In this document: positions 1 to 64,000 of the stretch, in pieces
Numbering within the stretch: position 1 is the stretch's first letter
How the letters are laid out: every line of letters starts with the position of its first letter
Origin: Prochlorococcus sp. AH-736-L23
GTDB lineage: Bacteria > Cyanobacteriota > Cyanobacteriia > PCC-6307 > Cyanobiaceae
DNA: 64,000 nucleotides
Reading direction: 5' to 3'
Assembly (NCBI GenBank): GCA_028141225.1
Contig: JAOIPS010000003.1
Coordinates: 18,380 to 82,379, forward strand
The notes under the pieces: model-generated
The model's database searches: none
What the model was told of the DNA's origin: nothing
Seen by the model: only the letters and a program-made list of their open reading frames with translations
Translations under genes and position numbers: made by a program

Positions 1-40
1 TGAGAATCTATTGCAATAAGAAGTTTTTTAGTGCATAATT

Positions 41-59
41 GATAATAATTCTCATTATC
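41..59. promoter_or_regulatory. Fur-box-like site upstream of the Crp-family regulator
   Basis: GATAATAATTCTCATTATC matches 16/19 of the classical Fur box GATAATGATAATCATTATC; perfect 7-bp arms TGATAAT/ATTATCA (40-60); 12 bp before the ATG at 71. Confidence 0.6.
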
Positions 60-70
60 ACATTTATTTA

Positions 71-658
71 ATGAATTTCCATAATTATGGGGAATCTCCG
101 TCAAAATCAGTAAGGATAGTAACTGGGCAATCCGTATTAATAGACCCTTCATCAAGGCCAAAAGGAACATGCCTAGAAGTTGAAAGCGGAATTGCAAGAG
201 TTTATTGTCCTTGTGAAGAAACTGAAGGAATGACACTCGCATTTTTACAATCAGGAGATCAATTAAGAACGGACCTTTTATGTAGCGAAGGTGTCTGTGT
301 TGAAGCATTAACCGATTTGTCATTTCATAGCAATGTAAATATTGATGAGAATATTGGTTTCGATGCAGTTAATGAATGGACTTTGCAGCTCCTTAGGATA
401 AGACATCTTGGCAATGCAGAACAGCGATTACAAGCGTTGTTTTCAATACTAGTAAATCGTTTAGGAAGAAGATGTGGGCAATGGTGTGAGTTGCCTTTTA
501 GGTTAACTCACGAAAGAATTGGTGAGTTAATCGGTTCTACACGCGTAACATCAACAAGATTAATTTCTAAATTAAGATCATCTGAGTTACTAATAGCTCC
601 TCTCGGAACACAAACAGTCAGTGTTGCACCTTCTTTTATTGAAACATCGCCACTTTAA
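71..658 (+). CDS. Crp/Fnr-family transcriptional regulator
   Basis: C-terminal HTH-like segment RLTHERIGELIGSTRVTSTRLISKL and effector-domain-like N-terminus; ORF track. Confidence 0.8.
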   Translation: MNFHNYGESPSKSVRIVTGQSVLIDPSSRPKGTCLEVESGIARVYCPCEETEGMTLAFLQSGDQLRTDLLCSEGVCVEALTDLSFHSNVNIDENIGFDAVNEWTLQLLRIRHLGNAEQRLQALFSILVNRLGRRCGQWCELPFRLTHERIGELIGSTRVTSTRLISKLRSSELLIAPLGTQTVSVAPSFIETSPL

Positions 659-662
659 AAAC

Positions 663-953
663 ATGAAGGAATCACAAACACTCACTAATAGCCTGTTAAT
701 GGAAGTTGATATTTTATCGAATAGACTCAAAAATATAAAACAATCTTTCAATGCAACCAATAATAAAGCATTAAAGGAAAGATTATTTTCTGAAAACAAA
801 AATATTTTTAAAAGAGTAAACGAGATTTATAAAATAGCTGAGTTATTAAATAAAAAAAATAATGAAAAATTTAACTTTTCTAAGTTACTTGTTGAAATAA
901 GCAAAAGAATATTGAATGAAAATAAATTTGAAACAAATTTATTTTTTCTTTAA
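663..953 (+). CDS. hypothetical protein (start moved to ATG 663)
   Basis: In-frame ATG at 663 immediately after the upstream stop; overlaps the 3' end of convergent ferritin by 15 nt. Confidence 0.5.
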   Translation: MKESQTLTNSLLMEVDILSNRLKNIKQSFNATNNKALKERLFSENKNIFKRVNEIYKIAELLNKKNNEKFNFSKLLVEISKRILNENKFETNLFFL

Positions 954-1493
954 ATCACTATCTATTAATAAGATTGCAGAAGGTTGATTAGAAGCAAACT
1001 TTACTTTGCCAAGTATGTTTGCGAATTCGTCTTCTGATTTTGTTTGAGCATCTATGATTGGATCTAAAAATACGTTGGTTCTTGTATCGGAAATTCTTTC
1101 TGAAATAGAATAAAGCTGTTGCAGAGATGAAGTTAAATCAGCTTCCATGTTGAAAGAATAAGAAATCAGATCCTCTATTGAATCCCATTTTTGAACGGGT
1201 GCAGGTATTTCGTCTAATTTTACGCTTTGTCCTCTTGCGATTAAGTAATCTGCAAACTTCTGAGCATGTTCCATCTCACCTTGAGATTCACTTAGAAAAT
1301 GAGAAGCGAATCCATTTAAATCACGTTCTTGAAACCATAGATACATAGAAAAATATTGAACATTAGCATATCTTTCCATAGTTAGATGTTCAAAAATATT
1401 GTCTAATAAACTATTGTCTATCGGTTGAGCAACAGCTCTCCCAGATGGACCAAAATTGATTAATTTTTTGGTTTTTAAATTATTATCAATCAT
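939..1493 (-). CDS. ferritin
   Basis: Ferritin-like helices (ERYANVQYFSMYLWFQERDLNGFASHFLSESQGEMEHAQKFADYL); start set at MIDNNLKTKK (ATG at 1493). Confidence 0.88.
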   Translation of the reverse strand: MIDNNLKTKKLINFGPSGRAVAQPIDNSLLDNIFEHLTMERYANVQYFSMYLWFQERDLNGFASHFLSESQGEMEHAQKFADYLIARGQSVKLDEIPAPVQKWDSIEDLISYSFNMEADLTSSLQQLYSISERISDTRTNVFLDPIIDAQTKSEDEFANILGKVKFASNQPSAILLIDSDLKKK

Positions 1494-1579
1494 TTTCAAA
1501 AAATAGAAACTATACAAATAATACAACATTTTGTATAAATTAGTAATAAATTAATACTTTAAATTAAATTAAATAATAT

Positions 1580-1598
1580 GATAATGAAAATCAATCGC
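1580..1598. promoter_or_regulatory. Fur-box-like site between ferritin and the Cys-rich small ORF
   Basis: GATAATGAAAATCAATCGC, 15/19 match to the Fur consensus; 10 bp upstream of ATG 1609 and ~87 bp upstream of the ferritin start. Confidence 0.4.
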
Positions 1599-1608
1599 AA
1601 TACTATAA

Positions 1609-1731
1609 ATGAATTTAGAGTACAGTTTTTCTGAACTGCTATTAACTAATAAAATATATAAATGTAAAAAAAAGAAATGTAAAAAGAAAAAATGCTCTAA
1701 TTGGAAGGGGGGTAAGTGTAATTGCCTCTAA
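1609..1731 (+). CDS. putative 40-aa Lys/Cys-rich microprotein (MNLEYSFSELLLTNKIYKCKKKKCKKKKCSNWKGGKCNCL)
   Basis: ATG-to-TAA ORF read by hand in a 244-bp ferritin/ABC intergenic gap; 5 Cys in the last 22 residues; below the ORF-track cut-off. Confidence 0.45.
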   Translation: MNLEYSFSELLLTNKIYKCKKKKCKKKKCSNWKGGKCNCL

Positions 1732-1737
1732 AAAAAT

Positions 1738-2796
1738 CTACATATATTCCTTATATGCCCCAGGATATAAAAAATAGTAACTATTTTTAGTTATATAAAT
1801 AGAACATTTATCACCATTATTAAGGAGATTATTAATATCAGTTCTAACCCTTAATATGTTTCCATTTATAGTTACTTTGTATATGAGAAATTCTCCAAGA
1901 AATTCTTTAGATACAACAATCGCATCACCAGATTCTGATCTTTTAATTGAAAGAAATTTAGGCGAAATTGACATACTATTAATATTTTTATTTTTCAAAT
2001 ATTCTGAACTATTTATTTCACCTAAACAAGAAATATATGAATTACCATTTTTTTTGAGTTTAATAATATTATTGCCCAAAATAAAACTACTAACAAATAT
2101 AGACTTTGGATTATTTATGATGTTAATTGGTGTATCAATTTGATGTATTTTCCCCTCATTCATAACGGCGACTTTATCGCAAATTGACATTGCCTCTTCT
2201 GGATCATGAGTAACCATCAATCCACTTGCATTACAACCTTTTAGAATATTAGGAAGTTCACTTCTCAATTTTAGCTTGACATGCATGTCAAGACTACAAA
2301 AAGGTTCATCTAATAAAATAAAATTTGTGCCTGGAGCAAGTGCTCTCGCAATTGCGAGTCTTTGTTTTTGGCCTCCAGATAATTCATGTGGGTACCTTCC
2401 CTCAAAACTTTTAAGACCAACAACATTTAGTAAATAATCAACTCTGGATCTGTCTTTTTTGTTTTTCAAACCAAACATTACATTTTCCAAAACAGTTAAA
2501 TGAGGGAAAAGTGCGTAGTCTTGAAAAACCATGCCAATATTTCTTTTCTCAGGACTAAGAAATTTTTTTCTACTTGAAATTTCCCTATCATTTAGAGAAA
2601 TTCGCCCTTTAGAGGGATATTCGAACCCTGCGATTAATCTTAAAAGAGTTGTTTTTCCGCAACCTGAAGGACCAAGCAAACCTAACAATTCTCCATTTTC
2701 AATTTTTAGGTTAATTTCGTTTAATATCCAATTTGAACTTTCTCGCTTATCATATTTATGATGCAGATCATCAATTATTAACGCATCATTTTTCAC
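1738..2796 (-). CDS. futC: iron(III)-type ABC transporter ATP-binding protein (FutC/FbpC-like)
   Basis: Walker A GPSGCGKTT, signature LSGGQKQRLAIARAL, Walker B FILLDEPFCSLD, C-terminal regulatory domain; iron neighbourhood. Confidence 0.75.
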   Translation of the reverse strand: MKNDALIIDDLHHKYDKRESSNWILNEINLKIENGELLGLLGPSGCGKTTLLRLIAGFEYPSKGRISLNDREISSRKKFLSPEKRNIGMVFQDYALFPHLTVLENVMFGLKNKKDRSRVDYLLNVVGLKSFEGRYPHELSGGQKQRLAIARALAPGTNFILLDEPFCSLDMHVKLKLRSELPNILKGCNASGLMVTHDPEEAMSICDKVAVMNEGKIHQIDTPINIINNPKSIFVSSFILGNNIIKLKKNGNSYISCLGEINSSEYLKNKNINSMSISPKFLSIKRSESGDAIVVSKEFLGEFLIYKVTINGNILRVRTDINNLLNNGDKCSIYITKNSYYFLYPGAYKEYM

Positions 2797-2892
2797 TAAA
2801 TTCTATTTATTTTAAATATATTAAACTAGCAGAAAATATTCACCATAAATATTCCTTGTATAATTTTATACACCATTTAATTTTCAAATTTA

Positions 2893-3546
2893 ATGCGAAA
2901 GTCTGAAAGAGCAGAAATAATACGCAAGGAACTCAAAAAGTTATATCCATCGCCTCCAATACCCCTTGATCATACAAATGCATATACACTTCTAGTCGCA
3001 GTAGTTTTAAGTGCTCAATCGACAGATAAGAAAGTTAATGAATTAACAAGGAGCTTATTTAAGGTTGCAGATAATCCAGAAAAAATGATTCAGCTAGGTA
3101 TTAGTGGCATATACGAATACATAAAATTTTTAGGTCTATCTAATCAAAAATCAAAGAATATCTATAACTTATCTAAACTATTGATTGAGAAGCATAATGG
3201 CGTGGTCCCAGATTCCTTTGAGAAGCTTGAATCTCTTCCAGGGGTAGGCCATAAAACAGCATCAGTTGTAATGTCTCAAGTGTTTAAAATTCCCTCATTC
3301 CCAGTCGATACCCACATACACAGGTTGTCACAAAGATGGGGTTTATCAAATGGAAAAAGCGTAGTTCAAACAGAAAAAGACCTAAAAAAGATATTTCCCG
3401 TTAATGAATGGAATACCTTACATTTGCAAATAATCTTTTATGGCAGAGAATACTGCACAGCAAGAGGTTGTGATGGAACAAAATGTTTTTTATGTCGTAC
3501 TCTTTACCCAAAAAGAAAAAAGAAATTTATATGTAAAAAACCCTAA
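2893..3546 (+). CDS. nth: endonuclease III
   Basis: HhH motif LPGVGHKTASVV, VDTHIHRLSQRWGL, C-terminal 4-Cys cluster (CTARGCDGTKCFLC). Confidence 0.93.
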   Translation: MRKSERAEIIRKELKKLYPSPPIPLDHTNAYTLLVAVVLSAQSTDKKVNELTRSLFKVADNPEKMIQLGISGIYEYIKFLGLSNQKSKNIYNLSKLLIEKHNGVVPDSFEKLESLPGVGHKTASVVMSQVFKIPSFPVDTHIHRLSQRWGLSNGKSVVQTEKDLKKIFPVNEWNTLHLQIIFYGREYCTARGCDGTKCFLCRTLYPKRKKKFICKKP

Positions 3547-3581
3547 GAAATTAATATAATAACTTAATTAGTTTTTAAATC

Positions 3582-4241
3582 ATGAAAATAGCAATTTCTG
3601 GTGCATCTGGGAAAACAGGTTATCGAATTACCGAAGAAGCAGTTAAGAATGGATATAAAGTTAGGCAAATTATTAGAAAAAATTCAAAAGTCCCAGAGGG
3701 TCTAGAGAGCTTAGAAACAATTAGAGTTTCATTAAACAATAAAAAAGAACTTGATAAAGCGTTTAGAGGCATTGATGCTTTGATAATTGCTACTGGTGCA
3801 AGAGCATCATTAGATTTAACCGGTCCTGTAAAGGTTGATGCGTTAGGGGTATATAGTCAATTGGAAAGTTGCAAAAGAGTTGGCATTAAGAGAGTTATTT
3901 TAGTTAGTTCTCTTTGTACTGGAAAGTTATTACACCCATTAAATTTGTTTGGTTTAATTCTTATTTGGAAGAAAATAGGTGAAAACTTTCTACGAAATTC
4001 AAATTTTCAATGGACTATTATTAGACCTGGAGGATTAAAGGAAAATGAAGATATTAAATCAGAAAATATAAATTATTCAAAGGAGGATACTCAAATTAAT
4101 GGATCAATACCAAGAAGATTAGTAGCACAATGTTGTATAGATTCTTTAAAAAACAAAGCATCCATAAATAAATTAATAGAAGTAACAAGTTCGAATGATA
4201 ATAAAAAGATATCTTTTAAAAAAGCTATGCAAATGATTTAA
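3582..4241 (+). CDS. NAD(P)-binding SDR-like / NmrA-like oxidoreductase
   Basis: N-terminal GASGKTGYRI Rossmann motif, VILVSSL, WTIIRPGGL. Confidence 0.8.
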   Translation: MKIAISGASGKTGYRITEEAVKNGYKVRQIIRKNSKVPEGLESLETIRVSLNNKKELDKAFRGIDALIIATGARASLDLTGPVKVDALGVYSQLESCKRVGIKRVILVSSLCTGKLLHPLNLFGLILIWKKIGENFLRNSNFQWTIIRPGGLKENEDIKSENINYSKEDTQINGSIPRRLVAQCCIDSLKNKASINKLIEVTSSNDNKKISFKKAMQMI

Positions 4242-4267
4242 AAGATGTAAATATATAAAATAAAACT

Positions 4268-4456
4268 ATGAAAATAAGTCCCAAAATTGACGCATTACAA
4301 CTAATGCTTACTGATTTAAGAACTAGAAATGAGCCAATAAGACATAAAGCTGCATTTAAAGGCTGTCAACCCGAATTTCAAAGTCTTGTCTCGAGGTTAA
4401 TAAAGCAGTTAGAAGACGAATTAGTTACTGAAAAGCTTGCTAATCGTAATAGTTAA
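4268..4456 (+). CDS. conserved hypothetical protein
   Basis: Same-strand ORF tightly following the SDR gene; no convincing antisense alternative. Confidence 0.55.
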   Translation: MKISPKIDALQLMLTDLRTRNEPIRHKAAFKGCQPEFQSLVSRLIKQLEDELVTEKLANRNS

Positions 4457-4466
4457 AAAATTCCGA

Positions 4467-5078
4467 TTACTTGAAGGAAATTAAGTTATCCAATTTTGCT
4501 TGTTGTGAAAGTTCATAATATCCTCCAAAAAATTTATTATCCAAAAATATTTGAGGGAAAGTATTATGGCTACTTTGAGTCATAATTTTTTGAAAACTCT
4601 CATCATTGTCTATTAAAGTAACTTCATGAGGGATAGATAAAGAATTAAGCAACCTAATTGCTCTTTTAGACCAAGGACAATCCTTTAAAATATACGCTTT
4701 TACACGTGATTCATTTTTTAAAAAATCATTATTTGAGACATTTATAATTTTTTGTTCAAAAGAAAGTAATAATATATCAGTACCTTTTTTCACAATACAT
4801 CCCTCCTCAAGATGTCCGCCAAAGACATTACATCCCTCATCAGCAAAACTCAAATGTAAATGAACATCTCCTTTATTAAAATGTCCATTTAAGGAAACTA
4901 TCTCTAGATTTCCTTCGAATTTATTTATCTCTTGATTTCCTGGGCATTGTATACAAACTGTTCTAAGATTACCAACCACTCCAGAAACATACCCGTATAA
5001 ATTATTGGATAAAGAATATTCTTTAATTGCATTTATCAAATCAGATTCTGGAGATAGCTTTAGGCTATGAGGCTGCAT
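4467..5078 (-). CDS. PPC/DUF296-domain protein fused to a C-terminal glutaredoxin domain
   Basis: N-terminal PPC-like GNLRTVCIQCPG/EIVSLNGHF/VHLHLSFADEGCNVFGGHLEEGCIV; C-terminal Grx-like VKAYILKDCPWSKRAIRLLNSLSIPHEV...TFPQIFLDNKFFGGYYEL. Confidence 0.82.
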   Translation of the reverse strand: MQPHSLKLSPESDLINAIKEYSLSNNLYGYVSGVVGNLRTVCIQCPGNQEINKFEGNLEIVSLNGHFNKGDVHLHLSFADEGCNVFGGHLEEGCIVKKGTDILLLSFEQKIINVSNNDFLKNESRVKAYILKDCPWSKRAIRLLNSLSIPHEVTLIDNDESFQKIMTQSSHNTFPQIFLDNKFFGGYYELSQQAKLDNLISFK

Positions 5079-5260
5079 TAGATATAAGGGATAATTTTGT
5101 AATATAAAACATCATTAATCATAAAGAGAAGATGAGTATATAATCTTTAGAATTCAGATTTAAATTAAATTTTAGAATCTATCATTAAAAACCATATAAA
5201 ATTTTTACTAAAGATTCAAGCTTGTTGAAAGTGTAATATATTTTATATACGAAAACTAAT

Positions 5261-5800
5261 TTGTTATTAAGTAAAAATCTAAAAAATTTGGCATTAAATA
5301 TTCCCAACTTATTATCAATATCTCGCCTTTTCCTTGTATTCCCATTAATACTTTTTTTAGAAATTAACAGACCTTTTTATGTTTTTATATTAATTATTAT
5401 TGGTGGTTTAACTGATTATTTTGACGGGCTAATTGCGAGGAAATTTAATCTTAAAACAAGATTAGGAGCTATCCTCGATCCCTTAAGCGATAAAGTATTT
5501 TATCTAATTCCTTTAACCTTCCTTTGTAAAAATAATTTTATACCCTTCTGGTCTTTGTCATTAATTTTATTAAGAGAATTAATTATCTCTAGCCTGAGGA
5601 ACTCTACAAAAAACGGTTTACCAGCATCTATGTTAGGTAAATATAAAACATTTTTCTTTTTTATTTCAGTAATTACCTTCTTTACACCATTAAAAATTAG
5701 CTTATTGAATAATTTGGCTTTAATTTTTTATTGGTTAGGATTCATCCTAACTTTTCTGACTTTATTAGGCTATTTAAGAATTAAAAAGAATATTATCTAA
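5261..5800 (+). CDS. pgsA: CDP-diacylglycerol--glycerol-3-phosphate 3-phosphatidyltransferase
   Basis: NIPNLLSISRL and CDP-alcohol phosphotransferase motif DYFDGLIARKFNLKTRLGAILDPLSDK. Confidence 0.92.
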   Translation: MLLSKNLKNLALNIPNLLSISRLFLVFPLILFLEINRPFYVFILIIIGGLTDYFDGLIARKFNLKTRLGAILDPLSDKVFYLIPLTFLCKNNFIPFWSLSLILLRELIISSLRNSTKNGLPASMLGKYKTFFFFISVITFFTPLKISLLNNLALIFYWLGFILTFLTLLGYLRIKKNII

Positions 5801-6700
5801 ATTTTCATCAAACTCCTCAATCTTTTTATTATTAAAATCTTTCAAAAAACTATCCTTTAAACCATTAAGTAAATCAAAAGTTGGCAACCACTCTAAATCA
5901 CGTTTTATCTTAGAGATATCAGTCTGATAATGCTTTAATCTAATAGGAAATCCCTTTCGAGATTTAAGATCTAATTTTTGATAATCAAATGTTCTTAAAG
6001 AAATCTCATTTTGGTTTAATCCAAGGACATTCGCACAGAAATATATCAAACCTTTTATTGTAACTCCTTTTTCACCTGAACAGTTGTAAATATTATTTTT
6101 GGAATTTTCAAAATTTATGCACCTAATCATCACATCAGTTAGATCAGAAACATGACCTAGCTGAGTAATTAAAGACCCGTCACCAGGGATTGGTATAGAT
6201 TTTTTAGTAAATAACCTTTCAAAAAACCAATTTTCAATTTTATTATAATTCCCTGGTCCATAAATATAAGTAGGTCTAAAACTTGTAAAAGGAATTTTTT
6301 GTTTTTTTAACCAATTTTCTGTCTCAAACTTTCCTTTATGCCTGCTATCTGGATCAATTGGATCAACTTCGGATAAGGGAAGTTCACAATTATCTTTATA
6401 AACACCTGCAGAGCTGACATATATATATCTCTGGAAAGAGTTATCTAAATTTTCTATAAGAAGTTTGGTTTGTTCTAACTCTCGTCCAGAAATATCATAA
6501 ACAACATCATACTTTTTATTTCTTAGCTTGAGGATATCTTCTGAATTATTTCTATCACCCTTAATTAAATTTGTTTTTTCAGGATTACTTTTATTACCTC
6601 TTGTGAAAATATCAATATCATAATTTTTACTTAATAACTTTCCAACCAAAGACTTGCCAACAAATCTAGTGCCACCCATTACAAGAATTTTCATATTCAA
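5774..6700 (-). CDS. NAD-dependent epimerase-like protein (CSP41-like)
   Basis: MKILVMGGTRFVGKSLV, VSSAGVY, RPTYIYGPGNY; similar to CSP41-type cyanobacterial/plastid proteins. Confidence 0.8.
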   Translation of the reverse strand: MNMKILVMGGTRFVGKSLVGKLLSKNYDIDIFTRGNKSNPEKTNLIKGDRNNSEDILKLRNKKYDVVYDISGRELEQTKLLIENLDNSFQRYIYVSSAGVYKDNCELPLSEVDPIDPDSRHKGKFETENWLKKQKIPFTSFRPTYIYGPGNYNKIENWFFERLFTKKSIPIPGDGSLITQLGHVSDLTDVMIRCINFENSKNNIYNCSGEKGVTIKGLIYFCANVLGLNQNEISLRTFDYQKLDLKSRKGFPIRLKHYQTDISKIKRDLEWLPTFDLLNGLKDSFLKDFNNKKIEEFDENLDNILFNS

Positions 6701-6750
6701 AAAATATTTAACTGAAGTAGTAATCTTAAATAGAATTACATATTGAATAG

Positions 6751-6765
6751 TACTACTAAGTAGTA
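6751..6765. promoter_or_regulatory. operator-like palindrome upstream of hisA
   Basis: TACTAC-TAA-GTAGTA, 6-bp perfect arms; AAGTAGTAAT also repeated directly at 6715-6724 and 6758-6767. Confidence 0.35.
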
Positions 6766-6786
6766 ATTAATGAAAAGGATGATTCT

Positions 6787-7554
6787 ATGGACCTAATACC
6801 AGCAATTGATTTAATGAATGGTAAGTGTGTAAGGCTTTTTAAAGGCGACTTTAATAAAAGAAAAGACTTTACAAAAGATCCTCATGAGCAAGCTAAATTT
6901 TGGGAAAGCGAAGGAGCAAAATATATACATATAGTTGATTTGGATGCTGCAAAAACTGGATCTCCAACAAACGATAGATCAATAAAAAAGATTGCAAAAA
7001 CAGTTAACATCCCTATTCAAATAGGTGGAGGGATAAGGTCTCAAGAGAGGATAGAACAATTATTTTCTTATGGTATTGAGAAAGTTATCATGGGAACATC
7101 TGCAATAGAAAATAAAGAACTAGTTAAAGACTTATCAAATAAATTTCCTGGAAGGATAATTGTTGGGATAGATGCAAAAGATGGAAAAGTTAGTACAAGG
7201 GGTTGGCTTGAGCGATCTAATGTTTTTGCCACAGATCTTGTAAAGGAGTTTTCTTCATTTAAAATTGCTAGTTTTATTGTTACAGATATAAATACAGATG
7301 GGACCTTAGAAGGGACAAATGAAGAATTCATAAAAAGCATACTTGAAATTACAGATATTCCAGTAATAGCCTCAGGAGGTGTTGGTTCAATTTCTGATTT
7401 ATTATCGTTAGTGAAATTTGAAAACTCGGGACTCTTTGGAGTAATAGTAGGTAAAGCTCTATATGAAAATAGATTCACTATAAACGAAGCGAATAATGTA
7501 TTATCAGCAGAGAGATTAAATGACTTTGATTTAAACACAAATTACTACGCTTAA
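6787..7554 (+). CDS. hisA: ProFAR isomerase
   Basis: MDLIPAIDLMNGKCVRLFKGDF, IQIGGGIRS, VIASGGVGS. Confidence 0.95.
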   Translation: MDLIPAIDLMNGKCVRLFKGDFNKRKDFTKDPHEQAKFWESEGAKYIHIVDLDAAKTGSPTNDRSIKKIAKTVNIPIQIGGGIRSQERIEQLFSYGIEKVIMGTSAIENKELVKDLSNKFPGRIIVGIDAKDGKVSTRGWLERSNVFATDLVKEFSSFKIASFIVTDINTDGTLEGTNEEFIKSILEITDIPVIASGGVGSISDLLSLVKFENSGLFGVIVGKALYENRFTINEANNVLSAERLNDFDLNTNYYA

Positions 7555-7633
7555 AAGAGTATAAAAATTGATTTAAGGCTGGTGCTTGCAGTAATTATTA
7601 GTTAATTTTGTATAAGAGATAAGAAATCTAGTC

Positions 7634-9250
7634 TTGGAATTAATTTCAAAAAAATCGATATTGATTATTGCTCCAAGCTTAATTGCAGAATCTTTATCGC
7701 TAAAGTTAACATCACTAGACCAAAATTTAGAAATTAATTTTAATAATGGAACAGGTGATAAAACTCCAGATTTAGTTATATGGAATGTTCTTAATTTCCA
7801 ATCAGAAGATCTTATAAGGTTAGAATTATTAAAGTTAAAAGAAAGATATGATGAGTCAAAGTTTCTTATAATTCTATCTGGCGAACTTGTTTATGAAGCG
7901 AATACCTATCCATCGTTAAATGCTGAAGGTTTTCTTTTAAATCCCAGTGCAGAAAAAGTTCTTCAATCTATTGATACCATTTTAAAAGGTGGAAGGGTAT
8001 TTGATATTGAAAATAATTCCCAAGTACCTTTAAACAAAAATAAGCCTCTCTCTTTTAGTCAAAAAATTCTAACTTCAGGTCTTAAACAAATCGATTCAGA
8101 AATTAATCATATATTCAAATATGTCAACTCTGATTCAACACCAGAATTTTATAAATTCATTTTAAAAGGAAGATTAAGAGAACTTATTACAGCAAAATCA
8201 TTTCTAATTTTCTTATGGGGTAATTCACTAGAAGTTTATACAGAAGCAATTTATACTGAAAATAAAATTAATCTTGAAAATAATAACACTGTTTTCATTA
8301 AAGATAAAAACACCGCAGAAATATGGAATTTGATTTTAGATAGACTAAAAGAAAGGTATAACTCAACTAACTTGCAGGTTGAATTTAATAATTCATCAAT
8401 AATTCTCTCTGGAATAAAGAAAGAATTCATTTCACGACTAATTTGCAAAATGTTAGATGAGTTAGATAATTTAGTAAAAAATATTAAGGAAAACTATAAG
8501 GAGAAAGATTTTAAAGATGATTTAAATTCTCTTATAAAAGAACTTAAAGTTAATACAATTTCAAATATCACAGACAGTTATTTTCGATTAAAAAAAGGAG
8601 GCGAATCTATTTCAATAAATGATTTTATTTATAATGAGGTAAGTTGCGAAGAGATAGATAGAGAATCACACGAATCAATAATGTTTATTGAGCCAATTAT
8701 TAAAAATGAGGCTCTTGACTATGATGGAAAATTACTCCCTCTATATGAAACAGAATCGTTTTTGATCCTTGAAAATATAATTTCAAATTGGACAATAAGG
8801 AACTGTAATTTATTAGCTTCTGAAGTCTTTAATATTTGTTCTTCTTGGCCTGAATTAAGAACTGTACTTATAAATCCTGAATTACAATCGACAAGAAATT
8901 TTGAAAGATTTAGAAATAATATTAATAACTACAATCGCTGGCATGACTATATTTATATGCCTATCTACTTGTATGAGAGTAAACGAGAATATATTGATAT
9001 TATCGATAAAAAATTTACCCGATATTTTAAAAATGAAAATAGAGAGAAAGAATTAGAGAATCTAGAATGGCTACAAAAACAAGTTACATTGTTAGTTGAG
9101 ATAAGAGATGCCGTAGCACCGCAGTTAGAATTTGCTGTAAAATATATCGGTAATCTTTTCGTAACTTTTCTTACAAAGGTCGTTGGCAAAGCTATCGGTT
9201 TAGTTGGGAAAGGAATCCTTCAAGGATTAGGGAGATCAAATTCAAAGTAA
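7634..9250 (+). CDS. DUF3685-family (Ycf55-like) protein
   Basis: Length and C-terminus LVEIRDAVAPQLEFAVKYIGNLFVTFLTKVVGKAIGLVGKGILQGLGR typical of the cyanobacterial family; TTG start. Confidence 0.7.
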   Translation: MELISKKSILIIAPSLIAESLSLKLTSLDQNLEINFNNGTGDKTPDLVIWNVLNFQSEDLIRLELLKLKERYDESKFLIILSGELVYEANTYPSLNAEGFLLNPSAEKVLQSIDTILKGGRVFDIENNSQVPLNKNKPLSFSQKILTSGLKQIDSEINHIFKYVNSDSTPEFYKFILKGRLRELITAKSFLIFLWGNSLEVYTEAIYTENKINLENNNTVFIKDKNTAEIWNLILDRLKERYNSTNLQVEFNNSSIILSGIKKEFISRLICKMLDELDNLVKNIKENYKEKDFKDDLNSLIKELKVNTISNITDSYFRLKKGGESISINDFIYNEVSCEEIDRESHESIMFIEPIIKNEALDYDGKLLPLYETESFLILENIISNWTIRNCNLLASEVFNICSSWPELRTVLINPELQSTRNFERFRNNINNYNRWHDYIYMPIYLYESKREYIDIIDKKFTRYFKNENREKELENLEWLQKQVTLLVEIRDAVAPQLEFAVKYIGNLFVTFLTKVVGKAIGLVGKGILQGLGRSNSK

Positions 9251-9264
9251 GTTTTTAAACTTTA

Positions 9265-9816
9265 ATGAAAATAATTCAATGGATTCTAATAGTATTAATT
9301 TTCTTAAGTCCATATAAAGCAAATGCCTCTAGAGATTCTGATAGTTACGATGGAAACATCTTTCCTATATACGCAGGGAATGGAGCTATAGTTCCTCCCC
9401 AGACAACTCTTCAGGAATCATTAAAAAATAAAAGAGTAGCAGTTTTATTTTTTTATCTTGACGATAGCTCAGATAGTAAAGCTATGGCTCCGATAATATC
9501 TGGTTTGGATTTGATATGGAGAAATAATATAGATATCATTGCTCTAACTACTGATGAATTACAGGATAAAGGAAAGTCTGATCTTAGAAATGAACCTAAT
9601 TATTATTGGAACGGATTAATTCCACAAACGTTAATTTTTAATAGTGCTGGTGAAGTTAAATATGATAAAAATGGATTGATTAATATTGATGAATTAAACA
9701 AAGTTATAGGGGATTTAAAAGGAATTGATATAGAAGATACGACATTTTCTGTAGAAAGTTTTAATGAATACAACAGTATCATTTCTGAAAAAAAAGATAA
9801 AAACATAAATAAATAA
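9265..9816 (+). CDS. thylakoid/periplasmic thioredoxin-fold-like protein
   Basis: N-terminal signal/TM segment; LKNKRVAVLFFYLDDSSDSKAMAP...LIPQTLIFNSAGEVKY thioredoxin-like layout without a CxxC. Confidence 0.55.
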   Translation: MKIIQWILIVLIFLSPYKANASRDSDSYDGNIFPIYAGNGAIVPPQTTLQESLKNKRVAVLFFYLDDSSDSKAMAPIISGLDLIWRNNIDIIALTTDELQDKGKSDLRNEPNYYWNGLIPQTLIFNSAGEVKYDKNGLINIDELNKVIGDLKGIDIEDTTFSVESFNEYNSIISEKKDKNINK

Positions 9817-9826
9817 ATAAATAAAA

Positions 9827-10993
9827 ATGATATTAATAAATATCCTCTTAGTTCTTTTAATTTTTTTAATTCTTTCAGATTTATATATTAAAAACTCACC
9901 CAAATCAAAGTTAAATCTAGAACCTATAAATTACAAAATCAAAAAAAAGGATGGTTTAAAGGAATTAATTATTGATTTAAAAATAACTAATAAAAGTAAA
10001 ACCAAAGAAACGATGGTATCTAATATAAATTTTGAATTAGATTTTTTTAAAAGTAGAACTAACGAATATTGCCAAAATTTTAATTATCAAGAAGATATCT
10101 ATATATATGAAAATAACAAAATCAAAAATTTAAATAATTATTGGCCAACAACAATTATCAAGTCAAATTCAGAATTATTTGTGAGAATCATATATAAGTT
10201 TAGCAATAATAATTTAAGAAAAAAAATAAAATATCTATGGTTAAAAGTAAATTGGGAGAACTATGGACATTTTGGTATTTCAAATAATAAGGATTGTTTG
10301 TTGATTAATTTAGATGGTCAGAAACAAAGGCCGAAAGAAGTTTTTGAAATTCCAATAAATAATAAATATAAAGCTATTGCTATCAAAACTGATTTACTTG
10401 GTTGCTTTGATAACCCAGTAGGAACTGTGATTGAATACTGCAAAGGAATTATAGAAAAAAATGATATTTTAACAATCGGTGAGAGTCCGTTAGCTATTAT
10501 GCAAAATAGATATATTTCCCCTCAAAATTTAGAATATAGTTTATTTTCGAAAGCTTTATGTTATTTTTTTAACCCTACAAGCAGTCTCGCAACAGCTTGC
10601 GGCATGCAATTATTAATAAATAGAATAGGAGTCACAAGAATAACCTTTGCATTACTTGTTGGATTTCTCTTCAAATCAGTTGGTATTAAGGGTATGTTTT
10701 ATAGGTTAACTGGTTCAGAATCATCTCTCATTGATGATATGAGCGGTACAGTTACGCCTTATGACAAGAGTATAGTTATGGGTCCTCTCAATGCAGATTT
10801 ATTTTGTATGGAGGTATCGAACTATCTGAATATAGATGTTGCTGTAGTCGATGTTAATGATCTTGGAGGTGTGAAAGTCTTAGCTAGTTCAAATAAAAAA
10901 GTAAATAAAATACTAAAAAGAAACTTAATATCTAATCCAGCTGGCAATGGAGATGAAAAAACCCCTATAGTGTTAATAAGAGAAAAAAAGTAA
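9827..10993 (+). CDS. membrane-anchored F420-0:gamma-glutamyl ligase (CofE)-like protein
   Basis: N-terminal TM helix; GTVIEYCKGIIEKNDILTIGESPLAIMQNR ... SLIDDMSGTVTPYDKSIVMGPLNAD resembles the CofE-like family. Confidence 0.7.
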   Translation: MILINILLVLLIFLILSDLYIKNSPKSKLNLEPINYKIKKKDGLKELIIDLKITNKSKTKETMVSNINFELDFFKSRTNEYCQNFNYQEDIYIYENNKIKNLNNYWPTTIIKSNSELFVRIIYKFSNNNLRKKIKYLWLKVNWENYGHFGISNNKDCLLINLDGQKQRPKEVFEIPINNKYKAIAIKTDLLGCFDNPVGTVIEYCKGIIEKNDILTIGESPLAIMQNRYISPQNLEYSLFSKALCYFFNPTSSLATACGMQLLINRIGVTRITFALLVGFLFKSVGIKGMFYRLTGSESSLIDDMSGTVTPYDKSIVMGPLNADLFCMEVSNYLNIDVAVVDVNDLGGVKVLASSNKKVNKILKRNLISNPAGNGDEKTPIVLIREKK

Positions 10994-12049
10994 ATGAAAA
11001 AAGATACCTCTTATTCTTTTCAATCTAAAAAAGGAATTGAAGTAACTTTTGAAGAACTCCATATAAGGCACATTAACCTTTTAATAGATATTAAAAATAA
11101 GGAATTGAATAATTGGTTTTTAAAGATGGCAATTATAAATACCTTTGATGACTTAAAAATCTTTTTAAATAACCTTAAGAAAAATAAAAATAAATGCATA
11201 ATTGCTATACATGGAAACGAAATTATTGGTTATTTGAATATTTTTCCTTTAAACAAAAAAGAGACTTGCTTAAAAATATCTAACCCTAAGTTGATTAACA
11301 AAGAGTGTTCCCTAACAGATAAACAATTAACTTTAGGATTGATAAAAAAATCTATCTCAATAAAAGATATCAAAACTTCAAGTTGGATAATTAACTCTGA
11401 TATAAATAATGTTGACCTCATATCAACCTCAAGAGAATTAGGCTTTCAGCCTTTAGGAGAGATAATCCTTTGGGATGGTTCTGATCTAAATAAATCTATG
11501 AAGGAAAATACCAATGCCTATCAATTAATTAATGAATTCCAAAAGATTAATAAACAAAATATATTAAAAATAGTGAATTTTATAAGATCAAATCAATCTC
11601 CCTTAATAAGAAATATTTTAGATTTTGATCAAGACGACATTCTTAAAAGAAATAATTCTAAAAGTGGGGCCTTAATATATGAAAATTCAGTTTTATGTAC
11701 AATTTTAAAAGATATAAATTATCAAAACGAAGAGATTTATACTTTAACTATAAGTAGGTATTGGGATAAGAGATTCAATTCTATTTTAAAAGAATTTATA
11801 AAAAGATTTTTTGAAAAATCACCTATTTCATATTTAAAAACTTATAAAGAAAATTCTCAATTAAATCTTTTTCTTGAAGAATGTAATCTCAAAGAAAAAA
11901 ATCAAGAAATAATTCTTATCAGGAACACAATAGTTAAAAATGAAGCCAAACAAGTAAATATAATAAATCAATCTTTGGAATCAATCTTTGAAAAATTAAG
12001 TCCTCAAGGTAATCCATATCCATCTCCTTTTCCATTAAAAACAAAGTGA
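10994..12049 (+). CDS. GNAT-like hypothetical protein
   Basis: N-terminal [19 protein letters not shown] is GNAT-like; weak overall. Confidence 0.45.
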
Positions 12050-12507
12050 AATTTTGCAAACCTAAACCCAAGTCAATTTTGAGTTTGGATATAGGTACTA
12101 AAAGAATAGGATTAGCTTATTGTGATCCTCTATGCATAACATCAAATATACTTCCAGCAGTAAAACGGTTTGAAAATAATCAGGAGATTAAAATCATTAG
12201 AAATTATATAAATAAATTAAATTTGAGTGGGTTTATTGTGGGTATTCCACTAGATGGAGAAGGTCAAATGACCACTCAAGCTATTGACTGTAAAAATTAC
12301 GGTCAATTACTTTCAAATGAATTAAGGCTTCCATTTTCATACGTCAACGAACATAGTTCAACTTGGGAATCTTCAAATAGATTTGGAATAAAAAAAGATA
12401 AGTCAGGATTGATTGATAGTTTTTCAGCAAAAATAATACTTGAACAATGGATCGAAGAAGGTCCTGAATTAGAAGAAAAAGCTGGTAAACCTCAGATAAA
12501 ATATTAG
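12046..12507 (+). CDS. YqgF/RuvX Holliday-junction-resolvase-like protein
   Basis: [47 protein letters not shown] start overlapping the upstream stop (GTGA). Confidence 0.85.
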
Positions 12508-12532
12508 TATTAAATTGCATAGACACTTTTAA

Positions 12533-13069
12533 ATGAAAGAAGCCAACTCAAATGATAATTATGATGTACAGACTCTTTTATTAAATGACTCAAATGGAAA
12601 CGAGCTATTTTGTTATCTTGAACAATTAGTAAGTGTTGAAGGCCAAGAATATGCTTTATTAACGCCAGTTGATACTCCAGTAAGTCTTTTTAAGATAAAT
12701 GAAAAAGATGAACCTGAACTAATTGAGAAAATAGATAAAAATGAACAAATACTAAAAAATGCTGAAGCAGTTCTTCAAGAACATGATTTAAGACTTATCA
12801 GATCAGCCGTTACATTAACGGTATCAGGAGAACTTGAAGAACCAATTTACGATGAATTAGAAGAAGATTACGTCGATGATGATAGTGAGAGTTATGAATT
12901 GCTCGTTAACTTTAATCTTTTTGACCAAGAATATGGCTTATATATTCCACTAGATCCTTTTTTTATTGTGGGTAAATTAAAAGACAAAGGTGTATTATTA
13001 GTTGAAGATGATGAGTTTGATAAAATTCAACCTTTGATTGAAACTGAGCTTGAAAAAAGTAGTTCTTAA
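12533..13069 (+). CDS. DUF3727-family acidic protein
   Basis: CYLEQLVSVEGQEYALLTPVDTPVSLF; family recalled from cyanobacteria. Confidence 0.65.
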   Translation: MKEANSNDNYDVQTLLLNDSNGNELFCYLEQLVSVEGQEYALLTPVDTPVSLFKINEKDEPELIEKIDKNEQILKNAEAVLQEHDLRLIRSAVTLTVSGELEEPIYDELEEDYVDDDSESYELLVNFNLFDQEYGLYIPLDPFFIVGKLKDKGVLLVEDDEFDKIQPLIETELEKSSS

Positions 13070-13074
13070 AATAA

Positions 13075-13569
13075 ATGAGATCTATCCTAAAAGTTAATTG
13101 GGATTCAAACGGACCAATATATGCGATTTCTCAATCTGAGTTGCAAAAAAAAGGAATTCATTCTCTATTGCTAGATGTGGATGGGACTCTAGTAAATAGA
13201 AAATCAAATATGATCCCTAAAGCTGTAAAAAATTGGATCATAGAATCTAAAAAACTTTTCTCCTTATATCTAATAAGTAATAATCCATCAAAAAAAAGAA
13301 TCGCAAAATTAGCGAAAGAATTAAATTTAAGGTACAAATGCAATGCATCAAAGCCAAGAAAAAAAGTAACTTTGTCTGCTATCAAAGAAATTGGCATTAA
13401 GCCAGAAAATATAGCCATTATCGGCGACAGGATTTTTACAGATATTATCGTTGGTAATAGATGTAATATAAAAACAATCTTAGTTAAGCGATTAAATAGA
13501 GATGGCTTACCTATAAAATTTAATTTAACTTTGACAATAGAAAAATTAATTTCTCATTTTATAAAATGA
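13075..13569 (+). CDS. YqeG-family HAD (class IIIA) phosphatase
   Basis: [42 protein letters not shown]. Confidence 0.88.
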
Positions 13570-14648
13570 AAACTTGGGTAATAAAAATTGGTACCAGTAT
13601 TTTAAGAGGGACAAAGGAAACATCAACAGAAGAAATTATTGAAACCCTTTCTAGATCCTTTACAGATTTTCTTTCAAAAGGAAACAAATTAATTCTAGTA
13701 ACTAGTGGAGCCGTTGGATTAGGTTGCCAAAAATTGAATATAGAAACAAGACCAAATGATTTAAGTACCCTTCAAGCTACTGCTGCAGTAGGTCAAGTTA
13801 ATTTAATGTCCTTATACGATAAAGTCTTTAATAAATTAGGTCATAATATTGCTCAAATTTTAATAACTAAAGCTGATTTTAATTCACGGGAATCCTTTAA
13901 TAACGCTTCTAAAACTTTAAAAAAACTAATAGATTTGAATGTTATTCCAATAGTAAATGAAAATGATACCGTAGCCAATGAAGAGCTTAAATATGGAGAT
14001 AATGATACCCTCTCTGCTTTAGTTGCCTTAGCGATAAATGCTAACAAGCTTATTCTATTAACCGATATTGAAAATCTATACTCAAAAGATCCACGTAATA
14101 ATAAAGATGCGCAACCTATTAAAGAAGTTCATAATAGTGAATTAAAAGAAATTAAAGATAAAAATATTCAAAACTCAAATAATGAATGGGGAACAGGAGG
14201 AATTTCTACAAAATTAATTTCTGCCGAAATAGCAACAAAAGGAGGAGTTGAAGTCCAACTAGTTGATGGAACTAATAAAAAAAACTTAATTGAAATTTTT
14301 AATGATAATAAAATTGGGACTTTATTTTATCCAGTAGAAAAACCTATAGGAAACAAAAAAAGTTGGCTCTCACATGCAATTCAAACAGTTGGGAAAATCA
14401 CTTTGGATGATGGCGCTTCTTTTGCAATTAAAAAAAAAGGTGCTTCACTTTTAGCGGTTGGTGTTAAGAATGTAGAAGGAAACTTTACAATTAATCAGGC
14501 AGTTAAAATCGTCAATACAAATGATAAAGAAGTTGCAAAAGGTTTAGTATCAGTAAGTAGCGACAAATTAAGAAGTATTTTAAATAATAAAGAAAATAAC
14601 AACTCCTCGATAATTGTCGTGCACAGAGATGTTCTTGCTCTCTCTTAG
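13566..14648 (+). CDS. proB: glutamate 5-kinase
   Basis: [27 protein letters not shown]...[12 protein letters not shown]-like, [13 protein letters not shown] overlap with upstream gene. Confidence 0.95.
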
Positions 14649-14668
14649 AAAAAAATTAAAATTGAAAA

Positions 14669-15703
14669 ATGCTTTTAAGTGATTTAGTTGATCTAATAAA
14701 AAAAGGAAATTCAAATTTTATTAGTGCCAATATTTTCGAAGATTTAAATATAGATGATGCTGCCTCATTAGATACTGCAGTTAAATATCAAATATCTTTT
14801 TTAGAAGAAAATAATATCCTTAAAGAAAAATTAGATCAAACTAAAGCATCAGCAATAATAACTACCAACAACGATGAAATCGTTAATGCCCTAAAGAAAC
14901 TCAATATTTCAAATATAATCGTTAAAAATCCAAGAATTGCATTTGCCGAAGTATTGGATTGTTTATATAAAACTATCAATTTCAAATCAGGAATTCACGC
15001 TTCAGCAGTTATAGATAAAACAGCAATAATTGGAGCAGATTGCTATATTGGACCTAATGTCTACATTGGAGAAAATACTATAATTGGTGAAAATAATCGT
15101 ATCCTTCCTGGATCATCAATTTTAGGCAATGTTCGAATAGGAAATAATAATATAATTCATCCAAATTGTGTTATTTACGAAAATACCACCCTAAAAGATA
15201 ATTGTGTAATTAATTCAAATTCAGTTATTGGATCAGAGGGATTTGGTTTTATTCCTAAAAATGGCAAATGGGTCAAGATGCCTCAAAAAGGTGGTGTAAA
15301 AATAATGAGTTTTGTAGAAATTGGAACGAATTGTTGTATTGATAGACCAGCAGTTGGATTTACTTTTATTGATGAGGGAACAAAGTTGGATAATTTAATA
15401 CAAATAGGTCATGGAGTTAAAATTGGAAAGAATTGTGCATTTGCAGCTCAAGTTGGTATCGCTGGAGGAGCAAGTATTGGAGATGGTGTTATTTTGGCAG
15501 GGCAAGTAGGAGTCAATAATAGAGTAAAAGTTGGTAATAATGTCATAGCGAGTTCAAAATGCGGAATCCATTGTGACATAGAAGATGGCAAGGTAATTAG
15601 TGGTTTCCCTGCCATGGAAAATAAATCATGGTTAAGGAGTTCAAGTATTTTTAAAAAATTACCAGAATTGGCAAAAAAACTTAGACAATTAGACAAGCAA
15701 TAA
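14669..15703 (+). CDS. lpxD: UDP-3-O-(3-hydroxyacyl)glucosamine N-acyltransferase
   Basis: Hexapeptide (left-handed beta-helix) repeats; LDNLIQIGHGVKIGKNCAFAAQVGIAGGASIGD. Confidence 0.93.
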   Translation: MLLSDLVDLIKKGNSNFISANIFEDLNIDDAASLDTAVKYQISFLEENNILKEKLDQTKASAIITTNNDEIVNALKKLNISNIIVKNPRIAFAEVLDCLYKTINFKSGIHASAVIDKTAIIGADCYIGPNVYIGENTIIGENNRILPGSSILGNVRIGNNNIIHPNCVIYENTTLKDNCVINSNSVIGSEGFGFIPKNGKWVKMPQKGGVKIMSFVEIGTNCCIDRPAVGFTFIDEGTKLDNLIQIGHGVKIGKNCAFAAQVGIAGGASIGDGVILAGQVGVNNRVKVGNNVIASSKCGIHCDIEDGKVISGFPAMENKSWLRSSSIFKKLPELAKKLRQLDKQ

Positions 15704-15731
15704 TTTATTGTTCTATTAAACAAAAATTTAA

Positions 15732-16805
15732 ATGAAGAAATATAAAATTGTTTTATTGTCGGGAGACGGAATTGGACCAGAGATTTCAGAAGTTTCAAAA
15801 AAAGTTTTAAAAAAGCTTTCTAAAAATCATAATTTCGATATTGAGATCATTGAAAAATTATTTGGAGGGATTGCTTATGAAAAATATGGGACTCCTGCTC
15901 CAGATGAGACACTAGATCAATGCAAAAAATGTGATGCTGTACTTTTAGCCTGTGTTGGAGATATTAAATATGATTCTCTTGCAAGAGAATTAAGGCCAGA
16001 AAGTGGGTTACTAAAGTTAAGATCTGCACTAAACCTTTTCGCAAATATCAGGCCCGTCAAAATAAGAAAATCTCTATTAGATGCAAGTTCATTAAAAAAA
16101 GAAATTGTTGAGCATGTAGATCTTATTGTTGTAAGAGAATTAATAGGGGGAATTTATTTTGGAAAACCAAGAGGACAAATAACAAATACAAAAATTCAAA
16201 AAGCTTTCAATACGATGGTTTATGATTCGGCCGAAATAGAGAGAATAACTGAAATAGCAATAAAAATTGCTAACCAGAGAAATAAAAAAATATGTTCTGT
16301 TGATAAATCAAACGTTCTTGAGGTTAGTCAATTGTGGAGAGATACAGTTTTAAAAATCACCTCAAAAGATAAAAATATATCTCTAAGCAATATGTACGTT
16401 GATAATGCCGCAATGCAATTAGTTAGAGATCCTGGTCAATTTGATGTAATTTTAACTAGTAATTTATTTGGAGATATTTTAAGCGATTTAGCCGCAATGT
16501 TAACTGGTTCTATTGGTATGCTTCCGTCAGCTTCTCTAAACAATAGTGGTCCTGGTGTTTTTGAACCTGTTCATGGTTCGGCTCCTGATATAGCTGGTAA
16601 AAACATAGCGAATCCTTTAGCAATGCTTTTATCTGCTTCCATGATGTTAAAAATTGGATTAAGTGAAGAAGAAGCTGCAGAAAATTTAGAAACTGCCATT
16701 GATAAAGTTTTGTCAAAAGGATTTAGAACAGCAGATTTAGCTGATGGGTCTTCTGAAGTTTTATCTTGCAGTGAAATCGGAAATAAAATAATAGATGAAA
16801 TCTAA
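15732..16805 (+). CDS. leuB: 3-isopropylmalate dehydrogenase
   Basis: LLSGDGIGPEI, VVRELIGGIYFGKPRG, SNLFGDILSDLAAMLTGSIGMLPSASL. Confidence 0.96.
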   Translation: MKKYKIVLLSGDGIGPEISEVSKKVLKKLSKNHNFDIEIIEKLFGGIAYEKYGTPAPDETLDQCKKCDAVLLACVGDIKYDSLARELRPESGLLKLRSALNLFANIRPVKIRKSLLDASSLKKEIVEHVDLIVVRELIGGIYFGKPRGQITNTKIQKAFNTMVYDSAEIERITEIAIKIANQRNKKICSVDKSNVLEVSQLWRDTVLKITSKDKNISLSNMYVDNAAMQLVRDPGQFDVILTSNLFGDILSDLAAMLTGSIGMLPSASLNNSGPGVFEPVHGSAPDIAGKNIANPLAMLLSASMMLKIGLSEEEAAENLETAIDKVLSKGFRTADLADGSSEVLSCSEIGNKIIDEI

Positions 16806-16894
16806 AAAAAAATTAATAAATAAAAAAATATTTCTAAGTTAAACATAAAGTTGGCATATGACCTGTCAGAATCATTAGATATTGTTTTTAAAAA

Positions 16895-17791
16895 ATGTCA
16901 AAACGTCATCCAGTAGTTGCTGTAACAGGATCTTCAGGAGCAGGAACAAGTACAGTAAAAAGAGCCTTTGAGCATATTTTTGCCAGAGAAGATATTGTTC
17001 CCGCAGTTGTAGAAGGTGATAGTTACCACAGATTTGAAAGAATGCCTATGAAAAAAGCTATGGCAGATGCTCTTTCAAAAGGCGAAAATTTCTCTCATTT
17101 TGGTCCAGAGGCTAATCTTTTTGACAAACTAGAAGAACTTTTTAAAATCTATGGTGAAACTGGAGGAGGGAAGAAAAGATATTATCTACATAGTCTTGAA
17201 GAAGCAGAAGAACATAATACAAGACTTGGGACATCATTAGAACCTGGGCAATTTACTCCATGGGAAGATATTCCTGAGGGAACAGATGTACTTTTTTATG
17301 AAGGTTTGCATGGCGGGGTAGAAGGTGATGGATACAATGTGGCATCTTATGCTGATTTGCTTGTTGGTGTTGTTCCGATAACAAATTTAGAGTGGATTCA
17401 AAAAATCCATAGAGATAACGCAGAGAGAGGTTACTCAGCGGAAACCATTGTAGATACTATATTAAGAAGAATGCCTGATTATATAAATCACATTTGCCCC
17501 CAATTCAGCAAAACCGATATTAATTTCCAAAGAATTCCCACAATTGACACTTCTAATCCTTTCATATGCAGAAATATCCCAACTCCTGATGAGAGCTTCG
17601 TGATCATACATTTCAGAAAAGGGGCAAGAGAGAAATGGGGGATTGATTTTCAATACTTGCTTGGAATGATTAACGATTCATTTATGTCAAGTCCAACAAG
17701 TATCGTTGTAAATGGAGGGAAAATGGGTTTTGCAATGGAACTAATTCTCACTCCAATAATTCATAAAATGATTGAGGAGAAAAATAAATAA
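16895..17791 (+). CDS. prk: phosphoribulokinase (class I, proteobacterial-like)
   Basis: VTGSSGAGTSTVKRAFEHIF, FYEGLHGGVEGDGYNVASYADLLVGVVPITNLEWIQKIHRD, 298 aa. Confidence 0.93.
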   Translation: MSKRHPVVAVTGSSGAGTSTVKRAFEHIFAREDIVPAVVEGDSYHRFERMPMKKAMADALSKGENFSHFGPEANLFDKLEELFKIYGETGGGKKRYYLHSLEEAEEHNTRLGTSLEPGQFTPWEDIPEGTDVLFYEGLHGGVEGDGYNVASYADLLVGVVPITNLEWIQKIHRDNAERGYSAETIVDTILRRMPDYINHICPQFSKTDINFQRIPTIDTSNPFICRNIPTPDESFVIIHFRKGAREKWGIDFQYLLGMINDSFMSSPTSIVVNGGKMGFAMELILTPIIHKMIEEKNK

Positions 17792-17929
17792 TTAATTTTC
17801 GATTATCAACTCAAATCATTATATTTTTTTTCTTTGAAAAGTTTTTAATCTAGAAGATCTCAAATTTTTATATATCTTTCTTGATAAAAGTACCTTATTT
17901 AGATTTAAATAGAAAAAACAGGAAACGCT

Positions 17930-18811
17930 GTGTCATTAATCGACTGGTTTGCCGCAAGGCGTAAAGATCAATTTGTTGGGAAAGTTTCTCAGGATACTGA
18001 TGAGGGAGATGGTTTGTGGGTTAAATGTTCAGAATGTTCGCAAGTAGCCTATAGAAAAGACCTAATTTCAAATTTCAATGTTTGTAATAATTGTGGTCAC
18101 CACAATAGGATAAATAGCGATGAAAGGATAAATATAATTGCTGACAAAAATTCATTCGAAGAGTTTGATAGTTCACTAAGTCCTACAGATCCTTTAGGTT
18201 TTAAAGATAGAAGATCATATGCTGATCGAATTAAAGAAAGTCAAGCAGGTACAGGTTTAAGAGATGGAGTTATAACAGGTATCTGTTCTATTAATTCAAT
18301 GCCCTTAGCATTAGCTGTTATGGATTTTAGATTCATGGGAGGATCCATGGGTTCAGTAGTTGGTGAAAAAATTACAAGGATAATTGAAAGAGCAACTTTA
18401 GAAAATTTTCCAATTCTTATTGTTTGTGCATCAGGTGGCGCAAGGATGCAAGAAGGCATGTTAAGTCTCATGCAAATGGCAAAAATATCTGGAGCACTAA
18501 AAAAACATAAAGAAAAAAATCTTCTCTATATGCCCCTATTAACTCATCCAACCACTGGGGGGGTAACAGCAAGCTTTGCAATGTTAGGTGATTTAATTTT
18601 GGCGGAACCTAAAGCTCTTATTGGATTTGCGGGAAGAAGGGTTATAGAACAAACATTAAGAGAAAAATTACCCGATAATTTTCAAACAGCTGAATATCTG
18701 CTTGAGCATGGTTTTGTTGATGTAATAGTTAAAAGAAAAGATCTCAAGAGTACTCTGACTAAAATTTTAAAAATTCATGGTGTAAAAGAACTTACAAAAG
18801 CAAATATATAA
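17930..18811 (+). CDS. accD: acetyl-CoA carboxylase carboxyltransferase beta subunit
   Basis: Zn ribbon [50 protein letters not shown]. Confidence 0.96.
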
Positions 18812-18812
18812 T

Positions 18813-19202
18813 ATGAGAATTATTCTAAATTTTTTTTATTTTTCTTTAAGCCTTTTATTTTTTATTTTAAATTTTACTCCCTGTTCTTATGGAATAGGAA
18901 ATGTTGACTGGGTCCTACTAAAAGAGAATAATGAAGGCAAAGAATGGCTTGATAAAGGGAGTTTTAAGCAGCTTCCAAATAATGAAATAAGTGTTTTAAC
19001 AAAGTTCTTTAAAAATCCAACTAATTCTGATGATGATGGAGAGTTATCACTTTATGTAATGAGAATTAATTGCGCTGAAAAAAAGTTCAAAGATACCTCA
19101 ATAAATGGAATCCCGCAATTTAATTCAAAATGGCGAACTTCTAATAATGATGAACTTATAGATGTTGTTATTGAAAATAGTTGTTCAAGATTTATTAATT
19201 GA
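18813..19202 (+). CDS. small secreted/membrane hypothetical protein
   Basis: Hydrophobic N-terminus followed by a short polar domain; co-directional and tightly packed. Confidence 0.5.
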   Translation: MRIILNFFYFSLSLLFFILNFTPCSYGIGNVDWVLLKENNEGKEWLDKGSFKQLPNNEISVLTKFFKNPTNSDDDGELSLYVMRINCAEKKFKDTSINGIPQFNSKWRTSNNDELIDVVIENSCSRFIN

Positions 19203-19207
19203 TAAGA

Positions 19208-20305
19208 ATGAATTCTAAAAATAAAAAATTAAAAATAGCAATCGCTGGACTAGGGTTTGGTAAAAAAGTTCATTTAGAGGCACTAAAAGATTCTGATTAC
19301 TTAACTCCTGTAGCTATTTATCATTACGAGAAAAAACAAAAATCGATATTAGAAAAAGAGACTGGCCTAGATTTTTTTCATAATTGGGAGGACTTAATTA
19401 AATCTCCAGAAATTGATGGGATCATTATTGCTACCCCTCCTGAATCAAGATTTAAATTAGCAAAAAGCGCTCTTGAGAATAATAAAAATTTGCTATTGGA
19501 AAAACCTGTTTCAATATCCTCCCAAGAAATTGAAGAGCTTCAGAGAATATCTTTGATTAATAATTTAAGCGTATGTGTTGATTTTGAATATAGAGCAGTA
19601 CCTCTTTTCCTTCAGACAAAAAAACTTATTAATGAAAATATCTTAGGAGATATATATTTAGTCAAATTAGATTGGTTAATGGGCAGTAGATCCGACCCCA
19701 AAAGATCCTGGAATTGGTATTCATTGGAAGAAAAAGGTGGAGGAGTTATTGGCGCCTTAGGTACTCATGCATTTGATATGTTGAATTGGATTTTTGGAGA
19801 AGCAATAAACGTGTCTGGCAAATTAGCAACATCGATAAAAAAAAGACCTTTACCTAATTCATCTGATTCAAATGATGTTACAAGTGAAGATGTATGTTTA
19901 GCCAATATAGAAATATCAAACTACAGCTCAAATCTTATTCCATGTCAGGTATCTTTATCATCGATTTCTAAAAATGGTAGAGGATTTAGTTTAGAAATAT
20001 ATGGAAGCGAAGGTTCACTTATTCTTAAAAGCGAAAACCAAAAAGATTATGTACATGGTTTTAATTTGAAATATTCAAACAACGAAAATAAAATACAAAA
20101 TCTAACTGCAGATTCAAGTTTTAATTTTGAAAAAACATGGACTGATGGGAGAATAGCGCCAGTTTTGAGAATTCAAAATTTATGGGCTCAGAGTATAATT
20201 AATGGAACTCCTGTTATCCCAGGCTTATCTGAGGGACTTGCTAGTCATAAAGTTTGCGAAGCTATTAGAGAATCGTCGAAAAGTGGATTAAGCATCAAAA
20301 TTTAA
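19208..20305 (+). CDS. Gfo/Idh/MocA-family oxidoreductase
   Basis: IAIAGLGFGKKVH, IIIATPPESRF, LLLEKPVS; ATG at 19208 preferred over TTG 19199. Confidence 0.88.
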   Translation: MNSKNKKLKIAIAGLGFGKKVHLEALKDSDYLTPVAIYHYEKKQKSILEKETGLDFFHNWEDLIKSPEIDGIIIATPPESRFKLAKSALENNKNLLLEKPVSISSQEIEELQRISLINNLSVCVDFEYRAVPLFLQTKKLINENILGDIYLVKLDWLMGSRSDPKRSWNWYSLEEKGGGVIGALGTHAFDMLNWIFGEAINVSGKLATSIKKRPLPNSSDSNDVTSEDVCLANIEISNYSSNLIPCQVSLSSISKNGRGFSLEIYGSEGSLILKSENQKDYVHGFNLKYSNNENKIQNLTADSSFNFEKTWTDGRIAPVLRIQNLWAQSIINGTPVIPGLSEGLASHKVCEAIRESSKSGLSIKI

Positions 20306-20350
20306 GGTTATACATTTATAAGTAGCAATTATCACCCGATAAAGTATTGG

Positions 20351-20389
20351 ATTGATTTTATTTTTTTTTCATATTCTGGAAAAATCAAT
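20351..20389 (+). other. AU-rich inverted repeat in fda leader
   Basis: ATTGATTTT (20351-20359) / AAAATCAAT (20381-20389), 9 bp perfect, 21-nt loop, 19 nt before the fda ATG. Confidence 0.3.
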
Positions 20390-20408
20390 TGAACTGAATT
20401 ATTAAAGA

Positions 20409-21476
20409 ATGGCTTTAAATTATTACAAAAATGAGCTTAAAGAAAATGCTCAATTACTAGCTTCTAAAGGAAAAGGTATATTAGCGGTAGATGAATCCAC
20501 TAAAACAGTAGGTAAAAGACTCGCTGGAATTGGCGTTGAGAATACTGAAGACAATAGGAAGGCATATAGAGGAATGCTTTTTACGACAGAAGGTCTTGGT
20601 AAATATATAAGCGGAGCGATTCTCTTCGAAGAAACTCTTTATCAGAATCACCAAGATGGTGAGTCAATGGTTAAGAAACTAAATGATTTAGGTATTATTC
20701 CAGGTATAAAGGTCGATAAAGGCCTAAATCCACTTCCAGGAGGAGGAGGAGTAGAAACTTTTTGCTCTGGCCTAGATGGGTTAGTTGAAAGAGCAGCAAA
20801 ATATTATGAGCAAGGTGCCAGATTTGCAAAGTGGAGAGCAGTTCTGCAAATTACAAATGATGGTTGTCCTTCAAAACTATCAATTCAAGAAAATGCTTGG
20901 GGATTAGCAAGGTATGCAAGATCAGTTCAAGAATCTGGATTGGTACCAATTATTGAACCTGAAATATTAATGGACGGCGACCATACTATTGAAAAAACTG
21001 CTGAAGTTCAAGAAGAGGTAATAAAACAGGTTTATATTGCCTGTCAAGCAAATGGAGTTTTTCTAGAAGGCACTCTATTAAAACCTTCTATGACTGTTAA
21101 TGGAGCAGATTGTCCAACAAAGGCTGATCCTATGAAAGTGGCTGAAATGACAATCAGAACTATGGAAAGATGCGTTCCTGCATCTGTTCCTGGAATAGTT
21201 TTCTTATCAGGAGGGTTAAGCGAAGAAGCTGCTTCTGTTTATTTAAATAATATGAACACTCTTTACAGGAAAGCTTTATGGAATGTTTCATTCTCCTATG
21301 GAAGAGCATTACAGCACTCATGCTTAAAAGCCTGGAAAGGAAGCGACGTTGAAGGAGGTCAAAAAGCGTTAATAGCGAGAGCTCAAGCAAACTCTGAAGC
21401 TTCAAAAGGTTCCTATGTAGCAGGATCTCAACCTTCATCTGATGAGCAATTGTTTGTAGCAGGGTACACTTATTAA
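20409..21476 (+). CDS. fda: class I fructose-bisphosphate aldolase
   Basis: GKGILAVDESTKTVGKRLAGIGVENTEDNRKAYR, GIKVDKG, FLEGTLLKPSM, GIVFLSGG. Confidence 0.95.
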   Translation: MALNYYKNELKENAQLLASKGKGILAVDESTKTVGKRLAGIGVENTEDNRKAYRGMLFTTEGLGKYISGAILFEETLYQNHQDGESMVKKLNDLGIIPGIKVDKGLNPLPGGGGVETFCSGLDGLVERAAKYYEQGARFAKWRAVLQITNDGCPSKLSIQENAWGLARYARSVQESGLVPIIEPEILMDGDHTIEKTAEVQEEVIKQVYIACQANGVFLEGTLLKPSMTVNGADCPTKADPMKVAEMTIRTMERCVPASVPGIVFLSGGLSEEAASVYLNNMNTLYRKALWNVSFSYGRALQHSCLKAWKGSDVEGGQKALIARAQANSEASKGSYVAGSQPSSDEQLFVAGYTY

Positions 21477-21623
21477 CTAAAAAACCTTAAAAATATACTT
21501 TGGGTCATAAAATTAGTTTCTCTAATTTAGTATTTTGTATATCTAATGACGTGACATTTGATACCTCTTTATACTAAACTCTCGGAAACATATGCTTTAC
21601 ATGGCATTTAACTTATTTTAATT

Positions 21624-22697
21624 ATGGCCCTCGTTCCACTAAGACTACTTTTAGATCACGCTGCTGAGAATGGTTACGGTATTCCAGCTTTCAATGTTAA
21701 CAACCTTGAGCAAGTTCAAGCAATCATGGAAGCAGCATATGAAACGGATAGTCCTGTAATCCTCCAAGCTTCAAGAGGGGCAAGAAATTATGCAGGAGAA
21801 ATTTTTCTACGTCATCTAATACTTGCCGCCACAGAAACATATCCTAATATCCCAGTAGTAATGCACCAGGACCATGGTAATGAGCCATCAACATGCTATT
21901 CAGCAGCAATAAATGGTTTCACATCAGTAATGATGGATGGTTCTCTAGAGGCAGATGCAAAAACACCCGCTAGTTACGAATATAATGTTGCAGTTACAAA
22001 AAAAGTTGTAGATTTTGCTCATTCAGTTGGAGTTAGTGTTGAAGGAGAACTAGGTTGCTTAGGTTCATTAGAAACAGGGAAAGGTGAAGCAGAAGATGGT
22101 CATGGATTTGAAGGTGAACTTTCTACTGACATGCTTTTGACTGATCCTGAAGAAGCTGCAGATTTTGTTGCTAAAACAAAAGTTGATGCATTAGCTATTG
22201 CTATTGGTACAAGTCATGGTGCTTATAAATTCACAAGGAAACCTACAGGAGAAGTTCTCGCAATAAGCAGAATTGCTGAAATTCATAAAGCACTTCCAAA
22301 TACCCATCTTGTAATGCATGGATCTAGTTCAGTTCCTCAAGAATGGTTGGATATCATTAACAAATATGGTGGTGAAATTCCTCAAACATATGGTGTTCCT
22401 GTTGAAGAGATTCAAGAGGGAATAAGAAATGGAGTTAGGAAAGTCAACATCGATACCGATAACAGACTTGCTTTCACTGCCGCGGTTAGAGAGGCAGCAT
22501 TTGCTGATAAAGCAAACTTTGACCCAAGACATTTCAACAAGCCTGCTAGAAAATATATGAAGCAAGTTTGTCTTGATAGATACAAGCAGTTCTGGTGCGA
22601 AGGTCAAGCAAGTAAGATCAAACAAAATAGCACTAATTATTTTGCTGATCTTTACGCAAAAGGCGATTTAGATCCAAAAGTAAAAGCTACTGTTTAA
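21624..22697 (+). CDS. cbbA: class II fructose-bisphosphate aldolase
   Basis: [61 protein letters not shown]. Confidence 0.96.
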
Positions 22698-22718
22698 TTT
22701 CTTCCTAAATAAAAAAAA

Positions 22719-22747
22719 CGACCTCCACAATTGGAGGTCTTTTTTTA
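22719..22747. terminator. bidirectional intrinsic terminator between cbbA and purQ
   Basis: GACCTCCA/TGGAGGTC stem (22720-22739) flanked by A8 on the left and T-run on the right. Confidence 0.85.
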
Positions 22748-23410
22748 TTTCAATATTAATGATTTCAATGTAAAGAGACCATCAGTCCCACCAATTATCT
22801 CGTCACATGCTCGCTCTGGATGAGGCATTAAACCTAGAACATTTCCCTTTTCATTAGTTATACCTGCGATATCAAAAGAGGATCCATTGGGATTATTTTT
22901 ATATCTCAAAGCGATCAATTCATTATCTACAAGTTTTTTTAAAGTATCAGAATCACAATGATATCTTCCTTCCCCATGCGCTATTGGCAACTTAATAGTT
23001 TTTTTTTGATCTACTTTATTAAACCAACCTCCTTTTGAAGAAACGATATCCAGTTCAACGTCATCACAGATAAAATTAAGATTTTTATTTGCAACAAGAG
23101 CACCAGGCAAAAATCCTGATTCTGTCAAAATTTGAAACCCATTACAAATTCCTAAAACTCTTTTCCCACTTTTAACAAACTCATCCAAGGCATTTATTAA
23201 TGGAGAGAATCTCGCAATTGCACCGCATCTTAAATAATCACCATAGCTAAATCCTCCAGGTAAAACTATTGCATCTACATCACTTAAATCTGAAGACTCA
23301 TGCCACAAGTATTTTGTTCTTATATCTAAACAACCTTCCAATGCCCATGAAACATCACGATCACAATTGGAACCAGGGAAGACAACAACTCCTACAGTAA
23401 AATTATCCAT
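22745..23410 (-). CDS. purQ: phosphoribosylformylglycinamidine synthase subunit PurQ
   Basis: [40 protein letters not shown]. Confidence 0.96.
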
Positions 23411-23411
23411 C

Positions 23412-23666
23412 TTATAATTTTTCTAGTGAATACTCATAATCTTCAATAACAGTATTTGCGAATAACCTATCACACAATAAATCAATTTTTTCTCTTACTT
23501 CGTTTTCACCATTACCTTCTATTTTTACCTCAATCATTTTTCCTATACGTAATGATTTTATTCCCTCGGCTCCAAGTTTTATAGAGGCAGATTTAGTTGC
23601 TTCCCCTGCTGGATCTAAAACTGAGGGTCTTAGTCTTACAAAAACTTTTACAGCAAATTGGTCCAA
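23412..23666 (-). CDS. purS: phosphoribosylformylglycinamidine synthase subunit PurS
   Basis: [21 protein letters not shown], adjacent to purQ. Confidence 0.93.
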
Positions 23667-23763
23667 TTAAAAATTAATTTCTACTAGAAGATTAGTTTAA
23701 ATTTTAATAAAAAGTACTATTGATTAATAAACAAATATTTTTACCTTAGGGTTTTCTGAGTTG

Positions 23764-23928
23764 TTAGATGTTTATGTAGCCTCTACCAAAACATACTAAG
23801 CAAGTTCTTCTTGAATTTTCATGTGTTTTAAAATTTCCTGCCCCTCCACATTTTGAACATTTTATTTTATCAATTGATGTAACTTCGTCAGAGATTTTTT
23901 GTTTTAAAGCGATTTTTTGATTTTCCAT
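23764..23928 (-). CDS. 54-aa DnaJ-type zinc-finger microprotein (MENQKIALKQKISDEVTSIDKIKCSKCGGAGNFKTHENSRRTCLVCFGRGYINI)
   Basis: Hand-translated ORF below the ORF-track cut-off; CSKCGGAG ... CLVCFGRG paired CxxCxGxG knuckles. Confidence 0.75.
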   Translation of the reverse strand: MENQKIALKQKISDEVTSIDKIKCSKCGGAGNFKTHENSRRTCLVCFGRGYINI

Positions 23929-23973
23929 CTTCGGCTTTCTACTGATTAAGTATCCCGAGTGATAACTATAATG

Positions 23974-25038
23974 TCAAATTGCTATTTTTGGTTCACTTAA
24001 AATCTTAAATTTCTCTTTAATTTTTCTATTGAAAGTTTTTATAGATTTTTCATCAAAGGAAATTATTACTAATTCAAGCCCAGCATTATCATTTGGTCTC
24101 CAACAATTGTCTGGAGCTTCTTCAAACCAAGTATTAATTTTCTTTCCAACAATTTGAATTTGTAAAGGCAATGATTTGTTTGGTATCCAAATACGTCCTT
24201 TTATTCGAAGAATGTTTAATTCATCCAAGATTTTTGAAATCTCCTTTTCAAAGTCATTTTTTTCAAGGAAATAATTTAATTTAATTGAATCTGATACAAG
24301 TTCAACATGATTATGGTCATGTTCTTCAGTTAAAAATTGTTTATAAGTCTCTTTTTTAAAATTAAAATCAAATAGATATCTCAAATCAATTTTCCCATTC
24401 TTGGATTTAAGGACTGGTGTAGATGAGTTTAGACTTCCTTGAATTTTATTTTTTACAACGTCAAACTGATCATCATTTAAGATATCTGATCTAGAGACTA
24501 AAACGATATCAGAAACTTCTAGTTGCTCCTCAAAAAGTTCATCTATAGTGGCGTTGTGATCAATTTTATCTGTTTCATTATATTGTTTTGTTATTTTATT
24601 TAAATCATTAATTGGTGAACCATTAAGCATTGATTCTCCATTAACGATACCAACAACAACATCAAGGTAGATGGAAGACCTAATCTCAGGCCAGTTAAGT
24701 GCTTGAATTAAGGGAATTGGTAGTGCCAAGCCACTTGTTTCGATAATTATTGATTCGATAGAAGGATTAAATTTTAGGAGAGCTTTTATTGATGGAACAA
24801 AATCATCTTGAACGGTACAACATAAACATCCATTGTTTAATTCGATTACACAGTCGTCTTCAGATTCATCGCATTTATCACAACTTTTAATCAAATCACC
24901 GTCAATTCCAACATCACCAAATTCATTAATTATTAAACCAAATTTTTTATTACTCTCTTTTAAAAGATATCTTAGAAAAGTTGTTTTACCTGAACCAAGA
25001 AATCCCGAAACAATTATGACTGGTATTTTTTGTTTCAT
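23974..25038 (-). CDS. CobW/COG0523-family GTPase (putative metallochaperone)
   Basis: GFLGSGKTT, ELNNGCLCCTVQDDF, ETSGLALPIPL, His-rich EEHDHNHVE. Confidence 0.9.
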   Translation of the reverse strand: MKQKIPVIIVSGFLGSGKTTFLRYLLKESNKKFGLIINEFGDVGIDGDLIKSCDKCDESEDDCVIELNNGCLCCTVQDDFVPSIKALLKFNPSIESIIIETSGLALPIPLIQALNWPEIRSSIYLDVVVGIVNGESMLNGSPINDLNKITKQYNETDKIDHNATIDELFEEQLEVSDIVLVSRSDILNDDQFDVVKNKIQGSLNSSTPVLKSKNGKIDLRYLFDFNFKKETYKQFLTEEHDHNHVELVSDSIKLNYFLEKNDFEKEISKILDELNILRIKGRIWIPNKSLPLQIQIVGKKINTWFEEAPDNCWRPNDNAGLELVIISFDEKSIKTFNRKIKEKFKILSEPKIAI

Positions 25039-25047
25039 CTTTGATGA

Positions 25048-25560
25048 TTAACAACCTAAACTATATTCTGTACTCTCTCCTGTAGAACTATTTGTGCCAT
25101 TAGCAATCGCACATAATTGTTTTTGTTGTGTACGACTAAGAACAGCATCAGTGAAATCTGCACCATCTATTTTTGCTCCTTCAAAATTACTCTCCATTAA
25201 TAGAGCATTTGTAAAATTAACATCCGAAAGATCTGCATCTGTAAAATCTGTTGCATAAGCTAGTGCATCTCTTAAATTGGCTCCATTAAACTTAGAATTT
25301 TGCAATTTACTATTATTGAACACCGCCCCTTCTAAATTACTTTCACTGAAATTAAACCCATTCAAATCAAACTTAACGTATTCGTTACCGCTTAAATCTT
25401 GACCATGCATATCTGGCTCTAAATTTAGGTCTTGCTGGTTTCTAATCTCAGGAGGTCTTTTAGCCCATGCAGAATTTACAGAATTAAAAAATAAAATCCC
25501 AACGAACAACAAAGTAATTAATGCATTTTTTAGTGAAGGGAAAACAATTGATTTAATCAT
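25048..25560 (-). CDS. secreted pentapeptide-repeat protein
   Basis: Signal-peptide-like N-terminus and tandem A(D/N)LxX repeats (SNLEGAVFNNSKLQNSKFNGANLRDALAYATDFTDADLSDVNFTNALL). Confidence 0.85.
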   Translation of the reverse strand: MIKSIVFPSLKNALITLLFVGILFFNSVNSAWAKRPPEIRNQQDLNLEPDMHGQDLSGNEYVKFDLNGFNFSESNLEGAVFNNSKLQNSKFNGANLRDALAYATDFTDADLSDVNFTNALLMESNFEGAKIDGADFTDAVLSRTQQKQLCAIANGTNSSTGESTEYSLGC

Positions 25561-25623
25561 AATAAGACTGTATTTTAGAACTTAAGTATTTAAAGTTTGT
25601 AAGAGTATCTTAAAGGAAAATAT

Positions 25624-26241
25624 ATGGCAATGTCACTAAAGGTTATTGTTCCTCCTCATCCATTAATAAAACATTGGCTTTCAATATTGCGAGAAAAAAA
25701 TACTCCAAATATTTTGTACTCAACAGGATATGAGCAATTAGGGAAATGGCTTACTTATGAAGCATTACGTAATTGGCTGCCATATAAAAAAGAAATTGTA
25801 AATACTGATAATGGGGACGCAGATGGATTCTTTATTAATAGTGATTATCCAGTAAAAGTGCTCGCAATGTTGCCCGAAGGGTTATCTCTTTGGTTTGGAT
25901 CTAAAGAAGTAATTCCTAATTCAACCCTATCATTAGGAGAACTTCCTAAAACTATTGAATCAAATGAAGGAGTTATATTTTATTCAGAACAAATAACGAC
26001 AAAATCAGCAACATTAGAAACTTTAATTAAATTAAAGGAATTAGGTGTTGATTCAAATAGGATTCTTTTAATAACTGCTATTTGCTCAAATAAAGGGTTA
26101 AATGAAATTGCAAAATTATTCCCTAATCAGGTAATTTATACCTCTTGCATAGATGAGGAAGACGAAAAAACGCCATTATTATTACCCGGTATTGGGAATC
26201 CATTATCGCGTTTAAGTACTATATTTCAAGATAAGAACTAA
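25624..26241 (+). CDS. uracil phosphoribosyltransferase-like protein
   Basis: VIVPPHPLIKHWLSILREKNTP and PRTase-like layout; diverged. Confidence 0.7.
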   Translation: MAMSLKVIVPPHPLIKHWLSILREKNTPNILYSTGYEQLGKWLTYEALRNWLPYKKEIVNTDNGDADGFFINSDYPVKVLAMLPEGLSLWFGSKEVIPNSTLSLGELPKTIESNEGVIFYSEQITTKSATLETLIKLKELGVDSNRILLITAICSNKGLNEIAKLFPNQVIYTSCIDEEDEKTPLLLPGIGNPLSRLSTIFQDKN

Positions 26242-26270
26242 TATAGAATATAGGAGTAAATATTTTACCA

Positions 26271-26561
26271 ATGTCTGAATACAGAGATTCGTCTTCAAAT
26301 AATCTTTTATCATTAATAAGCGGTGCTTTTATTGGAGCAGCAGGTCTAGCCTGGTGGTTAATATCCGAAGCAGACAAAAGAAAGGAGGAAAAAAAACAAA
26401 AAGCAATGATGTATTCTTCCAGAATTCAAGACGGTTCTGAAGCGATTGATTCAAATGAAAATATAAATGAAGATGAAGGAGAGAATCTTGAGAAGAAAGT
26501 TGAGCAACTTAATTCTGCAATTGCTGATGTGAGGAAGCAACTTGAAGAGTTGGGGCAATAG
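26271..26561 (+). CDS. small membrane-anchored coiled-coil hypothetical protein
   Basis: Single N-terminal TM (LLSLISGAFIGAAGLAWWLI) then charged/coiled-coil region. Confidence 0.6.
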   Translation: MSEYRDSSSNNLLSLISGAFIGAAGLAWWLISEADKRKEEKKQKAMMYSSRIQDGSEAIDSNENINEDEGENLEKKVEQLNSAIADVRKQLEELGQ

Positions 26562-26584
26562 AATAAAAAAGGTTCTCAAATAAT

Positions 26585-28258
26585 ATGAATAAATTCAGAT
26601 CATCTGCAATAACCCAAGGTGTGCAAAGATCCCCTAACAGATCGATGTTAAGAGCTGTTGGATTTAATGATGAAGATTTTAATAAACCTATTATTGGAGT
26701 TGCAAATGGCTACAGCACCATAACACCATGCAATATCGGTTTAAATAAGTTAGCTCTAAAAGCTGAAGAATCAATAAAAAGATCAGGTGGGATGCCTCAG
26801 ATGTTTGGGACAATAACAGTAAGTGATGGGATTTCTATGGGAACAGAGGGTATGAAATATTCCCTAGTTTCAAGAGAAGTTATTGCTGATTCAATTGAAA
26901 CAGCATGCAATGCTCAGAGTATGGATGGAGTTCTTGCTATAGGTGGATGTGATAAAAATATGCCCGGTGCCATGATTGCTATTGCAAGAATGAATATTCC
27001 CTCAATTTTTATTTATGGAGGGACAATAAAGCCTGGGAAATTACATGGAGAAGATCTTACTGTTGTTAGTGCATTTGAAGCGGTTGGACAATTAACATCA
27101 GGTAAAATTAATGAAGAAAGGCTAATCCAAGTTGAGAAAAATTGTATTCCTGGTGCTGGTAGCTGTGGAGGAATGTTTACAGCTAATACAATGTCTGCGG
27201 TTATTGAAGTATTAGGGTTAAGTCTTCCTCACAGTTCCACTATGGCTGCTGAAGATCTTGAAAAAGAACTTAGTGCATACAAAAGTGCTGAGATATTAGT
27301 CTCTGCAATAGAAAAAGATATAAGACCTCTAGACCTAATGACTAAGAAAGCATTTGAAAATGCAATATCAGTAATTATGGCAATTGGCGGATCAACAAAT
27401 GCGGTTTTGCACATCTTAGCTATTGCGAATACTGCAGGAATAGATATCAACATAGATGATTTTGAGAGAATCAGGCAAAAAGTACCTGTTATTTGTGACC
27501 TTAAACCGAGTGGTAAATATGTGACGGTGGATCTTCATAAGGCAGGTGGAATTCCACAAGTAATGAAAATACTTTTGAATGCGGGATTAATTCATGGCGA
27601 TTGCAAAAATATTGAAGGCAAAACCATCTCAGAATACTTACAGAATATTCCAGATAAGCCACCAACGAATCAAAATGTCATAAGAGACATAGATGACCCT
27701 CTTTATAAAAAAGGACATCTAGCGATATTAAAAGGTAACTTGGCGAGCGAAGGTTCTGTAGCCAAAATTAGCGGAGTAAAAAACCCTGTACTAAAAGGTC
27801 CAGCAAAGATTTTTGAAAGTGAAGAGGATTGTTTGAAATCGATATTAAATAACGATATCAAAGCTGGTGATGTTGTTGTTATTAGAAACGAAGGTCCTGT
27901 TGGAGGTCCAGGCATGAGAGAGATGTTAGCTCCAACATCTGCTATTGTTGGTCAAGGCCTTGGCGAGAAGGTAGCTTTAATTACCGATGGCAGATTTAGC
28001 GGTGGTACCTATGGTCTTGTTGTGGGTCACATAGCTCCAGAGGCTGCTGTTGGAGGAAATATTGCTCTAATAAAACAAGGTGATTTAATTACAGTTGATG
28101 CTGTAAAACAACTAATTGAAGTTGATTTATCTGACGAAGAATTAGAAAAAAGGAAAAAAGATTGGGTGAAACCTATTCAAAAATACAAAAGAGGAATTCT
28201 TTCAAAATATTCGAGAATAGTAAGCACATCAAGTTTAGGGGCTGTTACTGATTTATAA
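26585..28258 (+). CDS. ilvD: dihydroxy-acid dehydratase
   Basis: [54 protein letters not shown]. Confidence 0.97.
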
Positions 28259-28279
28259 ATAAAATCAAGGTTTATTTTC

Positions 28280-28666
28280 TTAATCAATAAAACTTTTTAT
28301 CCTATTCGCTAAATTTTCCAATCTAGCGCTGTATTTTGGTGAGTTGCATTTTTTCCCATTATTGCTATCCATCCATAATGTTTTAACCCCACACCATAAT
28401 ATTGGTTCATCAGGGAAGTTAAGCTTAGAGATTACTAAAACCAATTCTTTATTTGATTTAAAAAGTTCTAATTCAAGATCATAAATTTCTATTCTTTTAC
28501 CTTCTTTATCTCGACATAAGATATTAACTGTTAAATCAATTTCTTCTTCTTCGAATTCGTATTCACCATTTATTTTTACGACAGAATGAACAAAAGGTTT
28601 ATTTGTTAAATCTGCTGATTTAGCGATTAAACTCTCTATATTATTTGGGGTATTTTCAAATAACAC
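28280..28666 (-). CDS. conserved hypothetical protein
   Basis: ORF packed against the CIA30 gene (11-nt overlap). Confidence 0.55.
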   Translation of the reverse strand: MLFENTPNNIESLIAKSADLTNKPFVHSVVKINGEYEFEEEEIDLTVNILCRDKEGKRIEIYDLELELFKSNKELVLVISKLNFPDEPILWCGVKTLWMDSNNGKKCNSPKYSARLENLANRIKSFID

Positions 28667-29204
28667 TTATTGATTTAATTAAAACTTTTATTGAACCCTG
28701 TTTAAACTCATTATTAAGTAATCCATCATCACCGAACTTAGAGTGTAGTAGTTGCAATCTTTTAATTTTAGATGGCTTGAATTTAAATGGGAAACGTACT
28801 TTATTAGCTCTTACTGAAGGTTTTAGCTCTCTAAAAGGAATTTGAACATTTGTTGTCCCGAATTTTTTTGTTGGAAATGATTTAATCCATCTAAGTCCAC
28901 CCGGAATAAATTCGGTAAGTCCTAGTAGATCATCTTCACAAGCGACAGCAAATTTAAAAGTTCTTCCTTGTCCATCTATATTTAATTCAAAAGATGAATA
29001 CTCAGATACATTTAAAGAAGGTTTATATATGGATGATCTGCAACTAACAAATCCTCCTGCTTTCTCGACAATATTACCCTTTAATATCAAACCAGAATTT
29101 GAAATTTCACAAAAAGCTGAACTTGATCCGCCCATAACAGTATCATTTAATGTTTTCCAACCATCGAACTCCTTTTTCTGGAATAAAAATTTTTTCTTAC
29201 TCAT
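28656..29204 (-). CDS. CIA30-family protein
   Basis: WKTLNDTVMGGSSSAFC, FVSCRSS, FELNIDGQGRTFKFAV. Confidence 0.85.
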   Translation of the reverse strand: MSKKKFLFQKKEFDGWKTLNDTVMGGSSSAFCEISNSGLILKGNIVEKAGGFVSCRSSIYKPSLNVSEYSSFELNIDGQGRTFKFAVACEDDLLGLTEFIPGGLRWIKSFPTKKFGTTNVQIPFRELKPSVRANKVRFPFKFKPSKIKRLQLLHSKFGDDGLLNNEFKQGSIKVLIKSISVI

Positions 29205-29234
29205 TAAATAATTTGAATTATTAATAGACTCTAA

Positions 29235-29972
29235 CTAAAATTTTAAATCTTTTGCTGATTCTTGATCACAAAAAATTGAAATTTGATTAATAGATTTAAT
29301 TAATTTTGATGGTGTTCTATCTGGTGGTTCTTTTTCATCTAATAACCTCTGAAGAGCAATTCTTTTATTGGCTCCACTAACCAAAAATACAATCTTTGAT
29401 GAGGCTGAAAGTACCTTTGGAGTTAATGAAATTCTTTTTAATCCTTTGCCTTCATTAAAAATCACAAAATCATCTACATTATTATTTTTTTGATAAGGGA
29501 ATAGCGAAGCTGTGTGACCATCGTCTCCAAGACCTAATAAAGTTAAATCAAATGAGGGAGGGTTTGATCCGCATTTTTCAAATAATTTAGAAATAAATTG
29601 ATTTTTTGTAGCTTTATCATCAGCGTTTACTTCATTAAAAATTTCATAAAAATAAGCTTTAGATCCAAAATTAGTTAACAAAGAATTTTTCAACATTAAC
29701 GAGTTACTTAATTCTGAATTTGGATTAACACATCTTTCATCTCCTAAAAAAACATCAACTAAATCCCATTTAAGATTGCTTTTAGAAAGCAGTTGATACA
29801 CAGACTTAGGCGTTGAACCACCACTTACGCAAAATTTGAACCTGTCTTTCTTTTTTAAAGTATGGATAATATGACTTTCAATAAAGTTAAAAACAGCTGT
29901 TGATAGCTCTAATTTGTCTTTGTATATATCTATGGTGTATCCATTTTTGACCTTTTCAATCATTTCATCCAT
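29235..29972 (-). CDS. pgl: 6-phosphogluconolactonase
   Basis: FCVSGGSTPKSVYQLL, VFLGDERCV, LLGLGDDGHTASLFP. Confidence 0.94.
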   Translation of the reverse strand: MDEMIEKVKNGYTIDIYKDKLELSTAVFNFIESHIIHTLKKKDRFKFCVSGGSTPKSVYQLLSKSNLKWDLVDVFLGDERCVNPNSELSNSLMLKNSLLTNFGSKAYFYEIFNEVNADDKATKNQFISKLFEKCGSNPPSFDLTLLGLGDDGHTASLFPYQKNNNVDDFVIFNEGKGLKRISLTPKVLSASSKIVFLVSGANKRIALQRLLDEKEPPDRTPSKLIKSINQISIFCDQESAKDLKF

Positions 29973-31378
29973 TCAGTATGAAAACTACCTTCCTTATCAA
30001 TTCTTTCATATGTATGAGAGCCAAAACAGTCTCTCATTGCCTGAACAAGATTCTGAGGAAGTCTATTGGTTCTATAACTATTTAAATAATCTAAAGTACT
30101 TGATAAACATGGGACTGGGATACCTGCCTTTGTGGATAGAGAGACTACTTTAGCTAAGTTATTTAATCTTGTCGCAATTTCATTATTAAACCAATCATCA
30201 AAAATTAAATTTTTTAGATTAGGGTCTTTGTTATAGGCATCTTGAATTTTACTTAATAATTTTGATCTAATTATGCAACCACCTTTCCATATTTGAGCAA
30301 TTGACGGCATATTCAAACCATAGTTATATACTGCAGATGCTTCTCTTAAAATATCCATACCTTGGGCATAGCTAGCAATTGTGGCAAGTACTACAGCATC
30401 AAATAAAGGTTTCATTCCATCTGATATATTTCCTAAATCAAAATCCTCTATCTCTTTAGATGGGATAGTTTTTTCAATCTCACTACGTTGCTCTTTTAAA
30501 GAACTCATTACTCTTGCATTTAAAGATGCATAAATAGTTGGTACTGACACCCCCAGTTCTAGAGCACTTACTACAGTCCATAACCCTGTACCTTTCTGGC
30601 CAGCTTTATCTAATATTTTTTCCACTACATCATCTCCAGTCATCTCATCTTTTGTATTTAGACAAATCTCTGTTATCTCAACAAGATAGGAAGCTAATTC
30701 ATCAGTATTATTCCAAATACCAAATACCTCTGACATCTGCTGTCCATTCATACCTTTGACTCTCTTCATAAGGTCATAAGCTTCTGCAAGTATTTGTTCA
30801 ATTCCATATTCAATTCCGTTATGAACAGTTTTTACAAAATGACCTGAGCCTCCTGGTCCAACATATGCAACACATGGTCCGTCTTCAACTTTGGCAGCCA
30901 TTTTTGTTAATAGGCTTTCTATTGCATCATATGAAGCCTTAGTACCACCGGGCATCATACTTGGACCCTCTAGAGCTCCTTTGGCACCTCCCGAGACTCC
31001 CATCCCAATGTATCCAAAACTTTTACTTTCAAGAGTATTCACTCTTCTTTCTGTATCTTTAAATTGAGAGTTGCCACCATCTATTAATAAATCTCCTTCC
31101 TCGAGATATCCAGAAATATTATCAATGACGGCATCTGTTGCAGGTCCAGCTTTTACCATCATTAGAATTCTTCTTGGTCTCTCTAGCTTATTAACAAATT
31201 CTTCAAGAGTTTCAGCTCCTTCTATATTCTTCCCAAGGCCACGACCTTGTAAAAATTCTTTTGTTTTTGAGTAAGTCCTATTAAAAACTACACTAGAAAA
31301 TCCATTTCTCTCTGCGTTAAGAACTAAATTTTCGCCCATAACACCAAGACCTATTAAACCAAAATGTGCCTTGGACAT
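29960..31378 (-). CDS. gnd: 6-phosphogluconate dehydrogenase
   Basis: FGLIGLGVMGENLVLN, IDGGNSQFKDTERR, GPGGSGHFVKTVHNGIEYG. Confidence 0.97.
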   Translation of the reverse strand: MSKAHFGLIGLGVMGENLVLNAERNGFSSVVFNRTYSKTKEFLQGRGLGKNIEGAETLEEFVNKLERPRRILMMVKAGPATDAVIDNISGYLEEGDLLIDGGNSQFKDTERRVNTLESKSFGYIGMGVSGGAKGALEGPSMMPGGTKASYDAIESLLTKMAAKVEDGPCVAYVGPGGSGHFVKTVHNGIEYGIEQILAEAYDLMKRVKGMNGQQMSEVFGIWNNTDELASYLVEITEICLNTKDEMTGDDVVEKILDKAGQKGTGLWTVVSALELGVSVPTIYASLNARVMSSLKEQRSEIEKTIPSKEIEDFDLGNISDGMKPLFDAVVLATIASYAQGMDILREASAVYNYGLNMPSIAQIWKGGCIIRSKLLSKIQDAYNKDPNLKNLIFDDWFNNEIATRLNNLAKVVSLSTKAGIPVPCLSSTLDYLNSYRTNRLPQNLVQAMRDCFGSHTYERIDKEGSFHTEWMK

Positions 31379-31473
31379 AAAAAATTAAAAAACTCAATAA
31401 ATATAGTTTGCCTGCAACTCAACAAAATTGCTCAAAAAAAATACTTATGTCAGCGAAAAATGATGGAAAAGAT

Positions 31474-32769
31474 TTAAATGACAGTTCCGTTTGCAATAGT
31501 TGCATTTTTAACTACTACAACAATTCCATTTCTGATATAAAAGCCCAATTCTGGCTTATCTGCTTCTTCTACTCGATCTTTATTAATGATCACGACATTA
31601 TCGCCAATTCTTGTATTCTTATCAAGAATTGATCTTTTTACAGTAGTACCCTCACCTACACCAAGAGGCGTTCCGCCCCCTTTTCTTAATTCAATCCTCT
31701 CTTCAGGGGATTCAAAAAAATCGGCTCCCATAACAAGAGTATCCTCAAGAACCGAGTCACTTTCAATCCTACTTCTTACACCTAAAACACAATGTAAAAT
31801 ACTGCATGACTTCAAGATTGTACCTTCACAAACAATTGAATCAGTAATTTGAGCATCTACAAGTTTAGAAGGGGGTAAAAATCTAGGTCTAGTATAAATT
31901 GGAAATTTCTCATCATAAAAACTAAATGGAGGTTTTGGTTGCTCAGTTAATGCAAGGTTTGACTCGAAGAATGCTCCAATAGTTCCAATATCTTCCCAAT
32001 AATCATCGAAAACATAACTTTTAAGAGTATCGCCTCTATTGAGGGCTTCTGGAATTATGTCCTTACCAAAATCTGTATAATTAGGGTATTTATTTAGAAG
32101 ATCGAAAAGAGTATTTCTGCTGAAAACGTAAATACCCATAGAGGCTAGATATGGTTTTTCGGCGGCTGACTCCTTACTTAATCCAAATTTTGAAGTATCT
32201 ACTGCCATAGCCTTCAACTTCTCTCCAGTAGGCTTTTCACTAAATTCTTTTATATTTCCTACATCATCTGTTCTCATTAGGCCAAAACCTTCTGCTTGAG
32301 CTTCATCAACAGGCAAAGCTGCAACAGTTAAATCAGCAGCATTATCTCTATGATGTTGAACAAATAAACTGTAGTCCATTCTGTACAGTTGATCCCCTGA
32401 CAATATTAAATATTCATCAACATCCCATTCTTGAAATAACCATTGGTATTTTCTTACAGCATCAGCAGTACCTTCAAACCACTTAGGGCTATCAGGAGTC
32501 TGTTGCGCGGCTAAAACCTCCACAAATCCTTGGCCGAAGGGGCCATTTAAATTATAGGTTCTTCCTATATGTCTATTTAGAGATGCACTATTGAACTGGG
32601 TCAATACGTACATTTTTTCAATGCCCGAATTTATACAATTACTAATTGGTATATCTATTAAACGATACTTACCTGCCAACGGCACAGCAGGTTTAGCCCT
32701 CATTTTTGTTAAAGGGTAAAGTCTAGAACCTTTTCCTCCTCCGAGGATTATGGCCAACACACGCTTCAT
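31474..32769 (-). CDS. glgC: glucose-1-phosphate adenylyltransferase
   Basis: [45 protein letters not shown]. Confidence 0.97.
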
Positions 32770-32899
32770 TCAATCTATGGGGGGTAGATATACAACTACC
32801 TAAAGTAACTGATTATGGGCAAATTTAGAAATACTAATGGTCAGTTTACGAAGGTATTTCGATAAATCACTAGAAAAACTTAATATAAATTGAGAAAAA

Positions 32900-34210
32900 T
32901 TAGTTATTTTTGTCCTCTTCTACCAAAGAAAACAATTTTTCAACGATTTTCAAAGAAACCTGTCTTTCTTCTCTTGATTGAGGACTTCTCAACTTGGTAA
33001 CAGGCGTATGTAGTATTTTATTGATAATTCCTTTAGTCAGCGCTTCCACAACTTTTCTTTCTCGAGCCGAAAAATCTGGTCCCATCCTACTAAGTGCTTT
33101 TTGCAATTCCTCTTTTCTAATTAGCTCCAAATCTGATCGAAGTTTATTAATTACTGGAACCGCCTCTAAACTTGCCCACCACTCTAGAAAAATGATCCTT
33201 TCTTCTTCTACTAAAAATTCCGCTTCCTTTGCTATTTTTTGTCTAAATTCTTGATTTCTTGAAACTACCTCTTGCAAGTCATCCACATCAAATGATTTTA
33301 CAAATTCATGTTGTTTGACATCATTAGATATATTCCTCGGTACACCAATATCAATAAATTTAAGTCTATTACTCAAATTTAATTTTTCAATTTTTGCCAG
33401 ATCAATAATTGGCTCTTCTGAAGCAGTACTGGTGAAAACAATTGAAGATAGTGATATGTTTTCTTCTAATTCGTTTAAACCTCTACAAAGAATCTTTAAA
33501 TCAGGAAAGTCTTGAGCAAGATTTAATGCTCTATCAATATTTCTATTTAAAAGGATAAGTTTATGACATCCTTTTGATTTTAAATGAGTTATTAAAAGCC
33601 TACTCATTCGTCCCGCGCCAACAACAAGAACATTCTCTGATTCCAAACTTGCAAGAGTATCAAAACCCTTTTCTTGTCCGATTTTTAATTGAGCAAGTTC
33701 TACCGCTGCTGAACTAATTGATACGGCTCCAGTTCCTAAATTTGTTTCAGATCTTACTTTTTTACCTGTACTAACTGATTGGGTTAATAATCTATTAAGA
33801 ATTGGTCCAGTAGATTGATTCTCTTGACCTAATCTCATCATTTTTTTTACCTGCGAAAGGATTTGTCCTTCTCCTAAAACGAGGCTATCGAGTCCTGCCG
33901 AGACTTTCATCAAATGCAAAACTGCTTCTTCCTGTCTAAAGCAAAAAAGATGTGGATTTAAATCTTCAAAAATAATTCCAGAATATTCTGATATAAATTC
34001 TTTTATAGATGAAATTCCAGTATTTTTATCCTTTACTAGTGCGTATATTTCCAGCCTATTACAAGTACTTAAGATCGACACCTCTAACACATCAGAGAAA
34101 GCTTTTAATGCTTTCAATGATTCTGTGATGGATTGGTCAGGAATACTTAACTTCTCACGCACTTCAACAGGTGCCGTGCGATGACTCAGTCCGACGACAA
34201 CAATATGCAT
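32900..34210 (-). CDS. hemA: glutamyl-tRNA reductase
   Basis: VVGLSHRTAPVEVREKL, STCNRLEIYA, SLVLGEGQILSQVK. Confidence 0.97.
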   Translation of the reverse strand: MHIVVVGLSHRTAPVEVREKLSIPDQSITESLKALKAFSDVLEVSILSTCNRLEIYALVKDKNTGISSIKEFISEYSGIIFEDLNPHLFCFRQEEAVLHLMKVSAGLDSLVLGEGQILSQVKKMMRLGQENQSTGPILNRLLTQSVSTGKKVRSETNLGTGAVSISSAAVELAQLKIGQEKGFDTLASLESENVLVVGAGRMSRLLITHLKSKGCHKLILLNRNIDRALNLAQDFPDLKILCRGLNELEENISLSSIVFTSTASEEPIIDLAKIEKLNLSNRLKFIDIGVPRNISNDVKQHEFVKSFDVDDLQEVVSRNQEFRQKIAKEAEFLVEEERIIFLEWWASLEAVPVINKLRSDLELIRKEELQKALSRMGPDFSARERKVVEALTKGIINKILHTPVTKLRSPQSREERQVSLKIVEKLFSLVEEDKNN

Positions 34211-34228
34211 AATATCAACAATGAATTT

Positions 34229-35230
34229 TTAAAGGCTGATACTCTTAGCACCATCTTTTATATGGACAGTATTTGTGAATCTTGCAGTACTATCTAGTGT
34301 ACTAATAACTAGACTGCTTGTTCTAACACAATCCCTTTCAAATTTAACTCCGTCAAATAGTAATCCATCGGTTATTCCACTTCCAGCAAAAACGACATTT
34401 TCTCCAGATGCCAATTCATTAGCTTCATAGATTTTATCTATATCAGTAATACCCATTTCATTAAGACGTTTTATATTTCCTTCTTTTGTGTAATCAGCCC
34501 ATTCAGAAGTTTGAGCGATTGCTGGATCATAAACTAATTGTCCTTGAAAGTGTCCGCCTAGAGCTCTCATTGCAGCAGCTGAAATAACACCCTCTGGAGC
34601 TGCACCTATACCCATCAAGCAATGTGTTCCAGTTCCTGCAAAACCACATGCAATCGCAGCTTGTACATCACCATCAGAAATCGGTTGTACTTTTGCACCA
34701 CATCCTCGAATCTCTTTAATTAAATCTTTATGCCTAGTTCTATCCATTACAACAACAGTAAGCTCATCAATAGAAAGACCCAAGCAATCACTTAGTATCT
34801 TCAAGTTTTCAGTAGCTGAATTTCTAATATCTACTTTACCTTTGGCCGCAGGAGGCGCTGCTAATTTATTCATGTAAAAATCAGGAGCATTGAAAAGGCC
34901 ACCCGTATCAGAGGCAGCTAAAACCGCCATAGAACCTCTTTGATTATTCGCACAAAGATTAGTTCCTTCACAAGGATCTACGGCAAAATCTACCCCTGGG
35001 CCACTTCCACTACCAACTTCTTCACCTATATAAAGCATAGGTGCTTCATCTCTTTCACCTTCTCCAATAACAATTTTCCCTTTCATTTCAATTTTGCCCA
35101 TTCGCAATCTCATTGCTTCGACAGCTGCAGCATCAGCTTCATCTTTTTGACCAAGTCCTGTTAGTTTTGCTGATGCAATAGCAGCTTGCTCGACAACTTC
35201 GAGAATTTCTTGAATTAAAGTTTGATTCAC
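34229..35230 (-). CDS. glpX: fructose-1,6-/sedoheptulose-1,7-bisphosphatase class II
   Basis: [40 protein letters not shown]. Confidence 0.97.
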
Positions 35231-35417
35231 AATTAAATTTTGAGGATTTTCTAAAAGGTTTTGAGTATGATCTCATAAAAAGTGCCATTTTCTATGAGAA
35301 TTATTATGCTAGTAAGCTTTTTTTAACTCTTTACAGCTGTTACTTTATCAGGCCGTGACTTGAAATTAGGAATAAACAACTAAATATAGTATCTTTATTA
35401 AATATTTTAAAAATTAA

Positions 35418-36173
35418 ATGACCGAGTCAAATCAAGCAAATTTAACTGGTGCAAATAGACCAATTCAAATAATTCCTTCAGTTTTACCAGCAGATTGGGC
35501 AAATATGGGGGCATGTGTGAAAGAGCTTGAGGAAGCTGGGGTAGATAGGATTCAATTTGATGTAATGGATGGAAATTTCGTGCCAAATCTTACATTTGGT
35601 CCTGAAATGATTGCTGCATGCAGAAAATATTGCAATGTCCCTTTTGAAACTCAATTAATGGTTAGCCAGTACAACTGTGAAACCATGCTTGAATCTTACG
35701 TAAACGCTACAAAAGGGGCGAATGGTGAACCAGGAGTAGTAATAGCTCATGCAGAAGCAAATATTCACTTGCATAGAGTTCTCGGCAGAATAAAAGATTT
35801 AGGAGGATCTCCTTCTGTAGCGTTAAACCCTCATACTCCTTTTGAAATGATTAAAAACATCATGGATATGGTTGATCATGTTTTGGTTATGACAGTTAAT
35901 CCAGGCTTTGGAGGACAAGCTTATATACCAACAATGCTCAATAAAATCAGAGAAATAAGAAACTTTATTATCGAAAAAAACTTAAATGTCGACATTGAAG
36001 TTGATGGGGGGATAAAAGCAAATTGGACTATTTCACAATGTGCTGATGCTGGTGCGAATTGTTTTATTGCAGGAAGTGGAATGTTTGCTTACCCCACATT
36101 AAAAGAGGGATGTGATGACTTGAGAAAAGTAGCACAAGAAGCACAAAAGGGTAATGTTCTTTCAGAACCTTAA
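35418..36173 (+). CDS. rpe: ribulose-phosphate 3-epimerase
   Basis: IIPSVLPADWANMG, FDVMDGNFVPNLTFGP, MTVNPGFGGQ. Confidence 0.96.
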   Translation: MTESNQANLTGANRPIQIIPSVLPADWANMGACVKELEEAGVDRIQFDVMDGNFVPNLTFGPEMIAACRKYCNVPFETQLMVSQYNCETMLESYVNATKGANGEPGVVIAHAEANIHLHRVLGRIKDLGGSPSVALNPHTPFEMIKNIMDMVDHVLVMTVNPGFGGQAYIPTMLNKIREIRNFIIEKNLNVDIEVDGGIKANWTISQCADAGANCFIAGSGMFAYPTLKEGCDDLRKVAQEAQKGNVLSEP

Positions 36174-36197
36174 TAAATATTCTGAGTGATTATCAAA

Positions 36198-37127
36198 TTA
36201 TCCAAAGATCCAGCCATAACTATGTAACCCTATTCCTAAGAAATTAACACCTAAATAACATACTAAAACCACTAAAAAGCCTGTAGATGCCAATAATGCC
36301 GGTCTTCGTCCTTGCCAACCCTTACTTATTCTCATATGCAGATAAGCGGCATAAAATAACCATGAGATAAATGCCCACGTTTCTTTTGGATCCCAACTCC
36401 ACCATGTGCCCCAAGCCTCATTAGCCCAAACCGCGCCTGAAATTAAACCAAGAGTCAAAAGAACAAAGCCTATTAATATAGAGCGATAACTTAATGTATC
36501 TAATTCTTCTGAATGAGAAAATTCAATAGATTCAACTAAATCATTTAAAGGATGGTTATTAGAAATTTTAAACCCTCCAACACCTGTCGAACTACTTCTG
36601 ATTTGAAGCGGAATATTTTTATTAACGAACAAAACTGAAACTGAAAGTAAAGAACCTATTATTAATGCAGCATAACTAAGCATTACAACACTAACATGCA
36701 TAATTAACCAACTAGATCTTAAAGCTGGAACCAAGTTGGATGATACTTTCAAATCGTCAGGCAACACAAAGCAGGCAAAGGCCACAGTTAGTAACTCAAT
36801 AGGTATGGCAATTGAGGGAATTATTGGAGATTGATATTCCCTTTCAATCAATAGTTGTCCCATTGTGATCCCCCAAGTAAGAAAATAAAGAGATTCATAT
36901 AAATTGCTAATAGGAAAGTGTCCAGAAATTGACCACCTAAAAAGTAATTGTAAAGATATGAATAAATTCACTAAGATCGTTAGGAGTCTCACGGTGAAAG
37001 AAGACTTTTTTTTAAAAACTGCAACTAATGATATGGGTAAGTTAACTAATAAAAAATAAAAGACTAATAGACCCAGGACGGAAACTGGGTCATATATTAA
37101 ATTTTTAAAAAGATTATCTAGTATCAT
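36198..37127 (-). CDS. ccsA: cytochrome c biogenesis protein CcsA/ResC
   Basis: Multi-TM; WGTWWSWDPKETWAFISWLFYAAYLHMR heme-handling motif. Confidence 0.93.
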   Translation of the reverse strand: MILDNLFKNLIYDPVSVLGLLVFYFLLVNLPISLVAVFKKKSSFTVRLLTILVNLFISLQLLFRWSISGHFPISNLYESLYFLTWGITMGQLLIEREYQSPIIPSIAIPIELLTVAFACFVLPDDLKVSSNLVPALRSSWLIMHVSVVMLSYAALIIGSLLSVSVLFVNKNIPLQIRSSSTGVGGFKISNNHPLNDLVESIEFSHSEELDTLSYRSILIGFVLLTLGLISGAVWANEAWGTWWSWDPKETWAFISWLFYAAYLHMRISKGWQGRRPALLASTGFLVVLVCYLGVNFLGIGLHSYGWIFG

Positions 37128-37240
37128 CCAAGAAAATTTATCTATTTTTTAAATTTTATGACAAACAAATAATAATTTAAATCATACCTATTTGAGTAAA
37201 TCTTTAATAATAAAGTTTTAATTTATTTTGTAAAAGCATT

Positions 37241-37969
37241 TCAAAGTTTAAAATTATCTCCTAAATAATATTTCTTCACTATTGGATTGCCAGCTAATTC
37301 ACTTGATGATCCGTTAGCTAAGATTTTTCCCTCACTTAATACATATGATTTGTTTGTAATTAAAAGGGTTTCCCTTACATTATGGTCTGTAATAAGAATC
37401 CCCACCCCGTCACTACTTAATCTAAGAATTAGTTTCTTTAAATCATTAACAGCTAGAGGATCGATCCCAGCAAACGGTTCGTCTAATAACAAATATTTAG
37501 GTCCTTTCCTACCCACAGTAAGGGCCCTGGCTATTTCGCACCTCCTCCTCTCTCCTCCTGAAAGTTGATAACCATAATTATCTACAAAATTATTCAAATT
37601 AAATTCATTAATTAATTGTTCTCTTCTATTTCTAATTACCGCTCTACTATAAGACGAATTTTGCAACGCCAAATCTATATTATCCTTAACAGTGAGGTCT
37701 CTAAATATACTCGCTTCCTGAGTTAAATAACCCAGCCCAAGTCTTGATCTTATTGGGAGAGGAAGATTGGTTATATTTTTACCATTCATAAAAATTTCAC
37801 CTTTATCAGGCTTTATATTCCCAACTGCAAGGTTAAAAGTAGTAGTTTTACCAGCTCCGTTAGGTCCCATTAAACCTACAACTTCCCCTGGATTTACAGT
37901 TACGGATACATCATTTAAGATTGATCTTCCTTTAATTGAAAGAGATACATTATTGATTTTTAGGTACAT
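37241..37969 (-). CDS. lptB: LPS export ABC ATPase
   Basis: GLMGPNGAGKTTTFN, LGYLTQEASIFRDLTV, LSGGERRRCEIARAL, LLDEPFAGIDP. Confidence 0.9.
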   Translation of the reverse strand: MYLKINNVSLSIKGRSILNDVSVTVNPGEVVGLMGPNGAGKTTTFNLAVGNIKPDKGEIFMNGKNITNLPLPIRSRLGLGYLTQEASIFRDLTVKDNIDLALQNSSYSRAVIRNRREQLINEFNLNNFVDNYGYQLSGGERRRCEIARALTVGRKGPKYLLLDEPFAGIDPLAVNDLKKLILRLSSDGVGILITDHNVRETLLITNKSYVLSEGKILANGSSSELAGNPIVKKYYLGDNFKL

Positions 37970-38063
37970 TTTCCTTGAGATCGATTAGTTTTGTTGTTTT
38001 CTTTAAAAAAAAATGAAATAGAAAATAATAATTTAATTGAAGATAAAGATATATTCATATTCA

Positions 38064-38432
38064 TCAAAGAGGTTTCAAAAAAGGCTTATCGTTCTCATTT
38101 AGTAGCTCTTTATATTGTAATTTCCTCAATAAATTTTCCAAACATTTGCAGAAGGATTCAAGATCAATTCCTAGATTAATGTTTGTTCTAGTTTTTATTC
38201 TACCTAAACCCTCTCCGAGCAAAATAGTAGCTCCATTTAAATTCCCCTTACTTAAGTGAAACTGAGAAACAGATACTTGTAAAATTCCCTGGATAACTTG
38301 TCTTTCATCACCATCAACGGAATTCCATATTTCTTCAAAAGCATCATGGGCCTCATACCATTCATGATTATTAAAGAGATTTAAAGCCGTAAAAAGAGAA
38401 TCCTTTAAACTTTTTGTACTTTCTTCGTTCAT
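38064..38432 (-). CDS. DUF309-family protein
   Basis: LFNNHEWYEAHDAFEEIW ... VIQGILQVSVSQFHLSKGNLNGA. Confidence 0.85.
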   Translation of the reverse strand: MNEESTKSLKDSLFTALNLFNNHEWYEAHDAFEEIWNSVDGDERQVIQGILQVSVSQFHLSKGNLNGATILLGEGLGRIKTRTNINLGIDLESFCKCLENLLRKLQYKELLNENDKPFLKPL

Positions 38433-38436
38433 GAAA

Positions 38437-40233
38437 CTAATTTTTTTTCTTTTTATATATTTTTCTCATTCTTATTGAATCAGGTGTTACCTCTAGCATT
38501 TCATCTGGGCCAATATACTCGAGTGCTCTTTCAAGGGTAATATCAACAGGTGACTGCAAAGTATCAAGTTCTTCTGCCCCTGCAGACCTCATATTAGTCA
38601 ATTGCTTAGTTTTACATATATTCAATTCAAGATCTTGAGGTCGATTATTCTCCCCAATGATCATCCCCTTATAAACTTTAACTCCAGGTTTAATAAAATA
38701 GACTCCCCTATCCTCAGCATTCTTTAATGCATAAAATGTGGCCACACCTTCCTCAAAAGCTATAAGGACTCCATTTCTTCTAGTTTCAAAATCTCCTGTT
38801 TTAGGTTTATATTCATAAAATGAGTGACTCATGATGCCCTCACCTCTTGTTATCCTAACAAATTCACCACGAAATCCAATTAGACCTCTTGATGGTACAA
38901 GAAACTCTAATTGAGTTCTCCCATCTGAACTTGTCTGCATATTTTTCATCTCTGCCTTTCTAGATCCAAGTTTTTCTATACAAGAACCAACGGATACTTC
39001 AGGCACATCAAGGACCAAAGTCTCTATAGGCTCACATTCAACATTATCGATTTCTCTAAAAATTACTTGAGGTTGCGAGATTTGGAACTCAAACCCTTCT
39101 CTTCTCATAGTTTCAATTAAAATTCCTAAATGTAACTCTCCTCTTCCTGAGACTGAAAACCTATCAGGAGAATCAGTTTCTTGGACCCTTAGTGCAACAT
39201 TTGTTAAAAGTTCCCTTTCCAATCTATTTTTTAATTGTCTACTAGTAACAAATTTCCCTTCTTTACCTGCAAATGGAGAATCGTTTACAACAAAAGTCAT
39301 ATTTAAGGTGGGTTCATCAACTTTGATTAATGGAAGTGGATGGGGAGATTCTGGACATGCTATGGTCTCACCAATATTGACGTCATCGAAACCAGAAACG
39401 GCAACGATATCTCCTGCGAATGCTTCATTTATATCAATTCTTTGTAATCCTTCAAATCCTAAAAGCTTACTAACCTTACTTTTAATAGTTTTTCCGTTTT
39501 CTTTAATTAAACTAGCCTGTTGGCCATTTTTTATAGTCCCATTGTGGATCTTTCCAATTACTATTCTGCCCAAGAAATCAGAATAGTCTAAAGTAGTTAT
39601 TTGTAGCTGAAGAGGCTTATTAGAGTCACCTACTGGAGGAGGGACGTGTCTTATAATAGCCTCAAAAAGAGGCATCATATTGTCACTATCAGATTCCATC
39701 TCTTCTTTTGCAAAACCTGATAAGCCACTCCCAAAAAGATAAGGGAAATCACATTGATCATCATCTGCTCCTAATTCCAAAAACAAATCAAGGACCTTAT
39801 CAATTGCTATTTCTGGTACTACTCGTGGTCTATCAATTTTATTTACGAAAACGATAGGCCTAAGTCCTTTTTCTAATGCTTTTTTCAAAACAAATCTTGT
39901 TTGAGGCATAGGTCCCTCATTTGCATCAACTATAAGCAGACAACCATCGACCATTCCCAAAACCCTCTCAACTTCTCCTCCAAAATCAGCATGTCCAGGT
40001 GTATCTATAATGTTAATTCTGGTATCTTTATAGTTAACTGCAGTATTTTTTGAGAGAATTGTTATCCCCCTTTCTCTTTCAAGATCATTCGAATCCATTA
40101 CGCATGTAGGAATAACTTCATTGTCTCTAAATATTCCTGACTGAGATAACAACGCGTCTACAAGAGTTGTTTTGCCATGATCTACGTGGGCAATAATTGC
40201 AACATTCCTAATTTCTTTTATCAATGATGACAT
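38437..40233 (-). CDS. typA: GTP-binding protein TypA/BipA
   Basis: [36 protein letters not shown]. Confidence 0.97.
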
Positions 40234-40362
40234 TTATAAATCTAAATAACATAGTAGATTAACTTTAATAAGGCTAACTCAAAGAATGCTTATTATGAGA
40301 ATTTTCTCTTTAATACTTTGAAAAAAATAATCATATTGAATAATTTAATTAATTAATTAGGT

Positions 40363-41076
40363 TTATGATTTTCTATTTGAACTTTCAAAAATTTTTAAAG
40401 CTTCAATTGAACCCTCATATCTCCAATGCCAAGGTTCATAATCTATAAATTTATTATCTTTGGTGAACGATAACTTAAAATGAAATTTAGCTGCATTCTT
40501 AATTAACCATCTAAAAGCGTCAGTATTTTCGAATTCGGTCTCAAAGTCTGTTTCTCTTTGAGTAGCGTCACCAATATCAATTGCAAAACCAGTACTATGT
40601 TCAGAATATCCAGGTGGAGCTGAAACTCTTGCTCTTTCTACAGCTTCCTGATTTCTAAGTGATTTAAGAGAATAGAAGATTTCGTTTTGCAAATTTATTG
40701 ATCTATAACCACTTAAGAAAACTAAGTATATCCCATTCTTTTTTGCTTCATCTCTCATCTCTAACAAAGAATCACGCATATCAATATGAACTTGAATATT
40801 GGGCTCAATTAAAACTAGTTTCTCCTTAGGAATTTCCGCATAGGGTAAATGGCCTAAAATTCTATGGTCATGATTTATCTGAGCTTGAAAATTGATATTG
40901 CCAAGAGATCCTATTTCTATATTTCTAATTAATCGCAAAACAAGGAGAGAAAAAAGGAGACAAAGAAATGGAGAAACTATTAATAATTTTTTAAATAATA
41001 TTGAGTTGGAATTATTTAAGTAGATTCTTTTGGCTGGAGGTATATCAACTTGACTTAAATCTTTGTTTTGTTCCAA
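40363..41076 (-). CDS. VanY-like D-alanyl-D-alanine carboxypeptidase (M15B)
   Basis: N-terminal TM; LSGYRS, APPGYSEHSTGFAIDIGD, DYEPWHWRYEG. Confidence 0.9.
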   Translation of the reverse strand: MEQNKDLSQVDIPPAKRIYLNNSNSILFKKLLIVSPFLCLLFSLLVLRLIRNIEIGSLGNINFQAQINHDHRILGHLPYAEIPKEKLVLIEPNIQVHIDMRDSLLEMRDEAKKNGIYLVFLSGYRSINLQNEIFYSLKSLRNQEAVERARVSAPPGYSEHSTGFAIDIGDATQRETDFETEFENTDAFRWLIKNAAKFHFKLSFTKDNKFIDYEPWHWRYEGSIEALKIFESSNRKS

Positions 41077-41188
41077 TATTTATATGTGAAGCTGGAAAAC
41101 ATATTTCGATATTAACTATTATTTTACGAAATGCACTTTTATAAGCAAAAAAGATGTAGTTTTTATATACAGTATTATTTTTTTTCAT

Positions 41189-42529
41189 ATGTTGAGGGTA
41201 GCGGTTATTGGTGGAGGTCCAAGTGGTTCATGTGCTGCAGAAATACTTGCTAAAGCTGGAATAAAAACTTGGCTCTTCGAGAGGAAATTAGATAATGCAA
41301 AACCATGTGGTGGAGCGATTCCACTTTGCATGGTCGAAGAATTTGATTTACCTGAGTCAATTATTGATAGAAAAGTAAGACATATGAGAATGATATCTCC
41401 ATCAAATAGAGAAGTAGATATCAGTTTAGATAGAGTTTATGGGAAAAGTGATAATGAATTTATTGGGATGTGTAGAAGAGAAGTTATGGATGCCTTTATG
41501 CGAAACAGAGCATCAGATCTTGGCGCTACACTAATAAATGGATTAGTTACTTCTATTGATACTGGCGATAATAATCAAGGGCCATATAAGCTTTCCTACT
41601 CAGATTTTACGAATGGAGATAAAAAAGGGGAACTCAAAGAGCTTACTGTTGATCTTTTGATCGGAGCTGATGGAGCCAACAGCAGAGTCGCAAAAGCAAT
41701 GGACGCAGGAGATTACAAAGTTGCCATAGCATTTCAGGAGAGAATCAAATTGCCTAAGGAAGAAATGAGTTACTACGAAGATCTTGCTGAAATGTATGTC
41801 GGAACTGATGTTTCTCCTGATTTTTATGGGTGGGTATTCCCTAAATATGATCATGTTGCTGTGGGCACTGGAACCATGCAAAAGAATCAGTCATTAATTA
41901 AAGGGCTTCAAGAAGGTGTAAGAAATAGAGCAAAGAAAAGACTTGTTAATGGTGAAGTAATAAAAGTAGAAGCTCACACCATCCCTGAGCATCCAAGGCC
42001 AAGAAGAGTAGTTGGGAGAATGGCATTGGTTGGTGATGCAGCTGGTTATGTTACAAAAAGTTCTGGAGAGGGTATTTATTTTGCTGCAAAAAGCGGAAGA
42101 ATGTGTGCTGAAGAAATTGTTGAAGCATCAAAAAACGGTCAAGTAATTCCATCAGAGAAAGATTTAAAAAACTATCTTAAAAAATGGGACAAAAAATATG
42201 GCACAACTTATAAGGTGCTAGAAATCCTTCAAAATATTTTCTACAGAAATGATTCTGCAAGAGAAGCATTTGTTGAAATGTGTGATGACATGGATGTACA
42301 AAGACTTACTTTTGATAGTTATTTATACAAAAAAGTTGTCTCTATGAAACCATTACAACAACTTAAAATTACTATGCTTACACTTGGTTCAATTTTAAGA
42401 GGGAAAGCCCTAGCGCCTTTAAAATATAAACCCGTGGATAGTGCTGTTAGGGAAAATAAAGAAGTAGAAAAAATGCTAGAAAATTATTCAATAAAGGGAG
42501 GAATTAAAGTTAAGAGTTCAAAAGTGTAA
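41189..42529 (+). CDS. chlP: geranylgeranyl reductase
   Basis: VAVIGGGPSGSCAAEIL, KPCGGAIP, GADGANSRVAKAM, LVGDAAGYVTKSSGEGIYFA. Confidence 0.95.
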   Translation: MLRVAVIGGGPSGSCAAEILAKAGIKTWLFERKLDNAKPCGGAIPLCMVEEFDLPESIIDRKVRHMRMISPSNREVDISLDRVYGKSDNEFIGMCRREVMDAFMRNRASDLGATLINGLVTSIDTGDNNQGPYKLSYSDFTNGDKKGELKELTVDLLIGADGANSRVAKAMDAGDYKVAIAFQERIKLPKEEMSYYEDLAEMYVGTDVSPDFYGWVFPKYDHVAVGTGTMQKNQSLIKGLQEGVRNRAKKRLVNGEVIKVEAHTIPEHPRPRRVVGRMALVGDAAGYVTKSSGEGIYFAAKSGRMCAEEIVEASKNGQVIPSEKDLKNYLKKWDKKYGTTYKVLEILQNIFYRNDSAREAFVEMCDDMDVQRLTFDSYLYKKVVSMKPLQQLKITMLTLGSILRGKALAPLKYKPVDSAVRENKEVEKMLENYSIKGGIKVKSSKV

Positions 42530-44672
42530 AGTCGGCAATTTTTAGAGAATAATTTCTAATTAAGCTCAACAAATTGAGTCTATTATTTCTTATTTTTAAA
42601 TCCTCTGACATTATTAGGACTCCCTTTTCATTATCAAATAAATCCTCGATAGTGTTGACATTAATCTCAAACAAATTTAGAAGTTCCAAATAATTGCAAT
42701 AACCTTCTGAAAAAAGTTTTTCTAATTCTCCAATAAATTCAAAAACTTTGAATTCACAATCTTTTTCAAAAAGTTTTGTGTTTACATAATCTCTTGTTGA
42801 GAGAACGTCTCTTGAAATATCACTTTTATTTGCTAATTTGCTTACCCTAGTAATTACCTTCTGGATTTCAACAAAATTATCCTTTTCGTTAAAATTGACA
42901 ATAGAGTAAATCCTATTTTTAAGATCAACAATATTCAATACTCTTTTTTGAGATAATTTATCAGAAGAGCAAACAGCCTTTATTAATTCTTTGCTTAGTG
43001 ATATTTCTTCTAGATGATTAACAATTCTTTGAACTAAAAATTCATTTAAATCATTAAATACTGTTTCTCTTGAGAAGTTTAAATTCGGAAATACGATTTC
43101 CCAAAAATCAATAAGTTCGTTGAATAATTTATCTAAAGGTAAATCAAGTTCATAATCCCAAATTATTTTAATCACTCCATTCAAATTTCTTCTTAAAGCA
43201 TAAGGATCAGATGATCCACTAGGACGTTTACCAGAAATAAATATACTTATTAAAGTTTCGACCTTATCTGCTATGGAAACTATTGCACCATATTTTGTGG
43301 AGGGCAAAGCATCTTTATAAAAAGAAGGCAAATAATGTTCAGCGACAGCCAAGCAAACATCCTCATTAAACCCCTCATATTTAAGATATTTACCACCCAT
43401 TATTCCTTGCAGCTCAGGGAATTCGAAAACAATTTCGCTACATAAGTCGTTTTTACAGTATTTAGCAGCTTCTATTATTTTTTTTTCTTCTAAAGACTTA
43501 TCATTTAAAAATTTAAGAATTTTTTTAGTAACTTCCTCTATCCTTTCTACCCTCTGAAATATATTTCCAAGTCCTTTTAAATATGAAACAGATTTAAGCT
43601 TTTCATTTCTTTCGATTGAAGCAACTTTTTTGTCACTTTCTACGAAAAACTTTGCATCTGAAAACCTTGCCCTTAATACTTTCTCATTACCTTTGGCAAT
43701 ATTATTATTTGATTCTTCAAGACCATTTGAAATAACGCAGAAAGTTGTACTAATACTTTTTTCAGAGCTTAAATCTAGTTTAGAAAAACTTTCGTTTTTA
43801 AATAAAAGAGGAACGTATCTCTGATGAATTTTCATGACTGTTGAGAGAACTTCAACCGGAAGATCAAGAAATTCATTACTAAATTTGCCAATAATTAAGT
43901 CTGGCCATTCAACTAAATCAGTTAGTTCATTTAGTAATCCTTCTGATAGATCAGGTTTCAGATTTAAAGATTTAGATGCCTGATTTATTAAACTTTCAAT
44001 TTTTTCTTTTCTTTCTTTTCGAATAGCTATTACTCTATTTCGTTTCAATAATTCAAAAAAATCATCAGGATTCTGAACTTCTAATACTTCATTGATTAAC
44101 CTATGACTTTTTGTTTTATTACTTATTTTGATTTTTGGATCACATTCATCAAATTCAAAATCAAGAATTTCATCATTATAAATAGAGGCAATCCATCTAA
44201 TAGGCCTTGAAAATTTTATGTTCCCACCCCCCCATTTCATAAATCGAGGACCTTGAAGACTCTTTACTAATTTTGGGATAATCGAAGACAAAGAAATTTT
44301 TGTTGATATTCCTTTCTCAATTTTCTTTCCAAATACAAAATCTCCCTTTTCCGTGTTTTTTATTTCTAGCTCACCTACATCTATATCTAGACTATTAGCA
44401 AATCCTAAAGCAGCATTAGTAGGACATCCATTTAAATAGGCTAAATTTGCTTTAGGCCCTTTTCTTTCTATTATCTTATCTTCTGCATAATCAACTAAAC
44501 CTTCGAGAATTAGAACTATCCTCCTTGGTGTGGAGGTAACAACTATTTGTTCGAATTTGATTAACTTTTTATCCAATTCAAATTCTATTAGAGATTTAAA
44601 TTGCTCTAGAACAGAATGAGAAAATTTTGCGGGCAACTCTTCTGTTCCTATCTCAAGTAAATATTTAGACAA
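42510..44672 (-). CDS. glyS: glycyl-tRNA synthetase beta subunit
   Basis: LLEIGTEELPAKF, STPRRIVL, SDPYALRRNLNGVIKI. Confidence 0.96.
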   Translation of the reverse strand: MSKYLLEIGTEELPAKFSHSVLEQFKSLIEFELDKKLIKFEQIVVTSTPRRIVLILEGLVDYAEDKIIERKGPKANLAYLNGCPTNAALGFANSLDIDVGELEIKNTEKGDFVFGKKIEKGISTKISLSSIIPKLVKSLQGPRFMKWGGGNIKFSRPIRWIASIYNDEILDFEFDECDPKIKISNKTKSHRLINEVLEVQNPDDFFELLKRNRVIAIRKERKEKIESLINQASKSLNLKPDLSEGLLNELTDLVEWPDLIIGKFSNEFLDLPVEVLSTVMKIHQRYVPLLFKNESFSKLDLSSEKSISTTFCVISNGLEESNNNIAKGNEKVLRARFSDAKFFVESDKKVASIERNEKLKSVSYLKGLGNIFQRVERIEEVTKKILKFLNDKSLEEKKIIEAAKYCKNDLCSEIVFEFPELQGIMGGKYLKYEGFNEDVCLAVAEHYLPSFYKDALPSTKYGAIVSIADKVETLISIFISGKRPSGSSDPYALRRNLNGVIKIIWDYELDLPLDKLFNELIDFWEIVFPNLNFSRETVFNDLNEFLVQRIVNHLEEISLSKELIKAVCSSDKLSQKRVLNIVDLKNRIYSIVNFNEKDNFVEIQKVITRVSKLANKSDISRDVLSTRDYVNTKLFEKDCEFKVFEFIGELEKLFSEGYCNYLELLNLFEINVNTIEDLFDNEKGVLIMSEDLKIRNNRLNLLSLIRNYSLKIADFTLLNS

Positions 44673-44759
44673 GAAAAAAATATGACTTCACTTACTATAA
44701 TTTACTACCAGTTAAATAAGCTTTTCGCTAATGTATAAAAAGAGATATGTTTTGGTCCT

Positions 44760-46547
44760 TTGATCAAGGTTGAGAAAGTAAAAAAGAAAAAAGATTCTGC
44801 AAATGAAGAGGCTGTTTGTTTAGCAAATGGACTAGAAGTCTCCAAATTTGAAAATTTTAAAAAAAGTAGCCAATTTCTTAAGGAGCCACTTGCTACAGAA
44901 TTAGGAAATGAAAGTGATCATTTTACTAATGATGCAGTTCAGCTATTAAAATTTCATGGTAGTTATCAACAAGATAACAGGGAAAATAGAAGGCCGGGCA
45001 AAAGCAAAGATTGGCAAATGATGCTTAGGTTAAGAAATCCGGGCGGTGAAGTCCCTGGGAAATTATTTTTAGCATTAGATGAATTATCTGACAAACTAGG
45101 TAATGGAACACTTAGGGCCACTACAAGACAAGCCTTTCAAATGCATGGAATAAGAAAGGAGAACCTTAAGGAAGTAATACAAACAATTGTAAATTCAATG
45201 GGCTCCACATTAGCTGCATGTGGAGACATTAATAGAAATGTTATGGCCCCTGCGGCTCCATTTGATTCGCCAGACTATAATATTGCAAGAGCATTGGCAA
45301 AAAAAGTTGCAGATCTTCTCACCCCAATGGCTGGCCAAGGCACTTTTTTAGAGCTTTGGGCTGATGGAGATTTAGAGTACACCATAAAGCCTGATGAAGA
45401 TATTGAAGCAATTAGGAAGCTCCAATTCAAAGATAATGTTTTTAGTGGAATAAAAGATGAGCCTCTATATGGTTCAACTTATTTACCGAGAAAATTCAAA
45501 TGTGCCGTGACAGTTCCTGGGGACAATTCTGTTGATCTTCTTACCAATGACATAGGAATAGTTGCCTTTACTTCTAAAGATGGAAACTTAGAAGGATGCA
45601 ACTTCTATGTTGGAGGTGGTATGGGTCGCACACATAATAATGAGGAGACCTTTGCCAGAATTGCAGATCCACTTGGATATGTTGAAGAACCTGATGTCTA
45701 TGAATTAATACAAAGTATTGTGGCTATTCAAAGAGATTATGGTGATAGAAAATCAAGAAAAAATTCGAGAATGAAATATCTTCTTCATAGAAAAGGTATT
45801 AAATGGTTCAAAAAGATACTTTCTGATAAGTATTTCAAAAAAGAAATAAAAAAAATTAGAAAAGAACCTGATAAGGTTCTTATTGATTACCTAGGTTGGC
45901 ATAAACAAAGTAAAACCTCACATTTCGTAGGTTTACCATTATTATCAGGCAGATTATCTGGAGAGAAGAAGAATACCATCAGAAGTATTGTTAAAAAATA
46001 TAATTTAGATTTAAGACTCACACCTAATCAAGATATTTTACTTTGCAATATCCCCAATAAAAACAAAGGTGAAATTCAAAAATCTCTATCAAAAATTGGA
46101 TACGTAAATTTAGAAAACATTAATGAAATACAAAGGCACGCTTTAGCTTGTCCTGCTTTACCACTTTGTGGTCTTGCTATGACTGAAGCTGAAAGAATAT
46201 TACCTGATGTACTAAAAAGGATTGAAAATTTACTATTAGATCTAAAAATACAAAAGACAATATTATTCAGAATGACAGGATGTCCGAATGGATGTACAAG
46301 GCCTTATATGGCCGAATTAGCACTCGTTGGAAGTGGCCAAAACAAATACCAATTATGGTTGGGGGGAAGTAAAAATCTACAAAGGCTTGCTAAACCTTTT
46401 TTACAAAGAATGGAACTTAACGATTTAGAAAAAACTCTTCAGCCATTATTTGATGATTGGAAGAGTAATTTGGATTTGGATTTCGGAGATTTTATAAATA
46501 CTCAAGATGAAAATTATATATTAAATTTACTAAATGAAAATCAATAG
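44760..46547 (+). CDS. sir: ferredoxin-sulfite reductase
   Basis: TTRQAFQMHGI, GDINRNVMAPAAP, RMTGCPNGCTRPYMAELALVG siroheme/4Fe4S motif. Confidence 0.93.
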   Translation: MIKVEKVKKKKDSANEEAVCLANGLEVSKFENFKKSSQFLKEPLATELGNESDHFTNDAVQLLKFHGSYQQDNRENRRPGKSKDWQMMLRLRNPGGEVPGKLFLALDELSDKLGNGTLRATTRQAFQMHGIRKENLKEVIQTIVNSMGSTLAACGDINRNVMAPAAPFDSPDYNIARALAKKVADLLTPMAGQGTFLELWADGDLEYTIKPDEDIEAIRKLQFKDNVFSGIKDEPLYGSTYLPRKFKCAVTVPGDNSVDLLTNDIGIVAFTSKDGNLEGCNFYVGGGMGRTHNNEETFARIADPLGYVEEPDVYELIQSIVAIQRDYGDRKSRKNSRMKYLLHRKGIKWFKKILSDKYFKKEIKKIRKEPDKVLIDYLGWHKQSKTSHFVGLPLLSGRLSGEKKNTIRSIVKKYNLDLRLTPNQDILLCNIPNKNKGEIQKSLSKIGYVNLENINEIQRHALACPALPLCGLAMTEAERILPDVLKRIENLLLDLKIQKTILFRMTGCPNGCTRPYMAELALVGSGQNKYQLWLGGSKNLQRLAKPFLQRMELNDLEKTLQPLFDDWKSNLDLDFGDFINTQDENYILNLLNENQ

Positions 46548-46550
46548 AAT

Positions 46551-47234
46551 TTAAATTTTTCCATAGAGGGCATTTGCTTTTTTATTTTTCCAAGCCCATA
46601 ATTGATCACCATAACTAAAATGCCACCATTCATTAGGATGTTGAGAAAATCCGAATTTAGTCATAATTTCCCTTAATAAATTTCTCCTACTATTCCAAAC
46701 AATTGCTCCTTCATTCTTCATGTTTGCATAAAAATAAGGATTTGAGGTCTCGTCCATTTGATCAACCATGCTTCCCATTTCAACAAGATTTCCGTCTTTA
46801 TCTGATAAACAAACATCCAATGCACCCCCAGTTGAATGAGGGGGAGGGCACCTAGTGTCATGAGAAGGAAATGCCCAAAATTTTTCAACTTTTTTTAAAA
46901 TAGATGGATAAGATTTTATATTTTCAAAAGAAATATCAATATCAGATTTTTCACACTCTAATAAAAATGATCTTTTAAACATAAATTCCTGGACTTCTAA
47001 AGGTCGCCAACTGTCATAAATTAAAAGGTTAAAACTACTCTTTGATATCAAATAATCATTTACTTTTACTAATCTATTTACAACCTCCTCTCTTAATTTC
47101 CAAATAGAAGTTTTATCTTTGTAAGGTGCTCCTAAATGAAAGTAAGGGTGGGGATCTAAAAACTTTAGGCAGCTAGGTATAGCTATTAATTTATCTCCAT
47201 TATCTTTAATTGGTATTTTATTCCAAATTTTCAA
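46551..47234 (-). CDS. VanX-like D-Ala-D-Ala dipeptidase (M15D)
   Basis: IYDSWRPLEVQEFMF, FPSHDTRCPPPHSTGGALDVCLSD, EWWHFSYGD. Confidence 0.9.
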   Translation of the reverse strand: MKIWNKIPIKDNGDKLIAIPSCLKFLDPHPYFHLGAPYKDKTSIWKLREEVVNRLVKVNDYLISKSSFNLLIYDSWRPLEVQEFMFKRSFLLECEKSDIDISFENIKSYPSILKKVEKFWAFPSHDTRCPPPHSTGGALDVCLSDKDGNLVEMGSMVDQMDETSNPYFYANMKNEGAIVWNSRRNLLREIMTKFGFSQHPNEWWHFSYGDQLWAWKNKKANALYGKI

Positions 47235-47291
47235 TTGAAATTTGCAATTAATTTATGGTGACATATAAATCAAAAATTACAATGATAGTTT

Positions 47292-49748
47292 TCAATTTAA
47301 GAAATCATGAATGAATTTATTATCAGAATTATCAATAAGTATATTCCTTAAAACAATATTTTCTTTTAAATCAGGATCATCACTAACAATCTTAATAGCC
47401 TCTTCACGAGCCTTATCAATAAGAAATTTATTGTTAGGTAAATTATCTAGTACAAAATCAGGCAATCCGGATTGTCTATATCCTAAAATCTGGCCTGGTC
47501 CTCTAAGCTCCAAGTCTTTTTCAGCAATATAAAAGCCATCATTAGATTTTTGCAAAACACAAAGTCGTTTATTTTCTAATCCATTTTTATCGGAGGTTAC
47601 CAGATAACAAAAAGATTTTGTTGATCCTCTACCAACTCTCCCCCTTAATTGATGTAGCTGGGACAATCCAAATCTGTCCGAATTATAAATAATCATGATT
47701 GTGGCGTTAGGCACATCAATACCAACCTCAATTACTGTGGTTGAAACCAATATATTAATTTCATTCTTTAAAAAAGAATTAATTACTTCATTCTTTTCTT
47801 GTGAACTTAATTTGCCATGTAATAATCCAACTTTTTTGTTAAAAAAGACCTCTTCTGATAAATGTTTGAATGTTTTCTTTGCGGAGCTTAAATTCATTTT
47901 TTCTGAATCTTCTATAAGTGGCAAAATCACATAAGCTTGCTTTCCCTTGTTGATCTCATCTTCAACAATCTTAAATAAGTTAGTTAAATCATCTTCTGAA
48001 ATTATTTTTGTTGTTATGGGAACTCTCCCAGGAGGGAGTTCTGTAATTTGACTCACATCTAAATCACCATAAATAGAAAGCGCAAGAGTTCTTGGAATTG
48101 GTGTTGCTGTCATTGATAACAAGTTAGTATTTTCTCCTTTATTTAGTAATCTATTTCTTTGAGTAACTCCAAATCTATGTTGTTCATCAATTACAACCAT
48201 GCCTAATGCATTAAAGATGACTTTATCCTCAAATAATGCATGAGTACCTACGAGGATATCAACTAATCCATTGTTCAAATTAGAGAAAATTTCTTTTCTC
48301 TTTTTTTGTGGAGTATTCCCAGTAAGTAGTTCAACAGAAACTAAAAGAGGATTCAAATACTTTAATAAATTTTTATAATGCTGTTCTGCCAATACCTCAG
48401 TTGGGACCATAAATGCACCTTGGAGGTTTTTTTCAATGACAAGTAAAAGAGACGCTATCGCAATTATAGTTTTACCGCTTCCCACATCTCCCTGAAGCAA
48501 TCTAGACATTGGTACGGGATTAGATAAATCTTTCTTAATTTCATTTAAAACATTTTCTTGAGATTTTGTTAATTCAAAAGGAAAAGTATTTAAAAATTCT
48601 TTTAATAAAGATTTCTTTTGAGATAATTGTTGGGAAGTTACATTTTTATTAGTCTTTTTTTTTCTAAGTAGGAACTTTATTTGAAGTAGGAATAACTCAT
48701 CAAAAACCAAACGTTTTTTTGACTCAATAAGTGCCTGTTGAGTTGGTGGGAAATGAATATTAATCAACGACTCTCCTTTTGATAGTAAAGATAATGAATC
48801 AAGTTGCTTTTTATTTAAAATTTCTGGATATTGCTTGGCATAAATTAGTACCTTTTTCATAAGTTTTATAAAACTCATATTTGATAGAGCTTCACCTAAT
48901 GAATACAAGGGTAATATTTTGCCTGAGAAATTAAAATTATCATTGTTATCCTTAAGAATTTCAATCTGCGGATCTACAAAAGTTTTGCCATACTCTGTCA
49001 ATTTAACCTTACCGGAAATTGCTAATTTGGTTCCAGGAATATACAAAGATTTTTGAGATGCGAAGAAGGAGTAAGATCTAAATCTTCTTCCTAAAAAAAA
49101 TTTTGTAACCTTTATTGAAGACGTTTCATCAGAAACTACAATGTTCATTATTGATAAATTACTATTTTTTTTACTTTTATGAATATAAAATCTTTTAACG
49201 TTTGCAATGCACGTATATAAATTCTCTGGTTTTAAATTTATTATCTTGACTCTATTCGTATAGTCAAGATATGTTCGTGGGAAATAATTAATTAGATCTT
49301 TTATATGAAATATCCCTAATTCATTAAGCTTATTTTTATAAATTTTTCCTACATTTTTTATAAATGAAATATCTGAATCAACAGACAAACTTGAATCAGC
49401 CTTATTCAGAAAAACATTATTATTAATATGATAAGAACTCTCTATTTCTAGAGTTTTTCCTAGTTTATAAAGATTTTTTCTTGTATCTATAATTAACCTT
49501 TTTCTTTGATTTTCATCTAATTTATTGTATTCATGATATTTTTTAGAAAATTCATAAAATATCCTTAAATATTCGTCTGAGAGATTTAGATTATCTATTT
49601 TTTTTAATGATTCATGCAAATAATCATTAAAGTACTTCTCTCTTCCTAAAGTATTAATAAATTTATTTTCAGTTTCAATAGTAAGAGATTTTTGAAGAGG
49701 TCTTATCCAATCTTTTATTAATTTATTATTATTCTTGCTAATAGTCAC
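47292..49748 (-). CDS. recG: ATP-dependent DNA helicase RecG
   Basis: LLQGDVGSGKTIIA, VIDEQHRFGVTQR, MTATPIPRTLALSIYGDLDVS, LHQLRGRVGRG. Confidence 0.96.
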   Translation of the reverse strand: MTISKNNNKLIKDWIRPLQKSLTIETENKFINTLGREKYFNDYLHESLKKIDNLNLSDEYLRIFYEFSKKYHEYNKLDENQRKRLIIDTRKNLYKLGKTLEIESSYHINNNVFLNKADSSLSVDSDISFIKNVGKIYKNKLNELGIFHIKDLINYFPRTYLDYTNRVKIINLKPENLYTCIANVKRFYIHKSKKNSNLSIMNIVVSDETSSIKVTKFFLGRRFRSYSFFASQKSLYIPGTKLAISGKVKLTEYGKTFVDPQIEILKDNNDNFNFSGKILPLYSLGEALSNMSFIKLMKKVLIYAKQYPEILNKKQLDSLSLLSKGESLINIHFPPTQQALIESKKRLVFDELFLLQIKFLLRKKKTNKNVTSQQLSQKKSLLKEFLNTFPFELTKSQENVLNEIKKDLSNPVPMSRLLQGDVGSGKTIIAIASLLLVIEKNLQGAFMVPTEVLAEQHYKNLLKYLNPLLVSVELLTGNTPQKKRKEIFSNLNNGLVDILVGTHALFEDKVIFNALGMVVIDEQHRFGVTQRNRLLNKGENTNLLSMTATPIPRTLALSIYGDLDVSQITELPPGRVPITTKIISEDDLTNLFKIVEDEINKGKQAYVILPLIEDSEKMNLSSAKKTFKHLSEEVFFNKKVGLLHGKLSSQEKNEVINSFLKNEINILVSTTVIEVGIDVPNATIMIIYNSDRFGLSQLHQLRGRVGRGSTKSFCYLVTSDKNGLENKRLCVLQKSNDGFYIAEKDLELRGPGQILGYRQSGLPDFVLDNLPNNKFLIDKAREEAIKIVSDDPDLKENIVLRNILIDNSDNKFIHDFLN

Positions 49749-49770
49749 ATTTGAAAAAAGAATTATTTTT

Positions 49771-50856
49771 TCAACGTATTTTATTCAAAGTTATTTCTTT
49801 TTGCTTCCAATATATCTCTTTTTTAATCAAACGCTGAAATTGATTTTTTAGCTCATTTATTTTGTTCCTTTGAATAGAAAGATTTAAATTTTTAAACTCC
49901 AACTCAACAGTAGATATATTTAAGAAAATAATGCTTGGAAAATTATTGCCGATTAATGATGACCGATCTAAGTTTAATTCGAAACTAATAACAAAAGGAT
50001 ATGGATGTTTTATCATAAAATTTTTACTGACTAAGTAATTAAAGGAATCTTTAGATATCATTTTTTTTATTAGATTTGCCTTAAATAATTCTTGGTTAAT
50101 ATCATATGAAAGATTCAATAGTAAATTTTCTAATGACTTGTCTATTAAATCAAGATCATTAAGAATCTGATTTTTTTGTAAATTATTCATTTGATTGATA
50201 TTTTCTTTTTCTGGATGTCTTAGCTTTTGCACCTTTTCTTCTCCTATTAACTCAAGTAGGGAGGAAATAAATTGTTTTTCAACTCCTAAATTTTCAAAAA
50301 AATTGTTTTTAGATAAATAATTATTATGGTCTTTATTATCTAAATTAAGTGATGCGAATTTTTCATAATTATGAGCTTGATAATATTCAGAAGCATTTGA
50401 AAAGTCTTTACTTATCTCGAACTGAGTGGGTTCTTTTAATTGAAAAAAATCTTCATATTGAAATTTTTCTTTTTGATCATCCTTTTTTTTTGTGGAACTA
50501 TCAAAAATATTAAAATTAAATTCCTTATTTATATTTTTTTCAATTTCATTTATTTTTAATTGTTCTACTGTTAAAAAGGGCAAATTCGTAAATATTAATT
50601 TACATATTTTTTTTTCAAAAAGACTACAGAATTCATTTTCATTTAAGAAATTATCTTTAATTGTTGGATAACTATATATTTGATTAAGGCCTTTTTCTGC
50701 AGAGATAAAAAGTAGATCTCTTACTAGATTAAGATAAAGTTCGTATTCCCTATAGATATTTCTAGTTAATATTCTTTTTTGTATGTCTGCTTTCTCTAAT
50801 TGAGAATTAATTTTATCTATATCTATGTAATTGTTTAAATTTTTCAAATCATTCAA
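49771..50856 (-). CDS. hypothetical protein downstream of tsf
   Basis: ORF track gives 49771..50925, which overlaps tsf by 65 nt; TTG at 50856 (just after the tsf stop at 50861) is a more plausible start. Confidence 0.6.
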   Translation of the reverse strand: MNDLKNLNNYIDIDKINSQLEKADIQKRILTRNIYREYELYLNLVRDLLFISAEKGLNQIYSYPTIKDNFLNENEFCSLFEKKICKLIFTNLPFLTVEQLKINEIEKNINKEFNFNIFDSSTKKKDDQKEKFQYEDFFQLKEPTQFEISKDFSNASEYYQAHNYEKFASLNLDNKDHNNYLSKNNFFENLGVEKQFISSLLELIGEEKVQKLRHPEKENINQMNNLQKNQILNDLDLIDKSLENLLLNLSYDINQELFKANLIKKMISKDSFNYLVSKNFMIKHPYPFVISFELNLDRSSLIGNNFPSIIFLNISTVELEFKNLNLSIQRNKINELKNQFQRLIKKEIYWKQKEITLNKIR

Positions 50857-50860
50857 GTGA

Positions 50861-51517
50861 CTAGTTTGTTTGCATTGATGCAACCTCTTCAGCAAAGTCC
50901 ATCTGATTTTTTTCGATACCTTCACCCAATGTATATCTTGTAAAGCGTCTTACTTTAATATTTTCTCCAATTTTTGCAGCTGCTTGTTTAACAAGATCCT
51001 CAACAGTTAGAGAACTATCTTTAATATAAGGTTGTGAAAGCAAAACAAGCTCATTAAGTCTTTTTGCTATTCTCCCTTCAACTATTTTTTCTTTAATCTG
51101 TTCTGGTTTCCCTGACAAATCATCCCTGCCCATTTCAATCTGCTTTTCTTTTTCCACAACATCTTCTGGTATTTCATCGATTGATACATACTCAACATTT
51201 GGGCATGCTGCTACTTGCATTGAGACATCCTTCAACAGAGATTGAAAAATATCACCTCTAGCGACGAAATCAGTTTCACAATTTAACTCTAGTAAAACTC
51301 CGACTCTTGATCCAGTATGTATATAACTACCTATTGACCCTTCGGCCGCTACTCTTCCCGATTTCTTTTCGGCACTCGCTATGCCTTTCTTTCTTAACCA
51401 TTCCAAAGCTTTATCTAGATCTCCTTCAGTTTCGTTGAGAGCTTTTTTGCAGTCCATCATTCCTGCACCAGTTTTGTCTCTAAGATCTTTTACAAGTTTT
51501 GCTGTAATGTTTCCCAT
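50861..51517 (-). CDS. tsf: elongation factor Ts
   Basis: [34 protein letters not shown]. Confidence 0.97.
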
Positions 51518-51561
51518 TTGAAGTAATAAATAAAAGTGAATAGTAAGTTTTAAATTGGAAT

Positions 51562-52266
51562 TTAATTTTTTCTTTCGGCATTAGAGCCCTTTCTACCCTC
51601 ATTTATGGCATCTGCAAGCCTTCCCAAAATAAGTTGCACAGATCTAACGGCATCATCGTTACAAGGAATTGGAACTTCACACAAATCCGGATCACAATTT
51701 GTATCCAACATTGAAACTAATGAGATATCTAATTTTCTAGCTTCTAAAACTGCATTAGATTCTCTTCTCTGATCAACCAATACAACTACATCTGGTAATC
51801 TTCTCATACCCTTAAGTCCACCTAAGTATTTTTGTAATCTTTCAAGTTCTCTCCTTAAAACTGCAGCCTCTTTTTTAGGTCTCATTGCTATTGAACCACT
51901 ACTTTCCATTCTTTCTAAATCCTTTAATCTTTCAATCCTTGCTTTCATTGTTGTCCAATTAGTCAACATCCCTCCAAGCCATCTTTGATTTACATATGCA
52001 GCTCCACAACGTGTGGCTTCCTGAGCTACTACATCTGATGCTTGTTTTTTTGTACCTACAAATAGAAAACGTTTACCACTTTTTGCTGCATTTCTCGTCC
52101 ATTTATACGCATTGTTCATACACAATGCTGTTTTCACAAGATCAATAATGTGAACTCCATTTCTCGCGCAATATATATACTTAGACATCTTGGGGTTCCA
52201 ACGTCTAGTTTGATGCCCAAAATGAGCACCAGCTTCCATCATTTCTGATAGTGATACAACAGCCAT
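51562..52266 (-). CDS. rpsB: 30S ribosomal protein S2
   Basis: [48 protein letters not shown]. Confidence 0.98.
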
Positions 52267-52278
52267 AATTTAAAAAGG

Positions 52279-52342
52279 GTTTCGGGTTAGCCTCCATCTG
52301 ACGGGGAATTAGTTTAAATAAATCACCCGAAACTGTCAGATG
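52279..52342 (-). promoter_or_regulatory. rpsB 5' leader structured element (predicted H-type pseudoknot or attenuator)
   Basis: Interleaved perfect inverted repeats, plus-strand: GTTTCGGGT 52279-52287 with ACCCGAAAC 52325-52333; CATCTGAC 52295-52302 with GTCAGATG 52335-52342; sits 12 nt before the rpsB ATG. Confidence 0.75.
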
Positions 52343-52395
52343 TGCGGATTTAATTTCAACGATTCTAGCAAGTGATGTGTATTTCTAAAAGTTTT

Positions 52396-53307
52396 TTATC
52401 TTGATTTGGTTAATTGTTTAATGTAAATCAAATTTAGAGGGATCCTAAAGATCTCAAGTGCAAGTCTATTTTTTTTTATATTTACTAGGAATCTTAATAA
52501 AGGAAGGATTCTATCAACACTGATTAGTCCCCCCAAGCAAAGAATTTGCCAAAGTAAATTATGAAGAGGAGTTAATTGAATCATAAATCTAACTCTTAAA
52601 TTTGGATGTTTCTTATAAAACACTAAAGCCATTTTTGCTCTCTCTTTTTCTTGAGCTATCAAAGAATCTATTTGTTTGCAATTAAAAGGCGGATGCCAAT
52701 GAAAACCAACTGCATTTGGACATTTAATTAATTTTGTCCCAATTTTTTTTAATCTTTCTCCAAGTTCTAAATCCTCCCAACCGTAAAGACTAAAAGAAGT
52801 ATCAAATAATCCTACACTTGAAATCAATTCTTTTGATATCGCAACATTGCCCGTAGCAAAATAAGCAAATGAAGTATCCATTATTTTATGTTTTTCACTC
52901 TGAGGGTTTAGAAAATTAGATGTATTGACTACCGAGCCATAAGTAAAACATTTTTTATCATTTTTTCTCCAAGAGGCAAGTAATTTTTCTACGTGGCAAT
53001 TTATAAAATTATCTAAAACAATAAGATCACTATCAATGAATATAATAATTTCATATTTTGATTTAATTACTCCCAGATTTCTTCCAAGTGCAGGCCCTCC
53101 ATGTTCTTGCTGAAATAGAACAACGTGTGGAAGATTAGCTTTGTTTTTATTTATCCATGAGGTTGTACCATCAGTTGATCCATCATCAACTACTATTACT
53201 TCATAATTACTAATATTTGTATTTAATTTTTGATTCTCAAGCGCAAAGAGACATTTCTCTAATATAGGTAATCTATTGTAAGTCGGTATAACAATACTTA
53301 CATTCAT
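52396..53307 (-). CDS. family 2 glycosyltransferase
   Basis: VSIVIPTYNRLPILEKCL, VVDDGSTDGT, IFIDSDLIV. Confidence 0.92.
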   Translation of the reverse strand: MNVSIVIPTYNRLPILEKCLFALENQKLNTNISNYEVIVVDDGSTDGTTSWINKNKANLPHVVLFQQEHGGPALGRNLGVIKSKYEIIIFIDSDLIVLDNFINCHVEKLLASWRKNDKKCFTYGSVVNTSNFLNPQSEKHKIMDTSFAYFATGNVAISKELISSVGLFDTSFSLYGWEDLELGERLKKIGTKLIKCPNAVGFHWHPPFNCKQIDSLIAQEKERAKMALVFYKKHPNLRVRFMIQLTPLHNLLWQILCLGGLISVDRILPLLRFLVNIKKNRLALEIFRIPLNLIYIKQLTKSR

Positions 53308-53368
53308 GATTATGTCTTAAATATGCATAATATATTGAACTCCAAAAAATAAAAATAAAGAATATTAC

Positions 53369-53518
53369 CTAATCAGCTGCACCGCCATTATTTGCTGTAC
53401 CTGTAACGTTTCCTCCATCAGGTCTTCCATCAGTTCTTAATTTCCTTTTTTTAAATTTTCTAGCATAGGCTCGATTGCGTTCCTGCTTTTCTTTTTTTAG
53501 ATTCCTTCTCTTAGACAT
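53369..53518 (-). CDS. 49-aa highly basic microprotein (MSKRRNLKKEKQERNRAYARKFKKRKLRTDGRPDGGNVTGTANNGGAAD)
   Basis: Hand-translated ORF below the ORF-track cut-off, 18 nt downstream of devA, same strand. Confidence 0.7.
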   Translation of the reverse strand: MSKRRNLKKEKQERNRAYARKFKKRKLRTDGRPDGGNVTGTANNGGAAD

Positions 53519-53536
53519 GAAATTTTTAACTTTTAA

Positions 53537-54265
53537 TTATATTAGCTCACTATGAGCACTATATATTTTACCATCCTCCATATTTAATATCCTATCAGCC
53601 ATATCAGAAATTCTTGGATCATGCGTCACCATAAGTACAGAACAATTTTGCTCTTTTGCTAGTTTTCTTAAAAGAGTTACTATTTCTCTTCCTGTGACGC
53701 TATCTAAAGCAGAAGTAGGCTCATCAGCTAATAAAAGTTTTGGGTTAGCAGATAAAGCTCGAGCAATAGCTACTCTCTGTTTCTGCCCACCAGATAAGTC
53801 ATTAGGCAACTTTTTATGATGTTCTTCTAATCCTACTGCTGACAACCAATTCCGTGCTATTTCACGTCTTTGCAAATATGTTAAACCTTTTATTAAATCT
53901 GCGCCCATCTGGACATTTTGTTCTGCTGTTAAACATCTCAGGAGATTGTGACCTTGAAAAATCATTCCAATACTTCTTCTAAGAATCTGACGCGTTTTCC
54001 TTGATGCTCCATTTAACTGATTATTTAATACAGTTAAATCTCCACTTTGGCAGGTTCTCAAGGCACCAATTAATGTTAAGAGAGTCGTTTTACCACATCC
54101 TGAAGGTCCTTTTAAAAGAACCAACTCTCCCTTATCAATATTTAAATTAACGTCATTAAGAACTTGTTTTTTATTCTCTTTTTTTCCGTAAAAGTGACTC
54201 AATTTATTTATTGAGACTGTTTTAGTGTTTTTAACATTATTTTTTGATTTATTAGCTTTAACCAT
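53537..54265 (-). CDS. devA: DevA-family ABC exporter ATPase
   Basis: LLKGPSGCGKTTLLTLIGALRTCQSGDLTVLN, DLSGGQKQRVAIARAL, LLADEPTSALDS. Confidence 0.92.
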   Translation of the reverse strand: MVKANKSKNNVKNTKTVSINKLSHFYGKKENKKQVLNDVNLNIDKGELVLLKGPSGCGKTTLLTLIGALRTCQSGDLTVLNNQLNGASRKTRQILRRSIGMIFQGHNLLRCLTAEQNVQMGADLIKGLTYLQRREIARNWLSAVGLEEHHKKLPNDLSGGQKQRVAIARALSANPKLLLADEPTSALDSVTGREIVTLLRKLAKEQNCSVLMVTHDPRISDMADRILNMEDGKIYSAHSELI

Positions 54266-54278
54266 TTATCTTTAATTG

Positions 54279-55451
54279 TTAAAAAATTTCAGCTGGATCA
54301 GCATCAACTAATTTACGCATCGCAACAGAGGCGGACCCCATACACATAACTAAAACTAATACGAAAATTAAAATTGTTTTATCTGCGTCCATTATTATTG
54401 GGAGTTTAGTAGAACTTCTTATAACTGAGTAAAGTATTTGACCAGAGAAATAAGCAGGTAAATAACCAAATAATGCCAACAAAAACCCCTCTCTTGCTAC
54501 AACAAAGAACAGGGACTTAAGTCTATACCCCATTGCCAACAAGGTGGCATACTCTGGGAGGTGATCCGTGACGTCACTATAAAGAATTTGATAAACGACC
54601 ACGCACCCTACGACAAAACCCATCAAGGCTCCCAAGCTAAATATAAAACCTATTGCAGTACTATTTTTCCAATAATTCTTTTCAAATTCTATAAATTGTG
54701 TTTTTGTGAGAACTCTAACATCATTTGGGAGTGAGTTATTTAATATCCTTGAAATCAATTCAGGATCAGATCCTTTTTTTAGCTTTACCAAACCAATTTC
54801 TATACTGCCAGGAGGATTAGCAGGAAAAAGTCTTAAGAAGGTTTCTCGACTAGTTATCAAATTACCATCTGCACCAAAGGATGGTCCCAACTCCACAAGG
54901 CCCTCGACAATTACCCTTTTTCCAGCAACCTCAGTCTCAACTTTTTTTTCAGATAAGAACCATTCTTCAATCGGTCCAAATTCAGGTCTAGATAGTTTGT
55001 CAAAAAGAACTCTTGATGGATTTCTCAATTTATAAGCTTTCTTTGAGAATCCCTCATCTAAAAGAAGTGAATCGGAGGGATTAAAACCTAATGCAAGTAT
55101 TGATCTAGTTTTAAGATTTTCGGGATTCCTCCAAAGCAAATAATTTAGATTAACCGGAGCAGTTTTTTCAACATCTTCTACTGCGAGAGTTTGAATTAAC
55201 CTTCTTTTTGGGAATCCACTCATGCTTATAGAACTTTTTGATCTGGGACTTATCAAAACAAGATCGGCATCTAGAAGTTTATGAATAGTTACGCTCGTGT
55301 CAAATAAACCATCTCTAAAACCTAATTGCATAAACATCAAAATACCTGCAAAACTGATTCCAGCTATGGCAACGGCTAACCTTAATGGTTGCCTAGTTAA
55401 TAACAACCAAGCTAATGGTATTTTTCTAAATTTTAAAAAAGAAAAACTCAT
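54279..55451 (-). CDS. devC: DevC-family ABC exporter permease
   Basis: PLAWLLLTRQPLRLAVAIAGISFAGILMFMQLGFRDGLFD N-terminus; MacB/FtsX-like. Confidence 0.92.
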   Translation of the reverse strand: MSFSFLKFRKIPLAWLLLTRQPLRLAVAIAGISFAGILMFMQLGFRDGLFDTSVTIHKLLDADLVLISPRSKSSISMSGFPKRRLIQTLAVEDVEKTAPVNLNYLLWRNPENLKTRSILALGFNPSDSLLLDEGFSKKAYKLRNPSRVLFDKLSRPEFGPIEEWFLSEKKVETEVAGKRVIVEGLVELGPSFGADGNLITSRETFLRLFPANPPGSIEIGLVKLKKGSDPELISRILNNSLPNDVRVLTKTQFIEFEKNYWKNSTAIGFIFSLGALMGFVVGCVVVYQILYSDVTDHLPEYATLLAMGYRLKSLFFVVAREGFLLALFGYLPAYFSGQILYSVIRSSTKLPIIMDADKTILIFVLVLVMCMGSASVAMRKLVDADPAEIF

Positions 55452-56364
55452 TAGGGAATAAATTTTGCAATCACTTTCATTCCTGCATATTTTTGAACTA
55501 TATCTATAGAATCTTGATCTAGTTTTACTAGCACCTCGATAATTCGTGAATCAGCATCCCCTGTTGGATCAGTCGATAAAACTTTTCTTTGTTTTACCTG
55601 AGGACTAATCCTAATCACCTCTCCCTTAAGATTTTTTTTAAATCCGCCATTCTCGCTGCTCAATTCAACATTCTGAGAGATAAATACTCTATTGATATCA
55701 GATTCATAAACCTCTATCAAAGCTTCCATTTCTTGACTAGAACCAATATCCAAAATCCCTTCATTTTGAGGTCTCTCACCAACTCTCGTATTTATTCCAA
55801 GAATAAAACCATCAATTGGACTCCTTAGTTTTGAATTAAATAGATCTATCTTGATATTTTTTTGATCTCCAATAAGGTTTATTTTTTGTTTTTGCAATTT
55901 TAATAATTCATCTTTTCTCTTTGAAAACTCAACAAAAGAATACGCATCTTTGCTCAAGGCTGTCTCATACCTTTGAATTTGATCTTTCTTTAGAATAATT
56001 TCTTCATTAATAGTATTAATTAGATTTTCATTTCTTTCAAGATCAGCGATTAATTTTTCTTCATTTTCAAAGATTGCAAGGATATCACCTTTTTTTACGA
56101 AATCTCCTTCATTTACTAAAATTTCGACAATTCGAGGGGAAGAGCCAAACTGACTTATTGGAGCTGCCAATTGCCTAATCTCTCCCGAAGGAGAAAGTTG
56201 ACCTAGTGCGGCAACAGCTGTAATAGGAGGTATGAAATCTGAATTTATTTCATTTTTAATTTTTGAACTAGATTTATTATTTCCAGAACAGGAAATAACA
56301 CCAAGAGATATAGGTGTAAATAATAAAAGATAAATAAATAAATTTTTTAATATTTTTAATTTCA

Positions 56365-56365
<1 letters not shown>
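55451..56365 (-). CDS. devB: DevB/HlyD-family membrane fusion protein
   Basis: VAALGQLSPSGEIRQLAAP, VEILVNEGDFVKKGDILAIFEN, SPIDGFILGINTRVGE. Confidence 0.92.
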
Positions 56366-57102
<737 letters not shown>

Positions 57103-57131
57103 TCAAAATAGAATTTAAAGAGAGAACCTAG

Positions 57132-58382
57132 ATGAACGTAGGAGATGTCAACTACTACACCCATTCAAGCAAAACTAGATGTGTGTTTGTGGATAATAAA
57201 GAATTACCGCTTATAAGCATTGATATTTGGTGCAAAGCAGGTTCTTCATTTGAGGATGTTAATAAAAACGGCACTGCTCATTTTCTAGAACATATGATTT
57301 TTAAAGGATCTAACAAAATAATGCCCGGTGAGTTTGACCATAAAATCGAATCACTAGGCGGATTAAGTAACGCTTCGACAGGTTATGATGATGTACATTA
57401 CCATGTCTTAGTTCCACCCAATAACTTTAGAGAATCACTTGCTCTTTTGACAAATATTGTCGTTGCTCCAGATTTTAATCCTGATGAATTTATTAAAGAA
57501 AAAGGGGTAGTAATTGATGAAATAAAACAACAAAATGATCAGCCTGAAGAAAGATTATTTAATTATTTTTTGAAAAGAGTTTGGTTAAGTCCGAATTATG
57601 CCAATTCGATTCTGGGAACTGAACATAGTATTAAAAACTTAGAGATAAATGACCTTGAAAAATTTCATAGTAAAAATTACACTACTGAAAAAATTTGTAT
57701 TGCAATTGCTGGGAATCTCTCTGAAGAAATTTATAAAATTATTGATAAAAGTGATCTATCTGGCATTAAAAAAAGTCCAAATTTAATAAATCTAAAAAAT
57801 AAACCTTCTTTAAAAATTAGGAATGGAAGAGAGTCAATAAAGTTTGATAATTTAGAGTTTTCAAGAGTATTTATGGCTTGGTTTATCCCAAACCTAAATG
57901 ATCAAAAAAATATAATTGGGCTAGAGATATTAGCATCAATACTCTCTGTGGGAAGAAACAGCAAATTAGTAAAAATTTTAAAAGAAGATAGTAATCTTGT
58001 TGAATCGGTATATGTAGATGTAAATGCTGGAGAATTAGGCGGACTATTTATAATAGAAGCAAGTTGTGAGTCCAAAGATGTTGATTTAGTAGAAAAGCAA
58101 ATTAATAAAACAATAGATGAGATCTCAAATTGTAAAGCCTTGACTTTGGATGAAATAAAAAAAGCAATAAATATTGTGAAAAGTAACTATATTTTTAATT
58201 TAGAGACATCTACACAACTCTCTTCATTCTTTGGGAATGAACTTCTTTGGGGAAGAAAATCTTCAATCAATAATTTAGAAAATCACTTAAAATATTGGAA
58301 TGACTTGGAAAACTTTAAAGAGATCACAGAATATATCCGTGGCGAAAAATTCACTTTAGTTGCATCCTCTGTTAAATGTTAA
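57132..58382 (+). CDS. M16 zinc peptidase (catalytic-type)
   Basis: HFLEHMIFKGSNK (HxxEH), LGGLSNASTGYDDVHY. Confidence 0.93.
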   Translation: MNVGDVNYYTHSSKTRCVFVDNKELPLISIDIWCKAGSSFEDVNKNGTAHFLEHMIFKGSNKIMPGEFDHKIESLGGLSNASTGYDDVHYHVLVPPNNFRESLALLTNIVVAPDFNPDEFIKEKGVVIDEIKQQNDQPEERLFNYFLKRVWLSPNYANSILGTEHSIKNLEINDLEKFHSKNYTTEKICIAIAGNLSEEIYKIIDKSDLSGIKKSPNLINLKNKPSLKIRNGRESIKFDNLEFSRVFMAWFIPNLNDQKNIIGLEILASILSVGRNSKLVKILKEDSNLVESVYVDVNAGELGGLFIIEASCESKDVDLVEKQINKTIDEISNCKALTLDEIKKAINIVKSNYIFNLETSTQLSSFFGNELLWGRKSSINNLENHLKYWNDLENFKEITEYIRGEKFTLVASSVKC

Positions 58383-59593
58383 AAAGATATTTTGTAAATA
58401 ATAAAAAAAGGAATTTTTCTACTGCTTCAGTTTGGATTAAAGGTGGCAGTGATATGGATAGTGTTGGCAAAAAAGGTATAAACAAGATCCTCAGTTCATT
58501 ACTTACCAGAGGATGTGAGGGTTTTAATAATTTCACTCTTTCGGATTATATTGAGTCCTATGGAGCAGAATTAAATCAAGAAGTATTTGAGGATGGTATT
58601 TTAATAAGTATTAAATCCCTTAATGAATATTTCAGCAAATTATTCCCTTTATTAGATTTGATAATTAATAAACCAAATCTCTTAGAAATTGAGTTTCAAA
58701 AGGTAAAAAAATCCTCAATTAATATTATAAAAAAAGACAAAGAGAATCCATTTAATATCTGTTTTGAAAACTGGAGAAGAATCGTTTACTCAAATCATCC
58801 TTATGCCTTTAATACAAATGGCAATGCTAATGATGTTTCAAATATTACCTATGAAGATGTTTTGCTCGAGTTTAAAAATTTCAAACGACGAGATAAGTAT
58901 TTAATTTCAAATAATTTAGAAATAAATGGAGTAAATATTGAAACATCAGAAAAAAAACCCTCAGAAGAAAAATCAAGAACTATAAATCACGATTTAAGTC
59001 CTAACAAAAGATTTGTTTTAAATAATAATGATTCAAATCAAACAATAATAATCATGGGGGACCAAACTTGCTCGCGAAGAAATAGTGAATATCTACCTCT
59101 TAAGGTTTTGGAGTCATACTTATCTTATGGAATGAGCGCTGCTTTATTTAAACTTTTTAGAGAAAAACATGGTATCACTTACGATTTAGGCGTTTATTAT
59201 CCTATCAGGAGCGGGAATGCCCCATTTTTAATTTATTTATCTGTATCTAATAATCAAGCACTTTTTGCTTTTGAACTTTTATCAACATTATGGAACAATT
59301 TACTTTTTAATCCGTTGACTGATGCTGAAATATTTTTAGCAAAAGAAAAACTAAAAGGTTCTTTTCTATTGGGGAATCAATCAGTAGATGAAATTTTACA
59401 GAGAAAGATACAATTAATTAGTTATGGTATTTCGCCGATATCTGAGAGCTATTTAAATTCAAAAATAGAGGAAATATCTTCATTAGATATTCTTAAATTA
59501 ACTAATAAGTATTTTTCAAAACCTTTTCTGAGTATTTCTGGAAATAAAAAAATATGTTTAGAAATTTCTAATAAGTGGAAGAAAAACTTTTAA
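58376..59593 (+). CDS. M16 peptidase-like protein lacking HxxEH
   Basis: M16-like GINKILSSLLTRG at the motif position; FREKHGITYDLGVYYPI. Confidence 0.88.
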   Translation: MLKRYFVNNKKRNFSTASVWIKGGSDMDSVGKKGINKILSSLLTRGCEGFNNFTLSDYIESYGAELNQEVFEDGILISIKSLNEYFSKLFPLLDLIINKPNLLEIEFQKVKKSSINIIKKDKENPFNICFENWRRIVYSNHPYAFNTNGNANDVSNITYEDVLLEFKNFKRRDKYLISNNLEINGVNIETSEKKPSEEKSRTINHDLSPNKRFVLNNNDSNQTIIIMGDQTCSRRNSEYLPLKVLESYLSYGMSAALFKLFREKHGITYDLGVYYPIRSGNAPFLIYLSVSNNQALFAFELLSTLWNNLLFNPLTDAEIFLAKEKLKGSFLLGNQSVDEILQRKIQLISYGISPISESYLNSKIEEISSLDILKLTNKYFSKPFLSISGNKKICLEISNKWKKNF

Positions 59594-59594
59594 G

Positions 59595-59804
59595 TTAATT
59601 TTTCTCAATCTTATCAATATCGATTAAAAACGAACCTCTTCTAAACTTTACTTCGACAGTGTCTGGGGATTTGATTGATAGGATTTCCCCAATTTCATCA
59701 ATTGCCACTAGATCAGGTGGTCTTAACATCGGCATATTATCTGAAGTCTTCAAGTAAGAGACTGGCGCAATCAACTTAACCTTATCGTTGATCTCAAATT
59801 TCAT
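59595..59804 (-). CDS. sipA: SipA-like (DUF3148) protein
   Basis: DKVKLIAPVSYLKTSDNMPMLRPPDLVAIDEIGEILSIKSPDTVEVKFRRGSFLID. Confidence 0.78.
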   Translation of the reverse strand: MKFEINDKVKLIAPVSYLKTSDNMPMLRPPDLVAIDEIGEILSIKSPDTVEVKFRRGSFLIDIDKIEKN

Positions 59805-59910
59805 TTATAAATTGGATACATTCATGAGTAGTATAAGCATAAAGTTATAGAAAATATCAACGAAATGCATTGATTCATTCTACAATCTTAAAGATAACTT
59901 CTACAAATTA

Positions 59911-61824
59911 ATGAATCAGAAATTTAAAACATTAATTTTATGGGCTTTACCTATACTTTTAGTAATAGCACTTTCCTACCAATTTTTATCTTCAAGTAAT
60001 GTTGATTCACTTAAATCTAATGGGACGACTGTTGCACCAAGAAATTCTGCAGTAGCAAGAGTTAGTTACGGGAGGTTTTTAGATTACATCAATTCAGGAA
60101 GGGTTACATCTGTTGATATATTTGAAGGAGGCAGAAATGCAGTTATAGAGACAATAGATTCGGATTTAGATAATAAAGTTCAAAGGTTGCGTGTAGATCT
60201 TCCTGGCTTAACTCCAGAACTTATAAATATTTTAAAAAATGAGGGAATTAGTTTTGATGTTCATCCGGTTAAAACAGCCCCTCCTGCGTTAGGAATTTTG
60301 GGTAATTTACTCTTCCCAGCAATCTTAATTGGAGGTTTAATTTTGTTAGCGAGAAGGTCGAATGGCATGCCTGGAGGTCCTGGCCAAGCAATGCAATTCG
60401 GAAAAACAAAAGCAAGATTTGCAATGGAAGCTGAAACAGGAGTTGTTTTCGATGATGTTGCAGGTGTTAACGAAGCAAAGCAAGATTTGCAAGAGGTCGT
60501 CACTTTTCTAAAAAAACCAGAAAAATTTACTTCTGTAGGTGCAAGAATTCCTAAAGGTGTTTTATTAGTTGGCCCTCCTGGTACTGGTAAAACACTTTTA
60601 GCAAAAGCAATTGCAGGCGAAGCAGGCGTTCCATTCTTCTCATTATCAGGGTCTGAATTTGTTGAAATGTTTGTTGGTGTCGGTGCTAGCAGAGTTAGAG
60701 ACCTTTTCAAAAGAGCTAAAGAGAATAGTCCTTGTTTAATTTTTATTGATGAAATCGATGCTGTTGGGAGGCAAAGAGGTGCAGGTATTGGTGGAGGCAA
60801 CGATGAGAGAGAACAAACTCTCAACCAATTACTCACTGAAATGGATGGTTTCGAAGGTAATAGTGGGATAATAATAATTGCTGCCACAAACAGGCCCGAT
60901 GTTCTAGATTCAGCTCTAATGAGACCTGGTCGATTTGATAGACAAGTAACTGTAGACGCACCTGATATCAAGGGCAGGTTATCAATATTAGAAGTTCATG
61001 CCAGGAATAAGAAACTTCAAGAGGATTTAACACTTGAAAGCATTGCGAGAAGAACACCGGGGTTTACTGGAGCAGATTTAGCAAATTTACTAAATGAGGC
61101 TGCCATATTAACCGCTAGGAGAAGAAAAGAGTCTATTAGTATTTCAGAGATTGATGACTCTGTGGATAGGATTGTCGCAGGAATGGAAGGTTCTCCCTTA
61201 ACAGATGGAAGAAGTAAAAGATTAATTGCTTATCACGAAGTTGGCCATGCTCTTATAGGCTCACTCGTGAAAGCACATGATCCTGTTCAAAAGGTTACCG
61301 TCATTCCAAGAGGCCAGGCTAAAGGATTAACTTGGTTTACCCCAGACGATGAACAAACTCTTGTTAGCAGGGCCCAACTTAAAGCTAGAATAATGGGTGC
61401 GTTAGGAGGAAGAGCTGCTGAAGATGTAGTTTTTGGAAAAGGTGAGATTACAACAGGAGCTGGAGGTGATTTCCAACAAGTTGCTTCAATGGCGCGTCAA
61501 ATGGTTACCAGATTTGGAATGAGTAATTTAGGTCCGATAGCTTTAGAAAGTGGTAATCAAGAAATATTTGTTGGTAGAGATTTAATGACTAGAAGTGAAG
61601 TTTCTGATTCAATCTCTAAACAAATCGATGAAAGTGTAAGAGTAATGGTAAAGGAGTGTTATAAAGAAACTTACGATTTGGTAAGCAAAAATAGAGAAGC
61701 TATGGATAAGATAGTTGATCTATTAATCGAAAAAGAAACTTTAGATGGTGATGAATTTGTAAGTATTTTATCCAAATTCACCAAAATTCCTCAGAAGGAA
61801 AGAACGCCTCAATTATTAAGTTAG
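59911..61824 (+). CDS. ftsH: ATP-dependent zinc metalloprotease FtsH
   Basis: [27 protein letters not shown]-like region, HEVGHALIG. Confidence 0.97.
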
Positions 61825-62408
61825 ACTTTAATAGGTTTCTTATCTAATACCAAATCAATTAAACCGTACTCAACAGCTTCATTTGGTGACATATAAAAAT
61901 CTCTATCAGTATCCTCTTTGATAGTCTCATAATCCTTTCCAGTTCTCTCTGATAATTCAGTATTAAGTCGCTCTTTTAAGAACAGAATTTCATCTGCTTG
62001 AATTCTTATATCACTAGCTTGTCCTCTAGCGCCTCCAAGAGGTTGATGAATCATTATTCTTGAATGTCTAAGGCTGCTTCTTTTACCTTTAGTACCTGCC
62101 GCAAGCAAAAATGCACCCATACTAGCTGCAAGGCCTACACAAACTGTATGAATGTCAGGCTTAACATGCTGCATTGTGTCAAAGATACCCAATCCATCAT
62201 ATACTGATCCGCCTGGCGAATTTATGTACATATATATGTCCTTATCTGGATCCTCTGCTTCAAGGAACAATAATTGAGCAACAATTCTATTAGCAGTTTC
62301 ACTAGTAACTTGTTCTCCCAAAAAGATTATCCTTTCTCTTAATAGTCTCGAATAAATATCAAAGACTCTTTCACTACCGCCAGATTCTTCTAATACTAAA
62401 GGGATCAT
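61821..62408 (-). CDS. clpP: ClpP protease subunit
   Basis: [39 protein letters not shown]. Confidence 0.97.
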
Positions 62409-62488
62409 AATAATATTTATTTGTTTATTAGATATTAACGATATTGAGTCAACATACGCTAACCTTATTAAGGTTTACATATAAAAAA

Positions 62489-63091
62489 TTGAAAGAAAAA
62501 TTGACTGTTTCAGATAGCAAAAAGGTATTTCATGAAAAATTCCCTTACGTCATTCCTGGTTTATATAAAAGAATAGTTGATGAGATGCTTGTAGAACTTA
62601 ATCTTCTAAACCATCAAAATGAATTTACGCGAGATTATCTCTTTTGTATCGGCCTCACCGAAACATTTAAAGAATTAATGAAAGGATACAAACCTGAAAA
62701 ACACTTGGATCTACTTTTTAAATCTTTATGTAGTTCTACAAATTTTGAAGCAAAGGAAATTAATGAAATATCTCAAAAATCTCAAAAGGAATTTAAGGAT
62801 AAAACATTTAAAGATATTATGAAATTATTAATAGAAAAAAGTAATTCTAAACTTTATCCATCAAGGATTTTGAACCTAGGGATATATATATTAATTTCAA
62901 ACGCCCAAGATCTTAATGAGAAAGATGAATCAAAGACAAATAAGATGATTTCTGATATTTTTGAAAAATTAAACTTATCTGCTAATAAAGCAGAAAAAGA
63001 TATTAGTATTTATAAAAGCACTATATTAAAAATGGAGCAAGCAAAAGAATTAATTGAAGAACTCAAAATTAAGGATAAGAAAAAAGACTAA
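62489..63091 (+). CDS. psb29: thylakoid formation / PSII biogenesis protein Psb29 (Thf1)
   Basis: TVSDSKKVFHEKFPYVIPGLYKRIVDEMLVELNLL; TTG 62489 preferred over the ORF-track start 62444. Confidence 0.82.
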   Translation: MKEKLTVSDSKKVFHEKFPYVIPGLYKRIVDEMLVELNLLNHQNEFTRDYLFCIGLTETFKELMKGYKPEKHLDLLFKSLCSSTNFEAKEINEISQKSQKEFKDKTFKDIMKLLIEKSNSKLYPSRILNLGIYILISNAQDLNEKDESKTNKMISDIFEKLNLSANKAEKDISIYKSTILKMEQAKELIEELKIKDKKKD

Positions 63092-63100
63092 AATTAATAT

Positions 63101-63241
63101 CTATTTTTTTAATCTTTTTTTATCTTTCCAAGAGATATAGGATATGTAGATTACACCAAATGTTATGAATATGAGTAAAACGAACGATGTTAGGATAAGA
63201 AATTTACTTAAAAAGACTTCATAAGTTAAAAATGAAATCAT
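63101..63241 (-). CDS. 46-aa single-TM small protein overlapping petN ([46 protein letters not shown])
   Basis: Hand-translated ORF; ATG overlaps the petN TGA (ATGA); hydrophobic helix followed by WKDKKRLKK. Confidence 0.65.
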
Positions 63242-63339
63242 ATATCAATGGAACCATCACCATTTCTTCCCCAAACAACCATGGCAATCGAAAATGTAAA
63301 AATCGCAGCTAGTGCTGCCCAACCTATTTGAAAGATCAT
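63238..63339 (-). CDS. petN: cytochrome b6-f complex subunit PetN
   Basis: Hand-translated 33 aa: [33 protein letters not shown], matching the PetN core [12 protein letters not shown]. Confidence 0.93.
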
Positions 63340-63454
63340 TAAATTCAAATCACTAATATAAATATAACAGAACTTCAAAAGTTTTATTCATTTTAAATCT
63401 AAAGTTAATTTCTCAGAAACAAATTTTTCTAAATATAATAAAAATAAATCAAAA

Positions 63455-63733
63455 TTGGGAAGATTAGTTTTAAATCATAGTACAAATATAGAAGGTCTAA
63501 TTCCAATACTCCAAAAGCTTGCACAGGACATTAATATTAAGACAATAACTCCAGCTGCTATTTCAAGAGCAAGGGGAAGATCTTCTAAATTGATAATCAG
63601 ATTGTCTGTGAAAACTATAAACGGTTATAAAGCAATAGCCAGAAAGGGTAAAACAGCCCAAGAAGTTTTTATTTCAACAGACTTAAGTAAAAATGAATTG
63701 AAACAAATTATAGATATTTATAATAGAAAGTAA
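63455..63733 (+). CDS. DUF2103-family protein
   Basis: GRLVLNHSTNIEGLIPILQKLA ... GYKAIARKGKTAQEVFIST; TTG start. Confidence 0.75.
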   Translation: MGRLVLNHSTNIEGLIPILQKLAQDINIKTITPAAISRARGRSSKLIIRLSVKTINGYKAIARKGKTAQEVFISTDLSKNELKQIIDIYNRK

Positions 63734-63773
63734 TTAAATTAAAGAAAATCAGAAAATAGTCAGGAGAGAACAA

Positions 63774-63980
63774 ATGAATTTTGTATTAAATTTTTCTATG
63801 TTTTTATTAGCCTTTTTTTCATTAAGTAATGAATCATTCTCACTTACTGACTTCCAAATAAAAAGATTTTGCAAAAAGGAGAAAAGGGTATCTTTATGCA
63901 TCAAAAAATTACAAGAGAAAAGATCTGATCTCCAAGAAGGAAAGCTAATTGAAATACCCGTAACACCTTACAAAGGGTAA
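63774..63980 (+). CDS. small secreted hypothetical protein
   Basis: Signal-peptide-like N-terminus then a Lys-rich domain with two Cys. Confidence 0.55.
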   Translation: MNFVLNFSMFLLAFFSLSNESFSLTDFQIKRFCKKEKRVSLCIKKLQEKRSDLQEGKLIEIPVTPYKG

Positions 63981-64000
63981 TTAGAAATTGAATTTAAATT

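Follow-up and report, generated by a model that had tools for sequence, protein, structure and literature searches.

A conserved four-cysteine micro-protein of the Cyanobiaceae as a possible Fur-controlled accessory of ferritin in iron release

The gap between a ferritin gene and an iron transporter ATPase gene of Prochlorococcus sp. AH-736-L23 contains a reading frame of only 40 codons, and this raises the question of whether a protein is encoded there and, if so, what such a protein might do beside a ferritin. The window, i.e. the whole stretch of DNA that was analysed, comprised 64,000 nucleotides, and the features around the reading frame are collected in Table 1. A 40-aa ORF running from ATG to TAA, lying between ferritin and an Fe-type ABC ATPase and starting 10 nt after a Fur-box-like sequence, had been proposed in a sequence-only reading of this DNA. 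The ORF was found exactly as written, with the translation MNLEYSFSELLLTNKIYKCKKKKCKKKKCSNWKGGKCNCL followed by a stop codon; both neighbours were confirmed by their Pfam matches (PF00210 and PF00005, respectively), and a Fur-box-like 19-mer (1580-1598) was present that ends 10 nt before the ATG.

Table 1. Positions of the micro-protein gene, its conserved parts, its neighbours and the Fur-box-like sites in the window.
Feature	Position	Strand	Evidence
Strong Fur-box-like site upstream of Crp-family gene	40-59	+	14/14 to 7-1-7 box; 16/19 to 19-mer
Crp-family regulator gene, conserved neighbour	71-658	+	PF13545, PF00325; conserved context
Ferritin gene, SynFtn class, divergent neighbour, presumed partner	939-1493	-	PF00210, E 2.6e-29; best PDB matches 7pf9 and 5ouw, ~1e-53
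Fur-box-like site TGATAATGAAAATCA over predicted -10 element GATAAT (1580-1585)	1579-1598	+	15/19 to E. coli Fur consensus; 12/14 to 7-1-7 box
40-aa micro-protein gene	1609-1731	+	ATG to TAA; orthologues in 166/200 same-genus genomes and across the Cyanobiaceae
Cys19 codon, private to this genome	1663-1665	+	S/N/D/Y/R in other orthologues
Conserved core, codons 20-39, KKKKCKKKKCSNWKGGKCNC	1666-1725	+	Selection on codons 20-40; invariant residues
Cys24 codon, invariant	1678-1680	+	
Cys29 codon, invariant	1693-1695	+	
Cys37 codon, invariant	1717-1719	+	
Cys39 codon, invariant	1723-1725	+	
FutC-like iron ABC transporter ATPase gene, convergent neighbour	1738-2796	-	PF00005, E 3.8e-38

A protein is indeed encoded by the 40-aa reading frame, and purifying selection on it is strong. 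In a comparison of 92 distinct Prochlorococcus orthologues, dN/dS was 0.019 for the core codons 20-40 (pN 0.009 vs pS 0.352) and 0.58 for the weakly constrained N-terminal codons 2-19, and the other two reading frames were without a comparable selection signal. From this difference the C-terminal 20 residues were taken as the functional unit, which was supported by a locus (L097, genome G191) where two TAA codons break the N-terminal half and the core is intact. Orthologues were searched for in 200 genomes of the same genus at E values up to 10; they were matched in 166, mostly at E 1e-12 to 1e-22, and in 62 of the 66 near-complete genomes among them. The gene was also carried by loci L031-L060, which had been fetched via ferritin independently of the peptide, with one exception at a contig end. 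In the earlier reading, frameshifts in orthologues were held to speak against the gene, and what was found was codon-level selection on the core. The caveat that Lys runs are naturally encoded by A-rich DNA, and with it the explanation of the frame as a functionless chance ORF, was weighed against the same data. The intergenic region of the ORF is 80% A+T, where Lys runs arise easily, and an ATG ORF of at least 40 aa appeared in 5.6% of trials when this region was shuffled; an ORF with at least five Cys appeared in 0.02%. A chance ORF is ruled out by these shuffles, by the codon-level selection on the core and by conservation, the core with its four invariant Cys persisting in GC-rich freshwater Synechococcus and Cyanobium, and its probability is regarded as negligible. 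A structured RNA as the main explanation was likewise rejected, since no Rfam match was obtained and the core evolves with codon periodicity.

Across the Cyanobiaceae, the core followed the pattern KKKxC-Kxx-KC-S-[NKHA]-W-K-G-G-x-C-x-C, and 47 of 47 distinct cores had all four Cys together with the Ser, Trp and Gly-Gly. The pattern with which these cores were retrieved from all fetched loci was anchored on Trp, Gly-Gly and Lys and left Cys free; the Prochlorococcus cores end too early for the anchored pattern, and their Cys residues were checked separately. A five-Cys layout (CK4CK4C-x7-CxC) had been described from the sequence alone, with non-conserved Cys named as a point on which the description could fall. 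Four of the five Cys proved invariant, and the first, at residue 19, did not stand; because this residue varies in other genomes, the conserved layout is C-x4-C-x7-C-x-C. The description of a small cationic, metal- or thiol-reactive, possibly iron-responsive peptide appears to fit the data and is supported in part, by the four invariant Cys, a net charge of about +9, the conserved Fur-box-like site and the iron-gene neighbours. Family members ranged from 27 to 50 aa, with lengths of just 27-30 aa in some Synechococcus. The AlphaFold prediction (pLDDT 71-79) shows a helix at the N-terminus and a short, hairpin-like core at the C-terminus and is uninformative on any metal site. With six family members, no Pfam family, including metallothionein or zinc-knuckle families, was matched at E up to 10, and searches of NCBIfam, PHROG, PDB sequences, profiles and folds gave no family and only insignificant low-complexity matches.

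Matches were obtained in 51 of the 59 Cyanobiaceae genera in the family sample. In the phylum-wide search of 392 cyanobacterial genomes, every strong match (E <1e-4) fell within the Cyanobiaceae, and no homologue was found in the approximately 335 cyanobacteria outside this family, where the best match had an E value of 0.004. Carriers in the GTDB collection included Prochlorococcus single-cell genomes, P. marinus MIT 9401, Synechococcus and Cyanobium. A phage or mobile origin was ruled out, since no match was found in 50,697 phage records or in IMG/VR. In Prochlorococcus MED4, 113 new small ORFs of 33-130 aa were reported by Steglich et al. in 2008 (PMC2518516). They resemble the present gene as small Prochlorococcus ORFs, and its MED4 orthologue may be among them.

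The Prochlorococcus orthologues adjoin ferritin in the loci examined. When the short paralogue was left out, 34 of 36 more distant loci were found to adjoin ferritin, FutA, FutB, FutC, a Crp-family regulator, a porin or a ZnuA-like gene, and these neighbours stand in several different arrangements. A 96-aa ORF without a Pfam match lies between the Crp-family gene and ferritin in the window (663-953, + strand), and its cluster had 51 members among the loci examined. A second, shorter version of the small gene, MGDKKKKKKCKKKKCSAWKGGKCICHGQ, was observed in L135, L141, L153 and L159 at about position 2480-2590; it belongs to genera g56 and g39, lies away from iron genes, and no Fur box was detected for it in these four loci. 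The small gene is missing from the ferritin-FutC locus of those g56 genomes that were examined, and G202 (g4) retains the short version as a degraded remnant. Two ferritin and micro-protein loci (5506-5625 and 32997-33116) were found on one single-cell contig, G093:C3, and the doubling is probably an assembly artefact.

For the Fur-box-like site, the 19-mer was scored against the E. coli Fur consensus, and a second score was calculated against the 7-1-7 box TGAKAATNATTMTCA. In the window, TGATAATGAAAATCA spans 1579-1593, and the promoter prediction for the window was no better than for shuffles. Of 40 further Prochlorococcus loci, 39 had a 19-mer match of at least 15/19 some 90 nt ahead of the core, the exception being L079. 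Among the 36 more distant loci, a 7-1-7 box of at least 12/14 stood close upstream in 15, and no clear Fur box was found within 220 nt of the core in 21. Ferritin lies 1.6 Mb from one of the box-bearing distant loci, L142, and is downstream and convergent in two others, L154 and L165; because of these positions of ferritin, the site in those genomes is to be assigned to the small gene rather than to ferritin. By sequence match, a Fur-box-like site stands at the predicted promoter and is conserved in relatives, as is looked for in a gene of the Fur regulon. The site includes GATAAT in the window and TATAAT in several Synechococcus, and its overlap with a -10 element is consistent with repression by Fur; from this layout we infer that expression of the small gene should peak at low iron. 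The site in front of the Crp-family gene (Table 1) suggests that this regulator beside ferritin is iron-controlled as well.

Co-occurrence was scored for one gene pair, the small gene and ferritin, in 151 evenly drawn genomes (150 that were at least 98% complete, together with the window's own partial genome). Both genes were present in 120 genomes, neither in 29, ferritin only in 2 and an intact small gene only in none (totals of 122 for ferritin and 120 for the intact small gene). The association gave a Fisher value of 5e-29 with relatedness ignored, and p was ~1.4e-12 when the labels were permuted within genera only, a test that used 20 of the 29 negative genomes and the genera, at least seven, showing both states. 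An almost perfect match of the two genes had also been obtained in an earlier set of 47 chosen genomes. Ferritin without an intact small gene was found in G202, with its degraded remnant, and in G341; the ferritin-less G385 carried a decayed copy in which the core Trp codon is now TGA. The two genes are separated by 84-1650 kb in at least 16 closed genomes; their co-occurrence is therefore not accounted for by adjacency alone, and co-deletion of neighbours as the sole cause is excluded. The intact small gene was present only where a ferritin, of the 24-mer type, was present, which is the distribution looked for in a ferritin partner, and the link of the micro-protein to ferritin is well supported. 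Since its presence depends almost perfectly on ferritin, its role is narrowed to ferritin. The co-occurrence could also come from a shared iron lifestyle. Several observations count against reading the protein as a ferritin accessory, among them that in genus g56 the small gene is shorter and away from ferritin and that in G202 it is degraded yet ferritin remains. The small gene is also carried by genomes whose only ferritin is FtnA-like, and specificity for the partner is therefore broad or indirect. SynFtn-like and FtnA-like ferritins both occur in the Cyanobiaceae, sometimes in one genome (L161 of G256 and loci of the L154/L165 type), and the micro-protein co-occurs with either subtype.

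The ferritin of the window was closest to SynFtn of Synechococcus CC9311 (PDB 5ouw, 7pf9) and belongs to that class, the occurrence of which PMC8743623 describes as nearly restricted to marine Synechococcus and Prochlorococcus. The micro-protein, itself no ferritin, has a lineage range that agrees with the range of SynFtn. In the accessible parts of PMC8743623 and PMC7762939, no accessory protein of SynFtn is mentioned. As described in the latter, the iron of bacterioferritin is mobilised in other bacteria by Bfd, a small Fe-S protein, and loss of bfd traps iron in the store (PMC7762939). A search for Bfd with the Fer2_BFD profile (PF04324) gave no match above the cut-off in 46 Cyanobiaceae genomes, the control genomes giving matches, and none of six micro-protein family members matched this profile. 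In Bfd, the Cys residues of the [2Fe-2S] site are arranged as C-x-C ... C-x2-C. This arrangement was not found in the micro-protein, where C-x4-C-x7-C-x-C is invariant, and its Cys spacing was unlike that of Bfd or of any catalogued Fe-S or zinc family. Both are small Cys4 proteins tied to a cage of the ferritin superfamily, and on the hypothesis set out below both would be produced under iron shortage to free iron from the store; the micro-protein differs in being shorter (27-50 aa) and very basic and in having no sequence match to Bfd. The partner of Bfd is the haem-containing Bfr, whereas that of the micro-protein is presumed to be a haem-free ferritin of the Ftn/SynFtn type. Replacement of the small gene by bacterioferritin plus Bfd in genomes where it is absent was rejected, since weak Bfr-like matches do not segregate with the small gene and Bfd was not found in the 46 genomes. 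SmtA-type bacterial metallothioneins are likewise small, Cys-containing, cyanobacterial and set in a metal-homeostasis context; the micro-protein differs from them in having only four conserved Cys, set within a basic frame that is fixed, in having no Pfam match, and in a Fur-box-like site in place of an SmtB-type control site.

On this evidence the micro-protein is read, at a probability of about 0.4, as a lineage-specific, Fur-controlled accessory of ferritin that most likely promotes iron release. How it would act on ferritin we infer as follows, the release step being hypothesised by analogy with Bfd. The working part would be the 20-residue cationic Cys4 module, with its C-x4-C-x7-C-x-C layout and invariant Ser, Trp and Gly-Gly. 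When iron is plentiful, the gene would be repressed by Fur, as judged from the conserved site, and when iron is scarce the micro-protein would be made. Its Lys-rich face may then dock on the acidic ferritin shell; the net charges are opposite, about -9 per ferritin subunit and about +9 for the micro-protein. The Cys4 site, as a bound Fe or Fe-S centre or as redox-active thiols, would transfer electrons or iron, and the ferric iron of the store would thereby leave ferritin as Fe2+. This role would be equivalent to that of Bfd with bacterioferritin, Bfd not having been found in the 46 Cyanobiaceae genomes searched.

The same co-occurrence, promoter-site and charge evidence would also suit a Fur-repressed silencer of ferritin, i.e. 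a basic Cys4 peptide made at low iron by which iron entry or the ferroxidase step is blocked, or ferritin is marked for turnover, and scarce iron is kept out of storage. Stoichiometric inhibition suits a peptide of 27-50 aa, but the four invariant Cys point to a metal or redox site and not just to a plug, and such a silencer is considered rather unlikely. The C-x-C and C-x4-C motifs, and the ZnuA-like or porin neighbours in some Synechococcus, agree with a metallothionein-like thiol buffer for Fe, Cu or Zn within an iron-stress regulon, tied to ferritin via shared iron/oxidative physiology. SynFtn is reported as copper-responsive (PMC7762939), which favours this buffer and allows a non-iron role for the micro-protein. 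The Cys number only four, however, the fixed Ser-Trp-Lys-Gly-Gly frame is needless for a simple buffer, and the small gene is tied almost absolutely to the presence of ferritin, by which the buffer is made quite improbable.

A zinc-knuckle-like, RNA-binding regulator of ferritin or iron mRNAs, as a protein counterpart of iron-stress sRNAs, may be seen in the Lys-rich composition, the single invariant Trp, the Cys4 site, the Fur-box-like promoter site and the dependence on ferritin; this is a slender possibility, since no Pfam zinc-knuckle or other RNA-binding match and no PDB structural match were obtained. For an iron chaperone delivering Fe2+ to ferritin at iron excess, with Fur acting as an activator or being irrelevant, the dependence on ferritin and the conservation of metal-ligand residues can be cited, but the Fur-box-like site lies over the predicted -10 element in Prochlorococcus and over TATAAT in several Synechococcus, which is a layout for repression, and the chaperone is the most doubtful of these four.

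Relative to all of them the preferred reading remains that of an accessory to iron release. Its wider form, in which a new Cys4 micro-protein family would serve haem-free Ftn-type ferritins as a dedicated partner under Fur control and would govern iron release from them in a Bfd-like manner, is put forward still more tentatively. In any case, Pfam, NCBIfam and PHROGs have no entry for a gene that is nearly universal in the Cyanobiaceae lineage. Much of the photosynthesis in the ocean is due to Prochlorococcus and Synechococcus, for which iron is often limiting. A tiny protein with a near-perfect dependence on ferritin is a concrete and testable candidate for a part in the retrieval of iron from the unusual SynFtn in these organisms and in its release from Ftn-type ferritins without Bfd, and if this is true, a Bfd-like role would be filled by it in some of the ocean's most abundant photosynthetic organisms.

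Follow-up and report, generated by a model that had tools for sequence, protein, structure and literature searches.

In Escherichia coli, ribosomal protein S2 represses translation of rpsB-tsf through the leader RNA, a control that needs S1 (PMC10931766). A leader element termed the rpsB motif was described by Meyer et al. (2009) as consisting of P1, P3 and a pseudoknot, with Cyanobacteria amongst its carriers and with P2 absent or very short in that group (PMC2704228). For two model cyanobacteria, Voss et al. (2009) predicted a structured element upstream of rps2 (that is, rpsB), listed as the 'rps2 leader' cluster 394; in the portion of that article considered here, the cluster comprises two sequences only and a pseudoknot does not figure in its description (PMC2662882).

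We analyzed a window of 64 kb, the whole stretch of DNA under study, in which the leader of rpsB contains two perfect interleaved stems of 8 and 9 bp (52279-52342 on the minus strand, separated from the AUG by 12 nt; Table 1), exactly as the original prediction had it. We consider it very probable that this element is a cyanobacterial rpsB leader RNA (rpsB motif / t44), in other words a pseudoknotted mRNA operator for S2. The gene order rpsB-tsf in the window is the same as in the E. coli operon, tsf being our presumptive name for the second gene, given by its translation. A pattern search of the organism's own genome, which is 75% complete, found the stem 2 pair at rpsB only.

Table 1. Features of the rpsB leader and the adjoining genes, in window positions.
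Feature	Position	Strand	Sequence or size	Basis or remark
Likely promoter	52362..52389	-	TTTAGA - 16 nt - TAGAAT, TG before the -10	9/12 matches, by itself not above chance
CRCA, conserved, just 5' of P1	52343..52346	-	CGCA here	Alignment A1; CACA in E. coli
P1 (stem 1), 5' strand	52335..52342	-	CATCTGAC / CAUCUGAC	Covariation at 8/8 pairs
Single nucleotide between P1 5' strand and stem 2 5' strand	52334	-	A	
Stem 2 (pseudoknot), 5' strand	52325..52333	-	GTTTCGGGT / GUUUCGGGU	
P3 region / loop	52303..52324	-	22 nt	Length variable
P1 3' strand (P1')	52295..52302	-	GTCAGATG / GUCAGAUG	
Linker	52288..52294	-	GAGGCTA (RNA GAGGCUA)	
Stem 2 (pseudoknot), 3' strand	52279..52287	-	ACCCGAAAC	
Spacer up to AUG	52267..52278	-	12 nt, CCTTTTTAAATT / CCUUUUUAAAUU	Pyrimidine-rich, without Shine-Dalgarno
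rpsB (ribosomal protein S2)	51562..52266	-	234 aa	Start codon ATG 52266-52264
tsf (elongation factor Ts), next gene	50861..51517	-		Translation

Layout and local folding of the leader

The linker together with the last G of P1' makes up a conserved GGAGG that is also present in E. coli. In other cyanobacteria the P3 region is a hairpin of the type GUUUC...GAAAU, in place of which GGGUGAUU could pair with AAUUCCCC in the window. P1 combined with this local GGG/CCC hairpin folds at -14.7 kcal/mol, and the pairing (52303-52333, minus strand) excludes stem 2. Such exclusion would allow a local two-state switch, in which the loop GGG has two alternative partners, ACCC in the repressed state (stem 2) and the CCC just before P1' in the open state (an extended P3), with S2 tipping the balance. 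A CCC just 5' of the P1' core is found in 88/90 Prochlorococcus leaders and in 18/24 leaders from other genera of the picocyanobacterial family; however, only 6 of 57 leaders from other cyanobacteria carry it, hence the CCC is not a general feature, and it may be conserved for another reason. We regard a switch of this kind as rather unlikely.

Interleaving as such was rejected as evidence, since shuffled windows yield about one case each: in the AT-rich window, interleaved perfect pairs of at least 8 and at least 9 bp within 80 nt are expected about 0.85 times per dinucleotide-shuffled copy (51 in 60 shuffles). The pair in the rpsB leader has 9 G-C pairs out of 17, and pairs of at least 7+7 bp with at least 9 G-C pairs turned up just twice in 60 shuffles. 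The interleaving is by itself weak evidence, and it is conservation that makes the element in the rpsB leader real. The single-sequence fold of the leader, obtained by a method blind to pseudoknots, is not stable beyond its shuffles (z +0.57). A second perfect interleaved pair (9+8 bp, with one G-C pair only) lies in AT-rich sequence at 50308-50372 of the window and was taken as chance.

Distribution in cyanobacteria and relation to the proteobacterial operator

A scan of contigs returned 80 Prochlorococcus-group loci, and those reaching far enough upstream carry the element nearly letter for letter, with compensatory changes in P1 such as CUGGC/GCCAG. Across the phylum, rpsB was located in 287 of 292 genomes, and a leader set was assembled from 73 upstream stretches of divergent genomes and 30 further loci of the closest genomes. 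None of the 90 Prochlorococcus leaders lacks the element, nor does any of the 24 from other genera of the family. Throughout the class Cyanobacteriia, the order CRCA-P1-(n)UUCGGGUGUUUC-P3-P1'-GGAGG-nn-AACCCGAA recurs in almost every leader, and the element stands directly 5' of rpsB in all class leaders examined. Outside the class, most leaders are without a clear element.

We also built R1, a covariance model of P1 and P3 only, from cyanobacteria only and with no non-cyanobacterial sequence. Under stringent filters it matches 174/194 class genomes and 106/109 genera, a count of genomes with a match, whose location relative to rpsB was checked in part. Amongst the 20 genomes missed by R1, 19 have a recognisable rpsB, and a search of the locus itself found the element in 19/19 (G241 included). 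A second, weaker R1 match occurs in each of eleven genomes (G294, G060, G045, G019, G039, G364, G369, G385, G397, G403 and G420). L172, which belongs to the phylum but not to the class, gives a weak but complete R1 match of 19.6 bits at 414-491, in which stem 2 is reduced to roughly GGU/ACC.

Upstream of the element, the TAGAAT box that had been noticed about 25 nt before stem 1 is located at 52367-52362, 25 nt away start to start and 19 nt from its end to the stem. Constant in its distance from the element, the pattern TGnTAn(2-3)T recurs in 83/83 of the distinct upstream stretches from Prochlorococcus, in 24/24 from other genera of the family and in 50/56 from other cyanobacteria. This conserved spacing suggests a dedicated promoter from which the whole element would be transcribed. 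A gene on the same strand (52396-53307 of the window, minus strand), presumably glycosyltransferase-like as we named it by sequence alone, ends 129 nt upstream of rpsB, so that read-through into the leader is possible beside the proposed promoter.

When applied to 100 kb of E. coli, R1 finds its best match in the rpsB leader (24.2 bits, with the next match at 10 bits), and each part has its counterpart: aacaCACA-CGUAUC...GGGGUGCCC...GAUACGUG-GAGGCAUA-ACCCC in E. coli, CGCA-CAUCUGAC...CGGGUGAUU...GUCAGAUG-GAGGCUA-ACCCG in the window. The leader of E. coli (t44, RF00127) shares the succession CACA-P1-GGGGU-P3-P1'-GGAGG-ACCCC before rpsB-tsf, but its structured interior is longer, and a GAGG precedes its AUG. 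Judged by this comparison, the cyanobacterial element is homologous to the E. coli S2 operator (t44) and to the proteobacterial rpsB motif. The original prediction had left it undecided whether the two were homologous or independent; the R1 match in E. coli and the correspondence of the parts settle this for homology, and Meyer et al. (2009) had already recorded the motif in Cyanobacteria (PMC2704228). The proposed link to S2 autoregulation is supported.

Since the best match of R1 in the 100 kb of E. coli is the rpsB leader, with the same order of parts, the element represents the rpsB motif of Meyer et al. (2009) as it occurs in cyanobacteria, and this kind of control element is already known. 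The likeness extends to the position upstream of rpsB, to P1, to the variable P3 and to the pairing of J2-3 with a 3' extension after P1; P1 and stem 2 are separated by one or a few nt, and P2 is absent, as Meyer et al. note for Cyanobacteria. For groups other than the Firmicutes, however, stem 2 was predicted to have 5 bp (PMC2704228), against 9 bp in the picocyanobacterial family.

The Rfam comparison that the original prediction had called for came out below the gathering scores. Neither RF01815 ('rpsB'), which we take to be the motif of Meyer et al., nor RF00127 gave anything meaningful in the window at gathering or permissive thresholds. In two other cyanobacteria RF01815 scores 24.9 and 22.9 bits, where its threshold is 40, and RF00127 exceeds its threshold in 0/96 cyanobacterial genomes; a sub-threshold match of RF00127 in one genome (G293) coincides with the R1 match. 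As the gathering score is not reached, we do not assign the element formally to either family. Essentially the whole phylum escapes the Rfam models, a gap that a cyanobacterial model repairs.

The low scores of the models built for proteobacterial elements would be in line with an independent cyanobacterial origin and mere resemblance to the proteobacterial operator, but the same gene, the same order of parts, the same letters (CACA, GGAGG, GGGUG, AACCC) and the specific R1 match in E. coli make such an origin very unlikely. With homology as the preferred reading, Cyanobacteria and Proteobacteria share one ribosomal protein operator architecture that can be recognised from both its sequence and its structure, and feedback by S2 is therefore probably of ancient origin and did not first arise in the gammaproteobacteria.

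It had further been proposed that stem 2 and the CCUUUUU after it act as an intrinsic terminator in competition with P1, i.e. as a transcription attenuator. The stem 2 hairpin alone (-12.2 kcal/mol) indeed beats P1 alone (-9.7 kcal/mol), and the U-run follows it in the window. However, this hairpin would have a 37-nt loop and is less stable than P1 with the local GGG/CCC hairpin, and a run of five U after stem 2 occurs in 55/90 Prochlorococcus leaders, in 0/24 from other genera of the family and in 0/58 from other cyanobacteria, while the stems persist. Attenuation is hardly credible in view of these counts. An intrinsic terminator as the general function was rejected, there being no compact hairpin and no U-run in any of the 82 class leaders outside Prochlorococcus (0/82).

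Covariation of the stems

To follow the pairing across lineages, 44 leaders were aligned with MAFFT from sequence only (alignment A1). P1 shows changes on both sides at 8/8 pairs, with 96.6% of cells paired, and its score lies above all 500 shuffles and all 500 tree-based simulations, the latter being a procedure of our own. The structure as a whole likewise scores above each of the 500 shuffles, and the signal is lost when the partners are slid against each other. The alignment of rpsB 5' UTRs that had been suggested thus bears out P1, as well as P3, for which 0/500 tree simulations reach the observed value, but it does not do so for stem 2, where 15/500 simulations reach it.

Stem 2 lacks tree-corrected covariation because its core of four pairs, GGGU/ACCC, never varies. 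This core is invariant on both strands, and complementarity is kept in nearly all rows; three outer pairs show changes on both sides, among them C-G to U-A and U-A to A-U, each in a different lineage. Deep-branching lineages keep stem 2 despite change, as UGGGU/ACCCA in family f19 and as CUACGGGU/ACCCGUAG in family f18. Its counterpart is GGGGU/ACCCC at the same place in E. coli and CCGGU/ACCGG in the RF01815 consensus, which is of the alphaproteobacterial type. Stem 2 appears well supported by the invariance of the core, by a few changes confined to particular lineages and by its counterparts in other phyla, rather than by tree-corrected covariation within the phylum. The conserved complementarity, the invariant core and the outer compensatory changes argue for the pseudoknot topology that had been predicted.

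Although GGAGG and the conserved -10 are close by, the idea that the block serves solely as a promoter or ribosome site, a signal at the level of DNA or of translation with incidental stems, can practically be dismissed, as changes on both strands of P1 keep the pairing across the class, which neither kind of signal would require.

Proposed control by S2 and the initiation region

By analogy with E. coli, the most likely function of the pseudoknotted leader would be translational autorepression by S2. The transcript would start about 10-20 nt upstream of P1, the P1 hairpin would form, and the GGGU side of its loop would pair with the ACCC 3' of P1 to give stem 2 and thereby the pseudoknot in the cell. 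When S2 is in excess over its assembly sites on ribosomes, it would, as homology suggests, bind the leader, stabilise the fold and block initiation at rpsB; in E. coli, S2 acts together with S1. The downstream tsf would also be affected by the block. Once S2 is consumed by ribosomes, the fold would open or be ignored. Our literature search found no S2-binding or reporter results for any cyanobacterium. An arrangement of this kind would be an operator of small size and strong conservation in genomes that have few regulators.

In cyanobacteria outside the picocyanobacterial family, a Shine-Dalgarno-like sequence is present in 57/58 leaders; AGGAG and the AUG come only a few nt after stem 2, and a stabilised stem 2 would therefore sit against the ribosome site. 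Within the family, a Shine-Dalgarno after stem 2 was found in 0/90 Prochlorococcus leaders and in 0/24 leaders from the other genera. Stem 2 abuts the initiation region in the window as well, as it ends inside a ribosome footprint, 12 nt from the AUG. Pairs 1 and 2 of the 9-bp stem persist in every distinct row of the family, in one case as G-U, while elsewhere they are mostly unpaired.

The picocyanobacterial combination of a 9-bp stem 2 with the loss of the downstream Shine-Dalgarno may be new. It is through S2 that S1 docks on the ribosome. We tentatively consider it possible, though short of likely, that marine picocyanobacteria remodelled the S2 operator in losing the Shine-Dalgarno and lengthening stem 2 to 9 bp, and that S2 control there bears on an initiation free of Shine-Dalgarno and plausibly dependent on S1. 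S1-dependent initiation has been proposed for Prochlorococcus (PMC5607370), and, as a matter of speculation, the pyrimidine tract after stem 2 may fit such a mode. In family f18 (L203-L208, L210), the GGAGG after P1' is lost, and the different stem 2 of this family lies right before a GGAG.
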